Source: Chitinophagaceae bacterium (lineage in GTDB: Bacteria; Bacteroidota; Bacteroidia; Chitinophagales; Chitinophagaceae). From it: a stretch of 50,772 nucleotides of DNA. Made by a program: the position numbers and the translations under genes. Positions 1 to 50,772 of this stretch are shown piece by piece; the stretch's first letter is position 1, and each line of letters begins with the position of its first letter. The notes below the pieces were generated by a model. That model was not told the origin of the DNA. It did not search any database and saw only the letters and a program-made list of their open reading frames with translations. The DNA lies in the NCBI GenBank assembly GCA_013140985.1, contig JABFRU010000043.1:1-50772 (forward strand). Reading direction: 5' to 3'.

Positions 1-303
1 GGGTTCCAGCAAAAAGGTGGTGATGGTGAAGGCCGCATGCTTGATCAATTGCTGACGATGGCTTTGATAGAAGCCAGGAGTTGTGAACGTTTTAAAAGAT
101 TAAGCGAAGGCCTGAACGATGACTACATGAAAAATTTTTACCGCCGCTTCATGGAAAGCGAGGCTGGTCATTACACTTTGTTCATTGAACTGGCAGAAAC
201 TTATGTTGACAAAGAAAAAGTTCGCCGCCGCTGGAAACAATGGCTGGAATATGAAGCCGATACCATTAAAAACTTAGAAGTAAGAGGCGACAGAATTCAT
301 TAA
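1..303 (+). CDS. miaE: tRNA-(ms2io6A)-hydroxylase (MiaE-like), 3' part
   Basis: The reading frame is open from the first base, so this is the last 100 codons of a gene that begins before the window; the ATG at 37 is internal. The visible part has the ferritin-like helical pattern of MiaE, with the segment LIEARSCERF followed by ESEAGHYTLF. In the family these helices carry glutamate and histidine ligands of the di-iron centre that hydroxylates the isopentenyl group of ms2i6A at tRNA position 37. That function is known from the family; here only the C-terminal metal-binding helices are seen. A palindromic repeat begins on the base after the stop codon, and galK converges from the other side. 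Confidence 0.8.
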   Translation, partial: GFQQKGGDGEGRMLDQLLTMALIEARSCERFKRLSEGLNDDYMKNFYRRFMESEAGHYTLFIELAETYVDKEKVRRRWKQWLEYEADTIKNLEVRGDRIH

Positions 304-357
304 GTCAGACGAGAAATGTGAGACAGCGTTTGACATTTGACGTTTCACTTTTCACCT
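304..357. repeat. Heptad-repeat palindrome HP1 between convergent stops
   Basis: The right arm is four near-identical 7-mers in a row: GTTTGAC, ATTTGAC, GTTTCAC, TTTTCAC (328-355). The left arm (304-324) is GTCAGAC, GAGAAAT, GTGAGAC, whose reverse complement follows the same pattern. It fills the space between the stop codon of the MiaE gene (301-303) and that of galK (352-354), and it overlaps the latter. It has no T-tract, so a simple terminator is not an obvious reading. Confidence 0.6.
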
Positions 358-1512
358 CTCAATTTCCCTCACCCCATCTTCTGCACCTGATATAAATACG
401 CCGGCAGCATACCCGATCTCTTTTTGATAATAAACTGAAAGATCGTTGCTGAAATCATCAACCTTATTATTTTTTACCAGGGCAATGGCACAACCCCCAA
501 AACCGGCACCCGTCATTCTTGCACCAATACACTCTTCATGCCCATTACAAAAATCAATGATCGTATCGAGTTCTTTTCCTGTGACCTCGTACAATTCTTT
601 TAACGACTGATGTGAGGCATACATCAGTTTGCCAAATACTTCCATATCTCCTGTTTGTAACGCAATGGCAGCATCCTTTACCCTCGCATTCTCACTGATC
701 ACATGCAAGGCTCTTTTTTGGAGAACAGGATCATTGATCAACTGCTTATTCAGATCGAAACTGGCGGGAGTTATATCGCAGAGATTTTCAACATTCAGTT
801 TTTGTTTTAAAAATGTCAATGCCAGGGCACATTCGGCAAACCGCTCATTGTATTTCGAAGCCACCAGCTCTCTTTTTTTATTTGTATTGATGATAACCAA
901 ACTATATCCGCCTGTTTCAAAAGGTATGTACTCGTATTCCAACGTATCACAATTCAACAATATGGCTTTATCCTTTTTCCCCATGGCCACAGCAAACTGA
1001 TCCATAATTCCGCAATTAACTCCCATGAATTCATTCTCAACTTTTTTAGAAAGCAAAGCCATATCAGTTAATGTAATACCTGATCCGAACAAACTGTTCA
1101 ATGAAAAAGCTGTCAGCACTTCTACCGATGCAGAAGAAGAAAGCCCGGCCCCAACAGGAAGATTGCCGGAAAAAAGCATATCCAATCCAGAAATGGTAAA
1201 CCCATTTTGTATAAAATGATTAATAATACCAAGCGGATAATTGAACCACTGTTTTCCTGTTCTTGAATAAGACTCCTGCAAATGCAAGTCAGCTGTTTCA
1301 GGAAAATCAAGACAGTGAAACCGGAATCGTTTATCCTTATTTTTTGCAACAGCGAGATACGTTCCCTGCGAGATAGCACAAGGCATTACGCTTCCGCCAT
1401 TATAATCAATATGCTCTCCTATCAGGTTCACCCGGCCCGGACAGAAAAAGATATGCCCGGGTTCTTTCTGAAAACGATCCTGAAAATTCTTTATCAGTTC
1501 ATTATTCATCAT
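352..1512 (-). CDS. galK: Galactokinase
   Basis: A cytosolic GHMP-family kinase that phosphorylates galactose to galactose-1-phosphate in the Leloir pathway. The galactokinase signature GRVNLIGEHIDY is at residues 26-37, the ATP-binding GHMP loop LPVGAGLSSSAS at 118-129, and the C-terminal glycine motif GARMTGAGFGGC near 335-346. The length (386 aa) is normal. Two adjacent ATG codons (1512 and 1509) could serve as start. It is the last gene of a minus-strand operon after HMG-CoA lyase and the GSCFA gene, with only 3 bp separating it from the latter. No galT or galM is nearby, so the pathway link comes from the family alone. Confidence 0.95.
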   Translation of the reverse strand: MMNNELIKNFQDRFQKEPGHIFFCPGRVNLIGEHIDYNGGSVMPCAISQGTYLAVAKNKDKRFRFHCLDFPETADLHLQESYSRTGKQWFNYPLGIINHFIQNGFTISGLDMLFSGNLPVGAGLSSSASVEVLTAFSLNSLFGSGITLTDMALLSKKVENEFMGVNCGIMDQFAVAMGKKDKAILLNCDTLEYEYIPFETGGYSLVIINTNKKRELVASKYNERFAECALALTFLKQKLNVENLCDITPASFDLNKQLINDPVLQKRALHVISENARVKDAAIALQTGDMEVFGKLMYASHQSLKELYEVTGKELDTIIDFCNGHEECIGARMTGAGFGGCAIALVKNNKVDDFSNDLSVYYQKEIGYAAGVFISGAEDGVREIER

Positions 1513-1515
1513 CTA

Positions 1516-2529
1516 TTAAGTTTGAGAAAAATAAACCAGTTCTTTTTTCAAATCAAGAAAAGGGTATTTCTCTTGTAATTCTTTTGCTTTTTCAAAATAC
1601 GAGGTCAAAAATTGCTGATGCGCTTTTGTTTCCGGTTGAAAAGCCCGGTGTTTTCTTGCGATCATTATGCTTTTTACCTCTTTCATCAATTGCTGCGATC
1701 CTTCATCAATGCAGTTCTCACTGAATTTCTCCAGCACAAATTCTGTAGCCGGGTAATTGGGATGAACCAAATCAATGTCATAAAAACGATGATCCCGCAA
1801 TACATCTATCACTAATTCATACGCCGGGAAATAATGTGCTGACTCAAATTTTGCAACGATATAATGTACCGCTTCCAGCAATCTTGCTTTGCTTCGGTTG
1901 TTTTCAACGACACCATCCCGGATATGACGAACAGGGCTTACAGTGAAAATGAATTTCAGATCCGGATTGAATTGCTTTAATCGTTGCAAACAATCCTCCA
2001 GCATTTCTTTGATGTGATCGATCTCCAGTAACTCTTTAATAAACCAGTTGGCGGGTGCCCGGTGACAATTTGCTACGGCCTGCCCAAGCCTCTCCGAAGG
2101 AGAAGTTTTCGAAGACTCTGCAAATTCAGTAAGTCTGTATGTAAACGCAGAACCCAGGGTAATGATGAGCCAATCAGCTTTCTTCAAAAAATTATTTGCT
2201 GATTGTTGTGACTCATTAATTATCCTTACGGCCTCTTTGACATCAATATTAGAAAACCTGCTGTGATGATCCCAGCTATGCCATACTTCATTCAACTGAA
2301 ACAAATCGTTCTCTGAATATTTTTTATCCCCCACATAAGAAAGAAGACTCTTGCAAACACTGTCCGGTCCAAATAATATTCCGTTGGGGTTTTGCAGAAT
2401 GGAAAATTTCAATCCCTGCAAAGCATTACCAATATGTTCTGTAAAACAGGAACCTGTCAGCATGATCTTATCCTTGTAGGTGATCAGGGGATCCGGTCTC
2501 TTTATATCTATGTTCAGCATCAGGTCCAT
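1516..2529 (-). CDS. GSCFA domain protein
   Basis: The N-terminal motif TGSCFTEHIGNAL (about residues 25-37) is the namesake of the GSCFA family, a Bacteroidota-typical SGNH-like hydrolase group; TLGSAF and VHPNYPATEF further on fit the family. No specific substrate is known, so only a putative esterase or acyl-transfer role can be inferred. It has no signal peptide. It sits between HMG-CoA lyase (7 bp upstream) and galK (3 bp downstream). Residues about 138-151 (SSKTSPSERLGQAV) interrupt the usual run into the conserved segment ANCHRAPANWF. They are encoded by a DNA repeat that also occurs in an intergenic region at 38727, so this looks like an in-frame insertion. The start could be 2529 or 2520. 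Confidence 0.85.
   Translation of the reverse strand: MDLMLNIDIKRPDPLITYKDKIMLTGSCFTEHIGNALQGLKFSILQNPNGILFGPDSVCKSLLSYVGDKKYSENDLFQLNEVWHSWDHHSRFSNIDVKEAVRIINESQQSANNFLKKADWLIITLGSAFTYRLTEFAESSKTSPSERLGQAVANCHRAPANWFIKELLEIDHIKEMLEDCLQRLKQFNPDLKFIFTVSPVRHIRDGVVENNRSKARLLEAVHYIVAKFESAHYFPAYELVIDVLRDHRFYDIDLVHPNYPATEFVLEKFSENCIDEGSQQLMKEVKSIMIARKHRAFQPETKAHQQFLTSYFEKAKELQEKYPFLDLKKELVYFSQT
2078..2117. repeat. Repeat inserted in frame in the GSCFA gene
   Basis: On the + strand this reads GCCTGCCCAAGCCTCTCC, then GAAGGAGAAGTTTTCGAA. The intergenic copy at 38727-38760 reads GCCTCCCCAAGCCCCTCC, then AGGGAGAGGTTTTAGAA. The match over the first 18 bases is 16 of 18, followed by a shared GGAGA-GTTTT core. 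CTCCGAAGGAG forms a short hairpin. It encodes about 13 residues on the minus strand without breaking the frame. Confidence 0.55.
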
Positions 2530-2536
2530 GACAATC

Positions 2537-3388
2537 CTATTTAAATATCTCTCCTGCTATGCGAAGACTTTCTGCAAGAGCTTCTTTATGTAATCCTTGT
2601 AGTAAATTATTTTCTTCGAAATAAGCGATCATTAATTCGCTGTTCATATTCCCTACCAGTTCATCATCGGCCATGGGGCAGCCACCAATGCCTTTCAAGG
2701 CTCCGTCAAAACGTTTGCATCCTGCTTTTACGGCAGCTTCTAATTTTTCTTTCCAGTTAGCGGGTGTTGAATGAAGGTGCACACCGATCTCAGTACCCGG
2801 CAAAGATTCTACGAGGTAACTTGTGATATCATAAACCTGCTCCGGCGTTGCAACCCCAACGGTATCTGCTAAAGAAATGATCCCAATGTCCATTGCCACC
2901 AACCTGTTCACCCATTCAAAAACTATTTCTTCATCATACCGGTTGCCATAAGGATTACCAAAGCCCATGGAAATATACACTACGAGTTGTTTTCCCGTTT
3001 TGATACAAAGATTTTGTATCTCTTCAACCCTTCCCAACGATTCATTAATAGATGAATTGGTATTACGCTGCTGAAAAGTTTCTGAAATTGAAAAAGGAAA
3101 GCCAAGGTAAGTGATCTCATCAAAAGCCGAAGCCATTTCCGCTCCCCGGTAATTGGCAATTATAGCGAGTAGTTTACTGGTTGACTGGTTAACTTGTAAA
3201 CTTTTCAACACTTCAGCCGTATCCGCCATTTGCGGAATAGCTTTCGGAGAAACAAAGCTTCCGAAATCGATCGTATCAAATCCAACTTTTAATAAGGAGT
3301 TGATATACTGAATTTTCTTTTCAGTGGCGATCAGGGTCTTCCAACCCTGCATTGCATCACGGGGACATTCGATAAGCTTAATAGACAT
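2537..3388 (-). CDS. Hydroxymethylglutaryl-CoA lyase
   Basis: Cleaves HMG-CoA to acetoacetate and acetyl-CoA, the last step of leucine breakdown. The TIM-barrel lyase features are present: catalytic Arg-Asp at residues 10-11 (CPRDAMQGW), the metal-binding VHLH at 203-206, and the signature GIGGCPMADDE at 233-243 with catalytic Cys237. The frame is open for 12 more codons upstream, but ATG at 3388 places CPRDAMQGW where homologues have it and gives 283 aa. It heads the operon with the GSCFA gene and galK. A possible promoter lies just upstream (TATCTTTA, minus strand, 3397-3404, with a TTG 17 bp further up). Confidence 0.92.
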   Translation of the reverse strand: MSIKLIECPRDAMQGWKTLIATEKKIQYINSLLKVGFDTIDFGSFVSPKAIPQMADTAEVLKSLQVNQSTSKLLAIIANYRGAEMASAFDEITYLGFPFSISETFQQRNTNSSINESLGRVEEIQNLCIKTGKQLVVYISMGFGNPYGNRYDEEIVFEWVNRLVAMDIGIISLADTVGVATPEQVYDITSYLVESLPGTEIGVHLHSTPANWKEKLEAAVKAGCKRFDGALKGIGGCPMADDELVGNMNSELMIAYFEENNLLQGLHKEALAESLRIAGEIFK

Positions 3389-3473
3389 AGAATGTTTAAA
3401 GATAATTATTAAGCGGCAACTCAATTCCCGGCTTTATAATCCATTAGTGTCTTATTTTGAAAAATAAAGGCGT

Positions 3474-3546
3474 CCCACAAAGACACAAAAACCACAAAGT
3501 GGTTAAGATCAATATGCCTTTTTTGTGTTCTTAGTGTCTTTGTGGG
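3474..3546. repeat. Inverted repeat HP2 in a divergent intergenic region
   Basis: CCCACAAAGACAC (3474-3486) pairs perfectly with GTGTCTTTGTGGG (3534-3546), a 13-bp stem, and the arms continue imperfectly inward. The right arm reads as an 8-mer ladder: TTGTGTTC, TTAGTGTC, TTTGTGGG. It lies between the divergent starts of the HMG-CoA lyase gene and the gene at 3666. It is therefore the one palindrome here that is not next to a stop codon. Confidence 0.6.
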
Positions 3547-3605
3547 AAACAAAATTGAAACTGATACACTACTTATTATCCACCCGGTATTGAAAAACTA
3601 TATTT

Positions 3606-3635
3606 TTTGTCCATAATCGAAAAACATTATCTTTA
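3606..3635 (+). promoter_or_regulatory. Putative promoter of the gene at 3666
   Basis: TTTG (3606-3609), an 18-bp spacer, then TATCTTTA (3628-3635). This is one base off the Bacteroidota -7 consensus TAnnTTTG with a good -33 element. It is 30 bp upstream of the ATG. Confidence 0.45.
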
Positions 3636-3665
3636 AATCCGGCATTAAAACCCAAAACTAACAAC

Positions 3666-4076
3666 ATGAAAATTTTTCTTATCTGCTTTCTGTTCCTGGC
3701 AGTAACAACTTCTGCTTACAGCCAACAAACTACCCCATCTCCTGTTTTGACCAAAAAAGACTACCTGAAAAAAAGTAAAAACCAAAAAACAGCTGCATGG
3801 TTATTCCTTGCCGGTGGAGGTGCATTGATAGCTATTGGTGCACAAGATGTTGATGATAAAGCCGGTTATTCAGACGGAACAAGAAGTGCCGCCGCAGTGG
3901 TAGCTGGTATAGGTGCGCTGGGCGTCAGCACTACATTATTCATTGCATCTGCAAGAAATAAAAGGAAAGGGGAAGCGATGGCTTTTGATTTCAAAATGGA
4001 AAAAGCTCCGGTGCTTCAGCAAAATGGACTTGCATATAATTCCTATCCGGCTATATCGCTTCGTATAAAGCTGTAG
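3666..4076 (+). CDS. Small exported or membrane protein of unknown function
   Basis: I do not recognise this 136-aa protein. It has a clear signal peptide (residues 1-20, ending SAYSQ). After a basic stretch it has two hydrophobic glycine/alanine-rich segments (about 43-60 and 74-94), separated by an acidic loop, which look like a membrane hairpin. The C-terminus (YPAISLRIKL) alternates polar and hydrophobic residues and ends without a charged tail. It stands alone behind its own putative promoter, and rlmB converges from 5 bp beyond its stop. Confidence 0.7.
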   Translation: MKIFLICFLFLAVTTSAYSQQTTPSPVLTKKDYLKKSKNQKTAAWLFLAGGGALIAIGAQDVDDKAGYSDGTRSAAAVVAGIGALGVSTTLFIASARNKRKGEAMAFDFKMEKAPVLQQNGLAYNSYPAISLRIKL

Positions 4077-4080
4077 GTAT

Positions 4081-4848
4081 TCAGGAAACAGATCTTTGTT
4101 TCATGGCTTCATAAAGTATGATCCCTGCTGCCACTGAAACATTCAACGATTCAAAATCCCCTTTCATGGGGATTTTTATTTTGTCGTCACATATTTTCAT
4201 CAGTGCAGGATAAATACCTTTTTCTTCACTGCCCATAATAATAGCGCAGGGTTCACTTAGGTCAACATCTGTAATGCTTTTAGCTGCTTCCATCTCACTG
4301 GCATATACTTTAATGCCATTCAGGTGCAGCTCATCCACTGTTTTCATCAAGCTATTTACCCGGCAAACAGGAATTTTTTCCAATGCACCCGCCGAAGTAT
4401 GAATGGCATCTTCATTCAAAGCCCCCACCCCTTTATCCGGTATGATAATAGCATGAACACCGGTGCAATAAGCAGTGCGGGCAATGCCCCCGATATTCCT
4501 GATATCTGTTATCCCATCCAATATCAAAAACAAAGGCGCTTCACCGCTTTCGATAACAAATGAAATAACATCCTGCAAATTCTGATATTGCACTTTGGCA
4601 ATCTGTGCCACGCAGCCCTCATGGTTAGTAATATTAAATCCATTGAGTTTAGCAACAGGAACATAATTGACAGGTACTGCCAATTGAGTAGCCAGCTTTT
4701 TTATTTCATTAATATCTTTCCCGATAGCTTTGGTATCAAGATATATCCTGTCCAGTTGCTGGCCTGCCTGCAAAGCCTGTATCACCGCTTCACGGCCGAT
4801 AACAAGAGAACTCTTTTTGGGACGATGCTGCTGTCTGAAATTTTTCAC
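4081..4848 (-). CDS. rlmB: 23S rRNA 2'-O-ribose methyltransferase, RlmB/TrmH family
   Basis: A SPOUT-class RNA methyltransferase that, by family, uses SAM to methylate the 2'-OH of a guanosine in 23S rRNA (G2251 for RlmB). The N-terminal substrate-binding domain (residues 15-85) opens with SSLVIGREAVIQALQAG. The three SpoU motifs follow: DGITDIRNIGGIARTA (with the conserved N and R), CAIIMGSEEKGI, and IPMKGDFESLNVSVAAGI at the knot. The length (255 aa) is normal. Whether it is RlmB or another TrmH-like paralogue cannot be settled by reading alone. It lies downstream of metK on the same strand, separated by palindrome HP3. Confidence 0.88.
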   Translation of the reverse strand: MKNFRQQHRPKKSSLVIGREAVIQALQAGQQLDRIYLDTKAIGKDINEIKKLATQLAVPVNYVPVAKLNGFNITNHEGCVAQIAKVQYQNLQDVISFVIESGEAPLFLILDGITDIRNIGGIARTAYCTGVHAIIIPDKGVGALNEDAIHTSAGALEKIPVCRVNSLMKTVDELHLNGIKVYASEMEAAKSITDVDLSEPCAIIMGSEEKGIYPALMKICDDKIKIPMKGDFESLNVSVAAGIILYEAMKQRSVS

Positions 4849-4870
4849 TGCTCAAAAATAATTTTCAAAG

Positions 4871-4949
4871 ACACAAGGTACAAGCAAAAAAACAAGGCAC
4901 AAGAGAAGCAGAGTCTTCATTCTTGTGCCTTGTCCCTTGTTCCTTGTCC
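4871..4949. repeat. Heptad-repeat palindrome HP3 next to the metK stop
   Basis: The right arm is exactly four consecutive 7-mers: CTTGTGC, CTTGTCC, CTTGTTC, CTTGTCC (4922-4949). The left arm carries the complementary ladder: ACACAAG, GTACAAG, a degenerate 12-base unit ending ACAAG, and GCACAAG (4871-4903). The element ends 3 bp from the metK stop codon (4953-4955). Confidence 0.7.
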
Positions 4950-4952
4950 CCT

Positions 4953-6209
4953 TTATTTTAATCCAAAGGCTTTCTTCACCTTGTTCACATAATCCAATTT
5001 CTCCCAGGTAAACAATTCTACTTTCTTAGTTACTTTTTTTCCATCAGGTGATGTAAATGTTTTTTCAACAACAACAGGGTTACGTCCCATATGCCCGTAA
5101 GCAGCAGTTTCGCTATAGATCGGGTTGCGAAGTTTGAAACGCTGCTCGATAAAATAAGGACGCATATCGAATAGACCTTCTACGATCTTAGCAATTTCAC
5201 CATCACTCATATCCACCTTAGCCGTACCGTATGTATTTACATTGATGCTGGTTGGCTGCGCTACGCCAATGGCATAAGATACCTGCACCAATACTTCAGT
5301 ACATAAACCTGCCGCAACAAGATTCTTTGCGATATGCCTCGTAGCATAAGCAGCAGAACGGTCAACTTTCGAAGGATCTTTGCCGCTGAATGCGCCACCA
5401 CCATGTGCACCTTTACCGCCATACGTATCAACAATGATCTTGCGGCCTGTTAATCCTGTATCGCCATGCGGACCACCGATCACAAACTTTCCGGTTGGGT
5501 TTACATGGTATTTGATATTGTTATTGAAAAGCTTTGCATATTTTTTATACTTGGCTTTTATTCTTGGAATAAGAATATTGATCACATCACTTTTGATCTT
5601 GGCCAGCATTTTTGCTTCACTGTCAAAATCGTCATGCTGTGTAGAAATAACGATAGCATCAATCCGTACCGGTTGATTGTTATCATCATACTCCAGCGTA
5701 ACCTGGCTTTTTGCATCAGGACGCAGGTAAGGCATTTTTGAGTTCTTCTCCCTGCGTATAGCAGCCAGTTCAATTAAAAGGTTGTGAGCAAGGTCAAGTG
5801 CCAATGGCATATAATGCTCAGTTTCAGCAGTGGCATAGCCAAACATCATACCCTGGTCGCCGGCACCCTGCTCTTCTTTTTTCTTCCTGTCAACACCCTG
5901 GTTGATATCTGAAGATTGTTCATGAATGGCAGATAAAACGCCGCATGAACTGGCTTCAAACATATACTCGCTTTTGGTATAACCGATCTTACGGATCACT
6001 TCTCTCGCAATTTCCTGCACATCGAGATAGGCTTTTGACTTTACTTCCCCGGCAAGCATTACCTGTCCTGTTGTTACCAATGTTTCGCAGGCAACTTTTG
6101 ATTGCGGGTCGAATGCAAGAAAGTTATCAATGAGTGCATCAGATATCTGGTCAGCAACTTTATCCGGGTGGCCTTCACTAACAGATTCCGATGTAAATAA
6201 ATATGACAT
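4953..6209 (-). CDS. metK: S-adenosylmethionine synthetase
   Basis: Makes SAM from methionine and ATP in the cytosol. Hallmarks are the N-terminal [19 protein letters not shown] (residues 7-25), the [12 protein letters not shown] signature, and the P-loop-like [20 protein letters not shown] at 6209 gives 418 aa, the family length; the 19 further codons upstream lie outside the conserved start and overlap the promoter region. The gene has its own promoter (6228-6259). The very short leader leaves no room for a SAM riboswitch. Confidence 0.97.
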
Positions 6210-6227
6210 GAATAAAATTTTAGGCGG

Positions 6228-6259
6228 CAAAGATAAGGTTGAATGCCTCAATGAACAAA
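6228..6259 (-). promoter_or_regulatory. metK promoter, Bacteroidota type
   Basis: On the minus strand: TTTG (6259-6256), a 20-bp spacer, then TATCTTTG (6235-6228). This matches the TTTG / TAnnTTTG consensus of the Bacteroidota primary sigma factor exactly. Transcription would start roughly 10 bp before the ATG at 6209. Confidence 0.7.
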
Positions 6260-6310
6260 GTCCCATGGCGATAAACCACAGGACTTTTGAACATATCTTA
6301 ATAAGTGCTA

Positions 6311-7786
6311 TTAAAGTTTGGAATAAATGAGCCTTAGTCTCATTCGTTGTGTGGGATGATTACCACCACCCACTCTTATCCTTCCTTTTGCAATGGTCGG
6401 ATTCAGGAACATTGGATAGGTTCCATCAGTTCCGGGGGGAATGCCATACTGCTCATTTAATGTAAAGGGAGCAAACAGCCTCAGATCATACAGCTTTTGC
6501 GTTTTAGTAAGTATATGCTGTACATATCTCGAGAGGTTGAATTTCCAGACCTTGATCGGGTTACCTAATGCATCTTTGGAATTTACCGGTAAACATCCGA
6601 AAGAAACAAAGTCAAACCCTGATGGCGTGTAAGCAAGGTCATAAGGTATTGTACGGAACTTATAATGATGGGTTATTGTCGGGTCATACGCATCGAGGTA
6701 CAGAACATCTGGTGCATAAAAAGTACTGTCGCTAAGGCCCGGATCATAGATCTGTTCCACAATTAATTCGGCACGGTGGATCAGCTTGTTGCTAAGATTT
6801 GCAAGGGCCGGTATTTGAACCTTTGAAAAAGTACCCGGTGAACCTTGTATATAAGCGATTGGATCCTCTACTGCATCACCCATAGTCCCCAGCATTGGAT
6901 TAATATAATCCCGCTTCACATAATTAGCAGCAGCTGATAATGTGGTAAAGAAGAAATAATAAAGATTTGTACTATCGAAAGATGTACTCCCTTTTTTCGG
7001 TGTTTTGTAATAGATAGCCAGTTTGGTGCCGGCAGAATTTGTAAGATCAAAACCCATTACTGCATTGCCGGTTCCTTCTGACCGTACAGCAAACCCTTTG
7101 AACTTGGAACGGAATGCCGAATCATCTTTATACGCATTGCTGGTATCATAATTAAATAAACGGCGGGCAAAATTGGTGTCCAGCTTTATCCGTAACTGGT
7201 TCACAGTTGTATCCTGAAATGCTTTGACTGAATCATTAAGGTTTCTTGGAAAAATAGTAGCGGCTATGCCCCCGGCATTTAAGGGGCTTGAAGTATTGTA
7301 GGTGAAATTTTCTTTGCGTACGAGGTAAGCAGAATCGTATTTAAAATTATTGGTTTGATCCATTTCGTACACCTTTATCTGCTGGGCTGTATTAGTATCA
7401 CCATAGGTCTCCACATAACTTAGCACCAATACTATCGAATCTATCTTCACACTATCCTTGCGGGCAAACGGATAAATGCCGTAAAGAGCCGGTTTAATTT
7501 CAAAAAACATCCTGGCATCGGTCTTGCCGAAAAATGGATCGCTATTAATAAGTCCTAAGAACTGCTCCTCGCTTCTGCCCAGGTATTGAGAATCGGTTGC
7601 TAATCCAAAAGTGTCGTTATACGTAAACACTTGTATCGATGTATCAAACGTATTGATATTATCAATAGGAGGTATTAATCCTCCGCCCAGTTCGGTTGCT
7701 TCATTGATCTTTCTGCAGGCGGTAAATAATATAGCAACTGAAACAACAGTTGCAAAAAAAAGAAGTGCGGAATTTTTGTTCTTCAC
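6311..7786 (-). CDS. DUF4270 lipoprotein
   Basis: A 491-aa exported protein of the Bacteroidota-specific DUF4270 family; no function is established. It starts with a lipoprotein signal peptide ([17 protein letters not shown], lipid-modified Cys at residue 24). The family segment [17 protein letters not shown] follows, and the remainder is rich in beta-strand patterns. The start is a GTG at 7784-7786; no other start codon in frame would keep the signal peptide. It lies 32 bp downstream of the glycogen-synthase-like gene, and in my recollection the two are neighbours in other Bacteroidota, close to panC. Surface or periplasmic placement is inferred from the lipobox. Confidence 0.85.
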
Positions 7787-7818
7787 AAAGTAAATTTTGA
7801 TCGGATTCAGTTGTTTTT

Positions 7819-8634
7819 TTATCTGCCCGCAAGGTCGCTATAGAGTTGTAAATAGTCTGTTAAATCTCCTTCGGGATTATAAGGCAATGTTTTCTTGCCT
7901 CTCACTTTCGTAAACTCATCCGCCAGTTTTTTATCGATCTTTTCTGCACCGAACGTAATGGCATCAGCGAAAGTGGCGCCGCCTCTCAGCATAGCAATGT
8001 TCGTCGCATCCTTATATATCTCCAGGTCTTTTTCCTTCAGCGATGCATGTATCATTGCTTTCTTGAGAAAATCACTGCCGAGTTTTTCTTTGAATGTTGT
8101 TTGACCAATGGTATAAACGATCTTGCTGTGTGCAAACACAGGCTCTTTTTTATACACTGTTTTCAGGTATGCAGGAATAAGCCCCGTCATCCAGCCGCTG
8201 CAATGAATGATATCAGGAGGCCAGCCGAATTTCTTTACTGTTTCCAAAGCGCCTTTGCAATAAAAGATCGTACGAAGTCCGTTGTCATCATACCATTTTT
8301 CGCTTTCATCATGAAAAACGAATTTGCGTTTGAAAAGATCTTCATTATCCAAAAAATAAACCTGCAGCCTGGCGCTGGGCAATGAGGCCACTTTGATCTG
8401 CAAAGGCATATCATCATTATCAACAGAAACATTGATACCGGAGAGTCTTACCACCTCATGCAGGCGGTGTCGGCGTTCGTTGATGATGCCAAAACGGGGC
8501 ATGATACAACGAACCTCAAAACCATTGTCATTGGCTTTAATGGCAAGCTTATTGACGATCTCTGAAAATTCTGTCAGCTCCAGGTAGGGCGACATCTCAT
8601 TAGCAATAAATAAAATTCTTTTCTTTGCTGACAT
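7819..8634 (-). CDS. Glycogen/starch-synthase-like protein, N-terminal domain only
   Basis: The start KKRILFIANEMSPYLE and the HCSGWMTGLIPAYLK segment match the N-terminal Rossmann half of GT5 glycogen synthases. The protein stops at 271 aa, so the C-terminal half that binds the nucleotide sugar in full-length (about 470-aa) GT5 enzymes is missing. There is no remnant of that half downstream, where DUF4270 begins after 32 bp, so this looks like a settled short form rather than a fresh truncation. It is unlikely to make glycogen by itself; a binding or regulatory role is speculation. ATG at 8634 was chosen because the earlier 35 codons overlap the promoter and the divergent panC region. Confidence 0.75.
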   Translation of the reverse strand: MSAKKRILFIANEMSPYLELTEFSEIVNKLAIKANDNGFEVRCIMPRFGIINERRHRLHEVVRLSGINVSVDNDDMPLQIKVASLPSARLQVYFLDNEDLFKRKFVFHDESEKWYDDNGLRTIFYCKGALETVKKFGWPPDIIHCSGWMTGLIPAYLKTVYKKEPVFAHSKIVYTIGQTTFKEKLGSDFLKKAMIHASLKEKDLEIYKDATNIAMLRGGATFADAITFGAEKIDKKLADEFTKVRGKKTLPYNPEGDLTDYLQLYSDLAGR

Positions 8635-8673
8635 GGGCTTCCCGTTTAATTTCCGTCTTTTGGTAAAGGCGGG

Positions 8674-8681
8674 CAAAGGTA
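8674..8681 (-). promoter_or_regulatory. -7 box for the glycogen-synthase-like gene
   Basis: TACCTTTG on the minus strand, a perfect TAnnTTTG box 40 bp upstream of the ATG at 8634, in the gap shared with divergent panC. The -33 element is not convincing. Confidence 0.5.
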
Positions 8682-8740
8682 GCCATTTTACACCGAACTG
8701 TGATGTTTTAAAGGAATGAAGACAGAATTCAATTATCAAT

Positions 8741-9586
8741 ATGGTCTTATTTAAAAAAGCAGCAGACCTTTCTAACTGGCTTGAAACTCAGCGAAAAAAC
8801 AAGAGACGAGTTGGGTTTGTTCCTACCATGGGAGCATTGCATGCCGGCCATTTATCGCTTATCGATTCTTCGAAAAAAGAGAACGATATTACTGTTGCCA
8901 GCATTTTTGTCAATCCCACACAATTCAACGACCCGAAAGATTTTGAGAAATATCCTGTTACTATCGAGAAAGATCTTGACCTGCTGGAAAAAGCAGGATG
9001 CAATGTTCTGTTCCTGCCTTCTGTAAAAGAGATCTACCCGAAGGGAACTATATCCCAAAAAGAGTATGATCTCGGCTTTTTGGAAACAGTGCTGGAAGGA
9101 AAATACAGGCCCGGCCATTTCCAGGGTGTGTGTATGGTGGTCGAAAGATTATTAAATATTGTAGCACCTCATAATTTATATCTTGGGCAAAAGGATTACC
9201 AGCAATGCATGGTTATAACAAGATTGACAGAACTGATGGGACAACCTATCCGGGTAAATATTTGCCCCACCCTGCGGGAATCCGGCGGCCTTGCGATGAG
9301 CAGCCGGAATATGCGTTTATCGGAAGAAGAAAGAAAAACTGCCTCCACTATTTACAAATGTTTGTCACTTGCAAAAGAGAAATTGAAACCTGGAAATATT
9401 GCAGCTATTAAAAAGGAAATGAAAACAATGCTGGAAAAAGCAGGCTTCAAAACTGATTATGCTGAGATCGCCGATGCCCGGACATTAGAATTAATAAATG
9501 AATGGGATGGCAAACGAAAATTAGTTGGATTGATCGCTGCATTTCTGAATGAAGTGAGATTGATAGATAATATGATGCTAAACTAG
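8741..9586 (+). CDS. panC: Pantothenate synthetase
   Basis: Joins pantoate and beta-alanine with ATP to give pantothenate. The nucleotidyl-transferase HxGH motif is at residues 34-37 (TMGALHAGHLSL). Further conserved segments are FVNPTQFN, LGQKDYQQC, and SSRNMRLS near residue 185. The length (281 aa) is normal. It is divergent from the glycogen-synthase-like gene. panD is not next to it, and panB is about 5 kb downstream on the same strand. A heptad palindrome begins 4 bp after its stop codon. Confidence 0.96.
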   Translation: MVLFKKAADLSNWLETQRKNKRRVGFVPTMGALHAGHLSLIDSSKKENDITVASIFVNPTQFNDPKDFEKYPVTIEKDLDLLEKAGCNVLFLPSVKEIYPKGTISQKEYDLGFLETVLEGKYRPGHFQGVCMVVERLLNIVAPHNLYLGQKDYQQCMVITRLTELMGQPIRVNICPTLRESGGLAMSSRNMRLSEEERKTASTIYKCLSLAKEKLKPGNIAAIKKEMKTMLEKAGFKTDYAEIADARTLELINEWDGKRKLVGLIAAFLNEVRLIDNMMLN

Positions 9587-9590
9587 CAGG

Positions 9591-9684
9591 GGAATAGCGA
9601 GTAGCCAGTAGGAAGCTTACAATAGCATGCCAACCCTACCAGCTGCTAGCCACTCCCTACTAGCTACTTACTACTCGCTATTCT
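9591..9684. repeat. Heptad-repeat palindrome HP4 after panC
   Basis: The right arm is a ladder of six 7-mers: CTGCTAG, CCACTCC, CTACTAG, CTACTTA, CTACTCG, CTATTCT (9643-9684). The left arm has GGAATAG, CGAGTAG, CCAGTAG (9591-9611), the reverse complement of the same pattern. It starts 4 bp after the panC stop. The same heptad (NNAGTRG) builds the element inside ribF. Confidence 0.7.
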
Positions 9685-9702
9685 TTCCTATTTTCGGCAC
9701 TC

Positions 9703-10719
9703 ATGAACAAACGACTCCGCACCATACTTCAATACAGTTTTTTTCTTGGCCTTGGTATTTTTTTGTTGTGGTGGTCTATCAAAGACCTGACAGCGGATGA
9801 TAAGTCACATATTAAAGCAGCATTAAAGAATGCCCGGTACTGGCTCCTTCTTCCTGTTTTTATTATCCTTTTTGCCAGCCATTTGGTAAGAGCTATCCGA
9901 TGGAGGCTCCTGATGCAATCATTGGGATACAATCCTTCCATTGCCAACGCTTTCTTTGCTGTAATGATCGGCTATATGACCAATCATGCTGTGCCCAGGT
10001 TGGGTGAAGTGGTAAAATGTACCATGTTGTCAAAGTATGAGAATATTCCCGTTGATAAATTGATCGGCACGATTATTCTTGAACGTATGATTGACGCCAT
10101 TACATTACTCGCTGTATTTGGTGTAACACTGATCATTCAGCCCGGTATTTATTCCGAACTGATGGAAGCGATCTTTAATTCAAAACCGGAGCCCACAGCA
10201 CATAAAACTATTTCATCAACACTGGTAATGCTGATCGCAATAGTAATTATCATTTTGGTGCTTGCTATCTGGATGATAAGAAAGAAAAAGAATTTCAATG
10301 ATCTTGGGCAGTTACTTAAAAAAATAGGGCTACGAATATGGGAAGGTGTCAGCGCTATTCAGCATTTGAAAAAGAGGAAACAATTTATTTTTCTGACCAT
10401 CCTGTTATGGACACTTTATCTGTCGGGAGGTTATCTTGGGTTCATGGCATTCAGGGAAACGGAGGGATATGGTATCCGGGAAGCTTTTGGTATTTTGTCG
10501 GCCGGCAGTATTGGTATGGTCATTACACCCGGGGGCATTGGCGCCTATTCTTTTCTCGTAGAAAAGACCATGATCGTATATAAACTCAATGAAGGGACCG
10601 CTTTTGCTTTCGGCCTCATATTATGGGTGGCACAAACAGCCGTAATTCTCATCGGAGGTTTAATTAGTTTTGTAGCTATGCCCTGGTACAATAAAAAGAA
10701 AACAATTGAAAAGAGCTGA
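9703..10719 (+). CDS. Lysylphosphatidylglycerol-synthase-TM-like membrane protein (YbhN/UPF0104)
   Basis: A polytopic inner-membrane protein of 338 aa with about eight hydrophobic segments, the first at residues 10-25. The family pattern is visible: LVRAIRWRLLMQSLG, NHAVPRLGEVVKC, and the glycine-rich MVITPGGIGAYSF near the C-terminus. The family is related to the membrane part of MprF and is thought to move lipids; no substrate can be assigned here. A TATTTTCG box at 9689-9696, just past palindrome HP4, may be its -7 element. The next gene starts inside its last codons. Confidence 0.85.
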   Translation: MNKRLRTILQYSFFLGLGIFLLWWSIKDLTADDKSHIKAALKNARYWLLLPVFIILFASHLVRAIRWRLLMQSLGYNPSIANAFFAVMIGYMTNHAVPRLGEVVKCTMLSKYENIPVDKLIGTIILERMIDAITLLAVFGVTLIIQPGIYSELMEAIFNSKPEPTAHKTISSTLVMLIAIVIIILVLAIWMIRKKKNFNDLGQLLKKIGLRIWEGVSAIQHLKKRKQFIFLTILLWTLYLSGGYLGFMAFRETEGYGIREAFGILSAGSIGMVITPGGIGAYSFLVEKTMIVYKLNEGTAFAFGLILWVAQTAVILIGGLISFVAMPWYNKKKTIEKS

Positions 10720-11200
10720 CCTCATAACCGAAAAGATCTTCTCAAGGGAACAAATTGTTTACAAAGTAGCTGCCTGGCGACTGATGAACAAGCAAATTGT
10801 TTTTACCAATGGCGTATTCGATATCCTTCACCGGGGACATATCTATTCTCTTTCACAAGCGGCTAAGGAAGGCGATATTTTGATTGTTGGGTTAAATGCA
10901 GATGCTTCGGTAAAAAGATTAAAAGGCGATAACCGGCCCATCAATGATGAAGGATCAAGGGCTTTAGTACTGGCATCTTTGGTGATGATAGATGCTGTTG
11001 TATTGTTTGAGGAGGACACTCCGCTTGAACTCATCAAATCGATCATGCCGGATGTTATTGTAAAAGGCGGCGATTATACCGTAGATCAAGTGGCCGGGTC
11101 AAAAGAAGTTATAGCCAATGGCGGAAGAGTTGTTATCAACCCAATTCTCGAAGGATTTTCAACAACCTCCATTATTGAACACACAAAGAAGATTGATTGA
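10706..11200 (+). CDS. RfaE2-like nucleotidyltransferase
   Basis: A cytidylyltransferase-fold protein of 164 aa with KQIVFTNGVFDILHRGHIYSL (HxGH motif in the usual place) and a C-terminal GFSTTSIIE. It matches the second domain of HldE/RfaE, which adenylates heptose-1-phosphate for LPS core synthesis. No heptose kinase gene is near, so the substrate is uncertain. The start is a TTG at 10706, overlapping the previous gene by 14 bp. The ATG at 10784 would remove the N-terminal helix seen in homologues, so TTG is preferred. It is probably co-transcribed with the membrane protein before it. Confidence 0.82.
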   Translation: MKRADLITEKIFSREQIVYKVAAWRLMNKQIVFTNGVFDILHRGHIYSLSQAAKEGDILIVGLNADASVKRLKGDNRPINDEGSRALVLASLVMIDAVVLFEEDTPLELIKSIMPDVIVKGGDYTVDQVAGSKEVIANGGRVVINPILEGFSTTSIIEHTKKID

Positions 11201-11280
11201 TCCTGGCTCCTGCCTATTATTAAAACTTAATTTCTGTCTTTATCCCCGTTTCTTAATTTTACTGACAGCAATTCATTACT

Positions 11281-13356
11281 ATGGCGCACAACGATAAACG
11301 AAAAACAATTGCAAGGGATATCAGCTGGCTTTCTTTTAATGCAAGAGTATTGCAAGAAGCAGCTGACCCAACTGTTCCCCTTCGTGAACGTATCAGGTTC
11401 CTCGGCATTTTTTCCAACAATATGGATGAATTTTTCCGGGTAAGAGTAGCCACTTTAAAAAGAATGATCCAGTTTGGGAACAAGGCCAATATGCATTTGG
11501 AAAATGATCCGCAACAGATCATTGACGAGATACAAATGACAGTATTGAACCAGCAGGGAGAATTCAACCGGATTTGGGAAGAAGTGATGCAGTTGCTGAA
11601 TGAACAAAAAATATTCCTGCGGACAGAAAAAGAATTGAATACCGAACAGCAAAATTTTGTCCGCAATTATTATGAAGAAGAAGTGAGTTCTGATATTATT
11701 CCTTTAATGATCGAAAGCATTCCTGAATTCCCCGCATTAAGAGATAAATCAATTTATCTCGCCGTGGTGATGTGGAAGAAAGAAAGCGCCTTGAAAAGAA
11801 AATATGCATTGATAGAAATTCCGAGCCGCACATTGGGACGTTTTTCTATTTTACCCTCTCCTTCCGCCGATGAACACCATATAATATTACTGGAAGATGT
11901 GATCCGCTTCAACCTTCCGGATATTTTTTCTTATTTCGGTTATGACCAATACCAGTCGCATATTTTCAAAGTGACCCGTGATGCTGAAATTGACATTGAC
12001 GAAGATCTTACCACCAACATCATACAAAAATTAGAGAAAGGATTAAAGAACCGCCGCAAAGGAAAACCTGTTCGTTTTGTATATGACAGGGAAATGGATC
12101 CGGGCTTGCTGGAATATTTAGTACGAAGATTGAACCTTTCTAAAAGAGATAACCTGATACCCGGAGGCCGCATACACAACTTCCGCCACTTCATGGATTT
12201 TCCTGAACAGGTATTCAAAGAAAAAAGAAATCGTAAGAAACCATTTGATCACCCGCAGTTGACAACAAGAAGAGTATCTGATGTAATCCTGGAAAAAGAT
12301 ATGATGCTTCATTTTCCCTATCATTCTTTTTTGCCATTGATAGATCTTATCCGTGAAGCTGCATTTGATCCTGATGTTACTACTATCAAGATCACTTGTT
12401 ATCGCCTCGCCCCTGCATCCAAGATCATCAATGCATTGATCAATGCAGTGCGAAATGGAAAAGAAGTGGTGGTAATGCTTGAACTAAGAGCAAGGTTTGA
12501 AGAAGAAGCCAACATTGAATGGAAGAACAGGCTGGAAGAAGAAGGCGCCAAAGTGCTGATAGAGATTCCCAACATGAAAGTGCACTCCAAACTTTGTGTC
12601 ATTAAGAAAAAAACAAAGGATAACAATTCCATAATGTATGGTTTTGTAAGTACCGGTAACCTGAACGAGAAAACAGCGAGATTATATGGTGACCATTGCC
12701 TGCTGACATCTAATCAAAAAATAATGGCTGATGTGAACCGGATATTCAGCTTTTTGGAACAACCAAAAACAGGCATGAATTTCCTGAGAGATTGCAAGGT
12801 CATCATCCCCAGCCCTTCTATTGCAAAAAAAGAAATGCTGAACCTTGTTGATGAAGAAATAAGACAGGCCCGCAAGAAAAAACCGGCTGCTATTACTTTA
12901 AAAATGAATTCGCTTAGTGATGAAGAAATGATACAAAAGTTATACGAGGCAGCAAAAGCCGGTGTTCAGATCAAATTAATTATCCGTGGTATCTTTTGCA
13001 TGCTGTCAGAACATAAAAAATTTGAGAAACCTGTCCGGGCCATCAGCATCGTAGATGAATACCTTGAACATGCAAGAGTGTGGGTATTTCATAACAAAGG
13101 CAAAGAAAAAGTTTATATATCTTCGGCCGACTGGATGCTGAGAAATATGGAACATCGTGTTGAAGCCACTTGTCCTATCTGGAACGAAGAGATACAACAG
13201 GAATTAAAAGATATTTTGAACATTCAATTGCAGGATAATGTAAAAGCAAGATGGCTGGATAATAATTTGGAGAATGAATATGTCCGTACCACCAAAAAGA
13301 AAATCCGATCACAGGTAGAGACCTATAACTACCTCTACAAAAAAACACAGATATAA
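11281..13356 (+). CDS. ppk1: Polyphosphate kinase
   Basis: Polymerises the ATP gamma-phosphate into inorganic polyphosphate, reversibly. It has 691 aa with the four-domain PPK1 layout: N-terminal RDISWLSFNARVLQEA, a middle domain with FSNNMDEFFRVRVATL, and two phospholipase-D-like catalytic domains. The phosphorylated histidine is His435 (MKVHSKLCVI), and a second conserved histidine is His604 (VWVFHNKGKE). The downstream ppx starts 3 bp after its stop, so synthesis and degradation enzymes are co-transcribed. Confidence 0.96.
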   Translation: MAHNDKRKTIARDISWLSFNARVLQEAADPTVPLRERIRFLGIFSNNMDEFFRVRVATLKRMIQFGNKANMHLENDPQQIIDEIQMTVLNQQGEFNRIWEEVMQLLNEQKIFLRTEKELNTEQQNFVRNYYEEEVSSDIIPLMIESIPEFPALRDKSIYLAVVMWKKESALKRKYALIEIPSRTLGRFSILPSPSADEHHIILLEDVIRFNLPDIFSYFGYDQYQSHIFKVTRDAEIDIDEDLTTNIIQKLEKGLKNRRKGKPVRFVYDREMDPGLLEYLVRRLNLSKRDNLIPGGRIHNFRHFMDFPEQVFKEKRNRKKPFDHPQLTTRRVSDVILEKDMMLHFPYHSFLPLIDLIREAAFDPDVTTIKITCYRLAPASKIINALINAVRNGKEVVVMLELRARFEEEANIEWKNRLEEEGAKVLIEIPNMKVHSKLCVIKKKTKDNNSIMYGFVSTGNLNEKTARLYGDHCLLTSNQKIMADVNRIFSFLEQPKTGMNFLRDCKVIIPSPSIAKKEMLNLVDEEIRQARKKKPAAITLKMNSLSDEEMIQKLYEAAKAGVQIKLIIRGIFCMLSEHKKFEKPVRAISIVDEYLEHARVWVFHNKGKEKVYISSADWMLRNMEHRVEATCPIWNEEIQQELKDILNIQLQDNVKARWLDNNLENEYVRTTKKKIRSQVETYNYLYKKTQI

Positions 13357-13359
13357 AAA

Positions 13360-14256
13360 GTGAGACTGGGAGCCATTGACATTGGAAGCAACGCCGCAAG
13401 ATTATTGATATCAGATGTGATCTCCGGTCCGCAAAACATTCCTGAATTCATTAAAACCGTTCTTGTCCGGGTTCCTCTTCGTCTCGGTTTCGACGTATTT
13501 GACAAAGGCGAGATATCTGCTGCCAAAGTGGAGAAGATCGTCAAAACCATCAAATCGTATAAACTGTTACTCGATGTTTATGAAGTAAAACATCTGAAAG
13601 CCTGTGCCACATCAGCCATGAGAGATGCAACGAACGCAAACGAGATCATCAAAAAGGTAAAAGCTGAGACGGGTATCACCATACATATCATCAGCGGGCA
13701 GGAAGAAGCTTCTTTTATTTATGAGAATCATATTGCCGAGAATATGAAAAGCGATGAATCTTATTTATACATTGATGTAGGCGGTGGCAGTACCGAACTT
13801 ACTTTTTTCAGCGATGGTAAATTGATCTCTAAAGAATCCTTCAATATAGGAACGATTCGTTTGCTTAAAAACCAGGTGACCGAAGCCACCTGGGATGAAA
13901 TGAAAGAGTTCATCACTAAAAAAACAAAAGGCTATCATCATGTCACTGCTATTGGCTCCGGCGGTAACATCAATAAAATTTTCAGTCTCTCCAACAGGAA
14001 AGAAGGAAAACCACTTAGCCTTGATCTGCTGCGGGATTATTATAAGGAATTCAGCAATATGACCATGGCACAAAGGATCAGTTTATATAAACTCCGTGAA
14101 GACCGGGCCGATGTAATCGTACCTGCATTATTAATTTACATTAATGTGATGCGCTGGGCTGATGCCGAAGAAATATATGTTCCCAAGATCGGTCTTGCGG
14201 ATGGCTTGATACATACTTTGTATGAAGAGGTGAAGCTAAAGGAGATCGAAGTATAG
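13360..14256 (+). CDS. ppx: Exopolyphosphatase / Ppx-GppA family phosphatase
   Basis: A cytosolic ASKHA-fold phosphatase of 298 aa that releases phosphate from polyphosphate or hydrolyses pppGpp. All key motifs are intact: phosphate-1 DIGSNAARL (residues 7-15), ATSAMRDATN (83-92), catalytic ISGQEEA (111-117), and phosphate-2 DVGGGSTEL (139-147). It has only the two core domains, without the C-terminal HD-like domain of E. coli Ppx. The start is a GTG at 13360, 3 bp after ppk1. It is a useful in-window reference for the altered exported homologue at 34254. Confidence 0.93.
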   Translation: MRLGAIDIGSNAARLLISDVISGPQNIPEFIKTVLVRVPLRLGFDVFDKGEISAAKVEKIVKTIKSYKLLLDVYEVKHLKACATSAMRDATNANEIIKKVKAETGITIHIISGQEEASFIYENHIAENMKSDESYLYIDVGGGSTELTFFSDGKLISKESFNIGTIRLLKNQVTEATWDEMKEFITKKTKGYHHVTAIGSGGNINKIFSLSNRKEGKPLSLDLLRDYYKEFSNMTMAQRISLYKLREDRADVIVPALLIYINVMRWADAEEIYVPKIGLADGLIHTLYEEVKLKEIEV

Positions 14257-14305
14257 GATCAGAACAATTCGGAAATTATCTCACCTTTACATTTAAACAG
14301 ATTCT

Positions 14306-15121
14306 ATGTCCGTCAACAAAGAAATAAAAAAAGTTACCACCAACACATTACAAAAAATGAAAGCTGCCGGTGAAAAGATCACCATGCTGACAGCTTATGA
14401 TTTCTCTTTTGCAAAAATCATTGATGGTGCCGGTATTGATGTGATATTGGTCGGCGACTCTGCTTCGAATGTAATGGCCGGCAATGAAACGACATTGCCT
14501 ATTACCATGGACCAGATGATCTATCATGCCACTTCTGTTATTCGTGGCATTGATCGTTGCCTTGTAGTGGTGGATATGCCATTTGGTTCATATCAATCCA
14601 ATTCAGATATAGCATTAGCTTCTGCTATCCGTATCATGAAAGAAACAGGTGGTCATTCTGTAAAAATGGAAGGCGGCGCAGAAGTGGTGGATGCGATCAA
14701 AAGAATTGTTTCAGCCGGCATTCCGGTAATGGGGCATTTGGGATTAACACCTCAGTCCATTTATAAATTCGGCACCTATACAGTAAGGGCAAAAGAAAAA
14801 GATGAGGCCAATAAACTTCGTAAAGATGCAAAACTGCTGGAAGAAGCAGGGTGTTTTGCTATTGTTCTTGAAAAAATTCCGGCTGAACTGGCCAAAGAAG
14901 TTTCTGAAAGCATAGCTATCCCTACTATCGGCATAGGCGCCGGTGGCGATTGCGATGGACAGGTATTGGTGATGCATGATATGTTGGGCATCAATACTGA
15001 ATTCAAGCCTCGTTTCCTCCGTCAATATTTGAATATTCATGAACAGGCAACTGGTGCTGTGCAGCAATACATCAAAGATGTAAAGAGCAAAGATTTTCCG
15101 GGGAAGAATGAACAATACTGA
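14306..15121 (+). CDS. panB: 3-methyl-2-oxobutanoate hydroxymethyltransferase
   Basis: Transfers a hydroxymethyl group from methylene-tetrahydrofolate to ketoisovalerate, the first committed step to pantothenate. Conserved segments are [27 protein letters not shown] (metal-binding region), VKMEGGAEV and [14 protein letters not shown]. The length (271 aa) is standard. It is on the same strand as panC but separated by the flippase-like, RfaE2-like, ppk1 and ppx genes, and it sits 49 bp after ppx. Confidence 0.96.
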
Positions 15122-15160
15122 TCATTGATATACCTAACCTTCTACTTCTGACTTCTTCTT

Positions 15161-15168
15161 TACCTTTG
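15161..15168 (+). promoter_or_regulatory. -7 box of the aldehyde dehydrogenase gene
   Basis: TACCTTTG, a perfect TAnnTTTG box 18 bp upstream of the ATG at 15187. The -33 region is pyrimidine-rich with no clear TTTG. Confidence 0.5.
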
Positions 15169-15186
15169 CAGCCTCAATAAAAAACT

Positions 15187-16710
15187 ATGGATTTTCTGAA
15201 AGCTCTCAATATAGAAGCCGTCAATAATGGCGTAAGTACAGGAACTCAATGGCTCAAATCAAAAGGTGAGGCGATCGACTCCTTCTCTCCGGTTAATGGC
15301 AAAAAGATCGGATCAGTAATAGCTGCCGATAAAGAAAGTTATGAAGCCGTCATTAAAAAAGCTGAAGAAGCATTTACAACATGGCGGATGATGCCCGCAC
15401 CCAAAAGAGGTGAAATAGTAAGACAGGTTGGTGAAGCATTAAGACAATACAAAGAGCCATTGGGCAAATTGGTTTCTTATGAAATGGGGAAAAGCCTGCA
15501 GGAAGGGTATGGTGAAGTGCAGGAGATGATCGATATCTGTGATTTTGCTGTAGGCTTATCGAGACAATTGCATGGGCTGACAATGCATAGCGAACGTCCT
15601 GCCCATCGTATGTATGAACAATATCATCCACTCGGTATTGTTGGAATTATTTCTGCCTTCAATTTTCCTGTGGCAGTATGGAGTTGGAACAGCATGCTGG
15701 CATGGGTATGCGGTAATGTTTGTGTATGGAAACCATCAGAAAAAACTCCATTATGCGCTGTAGCTTGTCAGCATATCATTGCCGAAGTATTTAAAAAGAA
15801 TAATGTGGCCGAAGGTGTTTGCGGTTTAATTATCGGGGGCCGTGAAGTTGGTGAGTGGATGGCTGCTGATACAAGGATTCCATTGGTATCGGCAACCGGT
15901 TCTACAAGGATGGGGAAAGCCGTGGGTGCAGTGGTAGCGGCAAGATTAGGAAGATCATTACTCGAGTTAGGCGGCAACAATGCCATCATCATTTCAAAAG
16001 ATGCCGATCTTGATATCGCTATTTTGGGTTCATTGTTTGGTGCAGTCGGTACAGCTGGTCAGCGTTGCACCACTACAAGAAGATTGATCATTCATGAGGA
16101 TATTTATGATGTTGTAAAGAATAAGCTGGCCGCCGCTTATAACCAATTGCGTATCGGAGATCCTTTGAATGAAAAAAATCATGTGGGCCCGCTGATAGAT
16201 AAAGATGCTGTTAGGTTATATCTCGATGCCATTGAAAAATGCAAAGCAGAGGGCGGTAATTTTATTGTTGAAGGTGCTGTATTAAGCGGTGATGGTTATG
16301 AAAGTGGTTGTTATGTAAAACCCTGTATCGCCGAAGCAAAACCGGGGTACAAGATCGTTCAGCATGAAACCTTTGCTCCTGTTTTATATTTATTAAAATA
16401 TAAAACAATTGATGAAGCTATTGCTATACAAAATGAAGTGCCGCAGGGCTTATCTTCTTCTATCATGACATTGAACCTTCGTGAAGCCGAACAATTCCTT
16501 TCTCATGCAGGCAGTGATTGTGGTATCGCCAATGTCAATATCGGTACCAGCGGCGCTGAGATCGGCGGAGCTTTTGGCGGTGAAAAAGAAACCGGCGGCG
16601 GACGGGAAAGCGGCAGCGATGCATGGAAAGCTTATATGAGAAGACAGACCAATACCATTAATTATAGTACTTCGTTGCCATTAGCACAGGGGATCAGGTT
16701 TGATGTCTAA
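15187..16710 (+). CDS. Aldehyde dehydrogenase, ALDH7 (aminoadipate-semialdehyde) type
   Basis: An NAD(P)-dependent aldehyde dehydrogenase of 507 aa. Catalytic Cys294 lies in GTAGQRCTTTRR, general-base Glu260 in LLELGGNNAI, and the coenzyme-binding SATGSTRMGKAV at 235-246. The combination ISAFNFPVAVWSWN and GGNNAI is typical of the antiquitin/ALDH7 group, which oxidises alpha-aminoadipate semialdehyde in lysine catabolism. No other lysine catabolic gene is next to it, so the substrate is inferred from family resemblance. It has its own -7 box. Confidence 0.88.
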   Translation: MDFLKALNIEAVNNGVSTGTQWLKSKGEAIDSFSPVNGKKIGSVIAADKESYEAVIKKAEEAFTTWRMMPAPKRGEIVRQVGEALRQYKEPLGKLVSYEMGKSLQEGYGEVQEMIDICDFAVGLSRQLHGLTMHSERPAHRMYEQYHPLGIVGIISAFNFPVAVWSWNSMLAWVCGNVCVWKPSEKTPLCAVACQHIIAEVFKKNNVAEGVCGLIIGGREVGEWMAADTRIPLVSATGSTRMGKAVGAVVAARLGRSLLELGGNNAIIISKDADLDIAILGSLFGAVGTAGQRCTTTRRLIIHEDIYDVVKNKLAAAYNQLRIGDPLNEKNHVGPLIDKDAVRLYLDAIEKCKAEGGNFIVEGAVLSGDGYESGCYVKPCIAEAKPGYKIVQHETFAPVLYLLKYKTIDEAIAIQNEVPQGLSSSIMTLNLREAEQFLSHAGSDCGIANVNIGTSGAEIGGAFGGEKETGGGRESGSDAWKAYMRRQTNTINYSTSLPLAQGIRFDV

Positions 16711-16717
16711 AGTCTGA

Positions 16718-16763
16718 CGGGCTCTGTCCGATATGTTTCTTAAATATAGAATTGGTCAGCCCG
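16718..16763. other. Possible hairpin after the aldehyde dehydrogenase gene
   Basis: CGGGCT (16718-16723) pairs with AGCCCG (16758-16763), and the stem continues imperfectly (TCCGAT with ATTGG). There is no T-tract, so it is not a standard terminator; it begins 7 bp after the stop codon. Confidence 0.3.
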
Positions 16764-16837
16764 ATTGCCTATTGCTTTAATCAGGAACATTTACAATTTT
16801 TACATTGCCAATATCCTTTCAAAGTCAAAATCGTATC

Positions 16838-17596
16838 ATGAAAAGAAAATTAATCATAGGATTGTTCTTATTCTTTGATAGTTTTTCTGTAGGAGCACAA
16901 ACGCAAAACACCATATCAATTATTACCGGTGGTCATCAATCCAGTGTACTAGAAAAGAGTAGTCTCCCTGTTTGGTCATATAACGGAAGCATACCTGATT
17001 GGGATCTTGTAAGAAAAGATTATTCCTCTCGGATCAGTTTTCACGCAGGCTTATTGGCACAAATAAGATTTTCCGAAAAATCAGGATTATATTTTGAATC
17101 CGGAATAGTGTACTACAACAAAGGCCGCAAGTTTGACTTTAGTGCTGATACGCTTGCGTTGAAGAAAAGACTTGGCCTGCCTGACACACTCATCAATTCC
17201 CGGTATAATTTTACACAGGAACAATCCATCGGTTATATTGAGGTGCCATTACATCTCGTTTATAAATTCCGGGTGAATGAAAATGCAAAAATCACAATTG
17301 GAGGCGGCCCTTCCTTTTCCTTTTTCTTCAATGGTCATGATAATAAGACACATGAAGTGGAGCAAATAGACACAAGGTTCGAGAAGAATGAAGACCTGCC
17401 TGTCGGTGAAGGAAAAGGTCAGTATCTCACCCTTCATTTTAGTGCCAACATTCATATAGGGTTTGAGTTTAAAGGCATTTTTATCAGGGCCGATTATAGC
17501 CGCAGCCCGGGTAGTTTTTATAAGTCAGAATTCTATGAAGGAAAATTCTACCACCAGGTTATTGGAGGAACACTCGGTTTTTTTCTGCGCCGCTAA
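16838..17596 (+). CDS. Outer-membrane beta-barrel protein (PorT-like)
   Basis: A 252-aa exported protein with a signal peptide (MKRKLIIGLFLFF to VGAQ) and alternating strand patterns ending in FFLRR. The sections SGLYFESGIVYYNKGRKF, IEVPLHLVYKFRV and GFEFKGIFIRADYSRS are the strand-turn signature of small Bacteroidota barrels of the outer-membrane protein beta-barrel class. The ATG at 16838 follows a longer frame opened by TTG at 16805 and is preferred because it starts directly with the signal peptide. No function beyond an envelope location can be given. Confidence 0.75.
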   Translation: MKRKLIIGLFLFFDSFSVGAQTQNTISIITGGHQSSVLEKSSLPVWSYNGSIPDWDLVRKDYSSRISFHAGLLAQIRFSEKSGLYFESGIVYYNKGRKFDFSADTLALKKRLGLPDTLINSRYNFTQEQSIGYIEVPLHLVYKFRVNENAKITIGGGPSFSFFFNGHDNKTHEVEQIDTRFEKNEDLPVGEGKGQYLTLHFSANIHIGFEFKGIFIRADYSRSPGSFYKSEFYEGKFYHQVIGGTLGFFLRR

Positions 17597-17826
17597 TTTT
17601 TAAAAAGAAGTCTGGAGCTCCCTATAAATGTTATTGGCTATTGACATGGTTTACACTAAAATCATAAAATAACTGCTTTGATAAAAGTTAAGCAACCGAT
17701 TGACCTTACCATCCGTCAAAAAAAACCTAAAACATCGCCTGCCGATACCCTTATTTATGTAAAAAAGTATGGACGGTAATCACTATTTTTATCCCTCGTC
17801 GAATTTTGTAAAATAAAAACAAACAA

Positions 17827-19524
17827 ATGAATAGCATCGGAAAACGTATCTCTTTCTTCGCCATTTGTGGCGTTATTTCTTCCTCTCTTTTTGCACAGGA
17901 AGTACCCAAAGGCTGGCATATGATGGACAAAACGGCTTCAGGTTTTTATGGCCTGAGTGTTGACAAAGCCTATGAATTCGTCAAATCAAAAAACCTGAAA
18001 AGCAACACAGTTATTGTTGCCGTTATTGATTCCGGCATTGATACTACACATGAAGATCTCAAAGATGTTTTATGGCGCAATCCAAAAGAGATCCCGGGCA
18101 ATGGTATTGATGATGATAAGAACGGATATATAGACGATGTATATGGCTGGAATTTCCTCGGTAGCCGTGATGGGAAAAATGTAGAACAGGATTCTTATGA
18201 AGCTGCCAGGGTCTATCACAACCAGAAAACAAAATGGTCTGATAAAGAAATTGATGAAAGCAAACTCGCACCCCAGGAATTATTTGATTATAAAGCATGG
18301 AAAAGAGCTGAAGGAGAAATAGCGGGTGGCGATAAAGGCAATGCCCTTGAACTGGTTTTCTTACAAAAAGCTTATAACAGCTGTATGAAAAGCGATAGCA
18401 TTATCCGTACGGCAATGGGTAAAGACAAGTACACCGGTAAAGAATTGGGTGCATTTGAACCTGCCGACCCGGATGTAAAAAAAGCAAAAACAGCTTTGTA
18501 TAGCTTGATGGCCGGCAATGATGCTATTGAAACAAGTAACCAGGATTTCCTTGAAGGTTTTGGAGATTATGTAAATGGCGAGCTAAAGAAAGCAGAGGCA
18601 GCAGAAAAAGCTCCTAAAAATTATCGTGATGATATTGTAAAGGATAATTATTACGACTTCAATGATAAATTTTATGGCAATCCGGATGTAATGGCCAGCA
18701 ACAAATCGGCTTTACACGGCACCCATGTATCCGGTATCATTGCAGCATCAAGAAAAAATGGTGTGGGCATGGATGGCATTGCGGATAATGTAAAGATCAT
18801 GATGCTGCGGGCTGTGCCGGATGGTGATGAGCATGATAAAGACATTGCACTGGCTATCCGTTATGCAGTTGATAATGGCGCACAGGTCATCAACATGAGT
18901 TTTGGAAAAGGCTATTCTCCTGAAAAAAAATGGGTAGATGATGCTGTTCGTTATGCAGAAGCTAAAGGAGTATTGATGGTGCATGCCGCTGGTAATGATG
19001 CAAGAAATATTGATACAACCTTCAATTATCCCACTCCACTGCTATTGGATAATAAAAGACCTAACAACTGGATCACAGTAGGCGCCAGCGGCCCTAATAA
19101 TAATGAGAAAGGAGAAGGCCTCACTGCCAGCTTCTCCAACTATGGTAAAACAGAAGTAGATGTATTTGCACCCGGTGTAAAGATATATTCTACCGTTCCC
19201 GGCGGAAATACTTACCAGAACCTGCAGGGAACCAGTATGGCTTCCCCTGTAGTAGCAGGTCTTGCGGCGTTTATCATGGAATACTATCCCACTTTAAGTG
19301 CAAGGCAGGTTAAAGAAGTGATTGAAAAATCAGCAACACAACCAGAAGGCAAAGTAAAGGATCCCGGTACAGGCGACGATGTATCACTTGCTGATATCAG
19401 CAAGAACGGTGGTTTTGTAAACGCCTATGAAGCTATCAAACTGGCTTCTACTATGAAAGGTGAAAAGAAAGCGGCCCCGGTAAAACCTGTAAAATCTACA
19501 GTGAAACCGAAAGTGCAGGGATAA
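17827..19524 (+). CDS. Secreted subtilisin-like serine protease (S8)
   Basis: A 565-aa exported protease with a signal peptide (residues 1-24, ending LFAQ). The catalytic triad is Asp68 (VIDSGIDTTHEDL), His297 (HGTHVSGIIAA) and Ser470 (GTSMASPVVAG). The Asp-to-His spacing is long: about 150 extra residues rich in Lys and Asp lie between them, an insertion common in Bacteroidota S8 enzymes. The C-terminus is a short basic proline/lysine tail with no type IX sorting domain, so it probably stays in the periplasm or uses another anchor. A strong terminator follows. The 230-bp upstream gap shows no clear promoter box. Confidence 0.92.
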   Translation: MNSIGKRISFFAICGVISSSLFAQEVPKGWHMMDKTASGFYGLSVDKAYEFVKSKNLKSNTVIVAVIDSGIDTTHEDLKDVLWRNPKEIPGNGIDDDKNGYIDDVYGWNFLGSRDGKNVEQDSYEAARVYHNQKTKWSDKEIDESKLAPQELFDYKAWKRAEGEIAGGDKGNALELVFLQKAYNSCMKSDSIIRTAMGKDKYTGKELGAFEPADPDVKKAKTALYSLMAGNDAIETSNQDFLEGFGDYVNGELKKAEAAEKAPKNYRDDIVKDNYYDFNDKFYGNPDVMASNKSALHGTHVSGIIAASRKNGVGMDGIADNVKIMMLRAVPDGDEHDKDIALAIRYAVDNGAQVINMSFGKGYSPEKKWVDDAVRYAEAKGVLMVHAAGNDARNIDTTFNYPTPLLLDNKRPNNWITVGASGPNNNEKGEGLTASFSNYGKTEVDVFAPGVKIYSTVPGGNTYQNLQGTSMASPVVAGLAAFIMEYYPTLSARQVKEVIEKSATQPEGKVKDPGTGDDVSLADISKNGGFVNAYEAIKLASTMKGEKKAAPVKPVKSTVKPKVQG

Positions 19525-19543
19525 TCCTCTACAACTTATTTTG

Positions 19544-19578
19544 AACCCGTCCCGTTTAAAACGGGACGGGTTTTTTTA
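19544..19578 (+). terminator. Rho-independent terminator of the subtilase gene
   Basis: AACCCGTCCCGT pairs with ACGGGACGGGTT (12 bp, tight loop), followed by a run of seven T. It is 20 bp after the stop codon. Confidence 0.85.
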
Positions 19579-19642
19579 TTCCTGGTTTATTTTAATCAAA
19601 AAATTTCCGATCTTCAGCGGCTAACTAAAACTGCAACAGACT

Positions 19643-20152
19643 ATGGCCCGTCCTGATTTAACCAGAGTACCTGAGTACTATCACAAATACATTGACCAGG
19701 TAGAAGGAGATGACATAACAAAAGTTTTTAAGTCACAAACCAAATCTTTTTTAAAGTTCCTGGATGAGATTCCCAGGAAGAAAAGGGATTACAAATATGC
19801 AGAAGATAAGTGGACTATTAAAGAAGTGCTTCAACATATCATTGATACAGAAAGAGTTTTTGCTTACCGGGCTCTATGCTTTGCAAGAAAGGATGCCACC
19901 CCCCTGCCCAGTTTTGATGAGAATACTTATGCAGCCAGCGCCAAAGTTGAAAACAGGAAATGGAAAGACCTTGTTGAAGAATTTATGGCAGTACGGAGAT
20001 CAACAGAAATAATGTTCAACTCTTTTGATGAAGAGCAAATGGAAACAAGCGGCACAGCCAGTGGAAAATCTATGTACGTTCTTGCGGTCGGTTATATCAT
20101 TGCCGGTCATGCCAATCATCATATCAACATAACAAAAGAAAGATACCTGTAA
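19643..20152 (+). CDS. DinB-family protein
   Basis: A 169-aa four-helix-bundle protein of the DinB/YfiT superfamily. The three histidines that bind a divalent metal in the family are visible: one in VLQHIIDTERVFAYR and two in AGHANHHINITK near the C-terminus. Members include thiol-dependent transferases and damage-inducible proteins; no substrate can be assigned. It is a single gene flanked by terminators on both sides. Confidence 0.88.
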   Translation: MARPDLTRVPEYYHKYIDQVEGDDITKVFKSQTKSFLKFLDEIPRKKRDYKYAEDKWTIKEVLQHIIDTERVFAYRALCFARKDATPLPSFDENTYAASAKVENRKWKDLVEEFMAVRRSTEIMFNSFDEEQMETSGTASGKSMYVLAVGYIIAGHANHHINITKERYL

Positions 20153-20176
20153 TAGTTACAGTTGTAAGGCATTAAA

Positions 20177-20206
20177 AACCCCACTGATTAAGCGGGGTTC
20201 CTTTTT
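20177..20206. terminator. Bidirectional terminator between the DinB and ctp genes
   Basis: AACCCC pairs with GGGGTT, with an A-run on the left and a T-run on the right, so it can act on both strands. The two genes converge here. Confidence 0.65.
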
Positions 20207-20225
20207 ATATAAGATCAAGTTTGGC

Positions 20226-22376
20226 TCAGAAAGCTTTCTTAACTGGCTCTTCTGTTTTACTTTTTACCAGGTTTAGTTGCCCGATCATATCATTCATCAC
20301 TTTTATCGCCTGGTCGAGATAAATGTCTTTTTGCAGACCGGTGATCCAATTATTAAAGCGTTCCTGTTTGTTCTTATCATTTTCCCAACGGTTTGTTTCG
20401 CCGGGTAATGCTGATACATCAAGAGTGCTGGTGAGTTTCAGCAATCCTTCCAGTTGTTTGATGGTAGCACGGATTGCTGCCTGTTCTTTACGATACTTAT
20501 CAATTTGTAAAGTGTATTGCTTATCGTTTTGCTTGGATAACCATTCTGTACTTTCCCTGATCGTTTTAAAAGTTTGATCATTTTCAAGACGCAGACTGCT
20601 CATCTGCTGGATGGTCTTCAGGTCATAACCTGATTTCCAGCTGCCATAAGTAGCTTTATTGATCTCATCCCATGGCAAAGCATCCGGATCATCTTTCTCC
20701 CTTACTTTCAGGTATTCTAAATTATCAGGCAATACAATATCAGAATAAACTCCTTTCAACTGAGTAGAACCTCCATTGATACGATAGAATTTCTGAAGCG
20801 TAAGTTTTACGGTGCCAAGATCAGAGTTGGACATGGAGAAACCAGTTTCCGGGTCAAGACCGATATTGCGCTGTACTGTTCCTTTTCCATAAGTAGAAGT
20901 GCTGCCTATAATAACACCACGACCATAATCCTGGATGGCAGCAGCAAATATTTCGGAAGCAGATGCACTGAATTCATTTACCATTACTGCCAGCGGTCCT
21001 GAATAAAGAACATTACGATCCTTATCTTTTAGAACACTGGGTTTATTTTCCCTGTCTTTTACCTGTACAATCGGGCCTTCATCAATAAAGAGCCCGGCCA
21101 TTTGCACTACGTCATATAAAGATCCGCCACCATTATTGCGCAGATCAATAACAATACCATCTACTTTTTGTTCTTTAAGCTTCGTTACTTCTTTGGCAAC
21201 ATCCACCCAGCTGCGGGCGCCGTTCGGCTGGTCAAAGTCCGCATAAAACTCGGGCAGGAAAATATAGCCTATCCTGGAGCCGCCTTCATTAACGATAGCG
21301 CTGCGGGCAAATGTTTCATCCTGCACTATCTCATCTCTTACCAGGGAAATGATCTTGATAGTTCCATCCAATTTTTTTACAGTTAGTCTTACTTCTGTTC
21401 CTTTTTTACCACGGATCACTTTCACAGCATCCGTAACACTGAAGCCGGTCAGGTCAGTAGGTTCCTCTTTGCCCTGGGCTACTTTTTGAATAACATCACC
21501 TACCTGCACTTCTCCTGATTTGTAAGCAGGGCTACCAGTAAGCACACTTGCGATCTTGATATTGCCTTCATCATATTGCAATGAAGCGCCAATACCATAG
21601 AAACGGCCGCTCATCTCTTCATCAAAATATCTTTTATCAACCGGGGGAAAGAATTCTGAATGCGGATCCATTGTAGTAGTGATCGCATTTACAAAAAGGT
21701 TGAATTTATCATCATCGCTGAACTTCTTGCGATATCTTTCAAAAGTCCTGTCAATCACTTTTTTTACTTTTTCCCGGGCCTCTTTCTCCAATTCTTCATC
21801 AGATTTTATAACAAAGCCTTCTTTGCCCTTATTTTTTTCACGGGTATCCAGCAGATCGACGTAACGTTCCAGCGTCATAAACTTGATCTTTTTCCTCCAC
21901 CTGTCTTTTCTTTCTGCATCAGTTGCAGACGTAGTTAGTTTATCCCCATCCAGCACTACTTCTTCATCTATGGTAAAATCAAATGATTTGGAAAGTATCT
22001 CATTGCTCATCGCTGCAGCTTCTTCCATCCGGGTGTTGAAAATTTTACCTGCAGCCAGGAAAAATTCTACCGGGTCTCCTTTGATCTCATCATCAATTTT
22101 ATTTTCAAATTTTTTCAGTGTTTCAATATCAGCTTTCAGGAAAAAATTTTTCTCCCTGTCAAGATCGCCAATGTATTTGGCAAATATCTTTTTGGAGAAT
22201 GCATCATTGATTTGCTGAGGGCTGTAATGTGCCTGCGCCAGCATATCACCGACTAACTTTAAAATTTGCTCATACTTGGAAGGAGGTGCGGATCTTTTGG
22301 GATCGGTTCCCATCGTTTTAAAAGCGAGGAATGAACCTGCCACTACCATCATGATCACAATAGGGAATCTTTTCAT
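20226..22376 (-). CDS. Tail-specific (C-terminal processing) protease, Prc type
   Basis: A periplasmic S41 protease of 716 aa, anchored by an N-terminal hydrophobic segment (MKRFPIVIMMVVAGSFLAF). Order of parts: a long helical N-terminal region with YIGDLDREKNFFL, a PDZ domain (IGASLQYDEGNIKIASVLTG), the S41 core with the serine motif SASASE (about residues 470-475) and lysine in YGKGTVQ, and the C-terminal helical extension typical of Prc. It degrades or trims envelope proteins with nonpolar C-termini, according to the family. ATG at 22376 was chosen because it opens on the signal anchor; ATG at 22406 is an alternative. Confidence 0.93.
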   Translation of the reverse strand: MKRFPIVIMMVVAGSFLAFKTMGTDPKRSAPPSKYEQILKLVGDMLAQAHYSPQQINDAFSKKIFAKYIGDLDREKNFFLKADIETLKKFENKIDDEIKGDPVEFFLAAGKIFNTRMEEAAAMSNEILSKSFDFTIDEEVVLDGDKLTTSATDAERKDRWRKKIKFMTLERYVDLLDTREKNKGKEGFVIKSDEELEKEAREKVKKVIDRTFERYRKKFSDDDKFNLFVNAITTTMDPHSEFFPPVDKRYFDEEMSGRFYGIGASLQYDEGNIKIASVLTGSPAYKSGEVQVGDVIQKVAQGKEEPTDLTGFSVTDAVKVIRGKKGTEVRLTVKKLDGTIKIISLVRDEIVQDETFARSAIVNEGGSRIGYIFLPEFYADFDQPNGARSWVDVAKEVTKLKEQKVDGIVIDLRNNGGGSLYDVVQMAGLFIDEGPIVQVKDRENKPSVLKDKDRNVLYSGPLAVMVNEFSASASEIFAAAIQDYGRGVIIGSTSTYGKGTVQRNIGLDPETGFSMSNSDLGTVKLTLQKFYRINGGSTQLKGVYSDIVLPDNLEYLKVREKDDPDALPWDEINKATYGSWKSGYDLKTIQQMSSLRLENDQTFKTIRESTEWLSKQNDKQYTLQIDKYRKEQAAIRATIKQLEGLLKLTSTLDVSALPGETNRWENDKNKQERFNNWITGLQKDIYLDQAIKVMNDMIGQLNLVKSKTEEPVKKAF

Positions 22377-22564
22377 ATTCAATAGGTATTTAATTGATTC
22401 GGACATGATCCAAAAATAACGCAAAAAGCTTGTTTTTCTTGTCTTTAGCAGCATTTAACAACTGTTTTTGATGAGTGGAATAAAATAGTTGACCGTAAAC
22501 ATCCTCTTGCCATTATCAACTGAATTGCTATTGTCTTTTATTTTTTACAAAAAATGATTTTGCT

Positions 22565-22572
22565 TACTTTTG
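22565..22572 (+). promoter_or_regulatory. -7 box of the tRNA-His gene
   Basis: TACTTTTG, a perfect TAnnTTTG box ending 13 bp before the tRNA. The -33 region is AT-rich without a clean TTTG. Confidence 0.55.
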
Positions 22573-22585
22573 TCGCCCTGTAAAT

Positions 22586-22663
22586 GGTGGTTATAGCTCA
22601 GTTGGTTAGAGCATCAGATTGTGGTTCTGAGGGTCGCCGGTTCGAGCCCGGTTAGCCACCCCA
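22586..22663 (+). tRNA. tRNA-His (GTG anticodon)
   Basis: A cloverleaf can be drawn by eye. The acceptor stem GGTGGTTA pairs with TAGCCACC and includes the extra 5' G typical of tRNA-His. The D arm is AGCTCAGTTGGTTAGAGC, the anticodon stem-loop TCAGA-TTGTGGT-TCTGA has anticodon GTG, and the T arm contains GGTTCGAGCCC. The bases CCA follow the acceptor stem directly (22661-22663), so the 3' end may be genome-encoded. It is followed at once by a terminator. Confidence 0.95.
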
Positions 22664-22666
22664 AAA

Positions 22667-22695
22667 ATCCCGACGGTACCGTCGGGGTTTATTTT
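22667..22695 (+). terminator. Terminator of the tRNA-His gene
   Basis: A perfect 18-bp palindrome, CCCGACGGTACCGTCGGG, preceded by an A-run and followed by GTTTATTTT, 4 bp after the tRNA 3' end. Confidence 0.8.
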
Positions 22696-22707
22696 ATATA
22701 CAAGTAC

Positions 22708-23313
22708 ATGAACTACTGGTTACTCATCATCCCCATTATTTCAGCATTCATCGGCTGGGTTACGAATTGGATCGCCATTAAAATGCTGTTTCATCCAAGA
22801 GTACCCAAAAAAATATTGGGAATCACTTTTCATGGAATATTCCCCAAACGCCAACGCCAGTTCGCAGAAAAACTTGGCAAATTGGTAAGCCAGGAATTTC
22901 TTTCCTTCGACGATATCGAACAAAAAATAAGCGATCCTGAGAACCTGAAGAAAGTAATGCCGATGATCGAACAGCATGTGGATGATTTTCTCCGGGTAAG
23001 AATGAGTGACGAAATGCCTGTTATCAGTATGTTCATTGGAGATAAAACTATCAATAAGTTGAAAACTGCCTTCATGAAAGAAATAGAAACACTCTTTCCA
23101 CAAGTGATGAAGCGGTTTGCTGGTAACTTAAAAACTGAACTCGATCTTGAACATATCGTAATACAAAAAGTATCCAACTTTTCATCGGACAAGCTGGAAG
23201 AAATTCTTTACCAGATCATGTCAAAGGAGTTCAGGTTTGTGGAAGTTATCGGGGCTGTAATTGGCTTTATTATTGGAGTTGTACAAGTACTGATCACCGT
23301 CCTCACAACGTAA
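22708..23313 (+). CDS. DUF445 membrane protein
   Basis: A 201-aa protein with one hydrophobic segment at each end (residues 3-24 and 180-199) and a helical charged middle. The start NYWLLIIPIISAFIGWVTN followed by WIAIKMLFHPR is the DUF445/YheB signature. The function is not established. The frame is open back into the tRNA, but ATG at 22708 is the sensible start because it begins at the first membrane helix and lies past the terminator. Confidence 0.85.
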   Translation: MNYWLLIIPIISAFIGWVTNWIAIKMLFHPRVPKKILGITFHGIFPKRQRQFAEKLGKLVSQEFLSFDDIEQKISDPENLKKVMPMIEQHVDDFLRVRMSDEMPVISMFIGDKTINKLKTAFMKEIETLFPQVMKRFAGNLKTELDLEHIVIQKVSNFSSDKLEEILYQIMSKEFRFVEVIGAVIGFIIGVVQVLITVLTT

Positions 23314-23426
23314 AAATGCAGAGGATGAATATTTGCTCTATTAGTCGTCAATACCATTCATCAAGTTGTCATACAAACGTCAGCAGGTTAAAAACCCTTT
23401 CTGCGTCTAACTATCAAATTCTGAAA

Positions 23427-26069
23427 ATGAGAAAACTATTAGCCCTTGTCTTTTGTTTTTTAGCGAGTTATGCAAGTTTTGCCCAAATACCAACAGGCGA
23501 TGGAAACAGGGGTGGCGGTAACCGCCAGATGCCGACCGGCACTATGTATGGAAAATTAATTGAGGCCAAATCCTCAAAACCCATCGAATATGCATCTGTT
23601 CAACTTATTCAGAACAGGTTTGATTCAGCCAGCAAAAAAAGGAAGGATGTTACTATTGCCGGCATGATCACAAAGGCAAATGGCGAGTTCCTGCTTGAAA
23701 ATGTTCCCCTGATGGGACAAATGAAATTAAGAATAACCGTTGTTGGCTTCAAACCCTATGAACAGAATGTTTCATTTGACTTAAAAAGACCTGCTAATGG
23801 GGACATGGGTTCAATGATGGGAGCTACAGATAAAGACCTTGGCAATATTAAAATTGATATTGAAGAAAAGACGTTGAATAATGTAACAGTAAGCGCTTCC
23901 ACTTCTGCTTTAAAATTAGGGATCGACCGTAAAGTTTTTATGGTTGATAAAAACCTTGTTTCTGCCGGTGGTACTGCCGTAGATGTTATGAAGAATGTGC
24001 CTTCTTTAAATGTAGATATTGATGGTAACGTAACAATGCGTAACAACGCTCCGCAAATATTTGTGGACGGCCGTCCTACTACCATGACCCTGGAGCAGAT
24101 CCCTGCCGATGTGATCGAAAGTGTAGAGATCATCACTAACCCTTCTGCCAAGTTTGATGCATCTGGTGGTACGTCAGGGATTTTAAATGTGGTCTTGAAG
24201 AAGAATAAAAAAGTTGGCTATAATGGCGGCATCCGTTTAAACGTTGATACAAGAGGAAGGATCGGATTGGGGGGTGATATCAACCTGCGCCAGCAAAAAG
24301 TAAATCTCTTTTTAAATGCGAACTATAACCAGCGCAAATCGATCAGTACAGGTACTACCGACAGGGCCACTTTAGTCGGTACCCCATTAACTGATCTTTA
24401 TCAAACCGACAGAAGCGTTTCTGAAGGTTATTTCATGTTCTTCCGTGGCGGCGCTGATTTCTTTATTGATAACCGTAATACACTTTCGATCACTTCTAAT
24501 ATTGGTTCAGGAAATTTCAAACCGATCAGCACCAGCAATATCCTTATCGATTCTTTGTTTACACCAGTGACCTCTTCGTTAAGCAACAGGACATCAACGA
24601 ACAGGAGCAAAATGGAGAACAAAGGTATTATGCTCAGCTTCAAACATAATTTCCCCAAATCAGGTATGGAATGGACAGCCGATGTGAACTATAATAAGAG
24701 CAACAGCAGGAGCTCTAACTTTATCCAGACCGATTACTATAAACTGCCGCAAAACTCATTGACAAATATTTTCAAACAACAGCAGAATGGCAGCAGCGGT
24801 TTTGATAACCTCGTTTTTCAAACTGATTATATTAACCCTATCAATGACAAGTCGAAAATAGAAATGGGAGCAAGAGCATCTATCCGCAAAGTAGATAGCC
24901 GCAATGACTTCTACTTGTATGATGCTTCGGGCAATGCAGTTTACAGCCCAACCCTTTCTGTGAACTACAACAGCACGGACAAGGTCTATGCGGCGTACAC
25001 AACGTACTCAAACCAGATCAAGAATTTCGGCTACCAGGTAGGATTCAGGCTCGAGAGTTCAAACTACCAGGGCAATTTGCCGGATAAGAACCAAACATTC
25101 AATATTAAATTCCCGGTAAGTTTATTCCCCAGCATCTTCCTGAGTAATAAAATGAAAAATGACCAGGAACTGCAGTTGAATTATAGCCGTAAGATAAACA
25201 GGCCGAACTTCTTCCAGTTATATCCATATACTGATTTCTCAGATTCACTCAATATCAGCCGTGGTAATCCTGATCTGAAACCTGAATTCACTAATTCAGT
25301 TGAGCTATCTTATCAGAAATTATTCAAGAAGAATAAAGACAACTTCCTGGCTTCTCTTTATTACAAGAATACAACTGATCTGATCACCCGTTTCCAGGTA
25401 AAGGAAACAAACGCTACAACAGGGAAAGAAATTTTGATCAATACTTATATCAATGCAAGCTCTTCGTATGTTACCGGCTTGGAATTGACATTAAAAGTTA
25501 AAATTACCAAATGGTGGGATATGACGCCCAACATGAACCTGTTCACATCAAAGATCAACACTGGTATTGCTGGCCAGCCGGAACAAGATCAGTTTGTAAG
25601 CTGGTTTGGAAAATTGAACAACCAGTTCAAGGTCTTTAAGAATTTTACTATGCAGCTATCAGGCGAATACCAGTCTAAAACTATCTTACCTCCGGGCGGA
25701 AGTGGTGGTGGCGGTGGTGGTGGCCGTGGCGGATTCGGCGGTGGTATGATGGGTTTTGGCCAGTCAACTTCATCGCAGGGATATGTGAGAGCCAATTATT
25801 TTGTTGATGCAGGCTTCCGTTATGAATTCCTGAAAACAAAACAAGCTTCGGTCTCCCTGAACATAAACGATATTTTCAGGACACGCCGTTCTGATATTCA
25901 TTCTGAATCTGCTTATTTTATCCAGGATGTCTTCCGTCGCCGTGACCCGCAGATCTTCCGTCTTAACTTCAGTTGGAGGTTTGGTAAGTTCGATCCGAAT
26001 CTTTTCAAACGTAAGAACCAGAAGAACCAGGGTAATGATGGAATGGATAATATGAATATGGGGCAATAA
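23427..26069 (+). CDS. TonB-dependent receptor / outer-membrane beta-barrel with carboxypeptidase-regulatory-like domain
   Basis: An 880-aa outer-membrane protein with a signal peptide (residues 1-20, ending ASFAQ). A carboxypeptidase-regulatory-like domain spans about 38-130 (MYGKLIEAKSSKPIEYASVQ), a plug domain about 150-290 (PQIFVDGRPTTMTLEQI and ESVEIITNPSAKFDA), and the remainder is a 22-strand-type barrel. There is no TonB box or SusD partner nearby, so the ligand is unknown. A Gly-rich run near residues 755-782 is probably an extracellular loop. The start at 23427 was chosen for the signal peptide; the frame is open for 37 more codons upstream. Confidence 0.88.
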   Translation: MRKLLALVFCFLASYASFAQIPTGDGNRGGGNRQMPTGTMYGKLIEAKSSKPIEYASVQLIQNRFDSASKKRKDVTIAGMITKANGEFLLENVPLMGQMKLRITVVGFKPYEQNVSFDLKRPANGDMGSMMGATDKDLGNIKIDIEEKTLNNVTVSASTSALKLGIDRKVFMVDKNLVSAGGTAVDVMKNVPSLNVDIDGNVTMRNNAPQIFVDGRPTTMTLEQIPADVIESVEIITNPSAKFDASGGTSGILNVVLKKNKKVGYNGGIRLNVDTRGRIGLGGDINLRQQKVNLFLNANYNQRKSISTGTTDRATLVGTPLTDLYQTDRSVSEGYFMFFRGGADFFIDNRNTLSITSNIGSGNFKPISTSNILIDSLFTPVTSSLSNRTSTNRSKMENKGIMLSFKHNFPKSGMEWTADVNYNKSNSRSSNFIQTDYYKLPQNSLTNIFKQQQNGSSGFDNLVFQTDYINPINDKSKIEMGARASIRKVDSRNDFYLYDASGNAVYSPTLSVNYNSTDKVYAAYTTYSNQIKNFGYQVGFRLESSNYQGNLPDKNQTFNIKFPVSLFPSIFLSNKMKNDQELQLNYSRKINRPNFFQLYPYTDFSDSLNISRGNPDLKPEFTNSVELSYQKLFKKNKDNFLASLYYKNTTDLITRFQVKETNATTGKEILINTYINASSSYVTGLELTLKVKITKWWDMTPNMNLFTSKINTGIAGQPEQDQFVSWFGKLNNQFKVFKNFTMQLSGEYQSKTILPPGGSGGGGGGGRGGFGGGMMGFGQSTSSQGYVRANYFVDAGFRYEFLKTKQASVSLNINDIFRTRRSDIHSESAYFIQDVFRRRDPQIFRLNFSWRFGKFDPNLFKRKNQKNQGNDGMDNMNMGQ

Positions 26070-26110
26070 GTCCTGGGCACCGTCGAAGGATAAATAGCTT
26101 TTACGAAGAA

Positions 26111-26140
26111 GGTTTTGCATATTTGCAAAGCCTTTTTTAT
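26111..26140 (+). terminator. Terminator of the receptor gene
   Basis: AAGGTTTTGCA pairs with TGCAAAGCCTT across a 3-4-base loop, followed by a T-run. It is about 42 bp after the stop codon. Confidence 0.7.
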
Positions 26141-26158
26141 TTCTATAATCATTGATTT

Positions 26159-27247
26159 TTGAAACGTATCTATTTCACTGTTACGAACGATCTCACTTAT
26201 GATCAGCGAATGCAACGCATCTGTACTTCGCTGGCAGAAAATGGATATGCAGTTACATTAGTGGGAAGAAGACTCCGTTCTTCCCTCCCCTTGACAGAAA
26301 GGAAATATAAACAAAAAAGGATACGCTGCTGGTTCAATAAAGGAAAGCTTTTCTATTACGAATACAATCTCCGCCTCAGCAATTACCTGTTGTTGCACAA
26401 AATGGATGCTATCTGTGCTATTGACCTCGATACGATGATACCTTGCCACTCAGCCTCTGTGTTCAAAAGGATCCCCCGCATCTATGACGCCCATGAATTG
26501 TTCACTGAATTAAAAGAAGTAATTACCCGTCCCTTTGTAAAAAGAATGTGGAAGATGGTGGAAAAACTCGTTCCAAAATTCAAATGGGGCTATACAGTGA
26601 GCGAAAGTATCGCTGAAGAGTTCAAACGCCGGTACAAAGTGAACTATGAGACAATAAGAAACGTTCCTGTATTGGTCCCTCCTGATGGAATGCAAACGAC
26701 CAGGGATTTTATTCTATACCAGGGAGCTGTCAATGAAGCAAGAGGCTTTGAATCACTTATTCCTGCAATGCAATGGATAAATACCAAACTGGTCATTTGT
26801 GGTGATGGTAATTTTATGCCACAACTAAAAAAACTGATCGCTGAGCATAAACTGGAAAGTAAGATTGAACTGAAAGGGATGTTGCCGCCAGATGAACTAA
26901 GAAAGATCACCCAACAGGCAACCATCGGTATATCACTGGCAGAAAAAGAAGGGCTGAATCAATGGCTGGCATTGCCAAACAAATTCTTTGATTATGTTCA
27001 TGCCTCATTGCCGCAAGTGACGATGAATTATCCCGAATATCAAAAGATCAACAAAGAGTTTGAAGTAGCTGTGTTGATTGATGACCTTGACCCAAAAAAT
27101 ATCGCTGATGCAATAAACAATTTATTAACCAATACTGTTTTATATGACAGGTTGAAAGAAAACTGTAAAAAAGCCAGCCAGGTGTTCAACTGGCAAAACG
27201 AGGAAAAGAAATTACTTTCCTTTTACCAATCTGTCTTTAAAAAATGA
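26159..27247 (+). CDS. Glycosyltransferase, family 4 type
   Basis: A cytosolic GT-B glycosyltransferase of 362 aa. The N-terminal half has the pattern QRICTSLAENGYAVTLVG. The C-terminal half has the donor-binding pattern LVICGDGNFMPQLKKLI and GISLAEKEGLNQWLALPNKF, with a loop in the place of the GT4 E-x7-E region. Donor and acceptor are unknown. The start is TTG at 26159: the codon two positions upstream is a stop, so no ATG is possible without losing the conserved start. It overlaps the next glycosyltransferase by 4 bp, so the two are translationally coupled. Confidence 0.82.
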   Translation: MKRIYFTVTNDLTYDQRMQRICTSLAENGYAVTLVGRRLRSSLPLTERKYKQKRIRCWFNKGKLFYYEYNLRLSNYLLLHKMDAICAIDLDTMIPCHSASVFKRIPRIYDAHELFTELKEVITRPFVKRMWKMVEKLVPKFKWGYTVSESIAEEFKRRYKVNYETIRNVPVLVPPDGMQTTRDFILYQGAVNEARGFESLIPAMQWINTKLVICGDGNFMPQLKKLIAEHKLESKIELKGMLPPDELRKITQQATIGISLAEKEGLNQWLALPNKFFDYVHASLPQVTMNYPEYQKINKEFEVAVLIDDLDPKNIADAINNLLTNTVLYDRLKENCKKASQVFNWQNEEKKLLSFYQSVFKK

Positions 27248-28365
27248 ACCGGCACCTCCATATAATTTGTTTGGATGCGCCTTATCCGGCAGATTATGGT
27301 GGCGCTATTGATATGTTCTATAAAATTGAGGCTTTGTATAAAGCTGGTATAAAAATTCATCTTCATTATTTTTCTTATAATGACCGGAAAAAAAAAGGTG
27401 AGCTCAACCAATATTGTGAATCAATAAATGCATATGACCGAAAAACAGGATGGGAAGGATTCTCTTTCAAATTACCTTATATTATTTCATCAAGAATAAA
27501 TATTGAGCTGGCTCACAACATCAATAAAGACGATCACCCCGTCCTCCTCGAAGGGCTGCATTGCACAGGTATTCTTTCAACGATCAATAAAAACAAAAAG
27601 ATCGTTGTGCGGATGCATAATATAGAAAGCGACTATTATAAATGCCTGGAATCTTCTACTAATGATCTGTCGAAGAAAATTTATTATCGCCGTGAAAGCC
27701 GCTTACTGAAGAAATACCAGCATTCACTTCCAAAAGATCATTTATATGCCTGTATTACAGAAAAAGACAAAGATGCTCTTCGAAAAGAATATGGCTTGAA
27801 AAATAGTTTTTTCCTGCCCGCCTTTACTCCTTTCCATGAAATAAACGGCCAGGAAGGAATGGGGAACTTCTGTTTATATCATGGAAATTTATCTGTGCCT
27901 GAAAATGAAAAAGCAGCACTCTGGCTTTTACATCATGTTTTTTCCAAAATAAAAATTCCATTGGTGATAGCTGGCAAAGCCCCGTCTGACCGGTTGAAAA
28001 AAATTGCGCAGCTATATCAACATATTTGTCTTGTAGTTGATCCCCCGGCAAAAGAGATAAACGACCTTATAAGGAAAGCTCATATCAATATACTTCCATC
28101 ATTCAGCACAAGTGGTATAAAATTAAAATTGCTTCATGCATTATTTGAAGGACGCCACTGCGTTGTAAATAATGATATGGTAGCAGGAACAGGCCTGGAG
28201 TCCGCCTGCCATATCGGGGCAAATGCAAATGCCATTGCTTCTATCATCACACAATTACACCACCAGCCTTTTACGCCGGAGGAAATTTTGCTGCGAAAAA
28301 AATTATTGGGAACAGTTTATGATACAGCAAAAAACGCTGATCAACTTATTCAACACTTATACTAG
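27244..28365 (+). CDS. Glycosyltransferase-like protein
   Basis: A 373-aa protein with the GT-B layout. The N-terminal part is HIICLDAPYPADYGGAIDMF; the middle has KIVVRMHNIESDYY; the C-terminal half has IPLVIAGKAPSDRLKKIA and ILPSFSTSGIKLKLLHALFEG, the donor-site region of GT4-like enzymes. It is diverged, and the substrate cannot be inferred. It starts within the ATGA overlap of the preceding glycosyltransferase, and its last 20 bp overlap the 3' end of the convergent FtsE-like gene. The pair may act on one surface glycan. Confidence 0.75.
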   Translation: MNRHLHIICLDAPYPADYGGAIDMFYKIEALYKAGIKIHLHYFSYNDRKKKGELNQYCESINAYDRKTGWEGFSFKLPYIISSRINIELAHNINKDDHPVLLEGLHCTGILSTINKNKKIVVRMHNIESDYYKCLESSTNDLSKKIYYRRESRLLKKYQHSLPKDHLYACITEKDKDALRKEYGLKNSFFLPAFTPFHEINGQEGMGNFCLYHGNLSVPENEKAALWLLHHVFSKIKIPLVIAGKAPSDRLKKIAQLYQHICLVVDPPAKEINDLIRKAHINILPSFSTSGIKLKLLHALFEGRHCVVNNDMVAGTGLESACHIGANANAIASIITQLHHQPFTPEEILLRKKLLGTVYDTAKNADQLIQHLY

Positions 28366-29035
28366 AATTATCAATCACCATTCCTCTTTCGGTACGTACC
28401 ATGCGGGCTGGAAATTTTTGCACAACTCTATAATCATGTGAAGCCATCACGACTGCTGTATTATAATCTCTTGAGATACTGAACAACAGGTTCATGATCT
28501 CATCAGATGTTTCGGGATCAAGATTACCGGTTGGCTCATCTGCCAATATGATCTTGGGGGAATTCAGTAAAGCCCTTGCTATGTCCACCCTTTGCTGCTC
28601 GCCACCACTTAATTCGAATGGCATTTTAAAACCTTTGGCCTTGATACCTACTTTGTCCAACACATCCTGGATCTTAGCATCCATCATCGCTTCATCTGTC
28701 CAGCCGGTAGCTCTTAAAACAAATTTCAGGTTGTTATTTACATTGCGGTCAGTGAGTAATTGAAAATCCTGGAATACTACACCGAGGTTACGACGCAGGT
28801 AAGGAACTTTCTTCCAGTCAAGCCCGCGAAGGTTATATCCTGCGACTGTTCCTTCTCCTTCCGTAAGTGACAGCTCACCATAAAAAGTTTTCAACAAACT
28901 TGATTTGCCAGTACCCGTTTTACCAACGAGGTAAACAAATTCTCCTTTGTTCACAGTAAGGTTCACATCCTGCAAAACAAGATTACTACCCTGGTAAATA
29001 TTGGCATGATGTAATTCAATGATAGGTTCAGGCAT
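28346..29035 (-). CDS. ftsE: FtsE-like ABC transporter ATPase
   Basis: An ABC ATP-binding subunit of 229 aa: Walker A GKTGTGKS (residues 38-45), signature [16 protein letters not shown], Walker [13 protein letters not shown], and the H-loop VVMASHDY. Overall it resembles FtsE, the ATPase that with FtsX controls cell-wall hydrolysis at the division septum. No ftsX gene is adjacent, so a lipoprotein-export (LolD-type) role cannot be excluded. ATG at 29035 follows an AGAGA ribosome-binding sequence; the longer frame opens with TTG only. Confidence 0.85.
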
Positions 29036-29121
29036 TCTCTGTTGGTTTGCTTGCAAAATAAAGCAAATGGCGTTAATAAATTTAAAAATAAATTACCTTG
29101 TCAGTCCTAAATACAAAGTGT

Positions 29122-29577
29122 ATGCTCTCTAAAATAATACCAGCGATCTTCTTTTTTATATTGATCGCATTTTCTGCAAATGCTCAAACCGATTCAACGA
29201 ACAATGAGCAGGATACAGAAGATAAGACTTTTGATAAAGTGGAAATAGAAGCAACATTTCCCGGAGGCGACCAGGCCTGGATAAAATACCTTCAAAAAAC
29301 ACTTAATGCCAACACACCTGTTGACAACGGGGCCCCGGCCGGAACATTTACTGTCATTGTTCAGTTTGTAGTAAGCAGGGATGGAAGTATATCAGAAGTA
29401 AAAGCATTGACCAATCATGGATATGGGATGGAGAAAGAAGTGATACGGGTTATTAAAACAGGACCAAAATGGATACCGGCCTTACAGGATGGACGCAATG
29501 TAAAAGCTTATCGCAAACAACCTGTCACTTTTGTTATAACAGATGACAGGAAAAAGAAAAAAAAGAATAAAGACTAA
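29122..29577 (+). CDS. Exported protein with a TonB-C-like domain
   Basis: A 151-aa protein with a signal peptide (residues 1-21, MLSKIIPAIFFFILIAF to ANAQ), a short acidic linker, and a domain resembling the TonB C-terminal domain (FTVIVQFVVSRDGSISEVKA, then KTGPKWIPALQDGRNVKAYR). In true TonB the domain contacts receptors, but here there is no membrane anchor, so this is a free periplasmic version; its role is unknown. The tail is a run of lysines. ATG at 29122 is preferred over TTG at 29098. The gene overlaps the 3' end of the convergent PurM-like gene by 4 bp. Confidence 0.78.
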   Translation: MLSKIIPAIFFFILIAFSANAQTDSTNNEQDTEDKTFDKVEIEATFPGGDQAWIKYLQKTLNANTPVDNGAPAGTFTVIVQFVVSRDGSISEVKALTNHGYGMEKEVIRVIKTGPKWIPALQDGRNVKAYRKQPVTFVITDDRKKKKKNKD

Positions 29578-30743
29578 TAAACAAGTTTGCCGGGGCCCAT
29601 ATTGATTACTAATTCCTTTCTATCACCGGCTTCTACCCTGCCGATCACTTGTGCAGCTATTCCAAAACTTTTGGCAACATCAATGATCGCATCAGCATCT
29701 TTTTCATTAGTATAAATCTCCAAACGGGTTCCCATATTAAATACCTGGTACATTTCTCTATCATCTGACCCACTGGCTTGTTGTATCAGTCTAAAAATTA
29801 CAGGAGGTGCAAACAAATTATCTTTTATGATCCGAACATTCTCCGGAACATATTTCAAACATTTTGTTTGTCCGCCACCACTGCAATGAATAAGTCCATG
29901 AATAGAATCAAAATGTTTCTCCAATAATTCTTTCATAACCGGCGCAAAAGTTCTTGTCGGACTCAATAACAATTTGCCAATTGTCAATTGCATGTTGTCT
30001 ATTGTTACTTCATCTGTCATTCTATGCGGCCCGATATACACAACCGTTTCATCCAGCGAAGTATCATATGATTCATTGAACCGGGCTCCATATGTTTTAT
30101 GCAGCATATCATGTCTTGCACTGGTCAATCCGTTGCTGGCAATACCACTGTTATATTCTTCCTCATAATTTGATTGACCAGATCCTGCCAGGCCAACAAT
30201 TACATCCCCGGCTTTTATTTTTTCGTTGGTAATTAATTTTGATTTTGGCCACCTGGCTGTCATGGTTCCGTTCACAGCAATGGTTCTTACCACATCGCCT
30301 ACATCGGCAGTTTCACCCCCCATATATGTGATGTTGACTCCAAAATTTTTCATTTTTTCAAAAAATTCCTGGCTGCCGGTAATGATCGCTTCCAATACTT
30401 CAGCAGGAATAATATTTTTATTCCTGTCAATAGTGGAAGAAAAAAGTAATTGATCATAAATACCCACACAAAGCAGGTCATCAAGGTTCATCACAATAGC
30501 ATCCTGTGCTATCCCTTTCCATACAGACGCATCACCGGTTTCTTTCCAATACAAATAAGCCAAAATACTTTTGGTGCCAGCCCCGTCTGCATGCATCACA
30601 TTCACCCATGCATCATCACCGCATAATACATCAGGATATATTTTACAAAATGCCTTTGGATAAAGTCCCTTGTCAAGGTTCTTAGTAGCTTCATGCACTT
30701 CTTCTTTTTGTGCAGACACGCCTCTTTTGCTGTACAGACTCAT
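29574..30743 (-). CDS. purM: Phosphoribosylformylglycinamidine cyclo-ligase (AIR synthase), Bacteroidota type
   Basis: A 388-aa member of the AIR-synthase family that, by family, closes the imidazole ring of purines using ATP. It has the PurM landmarks DAWVNVMHADGAGTKSILA, GGETADVGDVVRTIAVNGT and IHCSGGGQTKCLKYV. It is longer and more diverged than the E. coli enzyme (about 345 aa), as usual in this phylum. ATG at 30743 was chosen because a perfect promoter sits right before it. It is divergent from ribF. Confidence 0.88.
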   Translation of the reverse strand: MSLYSKRGVSAQKEEVHEATKNLDKGLYPKAFCKIYPDVLCGDDAWVNVMHADGAGTKSILAYLYWKETGDASVWKGIAQDAIVMNLDDLLCVGIYDQLLFSSTIDRNKNIIPAEVLEAIITGSQEFFEKMKNFGVNITYMGGETADVGDVVRTIAVNGTMTARWPKSKLITNEKIKAGDVIVGLAGSGQSNYEEEYNSGIASNGLTSARHDMLHKTYGARFNESYDTSLDETVVYIGPHRMTDEVTIDNMQLTIGKLLLSPTRTFAPVMKELLEKHFDSIHGLIHCSGGGQTKCLKYVPENVRIIKDNLFAPPVIFRLIQQASGSDDREMYQVFNMGTRLEIYTNEKDADAIIDVAKSFGIAAQVIGRVEAGDRKELVINMGPGKLVY

Positions 30744-30752
30744 AATTAGGGG

Positions 30753-30782
30753 CAAATTTAGATGTTCCCGTTTTGATGGCAA
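30753..30782 (-). promoter_or_regulatory. purM promoter
   Basis: On the minus strand: TTG (30782-30780), a 19-bp spacer, then TAAATTTG (30760-30753). This is a perfect -7 box 10 bp before the ATG at 30743. Confidence 0.6.
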
Positions 30783-30811
30783 CCACTTGTTTTCAATAAC
30801 CGATTATCAGT

Positions 30812-30819
30812 TAGTTTTG
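30812..30819 (+). promoter_or_regulatory. -7 box of ribF
   Basis: TAGTTTTG, a perfect TAnnTTTG box 43 bp before the ribF ATG; a TTG lies 22 bp upstream. The leader is too short for an FMN riboswitch. Confidence 0.5.
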
Positions 30820-30862
30820 CCTGCCCCGACAGAACGAAGTTGGATATTCGGGGCACCTCTTT

Positions 30863-31867
30863 ATGAAAGTACACTACGATATTGAGAACCTGCCGGCCTT
30901 CCGGAATGCTATTGTCACTATTGGCACATTCGACGGAGTGCATATGGGCCATCGCCAGATCATTGATAAACTAAAAGCTGAAGCGGCAGCCAATAATGGC
31001 GAGACGGTTATCATTACTTTTCACCCGCATCCGAGAAAAGTGGTTTCATCCACTATCCTTGGCATCCGGCTTATTAATACCATAGAAGAAAAATTAGAAC
31101 TGCTGGAGCAATTAGGTATTGATCATGTCGTGGTGGTACCGTTCACAGATGCTTTTGCCAACCAGTCTGCTGAAGATTATATCCAGAATTTTCTGATCAA
31201 TAAATTTCATCCGCAAACCATTATTATTGGTTACGATCATCATTTTGGTAAAGACCGGCTGGGTGATTATCAACTGCTGGAAAAGAAAGCTGAAGAATAC
31301 AGTTATAAACTCAAAGAAATACCTAAGCATATTTTGGAAAACATTTCGATCAGCTCCACCAATATCCGTGAAGCTATTTTGCACAGCGATATCGGGACAG
31401 CAGATAAGTTATTGGGTTATGAATTCTTTTTTTCCGGCACTGTAGTGCATGGAGATAAGTTGGGAAGAAAGCTGGGGTACCCGACCGCCAATCTCAAAAT
31501 TGAGAACCAGGAAAAGATCACTCCCGGCAATGGCATTTATGCCGTGTATGCTGAAATAGTAAGTGGGAAGTGGGGAGTAGCTAGTGGGAATGAAGCTTCA
31601 TCCCATCAGGGTCCCTCCCACTCACCACCCCCTACTAGCCACTCGCTCCGATACAAAGGAATGATGAGCATAGGCTTTCGTCCAACAGTGGATGGGAAGA
31701 AAAGAGTGATCGAAGTGAACATCTTTGATTTTGATGAAGAGATATATGATCAGACATTAAAGGTCTTTGTCAAAAAATATTTACGGGAAGAAAAAAAGTT
31801 TGATAGCCTGGAAGCTCTCGTAAAACAAATAGACCAGGATAAGATCGATAGTTTGAAAATCCTCTAA
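30863..31867 (+). CDS. ribF: Bifunctional riboflavin kinase / FAD synthetase, with an in-frame insertion
   Basis: Makes FMN and FAD from riboflavin. The N-terminal FAD synthetase domain has GTFDGVHMGHRQIIDKL, FHPHPRKVV and GYDHHFGKDRLGDY. The C-terminal flavokinase domain has KLGYPTANLKI (about residues 205-215), MSIGFRPTVDGKKRVIEVNI and the end of the barrel. Between GIYAVYAE and RYKGMMSIG, where homologues have only a few residues, about 30 residues (233-262, rich in Gly, Ser, Pro and His) are inserted. They are encoded by palindromic repeat HP5. The insert is 90 bp, so the frame is kept and the protein should still fold. At 334 aa it is slightly longer than the usual 305-315. Confidence 0.93.
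   Translation: MKVHYDIENLPAFRNAIVTIGTFDGVHMGHRQIIDKLKAEAAANNGETVIITFHPHPRKVVSSTILGIRLINTIEEKLELLEQLGIDHVVVVPFTDAFANQSAEDYIQNFLINKFHPQTIIIGYDHHFGKDRLGDYQLLEKKAEEYSYKLKEIPKHILENISISSTNIREAILHSDIGTADKLLGYEFFFSGTVVHGDKLGRKLGYPTANLKIENQEKITPGNGIYAVYAEIVSGKWGVASGNEASSHQGPSHSPPPTSHSLRYKGMMSIGFRPTVDGKKRVIEVNIFDFDEEIYDQTLKVFVKKYLREEKKFDSLEALVKQIDQDKIDSLKIL
31557..31650. repeat. Heptad-repeat palindrome HP5 inside ribF
   Basis: The left arm holds TAAGTGG, GAAGTGG, GGAGTAG, CTAGTGG (31560-31587). The tip is the palindrome TGAAGCTTCA. The right arm holds TCCCACT, CACCACC, CCCTACT, AGCCACT (31616-31643). The heptad is the same as in HP4 after panC (NNAGTRG). The whole element is an in-frame part of the ribF coding sequence. 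Confidence 0.7.
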
Positions 31868-31888
31868 AGCAGAAATTGCCAATTGGCT

Positions 31889-32887
31889 TTACGACATCAT
31901 CTTCACTACCATTTCTTTTAATAAAGAAGCATCTTCGGTTCCGGCATTACCTACTCCCACTGCTTTAAGATTATATTGATGCAGTAGCAGGAGAACATTT
32001 TCAACACCTGTATATGTATAAAGATGGGCCGCCTTCACATAATCTTTTATAAAATAGGGATTGACACCAATATTCGCTGCGATAGTTTTTTCGTCGGTTG
32101 TGCCAGCGCCAAACACCATAAATACTTTGCTGAAGAAACTATACAGTGATGGCAATATTAATTGTATCGGTGCGGCCTTTGGATTTGCTTCAAAATATTG
32201 AATGATGCGGATACTTCTTGCAAGATCTTTTGCTGCCATAGCAGTCTGCAATTCAAAAACATTAAAGTCCTTGCTTACCCCAATATATTTTTCAATATCG
32301 TCTTCGGTAATATTTTTCCGCTGGCCAAGGTTTACCGATAATTTATCTATCTCGTTTTCTATCCTTGTCAAATCATTCCCGATATGATCAACAAGAAGTA
32401 ACAACCCTTTTTGAGAAATGGTCAGCCCTTTTGATCGCAATAATTCTTGTGTCCATTCCGGCAACTGGCTCTCATACATTTTCTTTGTAGTGAGCAGTAT
32501 TCCTTTTTCTTTTACCAGTTTGGCAAACTTCTTTCTCGCATCGAGTTTTTTTTCTTTGTAGGATACAACAAACACAGTAGAACTTAGCGGATTTTCGACA
32601 TAAGACTCTAACTTTTCAACATCCCGCATTTGTTGTGCTTCTTTTAACAACACTACCTGTCGTTCTGCAAACATGGGATATCGCCGACAGGCATTGATCA
32701 CATCGGGCCAGTTAGCATCTTTCCCATAAAAAACAGTGAGGTTAAATGAAGCTTCGCTTTCATTCAGAATATGATGCTCAGCATAATCAATGGCTTTATC
32801 AATAAAATAATCTTCTTCTCCTTCCAGCCAGTATAATGGCTTGAAAGAGCCCTTCTTCCAGTCATTTATTATCTTTTCCACACTCAT
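31889..32887 (-). CDS. holA: DNA polymerase III delta subunit
   Basis: A clamp-loader subunit that opens the sliding clamp. This 332-aa protein shows the HolA pattern: PLYWLEGEEDYFIDKAIDYA at the start, VVLLKEAQQM, VFVVSYKEKKLDARKKF, then LIGN-like IGNDLTRIENEIDKL and IEKYIGVSKDFNVFEL, and a helical C-terminal domain. Motifs are weak in this family, but their order and spacing fit well. It is a single gene converging on ribF, with 21 bp between the stops. Confidence 0.9.
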   Translation of the reverse strand: MSVEKIINDWKKGSFKPLYWLEGEEDYFIDKAIDYAEHHILNESEASFNLTVFYGKDANWPDVINACRRYPMFAERQVVLLKEAQQMRDVEKLESYVENPLSSTVFVVSYKEKKLDARKKFAKLVKEKGILLTTKKMYESQLPEWTQELLRSKGLTISQKGLLLLVDHIGNDLTRIENEIDKLSVNLGQRKNITEDDIEKYIGVSKDFNVFELQTAMAAKDLARSIRIIQYFEANPKAAPIQLILPSLYSFFSKVFMVFGAGTTDEKTIAANIGVNPYFIKDYVKAAHLYTYTGVENVLLLLHQYNLKAVGVGNAGTEDASLLKEMVVKMMS

Positions 32888-32964
32888 AAAATGCTAAGAT
32901 ACAGGCTTTGAGCTTTGATGATTTATAAAAAATGAAACTCTTAACAACAGGCCTTTAAACTTTC

Positions 32965-33050
32965 TGGCACGGTTTTCGGAATTTGGTGCCCGGATTCGTT
33001 TTTAACCGGATTTGCCAAAGGGCGCCCCGCTAACGAACCCGGCTTTGCGA
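32965..33050. promoter_or_regulatory. GC-rich inverted-repeat region upstream of the three-gene module
   Basis: This 224-bp gap upstream of 33112 contains TGGCACGGTTTTCGGA, resembling half of a sigma-54 promoter (TGGCAC good, TTGC poor). It also holds an imperfect inverted repeat (GCCCGGATTCGTT with AACGAACCCGGC). It is clearly more GC-rich than its surroundings. I cannot say which of these, if any, drives the module. Confidence 0.25.
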
Positions 33051-33111
33051 TCGTTTTTAAAAGAAAAAAATAAACATTAATTTAAAGGTCAGAATCTAAA
33101 ACCCTTTTTTT

Positions 33112-34089
33112 ATGACAGAAACTAATTATCCCTCCGCAACCCCATCCAGTCAAACTCAGCCTGCGAAAAACAGGAATAAGAGTTATAAAAACCTGGCTAT
33201 TGGCCTATTGGCAGCAGGACTGCTCGGCACCTGGGGCTATCTTTTGTATGACAAAAATAAATCAGATAAAACAATAAGTGACCGGGATGCTACTATCGTA
33301 AAGAAAGATGCTGATTATGGCAACCTGCAAACAGATTTCAACTCTGCATTAGCAAGATTGGATTCTATAACCGGTGCTAATAATTCTCTGCAGGGTGATA
33401 AAAGCAATTTGCAAAAAGAGATCGATGCTAAAAAAGTTGAGATCCGTAAAATACTGAACGATAAAAATGCTACTGCCACACAACTGGCGAAAGCAAGAAC
33501 ATTGATCACTGAATTGAATGATAAGATCACTGGTCTTGAGGTAGAAGTAGCAAGACTGACAGGCGAGAACCAGACATTGACTGTTGCTAATACTACATTG
33601 CAGCAAGAGAAATCAGACCTCGAAACAAACCTGGCTATGTCAGCTTCAGAGAAAGAAGAATTAGCTAAGACCGTAGATGTAGCTTCTACGTTCAGCGCTT
33701 CTAATATCCAGGTAACTCCTGTGGATGAAAAAGGCAGCGGTAAAGAAAAAGTAAATACTAAAGCAAAAAAAGTGGATAAGCTCCTGGTGTCATTTGACGT
33801 AGAGAACAGGATCGCACAATCTGGTCCGGCTGATATGTACCTGATCGTAACAGCTCCTGACGGAAAAGTAATTTCAGAAGGTACTATGCTGAATACAAGG
33901 ACTGATGGCGACAAACCATTCACAGCAAAAGTTCCGGTTGATTATACACAGGGTCAGCGTAAAAATATCCAGTTCCCTATCAGGCAGACAGACTTCCTGA
34001 CTGGTGATTATAAAATTGAAATTTATCATAATGGCTTCAAGATCGGTGAAGGTGTAAGAAGCCTTAAAAAAGGTGGTTTATTCGGTTAA
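33112..34089 (+). CDS. Membrane-anchored coiled-coil protein A of the Ppx-like module
   Basis: A 325-aa protein of unknown family. A short Ser/Pro/Gln-rich cytoplasmic start is followed by one transmembrane helix (residues 27-45, LAIGLLAAGLLGTWGYLLY). A long heptad-patterned coiled coil (about 51-190) comes next, then a C-terminal domain (about 218-325) with beta-strand patterns (KLLVSFDVENR, GDYKIEIYHNGFKIGEG). The helix, the junction TWGYLLYDKNK and the C-terminal domain recur in the protein at 35403 (TWVYHLYDKTK; NYRLQVFHNGYLIGE), so the two are paralogues. The exported Ppx-like protein lies between them. The coiled coil and C-domain should face the periplasm. A terminator follows it. Confidence 0.75.
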   Translation: MTETNYPSATPSSQTQPAKNRNKSYKNLAIGLLAAGLLGTWGYLLYDKNKSDKTISDRDATIVKKDADYGNLQTDFNSALARLDSITGANNSLQGDKSNLQKEIDAKKVEIRKILNDKNATATQLAKARTLITELNDKITGLEVEVARLTGENQTLTVANTTLQQEKSDLETNLAMSASEKEELAKTVDVASTFSASNIQVTPVDEKGSGKEKVNTKAKKVDKLLVSFDVENRIAQSGPADMYLIVTAPDGKVISEGTMLNTRTDGDKPFTAKVPVDYTQGQRKNIQFPIRQTDFLTGDYKIEIYHNGFKIGEGVRSLKKGGLFG

Positions 34090-34110
34090 AAGCAGTTAAC
34101 TCCTGCAAGA

Positions 34111-34146
34111 AAGCCGTTTCCCGTTCTATGGGAAGCGGCTTTTTCT
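34111..34146 (+). terminator. Terminator after coiled-coil protein A
   Basis: AAGCCGTTTCCC pairs with GGGAAGCGGCTT (12 bp, one G-T), followed by TTTTCTTT. It implies that the first gene of the module is at least partly transcribed separately from the next two. Confidence 0.8.
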
Positions 34147-34253
34147 TTGAACTCAGTTAGCCACATTTTTTTCACATAATTGCCAATGAGTGTATTTCGG
34201 AAGTAAAGCTGCATGGCATTGTAGTACTTTTATCAGAGCAAAACTACTAACCC

Positions 34254-35393
34254 ATGTCAGTTACCCGTTACAGCCGGTTCTTAATACCGGCATTACTGCT
34301 ATTAGCAGGCTATAACAGCATTGCGCAAACCAGTATCAATCCCAAATACAATAACTCCACTATTTATACCGGTATTGAAGTAGGATCAAAAGGTGTAAAG
34401 ATGAGTGTGATCGAAATTGGAAAGAATGCCCAGAGCAGCGGCGCTTTCAATATCATTAAAGACAGTTCTGTCAATACCGATTTCATTTCATTTTCTGATC
34501 CAACATTCGCAGCTACATTAAATAGTTTTTGTGGTCTTTATAAAACAGCCACCAATGATTACCATGTCCCTTCCAAAAGAATTTTTACAGTGATCAGCAG
34601 TGGTGTGAAGATGCAGGCTGAAAAAGATAAGAAGACAGTATGGATCAATAATCTCATTGATTCATTCCGCATAAAAATAAATGAACCGGATCGCCAGGTA
34701 GAAGTAATAGATATCACAAAAGAAGCCATCCTCTCCCATCTTGGAATTGTGCCGGAAGCAAGAAGGTTCAATACCTTTCTGATTGATATTGGCAGCGGCA
34801 ATACCAAAGGCGGTTTCTTTCCTTTTGGCACCATTGAAACCTTCCGCCTTTTTGGGTTGAACTGGGGAACAAAAAGTGTTGCGAATGCTACAGAAAAAAG
34901 ATTGGATGGTGATAACACACTGTCGAATTATAACAAGCAGTTATACAAAGTTCTTGCCGCTGCAGAAAACACAGATATAGTGTATGCAGTTAATGCAAGT
35001 GGTTCTTATCCGCTCAGTGATAATATAGCTATCAGTGGTGGTATTGCATGGGCTGTTGCCACACTCACTCATCCTGAATTGCTGGATAATCCTGTAGTGG
35101 CTGTTACTTATGCTGAGGTCGCAACCTTCTGCGAAAAAATATATAACAACCCCGAGGCTCTTGCTCCGGCTGCATTGGCTCTAAATATCAATTACAAAGA
35201 CCAGAAGGAAACAGTATTGAAAGAAACGGGTCGTGTACATAAAGTTTTCGATCAGCGATCATTGATGGCAGGCGCAGGATTGTTGCTAAAGATCATGCGG
35301 CAGTTTGCTGCAGCACACGAGACAAAAGCATTTTACCTGGTCAAGAACGGGCAGGTAGGCTGGGTATCGGCCTATGTGAATGAGAATAAGTGA
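34254..35393 (+). CDS. Exported Ppx/GppA-like ASKHA-fold protein
   Basis: A 379-aa protein with a cleavable-looking signal peptide (residues 1-25, ending NSIAQ) on an ASKHA fold. Motifs line up with the cytosolic Ppx at 13360: IEVGSKGVKM (41-50) for phosphate-1, VISSGVKMQAEKD (113-125) for ATSAMRDATN, VIDITKEAILSHLG (151-164) for IISGQEEASFI, and LIDIGSGNTKGGF (176-188) for YIDVGGGSTEL. SGGIAW (261-266) would be the adenosine motif. The metal-binding Glu of phosphate-2 is replaced by Lys, and only one Glu of the EEA catalytic pair remains. It is therefore a Ppx relative sent to the periplasm with an altered active site; no function is known. The flanking paralogues suggest a complex. A weak -7 box (TACTTTTA, 34225-34232) precedes it. 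Confidence 0.7.
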   Translation: MSVTRYSRFLIPALLLLAGYNSIAQTSINPKYNNSTIYTGIEVGSKGVKMSVIEIGKNAQSSGAFNIIKDSSVNTDFISFSDPTFAATLNSFCGLYKTATNDYHVPSKRIFTVISSGVKMQAEKDKKTVWINNLIDSFRIKINEPDRQVEVIDITKEAILSHLGIVPEARRFNTFLIDIGSGNTKGGFFPFGTIETFRLFGLNWGTKSVANATEKRLDGDNTLSNYNKQLYKVLAAAENTDIVYAVNASGSYPLSDNIAISGGIAWAVATLTHPELLDNPVVAVTYAEVATFCEKIYNNPEALAPAALALNINYKDQKETVLKETGRVHKVFDQRSLMAGAGLLLKIMRQFAAAHETKAFYLVKNGQVGWVSAYVNENK

Positions 35394-35402
35394 TCATTAA
35401 AA

Positions 35403-36296
35403 ATGAAAGACACAAGAACAATTCTTCTCGGTTTATTATCCGTTGGCCTTGTGGCCACCTGGGTCTATCATCTTTACGATAAAACAAAATACACAGCTGC
35501 CAAAACAGCTACAGAAATAAAAGATCCATCCTCTTCAATCCAAACCTTGCAGGACTCTTTGCAAAAAGTATATGCATCCACTGTAAATAATCTCGGGGCT
35601 CAATTAGATTCAGTAAAAAGTACAACCGGCTTACTACAAAGTGAACTGATCGCAAAACTCGATGAAATAAACAGGCTGAAAACGGAGATTGCTGAATTAT
35701 TAAGAAAAAATAATGCGAACAAACAAGACATTGATCTTGCAGGAAAGAAGACAGCAAAATTTCAACAATTGGTATCAGAACTTCCAAAAAAGAACGCTTC
35801 AACTCCGGAGCAAACAAAAGAAATAAGCCCCCCAGTTATTGAAAACAACGGTGCAGAGATCAAACCGGTTATTCTGTCTTCAGAAAAAACAACCGGCTCC
35901 TCTATTTTTACAGCCAGTGATATCAGGCTCACTCCTATTAAAATAACAGAGGATAAAGAAGAAGAAACAAATCTGACAGAAAGTATAAACAAACTCGTCA
36001 TTTCTTTTGCTGTAAAAAACAGTACAACCGATTACAATAATGCCGAAGTTTTTGCCATCATCACTCAACCCGATGGCAAAGTGATGCAAACAGATATGTG
36101 GGAATCGGCCTCCATCACCACACATGACTTCGGCAGAAAGACATATACAAGAAAAGTAAAGTTTGAATACCAGAAAGGAGAAACAAAACACCTGCAGCTC
36201 ACTTTAAAGCCTGAAGATTATGAAAAAGGTAATTACAGGTTGCAGGTCTTTCACAATGGCTACCTGATCGGGGAAACAACAAAAAGACTGAACTGA
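35403..36296 (+). CDS. Membrane-anchored coiled-coil protein B of the Ppx-like module
   Basis: A 297-aa paralogue of the protein at 33112. It has a transmembrane helix at residues 6-24, a shorter coiled coil (about 41-120), a polar linker, and the same C-terminal domain (about 190-297, ending NGYLIGETTKRLN). It starts 9 bp after the Ppx-like gene, so the two are surely co-transcribed. The shared start TWVYHLYDKTK matches TWGYLLYDKNK of protein A. No known family is recognised. Confidence 0.75.
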   Translation: MKDTRTILLGLLSVGLVATWVYHLYDKTKYTAAKTATEIKDPSSSIQTLQDSLQKVYASTVNNLGAQLDSVKSTTGLLQSELIAKLDEINRLKTEIAELLRKNNANKQDIDLAGKKTAKFQQLVSELPKKNASTPEQTKEISPPVIENNGAEIKPVILSSEKTTGSSIFTASDIRLTPIKITEDKEEETNLTESINKLVISFAVKNSTTDYNNAEVFAIITQPDGKVMQTDMWESASITTHDFGRKTYTRKVKFEYQKGETKHLQLTLKPEDYEKGNYRLQVFHNGYLIGETTKRLN

Positions 36297-36341
36297 TTTT
36301 CTTAGAAATGTGATAGGTCCCTTTAGTGATATTCAGAGTGC

Positions 36342-36375
36342 AAAAAAAAGAGCCATCCGATATTATCGAATGGCC
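36342..36375 (-). terminator. Terminator of the M43 protease gene
   Basis: On the minus strand GCCATTCGAT pairs with ATCGGATGGC (one G-T), followed by CTTTTTTTT. It lies between two convergent genes; on the + strand it has no good T-run. Confidence 0.75.
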
Positions 36376-36406
36376 TTTACTTGCTTGCCGTTAGTGATGG
36401 TTGCGA

Positions 36407-37657
36407 CTACAATTTCATAAATCTCATCTTCATAGACTCCCCGTCATCCTTTTTCGCTGCAAGGAAATAGACGCCGGCCTGTAATTTTTTTATATCCACC
36501 TGCATTGTAGTCGTAGTAATGGCCACCAGCATTACCGTTTGCCCCTGCAGGTTAACGATCTGGATAGTTTTGCCCACCCATCTTGGATCATAAGAAAGAT
36601 CAAGATTGATAACTGAACTGGAAGGATTGGGATACAACTGCGGATGCAACCACTGCGGATCAGATTCAGGTATAGGTATCTCATTTATCAGCGGAGGATT
36701 CAACCCTTTAGATGAAAGAATAGAATTTCTTGGGCCCCCGGGTTCAAACAAAGCTCTCATTCTTGCTTTTTGTCCTGTTGTAAAAAGATTTGTGCAGGCA
36801 TCGCTGGTAAAATCCATATAGTTCATATACATATCCCCATTAGGCCCGTTACCGCAGGTGATACGAATGCCGGTAGGGCAGCCCGGAGTATAACTGGCTT
36901 GTTTCGGCGTATCATAAACGCCGTCATCGCCACAATTCTCATCACCCCATAGGTGCTTTAATCCAAGCCAATGGCCCATCTCATGCACAGCTGTTTTACC
37001 CATGCCATATCCTGTATTGGTAGTTACACCAAATGCATTAAAATCCAAAACAATACCATCCCTGGAAAGCTCACCGCCGGGGAAACTTGCATACCCAGCC
37101 AGCTTATCCAGCTTGCACACCCAAATATTCAAATAGCTTTTTGCATCCCATGCATCATCACCCATATTAGAAGAAAATTTCATAGCGTCATCCATTTTCC
37201 ATTTTGCTATGGGAGTGTATTTGCGAACGATACCGTTTGTTGATTTGCGTTGCGGATCAGAAATAGCTAATTGAAATTCTATTTCAACATCGGCTGCTAA
37301 TGGTTTGAAGGTTTCGGGAGTTTTTACAGTATCTGCATTACGGCGGCGGAAACTTTTATTCAATACATCTATCTGGCTTTGCACCAACTCATCACTTATT
37401 TTTTCTGAGGGATAATGATATAATATATGAACCACTACCGGTATCCTGATAACAGTGCCTTCCGTTCTTGCAGTGGCAGCAATATGTTGTTTTGTAAATT
37501 CTTCGATCTCCCGGATCTTTTCAGCGAGACCAATATTGTTTTTCAATTGCTCCTGTTGATAAGGAACCGTTGTACAGTTTTGAGCTGTTAACTTACTGAT
37601 GCCAAACAGTAGCAAAAGCGAAAAGATGAAACCCGTCCTCATATATCCCTTTTTCAT
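36407..37657 (-). CDS. Secreted zinc metalloprotease (M43, pappalysin-like) with a type IX secretion tail
   Basis: A 416-aa exported protease. The signal peptide is residues 1-26 (ending KLTAQ). The metzincin zinc motif HEMGHWLGLKH is at 225-235, the Met-turn is MNYMDFTSDAC, and the cysteine pattern fits M43. The last about 80 residues form a type A sorting domain (LYPNPSSSVINLDL, AGVYFLAAK, ending MKMRFMKL), so it should leave the cell through the type IX secretion system and be attached to the surface. It is a single gene with its own terminator. The 281-bp gap upstream, to 37938, shows no other feature apart from the promoter box of the next gene. Confidence 0.93.
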   Translation of the reverse strand: MKKGYMRTGFIFSLLLLFGISKLTAQNCTTVPYQQEQLKNNIGLAEKIREIEEFTKQHIAATARTEGTVIRIPVVVHILYHYPSEKISDELVQSQIDVLNKSFRRRNADTVKTPETFKPLAADVEIEFQLAISDPQRKSTNGIVRKYTPIAKWKMDDAMKFSSNMGDDAWDAKSYLNIWVCKLDKLAGYASFPGGELSRDGIVLDFNAFGVTTNTGYGMGKTAVHEMGHWLGLKHLWGDENCGDDGVYDTPKQASYTPGCPTGIRITCGNGPNGDMYMNYMDFTSDACTNLFTTGQKARMRALFEPGGPRNSILSSKGLNPPLINEIPIPESDPQWLHPQLYPNPSSSVINLDLSYDPRWVGKTIQIVNLQGQTVMLVAITTTTMQVDIKKLQAGVYFLAAKKDDGESMKMRFMKL

Positions 37658-37911
37658 TTGTACGATTAGAAATGGTATGGCAATACATTTAATGCCACGG
37701 GTTGCTCATGGGAAACGGGAAACTATAAAGGATAATTGGGAATAATTAAGGGCGTCTCAGGGATACGATTTCAGTGGTGGATCGAGGAAAGGTTAATCGA
37801 ATCCAAATATAATTCGCATTAATCAATTGTGCAAGACCTTTTTGTACGTATTTTTCCTATTCAAAGGCCATCATTGCAGAAGCTTTAACAGCCAAACAAC
37901 CAGCCGGCCCT

Positions 37912-37919
37912 TATTTTTG
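37912..37919 (+). promoter_or_regulatory. -7 box of the glutamine cyclotransferase gene
   Basis: TATTTTTG, a perfect TAnnTTTG box 19 bp upstream of the ATG at 37939; the -33 element is weak. Confidence 0.45.
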
Positions 37920-37938
37920 TTACAAATCACTCCTTTTC

Positions 37939-38724
37939 ATGAAAAAATATTTGCCCATAGCATTAATGATCTGTCTGGTAAGCTGTAAAAACAAGGATAA
38001 ACCGGTTGTAGTTGTGAACAACAATGCACCTGCCGTCATGGGACATTCCATTGTCAACACATACAAACATGATACTTCTTCTTACACCCAGGGCTTGGTT
38101 ATATATAATGGTGCGATGTATGAAGGCACGGGTAACTACGGCTTTACAAAACTCAGGAAAGTTGACATGACAACGGGTAAGATGGAAAGAGAGATATCGC
38201 TTGATAAAAAATATTTTGGTGAAGGCATTACCATTTTAAGAGATACTGTTTACCAACTTACCTGGAAGGAAAAAAAGGTTTTTGTTTACAGGCTGAATGA
38301 TTTTTCCAAGATAAAAGAATACGATATAGCTACTGATGGATGGGGGTTGACCAATGATGGAACAAATCTTATTGTAAGCACCGGCGGCAGCGATCTTTAT
38401 TTTTATGACCCTTCCACATTTAAATTACTAAAGACACAAACGGTAACTGAAAGCGGTAGCCCGGTCAATAATATCAACGAACTGGAATACATTAATGGTT
38501 ATGTATATGCCAACCAATACCTGGCAGCTTATATTCTTAAGATCGATACGGCTACCGGTATTGTAGTGGCGAAAGCTGATGTTAGCAGCATGTGGCAACG
38601 GATAAAAGCCATTGATCCGAATGCTGATGTTCCTAATGGCATTGCATATGATGCCGCCACTAAGAAGATCTACATCACAGGTAAATTATGGCCTGAATTA
38701 TATGAAGTGCAGTTTAGTCAATAG
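37939..38724 (+). CDS. Glutaminyl-peptide cyclotransferase, lipoprotein
   Basis: Converts N-terminal glutamine of proteins into pyroglutamate. The family shares the beta-propeller plant-type enzyme pattern: SSYTQGLVIYNGAMYEGTG, GEGITILRDTVYQLTWKE, DGWGLTNDGTNLIVSTG, NELEYINGYVYANQY and DVPNGIAYDAATKKIYITGK. A lipoprotein signal (residues 1-16, LVSC) places it on the periplasmic side of a membrane, where exported Bacteroidota proteins with Gln just after the signal cleavage site would be substrates; several in this window have Gln at or near that site (for example SYSQ|Q). The length (261 aa) fits. Confidence 0.9.
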   Translation: MKKYLPIALMICLVSCKNKDKPVVVVNNNAPAVMGHSIVNTYKHDTSSYTQGLVIYNGAMYEGTGNYGFTKLRKVDMTTGKMEREISLDKKYFGEGITILRDTVYQLTWKEKKVFVYRLNDFSKIKEYDIATDGWGLTNDGTNLIVSTGGSDLYFYDPSTFKLLKTQTVTESGSPVNNINELEYINGYVYANQYLAAYILKIDTATGIVVAKADVSSMWQRIKAIDPNADVPNGIAYDAATKKIYITGKLWPELYEVQFSQ

Positions 38725-38893
38725 AAGCCTCCCCAAGCCCCTCCAGGGAGAGGTTTTAGAACCCGATACTTTGAATAGCCTTTCGATTGCATAATTGTTG
38801 AAATGATAAACAACATTAGTAAAGAGTTGTTGACGATAAAGTGAATTACAAACAGTCGGGTCTGAGAACCCTCCTTCGGATAGCAGGGACGCC
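38725..38893. repeat. Palindromic repeat C filling a convergent intergenic space
   Basis: The element starts directly after the stop of the cyclotransferase gene and ends on the base before the methyltransferase stop (38894-38896). Outer parts are imperfect inverted repeats: GAGAGGTTTTAGAACCCGA (38748-38766) against TCGGGTCTGAGAACCCTCC (38859-38877). The first 34 bp match the sequence inserted in the GSCFA gene. Confidence 0.5.
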
Positions 38894-39787
38894 TTAGCTT
38901 CCTATTATATAGATCACCGAACTGCACCGCTTCACATCACCCAATGCTTTCAGGTTAGAACGAAATCCATTGAAGAAAGAGGGGATCAGTTTTGTTTTTC
39001 CTGTTTTATACTTGTTGCTCAGCATGGAGATATAATAGCTGTCATACCACATAGGTTTATACTTCAGGATCTTTAGTCCATGTTTTTCCATCAATACCTG
39101 CATAGATCCCGGAGAAAAATGATATAAATGCCTCGGTACATCATAAGCCGCCCAATGTTCTTTATATATGGCCGCATCTTTTGCGGTATAATTGGGGACA
39201 GCAATGATCAGCTTCCCGTTTTCCTTCAATAACATCTTTAGCTGCGTTACATAAGGAGAAAGGTCATGCACATGCTCCAATACATGCCATAATGTGATCG
39301 CATCAAAACTTCCGCCAGGCAAATGATAGAACTGGTCAATGTCTTTCAGATCAATATTGTATTCTTTCTTTGCCACTTGTCTTGCGCCTTCATCGGGCTC
39401 AAGAGCCGTTACATACCAGTCGTGCAAAAGCATCTCAGCTGCAAAAGAACCGGTACCGCTTCCTACATCCAGTATATAACCCTTCCCCATTCCTGTTGCC
39501 CGCTGCACCAATCTTCTTTTCTTCTTTAATGTCCGTTTGCGAACAAATTGATACAAACTATTAATAAGTCCTTTTGAAGTATTGGTATGAGAGATATAAT
39601 CTTCCGACTGATAATAAGGAGCAATAGAAGCAGCATCGGGAACATCCTGCGTAAACCGTAAGGAACAATTATTGCATTCAGCGATAGTAAATGATGCGCC
39701 GCTTACAGTGTGATCTTTCGCTGATAAAACATTTTTTATAGTAGCCGAACCGCATACAGGGCATCGTGTATAATGAACCAGTGGCAT
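38894..39787 (-). CDS. SAM-dependent methyltransferase with zinc-ribbon start
   Basis: A class I methyltransferase of 297 aa. A zinc-ribbon-like start (CPVCGS and CNNCSLRF) is followed by the SAM-binding loop ILDVGSGTGSFAAEML and the acidic-loop motif VTALEPDEGARQVAK. The post-motif LWHVLEHVHDLSPYV marks the methyltransf_23-type group that often modifies sugars or surface glycan precursors; the substrate here is unknown. ATG at 39787 was chosen because the 26 codons upstream overlap palindrome B1. Confidence 0.85.
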   Translation of the reverse strand: MPLVHYTRCPVCGSATIKNVLSAKDHTVSGASFTIAECNNCSLRFTQDVPDAASIAPYYQSEDYISHTNTSKGLINSLYQFVRKRTLKKKRRLVQRATGMGKGYILDVGSGTGSFAAEMLLHDWYVTALEPDEGARQVAKKEYNIDLKDIDQFYHLPGGSFDAITLWHVLEHVHDLSPYVTQLKMLLKENGKLIIAVPNYTAKDAAIYKEHWAAYDVPRHLYHFSPGSMQVLMEKHGLKILKYKPMWYDSYYISMLSNKYKTGKTKLIPSFFNGFRSNLKALGDVKRCSSVIYIIGS

Positions 39788-39837
39788 AGGCCGCAAAGTA
39801 AGAGGAAAACAATTAAATAGCCTCTCCCCAAAAAACC

Positions 39838-39942
39838 TTTTGTTTATTAACGAGATCTCATTCAATTTTCCCCTCTCCGGTGGAGAGGGGAAAATTGGGT
39901 CGTGTCGTTATTTAAGAAATCAATATTAGTTGGGGTGAGGCC
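39838..39942. repeat. Palindromic repeat B1
   Basis: A long element with a perfect 15-bp central hairpin (AATTTTCCCCTCTCC pairs with GGAGAGGGGAAAATT, 39864-39896) and an outer end TTGGGGTGAGG (39930-39940) next to the stop codon of the HU-CCDC81 gene (39942-39944). The sequence GGGTCGTGTCGTTATTTAA (39897-39915) is shared, in reverse complement and slightly diverged, with repeat B2 (TTAATAAACGATACGACCC). Confidence 0.6.
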
Positions 39943-40571
39943 TACTGAACTGCTGTTTCCATAGGAACCAGCTCCGTTGTGTTGGCTACAGAAGAAATAT
40001 CAACGCCATGCCGGGAAAGATACCAACCGATGAACATCAATGCTAACACTCCTACCGCCAACGCATATACCCACCAGAGAGATCTTGCAGCGGCCGGCTT
40101 ATTTAATATCTCGGTCATTTCTGCAGAGGTTTTCTGATCCTCTCCTACCCTCACCAGGTGTTCTGCTTTTTCTCTTATTACCTTTTCAGCAGCCACCGGT
40201 TTCTCTTCTGGCATTGCTTTATCCGGAGAAAATTTTATTTCTCCTGCAAGACCTTTATTTAATACCCCGACACCGTTCCAATTAATGGTTGCACCTTCCC
40301 CGATCTGTTTTTTCATATCAAAAGCAAAATCGTTGAAACGTATCACTGCATCCCTGTCAGAAATATTCAATGCATTGCCCAGCCAGGTAAAAAATTTCCT
40401 TGGGGCTGAATCAAAACTATTGGCAAAAACAATGGAATAAACCGGCGCCTTGATCTGCCTGTTGAGGAAATCATTTTCAGCAGGTTTTCTTTCCAGTAAA
40501 AAAGTGCCGATACCCGGCACTGCTAAACGTTTATGAAGAATAAAATAGCGATACAACTCAGCGTACATCAT
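39942..40571 (-). CDS. HU-CCDC81-domain membrane protein
   Basis: A 209-aa protein. Residues 1-115 fit the CCDC81-like prokaryotic HU domains (ELYRYFILHKRLAVPGIGTF and ATINWNGVGVLNKG), which in other Bacteroidota proteins precede a SPOR peptidoglycan-binding domain. A linker of about 50 residues is followed by one transmembrane helix (166-184) and a short tail of about 25 residues with no SPOR domain. If the HU part binds DNA, it would be a membrane-tethered nucleoid protein; this is inferred, not shown. It is encoded 1 bp from the barrel gene and so lies in the same operon. Confidence 0.75.
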   Translation of the reverse strand: MMYAELYRYFILHKRLAVPGIGTFLLERKPAENDFLNRQIKAPVYSIVFANSFDSAPRKFFTWLGNALNISDRDAVIRFNDFAFDMKKQIGEGATINWNGVGVLNKGLAGEIKFSPDKAMPEEKPVAAEKVIREKAEHLVRVGEDQKTSAEMTEILNKPAAARSLWWVYALAVGVLALMFIGWYLSRHGVDISSVANTTELVPMETAVQ

Positions 40572-42226
40572 CAGTTCTTTTGTGCGAACGAAAATACGAT
40601 ACCGCCGGTAAAGTTGAACCCATATACCGGGTATTGATTCCAGCGCTGGTATGTTTTGTTGAAGATGTTATTGAATTGTGTATAAAGATTAAGGCTTTTT
40701 GTGATCTTGAATTCCAAACCTGCATTCAGATCCAATGCACCCGTCAATCGGTCTGAACTACCATCCTGTTTCATATATAAAGGCCCTGTCCATCCAAACA
40801 GATCGCTTTTCAGCCACAGGTCTTTTATCACCTGCAATTTCAAATGTGTCCTTAATTCAAGTGGTATCAATCCCCATGCTTTCGCATTTGCTTTTAATCC
40901 GCTGTATTGATTGAATTGTACCCCGGTGATCACAGAGAGTTTTTCTCCGATATTATAGCCTAATTCACCACCAAAGTTTGTGACATTGATCTGGGGTTCG
41001 TTTACTACGATAAATGATTTAGCGCCTGTTCCTGCCGTATAATCATTTACAAATAATGGCTGATTGTTGAGTTTATTGAAAGCCACTTTAGCTGAATAAC
41101 TGAAATGATCGCCAACCGATCCTTTAAAACCTGCAAAGCGTTCTTCTATCCATGTATTTTGTAATGAAGCGGGAACATATAGCCATGGGTTTTGAGAAGC
41201 GAGATATTGATAAGTTGTTTTGCGGATATAACCTGTCCATCCTGCCTGGAAAATAAACCGTTTGTCATTCGTACCCACATCAACCAATACATTCGGGAAC
41301 ATCTTAAATGTTTTATTGTCCCATGACGGACGGATACCCACTTCTGCATTGATATTCGGAGTTTTGAACAATATTGATGGTGAGATATAATACATTGTAT
41401 TGTTGATGACGGATTTATTTTTGGGAGAAAACCGGGTAAGGTCAAATGTAAGTCCGAGATTAACTGCAAATACTTTTCCGATCGTTTTCTGTAATGGAAG
41501 GTCAACCACTGTATTGCTTTCCGTATTCTTCAGGTTATCGCTGAATACGTCAATCTTTATCTGTGGCCAGTACGTCAAACCAAATTTTGTCTTTTCAATA
41601 TTGTGCATTCCTATCCTGCCCGAAATGGTTTGAAAGTTTTGCTTCAACGAATCATTAGAGAAAATAAGAGCGGAAGGTTCATATCCATATTTATAGGTAC
41701 GGTATGCATTCATACCGATAGCAGCATCCCATTGCAAATTATTACCTGATTTAAAATAACCTTTCAGGTTTATATCTGTATTGCTGAATTTCTGAAAATC
41801 TCTTTTACCATCAGAACCTACATGCTTCGCATAAATATTAAGTCCGGCGGTTTTCCCATCTCCCAAAGAAATACCGGCTTGCACAAATGGTGTACGAAGA
41901 CTTCCAAATCCAACTTTCACATAACTGCTGTTATCAAATGTTCCGCCTGTATCAATTCCTAATGCTAATGGCTTTAAGGTACCGGGCTGGTAAGCAAATA
42001 ATAAATTCTGATTGGGAATATCGTAGGTCATTGGGTTCTTTGAACTATCCACTGCCGGTGGCGATGCGCTGAAATTGATCTTTGCTGATTGCTTCAATAC
42101 CGGTTTAAAGCTGGAAACAATATCAATGCCTCCCTTTCCCACTGTATCTTTTTGTGCAAAAGATTGTATGGAAAATAATATGCCTGCTCCAATTAACAAC
42201 AAACGATATGATCTATATTTCTTCAT
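40571..42226 (-). CDS. Outer-membrane beta-barrel protein without plug
   Basis: A 551-aa exported protein with a signal peptide (1-24, ending QSFAQ) and an Ala/Ser/Pro-rich N-terminal region. A barrel rich in alternating strand patterns follows, including YVKVGFGSLRTPFVQAGISL, KFGLTYWPQIKIDVF and LNLYTQFNNIFNKTYQRWN. The last strands and the terminal FSFAQKN resemble TonB-dependent receptor barrels, but no plug domain is present. It lies downstream of the large TPR gene in one minus-strand operon and overlaps the HU-CCDC81 gene start by one base. The ligand is unknown. Confidence 0.8.
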   Translation of the reverse strand: MKKYRSYRLLLIGAGILFSIQSFAQKDTVGKGGIDIVSSFKPVLKQSAKINFSASPPAVDSSKNPMTYDIPNQNLLFAYQPGTLKPLALGIDTGGTFDNSSYVKVGFGSLRTPFVQAGISLGDGKTAGLNIYAKHVGSDGKRDFQKFSNTDINLKGYFKSGNNLQWDAAIGMNAYRTYKYGYEPSALIFSNDSLKQNFQTISGRIGMHNIEKTKFGLTYWPQIKIDVFSDNLKNTESNTVVDLPLQKTIGKVFAVNLGLTFDLTRFSPKNKSVINNTMYYISPSILFKTPNINAEVGIRPSWDNKTFKMFPNVLVDVGTNDKRFIFQAGWTGYIRKTTYQYLASQNPWLYVPASLQNTWIEERFAGFKGSVGDHFSYSAKVAFNKLNNQPLFVNDYTAGTGAKSFIVVNEPQINVTNFGGELGYNIGEKLSVITGVQFNQYSGLKANAKAWGLIPLELRTHLKLQVIKDLWLKSDLFGWTGPLYMKQDGSSDRLTGALDLNAGLEFKITKSLNLYTQFNNIFNKTYQRWNQYPVYGFNFTGGIVFSFAQKN

Positions 42227-42244
42227 TTATTACGCCTTTTTGTT

Positions 42245-42330
42245 CCGCTCCTACGGAGCGGTATGTATCTTATGGTTTATTTTCTACCAACATTTTCCGA
42301 CCTCAACAAGCCCCTTTAGGGGCTGGGGTT
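42245..42330. repeat. Palindromic repeat D between the TPR and barrel genes
   Basis: Two hairpins: CCGCTCC-TAC-GGAGCGG (42245-42261) and AGCCCC-TTTA-GGGGCT (42309-42324), with an AT-rich spacer. The right end GGGGTT runs into the TPR stop codon (42329-42331). Confidence 0.55.
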
Positions 42331-45300
42331 AATTATTCACTTTACTTGATTTACCTTCTTCTTCCGTTACCTGTGCCAGCTTGGCCTGCGCTTCCGCTTT
42401 CAATTCTGTATCGATCGTATTATCCACTACACTTTGCAAAGTGGCTTTCGCATTGAAATAATCTTTCTGCCTGAAATAAACATCGCCCAATAAAATGTAT
42501 GCTTTGGTGATCCAATAATCATAAGAGCCGGATTTATTGATCGTTTCAAAAGCGGCTTTCTCTGCTTCTGTCAATTTATTTACCTGCAACCAGCAATAAG
42601 CGATCTCGTATCTCGCCTCAGCAGCCAATGCAGCTTTATTCAATTGAACAACTGATTTAAAGTTTGTAATCGCAAGATCATATTGACCGCTTGCTTCATA
42701 CGACTTAGCAATCGCCATATTGGCCAGCGATTTATCATCAGCGCTGCTGCCTTTTGCTTCTGTCAGCTCTTTAGCATTCTCCACTGCCTCTGTCCATTTT
42801 TCCTGCTGATACTGGCAACGCAATAAACCCCGCATGGCTTCCAGTTTGTTTTCCTGTCCAACTGCCCATTGCTTCAATTGTATATAGAATTTTTCTGCTT
42901 TTACATAATCCTTTTGCTCAAAGAAACATATCCTTGCTGCGGTTAGTGCAGATCTTTCTGCATATTGATTAGGAGCATTTGTTACGACATATTCATAATG
43001 CAGCAATGCATTGTTCCAATCCTTTTTTGTATTATAAATTTCAGCGAGATTGAAATGCGCTTCCAATGTATGAGCTCCATTCGGAAATCTTTGCAGGTAA
43101 TTATTGAAAGCCGTTACCGCCCCGTTGATATTTTGATCATCATACTGCTTTTCTGCTGCTGCATAATTCAATGAATCTTCTGTATCCACACTCAGCGGAC
43201 GGCCCGCCTGCCGCATAAAATCTGCATATTCATCCGGCTTACCATCTTCAATATAAATGGTCTTTACATTATCCAGCGCATCTTCTGCTTCCGGTGTATT
43301 AGGGTACTCATCAACCAATATTTTAAATTGCTTCAATGCTTCGGCATTATTATCAATATTGTAGTACGCCGTTCCCATTTTCAAATAAGCTTGCGGGACA
43401 AGACTTGTATTGGCTGTATTTTTAGCGACATTACTGAGATAAGGAATAGCTTCCCGGAATTTTTCATCTCCCATATAAGTATTGGCCACTTCCATGTTAG
43501 CATCAATGACCAATGGCGAAGAAGGAAATTTCCTGATCATCGTATTCATCAATGTTATCTTCTCATTGCCGCTTCTTACGCCTGCCAGCATTGCATTTTG
43601 AAACGTAGCATAGTCTTCTGTCGGCCATGAGAATTTGATCACATTGTCATACATCGTTTTTGCTGTTGTATAATTCTTCTGCATGAAATAGGCGTCAGCA
43701 GTACGGATATATACATCCTGTGTGAATGCATCGGAGTTCAATGCAGGATTTTTTGCGAGCGGCTCGAAATAAGTTTGGGCAACAGGATAATTCTCTTTTT
43801 TCAAATAAGAATAACCCAAATTATATCTTGCATTGATCGCATTGGCTTCACCGCCAGGTGGCGAACCGGCACTTACATACAACTGGTAATATTTTATAGC
43901 TGTATCTAATTGATTATTCCTGTAACCGATCTCTCCTTTCCAGAAATAGGCAAATGCCTGTACTGCCCTGTTGTTGGGATCAGCCAGTACTTTATCCAAT
44001 AATTCATTGGCTTCGGTCAAACGGCTATCGTTGATCATTTCTGTGGCCCTGCCGTATAAAATTCTTGGGTAAAGCCTTTTTGCATTCTCTGAAGGCTTAT
44101 CCAAACTCTCCAGCATGGCCTGTGCATCTTTAAAGTTGTTTGTCTTCGCCAAAATATCGATCATCAATTCTTTTGCCTCAACATTATATTTTGAATCAGG
44201 ATAATCAGCTAAAAAAGAACTGAGACTGTTGATGGCCTCATCCTGGTAACCTAATTCATAAGAAAGTTTGGCGTATTGATATTTGGCGATCTCTTTTTGT
44301 TCTGCATTACTGCTGTTGGATGAACAAAACAGGAAAGCATTTCTCGCATTTGATTTTTGCCCGGTTTTTAAATACGCATCGCCCAACAGGTACATAGCAT
44401 GCTGACTCAAAGAATCATCCTTACCACTTAATTGTTTGAACCCCTCAATAGATTTTGCGAGATTACCAGTGATATAGTAACAATAAGAAAGTTCATAAAG
44501 ATCTTCTCGTCGCACTTTTTTTGAACGGCTCACATAATCCTCGAGATAAGGCAGCGCTTTTGCATATTCACCTTTCTCGAAATAAGCATGACCGATCAGT
44601 TGTTTTAATTCGAGGTCATAATATTGTGCACTGCTGCCTGATGCAAGCTTTTGCTCGATATAAGTAATGGCTTCATCTTTTCTTCCCTGTATATAATTTA
44701 TCTGTGCGATATAATAAGGAACAACGGTGTTGTAATTCTTTTCATTTTCTACCACTTTAAAGCTTTCCAATGCCTGGCTGTATTCTTTATCCCTGAACGC
44801 AAGAAATCCGTAGTAATAATTCGCATCAATATAATTCGGGTCATCCTTTATATTCCGGATGCTGTTAAAAAGCGGCTTAGCCTTTGCAAAATTCTGCAGG
44901 TTGAAATAAGAATAACCCTGGTGGAATTTCATGTCGGCAATTTCCCGGTTGCTCAGGTTGGCAATATTGGTTTGATCATATTGTTCAATAGCATTGCCGA
45001 ATTTTTCTGTCCGGAAATAATATTCAGCCAAATGAAAGCTCATCATCTGGATGCGGGCATTATTTTTCTGGAGGTTGATAAATTCTTTTGCTTCATCTTC
45101 TGCCCTCCCCTCATTTTGTTTTAATGCACATACTGTCGTGTAATATTTTATCTCCTGGACGGTAATAGCATTATTGGCTTTGTCCGTTTCTTTTACATCA
45201 TGCTGCAATTCCCTGAATAAAGGATAAGCAAGACTGTATTGCTCTTTTTGAAAATATTCTTTGGCTTCTTTGAATTTTTCCTCCGGGTCAGTGTAATAAC

Positions 45301-45367
45301 GGGTTTGCTGGGAAAAGACAACAGTGCTGAACAATATAGCGAGAGTAAACAAACTGGGATTCTTCAT
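42329..45367 (-). CDS. Large exported TPR-repeat protein
   Basis: A 1012-aa protein with a signal peptide (1-19, ending VVFSQ), composed almost entirely of tetratricopeptide repeats. Typical units are AKEYFQKEQYSLAYPLFRELQ, GYSYFNLQNFAKAKPLFNSI and AEIYNTKKDWNNALLHYEYV. TPR solenoids mediate protein-protein contacts, so it is probably a periplasmic scaffold for the barrel and the HU-CCDC81 protein encoded next in the operon. No enzymatic domain is seen. The upstream gap shared with 45556 carries repeated GGTTTAA-like motifs. Confidence 0.85.
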   Translation of the reverse strand: MKNPSLFTLAILFSTVVFSQQTRYYTDPEEKFKEAKEYFQKEQYSLAYPLFRELQHDVKETDKANNAITVQEIKYYTTVCALKQNEGRAEDEAKEFINLQKNNARIQMMSFHLAEYYFRTEKFGNAIEQYDQTNIANLSNREIADMKFHQGYSYFNLQNFAKAKPLFNSIRNIKDDPNYIDANYYYGFLAFRDKEYSQALESFKVVENEKNYNTVVPYYIAQINYIQGRKDEAITYIEQKLASGSSAQYYDLELKQLIGHAYFEKGEYAKALPYLEDYVSRSKKVRREDLYELSYCYYITGNLAKSIEGFKQLSGKDDSLSQHAMYLLGDAYLKTGQKSNARNAFLFCSSNSSNAEQKEIAKYQYAKLSYELGYQDEAINSLSSFLADYPDSKYNVEAKELMIDILAKTNNFKDAQAMLESLDKPSENAKRLYPRILYGRATEMINDSRLTEANELLDKVLADPNNRAVQAFAYFWKGEIGYRNNQLDTAIKYYQLYVSAGSPPGGEANAINARYNLGYSYLKKENYPVAQTYFEPLAKNPALNSDAFTQDVYIRTADAYFMQKNYTTAKTMYDNVIKFSWPTEDYATFQNAMLAGVRSGNEKITLMNTMIRKFPSSPLVIDANMEVANTYMGDEKFREAIPYLSNVAKNTANTSLVPQAYLKMGTAYYNIDNNAEALKQFKILVDEYPNTPEAEDALDNVKTIYIEDGKPDEYADFMRQAGRPLSVDTEDSLNYAAAEKQYDDQNINGAVTAFNNYLQRFPNGAHTLEAHFNLAEIYNTKKDWNNALLHYEYVVTNAPNQYAERSALTAARICFFEQKDYVKAEKFYIQLKQWAVGQENKLEAMRGLLRCQYQQEKWTEAVENAKELTEAKGSSADDKSLANMAIAKSYEASGQYDLAITNFKSVVQLNKAALAAEARYEIAYCWLQVNKLTEAEKAAFETINKSGSYDYWITKAYILLGDVYFRQKDYFNAKATLQSVVDNTIDTELKAEAQAKLAQVTEEEGKSSKVNN

Positions 45368-45378
45368 TCGGTATGATC

Positions 45379-45500
45379 TTTAAACCATTGGTGGTTAAAC
45401 GTTGCGAATATTCAAATTATTTCAGGTTAAACCAAACATCATTCCAAACAGGTGTGGATAAATGAATCTTTGATAATGGTTTAACATTTTGTTGGTTTAT
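45379..45500. promoter_or_regulatory. Cluster of TTAAACC/GGTTTAA motifs in a divergent intergenic region
   Basis: Five motif copies: TTTAAACCA (45379-45387), TGGTTAAAC (45392-45400), GGTTAAACCA (45425-45434), TGGTTTAAC (45477-45485) and TTGGTTTA (45492-45499). The first two form an inverted repeat. The arrangement between divergent genes looks like a set of operators, but no regulator is known. Confidence 0.3.
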
Positions 45501-45555
45501 TAAGGTGATTTGACCACCTGAACCATCATTAGAAAATACTTGCTATCTTCCTTCG

Positions 45556-46113
45556 ATGAAAAGAATACAACTGATCGAAACCGGCATTATTGTCGTTGGC
45601 CTGATCTTCGGCTACAAATTCTTTGAAGGGATATTCTCTTTACTAATACAGGTCTTCTATGGCTTCCAGTTTGGCGGTGAAGATATTTTTGAAACGCTCT
45701 TGCCAACCATATTAATGTGTGCCGCATATGCCATTTGTTTTGTCTTGCTGATCAGGCGAAGCGGCCAGTTAGCCACTTATCTTGGCAAGAATATGACTGG
45801 TGAACAAATTGCCATAAAAATCGGCAAAAAGTCATTGTTGCAAGTGACCCTCATCGGTATTTGCCTGGCCACGATCATAGCAAATATTGCAACGATCCTT
45901 CTCTATCTTTTTGAAACCTTTAAAAATGAAGTGGGTAGAAAAAGCTTTATAGAAGAACGAACGACCGGCGTCAGTGGATACACATTCAAATTAACAGCGA
46001 TCCAAACAATTGTTGCAATTGTTACCATTTATTTTTCAAAAGACATCTCTGCCTGGTTCGTTCGTAAAAATGAAGTGGATGAACTCACCTTTTCATCACC
46101 TGACAAGGAATAG
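45556..46113 (+). CDS. Membrane protein of unknown function
   Basis: I do not recognise this 185-aa protein. It has about four hydrophobic segments (near residues 9-28, 47-65, 93-118 and 150-168) and ends in a charged tail, so it is an inner-membrane protein. It is 3 bp ahead of the thioesterase gene and probably co-transcribed with it. A weak box TATCTTCC lies just before its start. Confidence 0.65.
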   Translation: MKRIQLIETGIIVVGLIFGYKFFEGIFSLLIQVFYGFQFGGEDIFETLLPTILMCAAYAICFVLLIRRSGQLATYLGKNMTGEQIAIKIGKKSLLQVTLIGICLATIIANIATILLYLFETFKNEVGRKSFIEERTTGVSGYTFKLTAIQTIVAIVTIYFSKDISAWFVRKNEVDELTFSSPDKE

Positions 46114-46116
46114 CAG

Positions 46117-46527
46117 ATGTTTACTACCGAAACACAAATACGAGTCCGCTATGCCGAAACCGACCAGATGGGTGTCGTTTATCACAGCAATTATTTCCCC
46201 TATTTCGAATCTGCAAGGGCTGAATCTATCCGTGAATTAGGGTTTACCTATGCCGATATGGAGAAACTTGGAGTCATTATGCCGGTGATTGATGTGCATT
46301 GCCGCTATTTCCGCCCGGCCAAATATGACGACCTGCTGACCATTAAAACAATTTTAAAAGAATTACCCGTTCATCATAAAATTGAATTCCATCATGAAGT
46401 ATTCAATGAAAAAGGTGAATTGCTGGCATCCGGCAAGATCATTCTTTACTTTATGGAAGCAAACGGAATGAAACGAACTACCATGCCTGCTCAGTTGCTT
46501 GAGAAATTACAGTCCTATTTTTCTTGA
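46117..46527 (+). CDS. Acyl-CoA thioesterase, YbgC/FadM hotdog family
   Basis: A 136-aa hotdog-fold thioesterase. The family start RVRYAETDQMGVVYHSNYF carries the catalytic Asp in YAETDQMG, and IDVHCRYFRPAKYDDLL follows, as in 4-hydroxybenzoyl-CoA and YbgC thioesterases. It hydrolyses acyl-CoA; the chain preference is unknown. In Proteobacteria ybgC is linked to tol-pal; here the neighbours are a membrane protein and a site-2 protease, so no such link is visible. Confidence 0.92.
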   Translation: MFTTETQIRVRYAETDQMGVVYHSNYFPYFESARAESIRELGFTYADMEKLGVIMPVIDVHCRYFRPAKYDDLLTIKTILKELPVHHKIEFHHEVFNEKGELLASGKIILYFMEANGMKRTTMPAQLLEKLQSYFS

Positions 46528-46600
46528 TCCCGGCGCTATGGCCGGGATAGCCAGGCATTAAATTTAAAAATGAAAAATATTTTCTGACTAATTTTATCGC

Positions 46601-47614
46601 ATGGAGAACATGGATGAACAGTTGCCGGAAATGAATGCAGGAAGTGATCCTATTGTTTACCCGCCTAAATACGAAAAAAGAGATCAAACAACAAATATCT
46701 GGATCAAGTCGGTCATCAGTCTTGGCCTTTACTTGTTTCTAGGTTATTATATTTTTCACAGTTTTCAAATGCTGTTATTAATAACCAGTGTTGTACTGTT
46801 TCATGAGCTGGGTCATTTTTTTGCCATGAAGTTTTTCCGGTATAAAGACCTTGGCATTTTCTTTATTCCATTGCTGGGAGCTTATGTATCAGGCAGCAAA
46901 AGAGACGTATCGCAAAAAGAATCAGCCATTATTTTATTGGCCGGTCCATTGCCGGGTATCATTCTTGGGATAATTCTTTACCTGCTTTATCAAAATGATC
47001 CCACACTTGCGATCGGCGACATATCTTTTGGTGATGTTGCCTTATTGCTTGTCTTTCTGAACCTCATCAATCTCTTTCCTGTTTATCCATTGGATGGCGG
47101 GCAGTTATTGAACAGGGTGTTTTTGGATGAAGAAGGCTGGATCGGGAAAATATTTGTTTTTATTTCAATTGCCCTGCTTGCCTGGCTTTCCTGGAGGCTG
47201 TATTCTTATCATCATCAACCCATCTACTTTGTTTTTCTTCTTTTCCCGTTGATGATGGTATTGCGGATGTTCGGAGATAATAAATTAAAATCAGTAGAGA
47301 AAAAAATTGAAACAGAAGGCATTGATATGGACAAATCGTATGAAGACCTGCCCGCTGAAGATTACTGGAAGATCAGGAATATTCTCATCGAACAGCATCC
47401 TGCTTTCAGCGATGTACCACCGGCCCCGCCTTATGAGTATGATGTAAAAGAAGAAAAAATAATGACAACGATACAAAGTTTATTGCATCGTCATTTGGTG
47501 CAGGATGTATCGATGGCTGGAAAAATTTTTATCTTGCTTATCTGGGCAGCAGCGATCGCATCGCCATGGCTGCTGAATATGAACATGTATTTTTTCAGGC
47601 AATTCGGGTTGTGA
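46601..47614 (+). CDS. Site-2 protease family membrane metallopeptidase (M50)
   Basis: A 337-aa polytopic protein that by family cleaves peptide bonds inside the membrane. The zinc motif HELGH is at residues 68-72 in a hydrophobic helix, and the partner NLFPVYPLDGGQLL is at 157-170 in another. There are about six hydrophobic segments and a cytoplasmic helical insert (about 215-305) in the second half, and no PDZ domain. Targets are unknown; S2P enzymes often release membrane-bound regulators. Confidence 0.9.
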   Translation: MENMDEQLPEMNAGSDPIVYPPKYEKRDQTTNIWIKSVISLGLYLFLGYYIFHSFQMLLLITSVVLFHELGHFFAMKFFRYKDLGIFFIPLLGAYVSGSKRDVSQKESAIILLAGPLPGIILGIILYLLYQNDPTLAIGDISFGDVALLLVFLNLINLFPVYPLDGGQLLNRVFLDEEGWIGKIFVFISIALLAWLSWRLYSYHHQPIYFVFLLFPLMMVLRMFGDNKLKSVEKKIETEGIDMDKSYEDLPAEDYWKIRNILIEQHPAFSDVPPAPPYEYDVKEEKIMTTIQSLLHRHLVQDVSMAGKIFILLIWAAAIASPWLLNMNMYFFRQFGL

Positions 47615-47649
47615 CCGGTCTTTACGATCATTTTTTAAATAAATATATC

Positions 47650-48228
47650 ATGAGAACTATCTTTTTAATAGTAGGCGTCGCAGTATTGGCCAGTTGTAAT
47701 TCAGGAACAAAAACCGAAGTAAAGGTTGATGGCAAACAATACGAATGGGATACCACTTATCCGGGAACTAAGGATACGGCTTCTGCCCCGACTCCGGCTG
47801 GCAAGACAGATATAGAAACCTTTGGTGATATTAAACTGGGACAAGCTTCAGCAGAGACTATAAAAGTATTGGGCGAACCTGATTCAAAAGCTGAAGCCAT
47901 TGAATGGGCGGCGGATGGCCTGATGCACCAGGACTGGACATGGAAAGCAAAAGGTCTTGTGCTGAATATGTCTTATGATAAAACAAAACAGGAAAGCACA
48001 ACAGCTATCTATACCATCACAGCACAAGCTCCCTGTGCATTTAAAACAAAAGCAGGTTTAGGCATTGGCAATACATATTCAGAAGTAGAAGCTGCTTATA
48101 AAAAAGATATCGACCCCGAAGCAACTGATAAAACACAGATCACTGTGGGTTCTGTATATGGCGGCATCATCTTCTCATTTACCAATGATAAAGCCAGTAC
48201 GATATTTCTCGGCGCACAAGCTGAATAA
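47650..48228 (+). CDS. Lipoprotein of unknown function
   Basis: A 192-aa protein with a lipoprotein signal (MRTIFLIVGVAVLASC, Cys16) followed by a Thr/Asp/Pro-rich linker. The folded domain has two similar-looking halves (FGDIKLGQASAETIKVLGEP and KTKAGLGIGNTYSEVEAAYK), each resembling a short alpha-beta unit. ATG at 47650 is preferred because the signal starts there; the frame upstream overlaps the end of the site-2 protease gene. Palindrome B2 begins on the base after its stop codon. Confidence 0.72.
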   Translation: MRTIFLIVGVAVLASCNSGTKTEVKVDGKQYEWDTTYPGTKDTASAPTPAGKTDIETFGDIKLGQASAETIKVLGEPDSKAEAIEWAADGLMHQDWTWKAKGLVLNMSYDKTKQESTTAIYTITAQAPCAFKTKAGLGIGNTYSEVEAAYKKDIDPEATDKTQITVGSVYGGIIFSFTNDKASTIFLGAQAE

Positions 48229-48366
48229 CCTCACCGCTAAGACCTCACCCCAACGAGCATTTCAATTATTAATAAACGATACGACCCCAAAAACCCCTCT
48301 CCATGTGGAGAGGGGTTTTTGAAATAGATTACGTTTAGTAACGAAGATTAATTGGGGGGTGAGGTT
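48229..48366. repeat. Palindromic repeat B2 filling a convergent intergenic space
   Basis: It starts with CCTCACC directly after the stop at 48226-48228 and ends with GGGGTGAGG on the DUF6526 stop codon (48365-48367). The outer arms GACCTCACCCCAA (48241-48253) and TTGGGGGGTGAGGTT (48352-48366) pair, and the centre is the 15-bp hairpin listed separately. It shares the CGATACGACCC block with B1. Confidence 0.6.
48289..48320. terminator. Bidirectional terminator-like hairpin in repeat B2
   Basis: AAAAACCCCTCTCCA (48289-48303) pairs perfectly with TGGAGAGGGGTTTTT (48306-48320). An A-run on one side and a T-run on the other allow termination on both strands, between the convergent lipoprotein and DUF6526 genes. 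Confidence 0.6.
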
Positions 48367-48796
48367 AAACCCGGTGATGATCGGCTTTCCAGTTTTTAAT
48401 TTCCTGTTTGATCTGCTTTTGCGAAAGCTTTTCTTCTATAGCCCTTTTTGTCAAAGCAGGCATTTCTTCATCGCTGGCAAAACGGAGGGCAATGATCTGT
48501 CCCATTCTTAATTCTTTTGGGAATGGTTTTCCTGTCAGGATATAATAACGGAAATTTTCTTCGGCCCTGATAGCCCTGTCCTGTGCTTTCAAAGCGAATA
48601 CCCTGGCATACCAGAAAATCAACAGCAAAAGAAAAAACACAACGATCAGCAATGCGGCTGAATAATGATTGCCAGCATCGTGGTGGTTCAATAAATTAAT
48701 AACGCTGCCAATGAGCCCTGCAAAAATTAATAAAAAAGCAATACCGTGATACAGGGGAATAAGGCGAATGTGGTTTTTGAAATTTTGATCTTGCAT
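48365..48796 (-). CDS. DUF6526 membrane protein
   Basis: A 143-aa protein with two transmembrane helices (about residues 14-35 and 46-66), followed by a cytoplasmic helical part with EENFRYYILTGKPFPKELRM and QIIALRFASDEEMPAL, typical of the Bacteroidota DUF6526 family. The function is unknown. Its stop codon lies inside palindrome B2, and palindrome HP6 begins 5 bp upstream of its start codon. Confidence 0.8.
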   Translation of the reverse strand: MQDQNFKNHIRLIPLYHGIAFLLIFAGLIGSVINLLNHHDAGNHYSAALLIVVFFLLLLIFWYARVFALKAQDRAIRAEENFRYYILTGKPFPKELRMGQIIALRFASDEEMPALTKRAIEEKLSQKQIKQEIKNWKADHHRV

Positions 48797-48800
48797 GACA

Positions 48801-48886
48801 GTTGTAAGTTTTAGGTTTTAAGTTCTAAGTCGGCTTGTTGAAGTTAGGGCTTTCTTATTTATGACCTAAAACTTAGAACTTACCAC
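48801..48886. repeat. Heptad-repeat palindrome HP6 next to the dacB stop
   Basis: The left arm is GTTGTAA, GTTTTAG, GTTTTAA, GTTCTAA (48801-48828). The right arm is CTAAAAC, TTAGAAC, TTACCAC (48866-48886). The last base precedes the dacB stop codon (48887-48889) directly. Confidence 0.7.
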
Positions 48887-50245
48887 TCATTTAAGTTCAT
48901 CCAGCACTTTATACATCTTATTCGAAATACCGGAACCACTGTAATTATTGACGAGGAATGAGAAGATATATTCTTTACCATCTTTAGATTTATGATAGCC
49001 GCAGAAACCTTTTACATCACCGATGGTACCGCTTTTCATTTTCATGCCATTGAATTCCGGCAATCCATCATAGAAGTATTTGAACCAGTCTTTGCTCTTT
49101 GCATATTTCAATATCTCCACTTGTGCGTGCGTAGTCACTCTGTTCATCGGCGAAAGACCTGAGCCATCATAGATATTCAGTTCATCTTCATCAATGCCTT
49201 TGTCTTTCCAGAATTTTTTGACAATGTTGATGCCGCTGTCGGCCTGACCGATACCCATATCATTTCCTGCAAGGGTTGCTATTAATGATTCCCCATATAA
49301 ATTGATGCTTTTTTTCAGAAACCAATAAACGATTGAATCAAGTGTGGGTGAATAATGTGTGTAAAGTAATTCTTTGCCATTTAGTTTATCCGAATTAAAC
49401 GGGACTGCATCCAAATCCTCGCTTTCCTCTTTATATACATGATCCTTGAATGCAAAACCAAAACTTATATCCGGATCATGATCTGAAGCAGAGATTGTAA
49501 ATCTCTTGACCCCGGCGGGAATCGTTCCTTCTATAACAGAATATTTGCTGTTGGGAACAGGATAAATATAGGCGTTATCCCCGCTGCCGGCTTTCCCTGT
49601 TTTGCAATTATTAATTAAATGTCGCCACCATTTGGTTGCTATTGTATCAATAGATGTCGCATCTCCCGCCTTGTCTCCCGGAATGAATGTAACATCAAAT
49701 TGGTTTTCATGCCAATTCAGATTAAACGGTGCAGCACCATAATAATTGCCAATATCCTCGTATATCCAACGGGAAGGTATATTTTTTATTCTTTCGTTTT
49801 CGATCAAAAAAAATCTACTTACGCTTAACCATCCTTTTTTATTTGCTGCATTGATCACATTATTGAAGATCACCGTGTCAATTGTATTTTTATATCGCCA
49901 GCTTCCGAATGTAGGGTCACCTTTCCCCAGCACAAAAACATTTTTCGATACATAAAAAAAGTCAGTTGAATAGCGAAACTCCTTCCCCAACAACTCAAAA
50001 GCAGTCGCCGCTGTAATTATTTTTTGTGTAGACGCAGGCGCTAATCCTATCTGAGAATTTTTATCAAATACCACTTCCCCTGTTTTTGCATCGATCACAT
50101 ACAAAGAACTGATGGCATGCTTTAACTGGCTATCATTCTCAAATTTTTGAAATGCTTTTTGTAATTGCAGAGTAACTGTTTGTGCTGATAAACCTGCAAC
50201 CAGTAACCAGCATCCTGTAACAAGAAAGAATTTTTTCATAGCCAT
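48887..50245 (-). CDS. dacB: D-alanyl-D-alanine carboxypeptidase/endopeptidase (PBP4 type, S13)
   Basis: A periplasmic penicillin-binding protein of 452 aa that trims and cuts peptidoglycan cross-links. The signal peptide is residues 1-22 (ending GLSAQ). The three active-site motifs are present: S72-T-Q-K75 in APASTQKIITA, SIN in LKKSINLYGES (near 315), and KSG in MKMKSGTIGDVKG (near 405). The DGSGLSPMNRVT segment is also typical of S13. It is divergent from cinA. The start could be the first or third codon. Confidence 0.93.
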   Translation of the reverse strand: MAMKKFFLVTGCWLLVAGLSAQTVTLQLQKAFQKFENDSQLKHAISSLYVIDAKTGEVVFDKNSQIGLAPASTQKIITAATAFELLGKEFRYSTDFFYVSKNVFVLGKGDPTFGSWRYKNTIDTVIFNNVINAANKKGWLSVSRFFLIENERIKNIPSRWIYEDIGNYYGAAPFNLNWHENQFDVTFIPGDKAGDATSIDTIATKWWRHLINNCKTGKAGSGDNAYIYPVPNSKYSVIEGTIPAGVKRFTISASDHDPDISFGFAFKDHVYKEESEDLDAVPFNSDKLNGKELLYTHYSPTLDSIVYWFLKKSINLYGESLIATLAGNDMGIGQADSGINIVKKFWKDKGIDEDELNIYDGSGLSPMNRVTTHAQVEILKYAKSKDWFKYFYDGLPEFNGMKMKSGTIGDVKGFCGYHKSKDGKEYIFSFLVNNYSGSGISNKMYKVLDELK

Positions 50246-50252
50246 GCATTGA

Positions 50253-50260
50253 TAACTTTG
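50253..50260 (+). promoter_or_regulatory. -7 box of cinA
   Basis: TAACTTTG, a perfect TAnnTTTG box 56 bp before the cinA ATG, in the gap shared with divergent dacB; the -33 element is weak. Confidence 0.4.
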
Positions 50261-50316
50261 CTTAAAACTAATTTATTTCCTCTTAATCAATTCTTAATAA
50301 GGAAAATTGTAGTTCT

Positions 50317-50772
50317 ATGGTCAATGCTTCTATTATAACGATCGGGGATGAATTACTGATCGGCCAGACCATTGATACCAATTCCGCTTTTATCGGGCAG
50401 GAACTGAATAAGATCGGTGTGTGGGTAAAACGTCGTGTTGCTGTCGGCGATGTATATGATGATATCTGGAAAGCATTGGATGAAGAAAGCAAACATTCAG
50501 ACATTATCATCATCACCGGCGGATTAGGTCCAACGGCTGATGATATTACAAAACCATTGCTCTGTAAATACTTTGGCGGAAAACTGGTGGTCAATGAGGA
50601 AGTGCTGGCCCATGTAAAATATTTATTTGAAAAAATATTCCGCCGTCCTGGTCCTATACTAGAAGTCAATTTAAAACAGGCTGAAGTTCCTGACAATTGT
50701 ATCGTACTGCATAATAAAAGAGGGACGGCGCCGGGGATGTGGTTTAGCCCCCCCGCCCCCCGCAATAAAGAG
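50317..50772 (+). CDS. cinA: CinA family protein (nicotinamide-nucleotide amidase), 5' part
   Basis: The first 152 codons of a gene that runs past the window edge. The N-terminal MoCF-like domain is clear: ASIITIGDELLIGQTIDTNS, IIITGGLGPTADDITKPLL and EVNLKQAEVPDN, then RGTAPGMWF. By family the full protein handles damaged or recycled pyridine nucleotides. The last nine codons (SPPAPRNKE, from a C-rich stretch at 50748-50762) do not look like the continuation expected after GTAPGMWF, so the sequence may be unreliable at this end. The minus-strand frame over the same bases is a shadow. Confidence 0.9.
   Translation, partial: MVNASIITIGDELLIGQTIDTNSAFIGQELNKIGVWVKRRVAVGDVYDDIWKALDEESKHSDIIIITGGLGPTADDITKPLLCKYFGGKLVVNEEVLAHVKYLFEKIFRRPGPILEVNLKQAEVPDNCIVLHNKRGTAPGMWFSPPAPRNKE

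Follow-up and report, generated by a model that had tools for sequence, protein, structure and literature searches.

We present evidence that gene B (34254..35393, 379 aa) of a Chitinophagaceae bacterium, in the 50,772-nucleotide stretch analysed here (the window), codes for a protein with an export signal, a Ppx-type ASKHA fold and a reshaped site, and that it is linked genetically to a membrane protein encoded on one side of it, the product of gene C (35403..36296, 297 aa). C is a membrane-anchored coiled-coil protein with a C-terminal beta-sandwich and the probable partner of B. The gene on the other side, A (33112..34089, 325 aa), is a paralogue of C that occurs across the order and is unlikely to belong specifically with B. 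All features of this locus lie on the + strand, and the three reading frames that the sequence-only reading had delineated were found where it placed them. Of the periplasmic complex which that reading had built around a reshaped Ppx fold, the export signal, the ASKHA fold and the tie to C hold up, while the role of A as a second anchor does not. Our best explanation, to which we accord an even chance of being correct, is that B is an exported periplasmic Ppx-type protein, anchored by the dedicated partner C and probably hydrolysing a phosphoanhydride polyanion.

The match between B and the Ppx and GppA proteins, which are cytosolic polyphosphate and alarmone enzymes, is weak from single sequences or narrow profiles and strong from a broad profile. 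B itself found no match in Pfam up to an E-value of 1, and scored 11.7 bits (E 0.11) against the NCBIfam exopolyphosphatase model, whose cut-off is 307. In the Pfam scan, 13 of 62 relatives of B matched Ppx-GppA (PF02541; best E 0.014); B did not reach the curated cut-off of this family, and a distant relative from family f25 scored 25.2 bits where 27 are required. Likewise, hhalign of the narrow profile A1 with one Ppx gave a probability of 13% over 57 columns, and the broad profile gave 97% (E 5e-11) and placed the motifs in register with those of Ppx. The motif-by-motif correspondence previously claimed between B and the cytosolic Ppx that this genome also encodes (window 13360-14256, adjoining a polyphosphate kinase) is real. 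That enzyme has the same motifs in the same order; unlike B, it lacks a signal peptide, retains DVGGGSTE and ISGQEEA intact, and matches Pfam strongly (E 4.6e-42). Neither single-sequence searches with B nor a search with the A3 profile recovered anything related among solved structures, such that the relationship is visible only with a broad profile together with the fold. In the structural model, residues 34-379 adopt the two-domain ASKHA fold shared with Ppx/GppA (e.g. 1t6c, 3cer, 6pc0 and 7epq), a duplicated RNase-H-like fold bearing the phosphate-1, connect, phosphate-2 and adenosine motifs, and including the fold of the N-terminal catalytic domain of Ppx that defines PF02541. A prediction without an ASKHA fold, which had been named beforehand as an outcome that would speak against the proposal, was thus not what the model returned.

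Structure comparison also bears on whether B is instead a conventional bacterial ecto-apyrase (NTPDase) whose sequence has drifted past recognition. The NTPDases are the second structural match of the model, and PMC7954995 treats them as ASKHA-related ecto-enzymes; the earlier statement that ASKHA enzymes act in the cytosol overlooked them. However, the 19 best rows of the comparison, and the top Foldseek rows too, are all Ppx/GppA proteins, and NTPDases such as rat NTPDase2 and Legionella NTPDase1 score below most Ppx/GppA rows. Moreover, GDA1_CD39, the Pfam family of the NTPDases, has no match in B and is absent for the relatives of B among the 25 of 33 families listed, and NTPDases would carry a Gln at the position of the B Lys K185. 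We also know of no coiled-coil partner of an NTPDase. Hence, we regard descent from this branch as very improbable and retain the affiliation of B with Ppx/GppA.

The N-terminus of B reads as a Sec-like signal peptide ending in AQ (residues 1-24, 34254..34325), with a predicted cut before Q25. Ala24 precedes the cut in 55 of the 61 relatives with a residue at that position, and Gln25 follows it in all 61. On its sequence, B thereby conforms to the Q-rule of Bacteroidetes, a signal peptide followed by Gln (PMC5837995), and the signal peptide claimed earlier is borne out at that level. That B is a cytosolic Ppx paralogue, with a cytosolic helix mis-read as a signal peptide, has in its favour only the normal cytosolic site of Ppx; it is contradicted by the invariant Gln, by the low-confidence N-terminus of the model, which falls outside the domain, and by the lipoprotein-type N-termini of some distant relatives, and we find it scarcely credible. 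We posit that B is a soluble periplasmic member of the ASKHA superfamily with Ppx/GppA ancestry. It would leave the cytoplasm by Sec, be processed by signal peptidase I and, going by the Q-rule, probably be capped by pyroglutamate.

The phosphate-1, phosphate-2 and catalytic-Glu motifs of B are in register with those of Ppx/GppA (exopolyphosphatase / pppGpp phosphohydrolase; PF02541). Phosphate-1 (EVGSKGVK, E42-K49, 34377..34400) aligns to DIGSNAAR of Ppx, with E42 in 58 of 62 relatives (D in the other 4) and K46 and K49 in every one. Phosphate-2 (DIGSGNTK, D178-K185, 34785..34808) aligns to DVGGGSTE, and both D178 and K185 are found in 62/62; hence, the proposed change of its metal-ligand Glu to Lys is real and invariant. 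In an adenosine-type motif (SGGIAW, S261-W266, 35034..35051), S261, G262, G263 and W266 are each present in 62/62. In the region where B has DITKEAI and Ppx has ISGQEEA, one detail had been misread: B keeps a Glu there, E157 (34722..34724), and its partner in the alignment is the second Glu of the EEA, which in E. coli Ppx we take to be E121. The loss of the catalytic region that had been implied does not stand, as both D178 and E157 (62/62) are invariant. The catalytic Glu of the E. coli enzyme is E121 (PMC5859850), and its metal ligands are D143 and E150 in the numbering of PMC5417653, equivalent to D141 and E148 in that of PMC5859850. B thus shares with Ppx/GppA the catalytic Glu and the first metal Asp, and differs in having Lys for the second metal ligand and mostly Lys for the catalytic Arg, a residue described in PMC3411833. 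At the latter position, by the hhalign register, lies K119 (SSGVK; 34608..34610), present in 60/62 members of the B subfamily and not preserved in the distant exported groups. With these two replacements, B has several invariant or near-invariant lysines in or near its motifs, namely K46, K49, K185, K207 and K119.

These replacements raise the possibility that B is a pseudo-enzyme, whose cleft binds a polyanion such as polyphosphate, a phosphorylated glycan or a lipid head group but leaves it intact, and which with C would form a binding or sensing device. E150 is required by E. coli Ppx (PMC5417653), and its change to Lys in all 62 relatives removes a needed residue, so that hydrolysis by B may have been lost; the Lys at the catalytic Arg position points the same way. 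The invariance of the other two residues argues against this: across the exported superfamily set, the catalytic Glu is present in 62/62 rows and the first metal Asp in 61/62, and a pure binder has no obvious need for both. The E150 position, furthermore, varies in this fold: in yeast Rtg2p, a Ppx-like ASKHA protein, it is Gln165, rather than the Lys of B, with E137 and D158 kept (PMC5417653). Simple inward signalling is likewise hard to envisage, as C has only a few residues before its membrane helix. Rtg2p is a retrograde-pathway signalling protein and is not known to be exported. The periplasm is generally held to be free of ATP, and on that account a substrate for B is not obvious. Weighing these points, we consider a pseudo-enzyme rather unlikely. 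Having kept the catalytic Glu and the first metal Asp of a phosphoanhydride hydrolase, B most likely binds, and probably hydrolyses, an extracytoplasmic phosphoanhydride polyanion (polyphosphate or nucleotides), by analogy with Ppx and the NTPDases.

A and C are indeed paralogues (29% identity, E 8e-30) of common architecture, as had been proposed: in both, a hydrophobic stretch at the N-terminus is followed by a coiled-coil-like middle part and a C-terminal domain. Against Pfam they gave only weak sub-cut-off matches, mostly to coiled-coil families, and the solved structures matched by a profile of C were for the most part coiled coils. For C, the AlphaFold2 model and the hydrophobic stretch in the sequence indicate a helix at residues 4-31 (35412..35495), which would be the membrane anchor; coiled-coil helices are modelled within residues 42-125 (35526..35777) and an Ig-like beta-sandwich at 169-297 (35907..36293). 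In a tree of the last 150 residues of each protein, with identical stretches removed, the A clade stands apart from C with support 1.0.

Gene neighborhoods separate the two paralogues further. Among the best 80 of 383 relatives of B from a pattern scan of all genomes, an A/C-family gene adjoins B in 67 loci and a full-length C is present in 65, whereas A lies within the fetched locus in only 23. The outcome earlier named as adverse, homologues of B occurring mostly without the genes beside it, therefore does not apply to C but does apply to A as a fixed third member. Cultured relatives with such a locus include Ferruginibacter paludis and Lacibacter luteus (loci L082, L108). An A/C profile was matched by 230 of 244 genomes of the family, and B was called in 37 (a score of 500 bits or more, with a fragment at a contig edge, G776, added at 188 bits; TPR-type and weaker matches left out). 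C was called at a minimum of 250 bits to profile A4, with a small gap between C and A (lowest C 250.6, next row 242.7); so defined, it tracks B across genomes, in counts per genome that ignore kinship. Against our explanation, no C was recognised in 6 of the 37 genomes with B, and the distant exported groups mostly have no A/C gene as neighbor. In a related family, f4, one genome (G057) has a B relative of 41% identity and no match to A or C, and another (G071) has no A/C gene near B. In two genomes, a 162-aa ORF without a Pfam match lies between B and C, and a scan of viral contigs yielded no B relative among 108 pattern matches.

An intrinsic terminator (34108..34144), recognised by folding energy and a T-rich tail, lies 3' of A and separates it from B and C (region 34090-34150: -29.1 kcal/mol, z -6.1). 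Considering gaps longer than 30 bases, a hairpin with a folding energy below -10 kcal/mol and a run of T after it occurs in 21/22 A-to-B gaps of relatives and in 1 of 57 B-to-C gaps, 38 of which are long enough to test. These data bear on the proposal that the three proteins make up a single complex held by two anchors. The order A-B-C on one contig in 15 of the 17 B-carrying genomes of the genus (in the remaining 2 the contig breaks off shortly before B, on its upstream side) favors it, as does the paralogy of A and C; further, in 10/13 genomes with B elsewhere A and C stand in tandem, so the two may work together. Nevertheless, relatives of A are found order-wide (22 of 23 genera have a match), in many cases where B or C is missing, and the terminator and the 23/80 loci likewise set A apart, making two anchors decidedly unlikely. 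We favor C as a dedicated inner-membrane partner, probably expressed from the same operon as B, in which a single membrane helix and a coiled-coil stalk would lead to an Ig-like head by which B could be held.

Beyond this locus, many Bacteroidota appear to export a Ppx-like protein with an altered, strictly conserved site, joined in one family by a membrane-anchored partner; B itself is found in a subset of the Bacteroidota genomes that we searched. The forms in this proposed extracytoplasmic set would include proteins with a signal peptide only, TPR-fused versions, lipoproteins and membrane-anchored versions. The open-access papers searched contained no mention of a periplasmic ASKHA protein, a periplasmic exopolyphosphatase or the peptide DIGSGNTK; a search on exported ASKHA proteins gave none among the matches listed, and one on periplasmic ATP or polyphosphate in Bacteroidetes gave none for part of the terms searched. 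We tentatively propose, at somewhat less than an even chance, that B belongs to an undescribed extracytoplasmic ASKHA set of several Bacteroidota families, defined by the catalytic Glu and Asp-x-Gly-x-x-x-x-Lys with Lys for the second metal ligand, which would run an ATP-free ASKHA open-close cycle on a phosphate polyanion, be it polyphosphate or another, and which in one family would have gained an inner-membrane partner derived from a more ancient coiled-coil protein. An exported branch that retains the catalytic Glu, replaces a metal ligand by Lys and is strictly conserved points to a fold re-tooled for the cell envelope, and our analysis picks out C, as distinct from its older paralogue A, as the candidate partner. 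It thereby raises two testable questions: which phosphate-bearing ligand is handled in the periplasm of Bacteroidota, and whether a Lys can take over from a metal ligand in so ancient an active site.

The Ppx/GppA-like ASKHA protein B (34254-35393, plus strand; 379 aa) is, by its predicted signal peptide, an exported protein: inspection of its N-terminus reveals a basic start, then a hydrophobic core and then a cut site preceding Gln, and the AlphaFold2 model positions its first 30 residues (block means 54-63) ahead of the domain. In the alignment of B and its relatives (A3), drawn from 61 of the 80 loci representing the best 80 of 383 relatives in the genome collection, the post-cut residue is Gln in all 61 rows having one and the pre-cut residue is Ala in 55 of the 61. 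This matches the Bacteroidetes Q-rule, stated in PMC5837995 and PMC10653852, whereby most signal-peptidase-I substrates begin with Gln, which is then cyclised. About 1.6 kb beyond C is a gene for a plant-type glutaminyl cyclotransferase (37939-38724; PF05096, E 1.4e-83), the N-terminus of which resembles that of a lipoprotein; enzymes of this type cap Q-rule proteins such as B. The fold and superfamily of B are already known, as are extracellular ASKHA-related hydrolases, namely the NTPDases. B is not covered by any Pfam or NCBIfam family, and in the open-access papers searched we found no description of a comparable family of exported Ppx-like proteins.

The active site of B is altered, yet on inspection not dead. 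The sequence-only reading implied that the ISGQEEA region of Ppx was lost in B; this proved incorrect, as E157 aligns in the profile register with the second of the two Glu residues in the EEA motif of the cytosolic Ppx encoded at 13360, and is invariant in A3, along with D178, K185, K46, K49 and K207 (each 62/62). That second Glu is presumably E121 of E. coli Ppx, and we take E157 to be the counterpart of the catalytic Glu. D178 aligns with the metal Asp of Ppx, K185 with its second metal-ligand Glu, and K119, conserved in 60 of the 62 rows, with its catalytic Arg; E42 is found in 58 rows and replaced by Asp in the other four. In the pertinent sections of published studies, the catalytic Glu of E. 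coli Ppx is given as E121 (PMC5859850), the catalytic Arg as Arg84 in a mycobacterial Ppx (PMC3411833), and the E. coli metal ligands as either D143/E150 (PMC5417653) or D141/E148 (PMC5859850). A section of PMC5417653 also reports residual activity upon mutation of E121, D143 or E150 of the E. coli enzyme, and a Gln at the E150 place in yeast Rtg2p. Given that mutating E150 cripples E. coli Ppx and that Rtg2p has Gln there, the Lys of B could mean that the chemistry was lost, altered or made metal-independent. Loss would accord with B binding its ligand without cutting it, which we consider somewhat unlikely; that the Glu and the Asp have been kept speaks for hydrolysis. Elsewhere in the window (11281-14256), a polyphosphate kinase gene directly precedes the cytosolic ppx gene, and hence both synthesis and breakdown of polyphosphate probably take place in the host's cytosol.

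B is placed between A (33112-34089) and C (35403-36296), plus-strand genes for paralogous membrane coiled-coil proteins (29% identity, E 8e-30 in sequence comparison); the trio is flanked on one side by a divergent DNA polymerase III delta family gene (31889-32887, minus strand) and on the other by an M43 peptidase gene on the opposite strand. B and C are spaced by 9 bases, and A and B by 164, which contain a strong intrinsic terminator (34108-34144; -29.1 kcal/mol, z -6.1). We surveyed the gaps around B for hairpins in the 80 fetched loci (best 80 of 383 relatives), where B follows a same-strand A/C gene in 29 instances (A in 22, C in 7). A hairpin more stable than -10 kcal/mol and followed by a T run occurs in 21 of the 22 A-to-B gaps, the lone exception being locus L040, where A and B were called as overlapping, and in none of the seven gaps between an upstream C and B. 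Of 57 gaps from B to a C lying downstream, the length allowed the test in 38, one of which had a hairpin. This pattern in the A-B versus the B-C gaps suggests that, probably, A is transcribed on its own and B and C together as an operon.

C is the likely partner of B, a role not clearly shared by A. In the window's genus, 17 of 35 genomes code for B and the same 17 for a true C (at least 44% identity), while A (at least 51% identity) is found in 26, and thus without B in nine. The three genes share a contig in 15 of the 17 B-bearing genomes, and in the remaining two the contig breaks off ahead of B. Among the best 80 of 383 relatives, an A/C-family gene adjoins B in 67 loci and is absent beside it in 13; 65 of these neighbors are full-length C (57 downstream on the same strand, seven upstream, and one upstream on the opposite strand), the other two (L112, L115) are truncated where the contig stops, and 23 of the 80 loci include A. 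The 13 genomes lacking such a neighbor have an A-C tandem elsewhere (10), A only (2) or neither (1). Across 244 genomes of the family, with C distinguished from A by a score threshold set in a narrow gap, 37 have B and 35 have C (both 31, B only 6, C only 4, neither 203; Fisher p 6e-29, shared descent ignored); by genus (n=101), the counts are 17, 3, 2 and 79, respectively (p 2e-14, shared descent likewise ignored). Of the four C-only genomes, G254 has a completeness of 99% and the other three of 79-90%. A counter-case is the family f4, in which genome G057 has B (41% identity) and no A or C match. In a tree of the C-terminal part, all 23 A proteins cluster in a single clade with a support of 1.0, to the exclusion of all 63 C proteins. 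Based on the locus, tree and co-occurrence counts, we propose that A-C is probably an old tandem whose C member goes with B; in the window's genus, B lies between the two.

Several individual genomes deserve mention. All 15 of the genus's genomes in the 1.5-2.1 Mb range lack a B match, seven of them retaining A, and in G007 (4.0 Mb, 100% complete), also of this genus, A, B and C all went unmatched. Two of the B-bearing genomes of the genus have an extra same-strand 162-aa ORF between B and C (L027 and L028, which coincide with L049 and L048), and the ORF in L027 gave no Pfam match. In L105 (5929-7080), B is broken up into a 97-aa and a 207-aa ORF, reflecting a frameshift, an error or a decaying copy. 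L114 is a Chitinophagaceae-like B locus in a MAG titled Streptomyces griseus, probably a mislabelled bin.

Of the genomes searched with the narrow B-type profile A1, 56 of 298 from the order and 26 of 395 from the phylum gave hits. A few hits (L169-L171) resemble by sequence cytosolic Ppx or a sugar kinase; the others are distinguished by their N-termini as TPR-fused with a signal peptide, signal peptide only (family f25), or bearing a membrane helix or lipoprotein-type start (TM/lipoprotein), the last tied to the family by partial matches (E about 1e-10 to 1e-15). A superfamily set of 62 rows (11 from A3, 16 B of other genomes, 8 TPR, 12 f25, 15 TM/lipoprotein), which omits L120, L121 and L169-L171 and in which L160 and L174 denote a single protein, retains E157 in 62, D178 in 61 and K185 in 60, all exceptions being in the TPR group. 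In that group (L138, L150-L154, L172, L173), the phosphate-2 loop is without K185 in two of eight rows. The K119 position is Lys in 13/16 other-genome B, 4/8 TPR, fewer than 2/12 f25 and 4/15 TM/lipoprotein rows; that of K49 is Asn in all 15 TM/lipoprotein rows, and the SGN of the phosphate-2 loop is variable in f25.

Neighboring genes vary from group to group of these exported ASKHA relatives. A membrane-anchored distant relative adjoins protein-kinase-like, PP2C and VWA genes (L189, 4924-10624), a SpoIIM-family gene occurs nearby in L185, and a transporter-like gene is close to the signal-peptide relative in three of four f25 regions (L180, L181 and L183, not L182), the one in L183 being an MFS gene. 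Within three genes either side in 20 distant regions, we recovered an unambiguous A/C-like gene in L187 (E 3.7e-30) and a weak match in L184 (E 0.002). As the distant regions mostly have no such neighbor, the partnership with C appears to be confined to the B subfamily.

Starting from the fold, export signal, residue invariance and B-C linkage, all obtained computationally, we infer a contact, a ligand and a chemistry for this subfamily. B would most likely be freed into the periplasm, where C would keep it close to the inner membrane, and its cleft would shut on a phosphoanhydride polyanion, with the lysines arguing for a different handling of charge. We give an even chance to this picture of B as a periplasmic, C-held protein closing on such a polyanion, which the kept Glu and Asp suggest it may hydrolyze.
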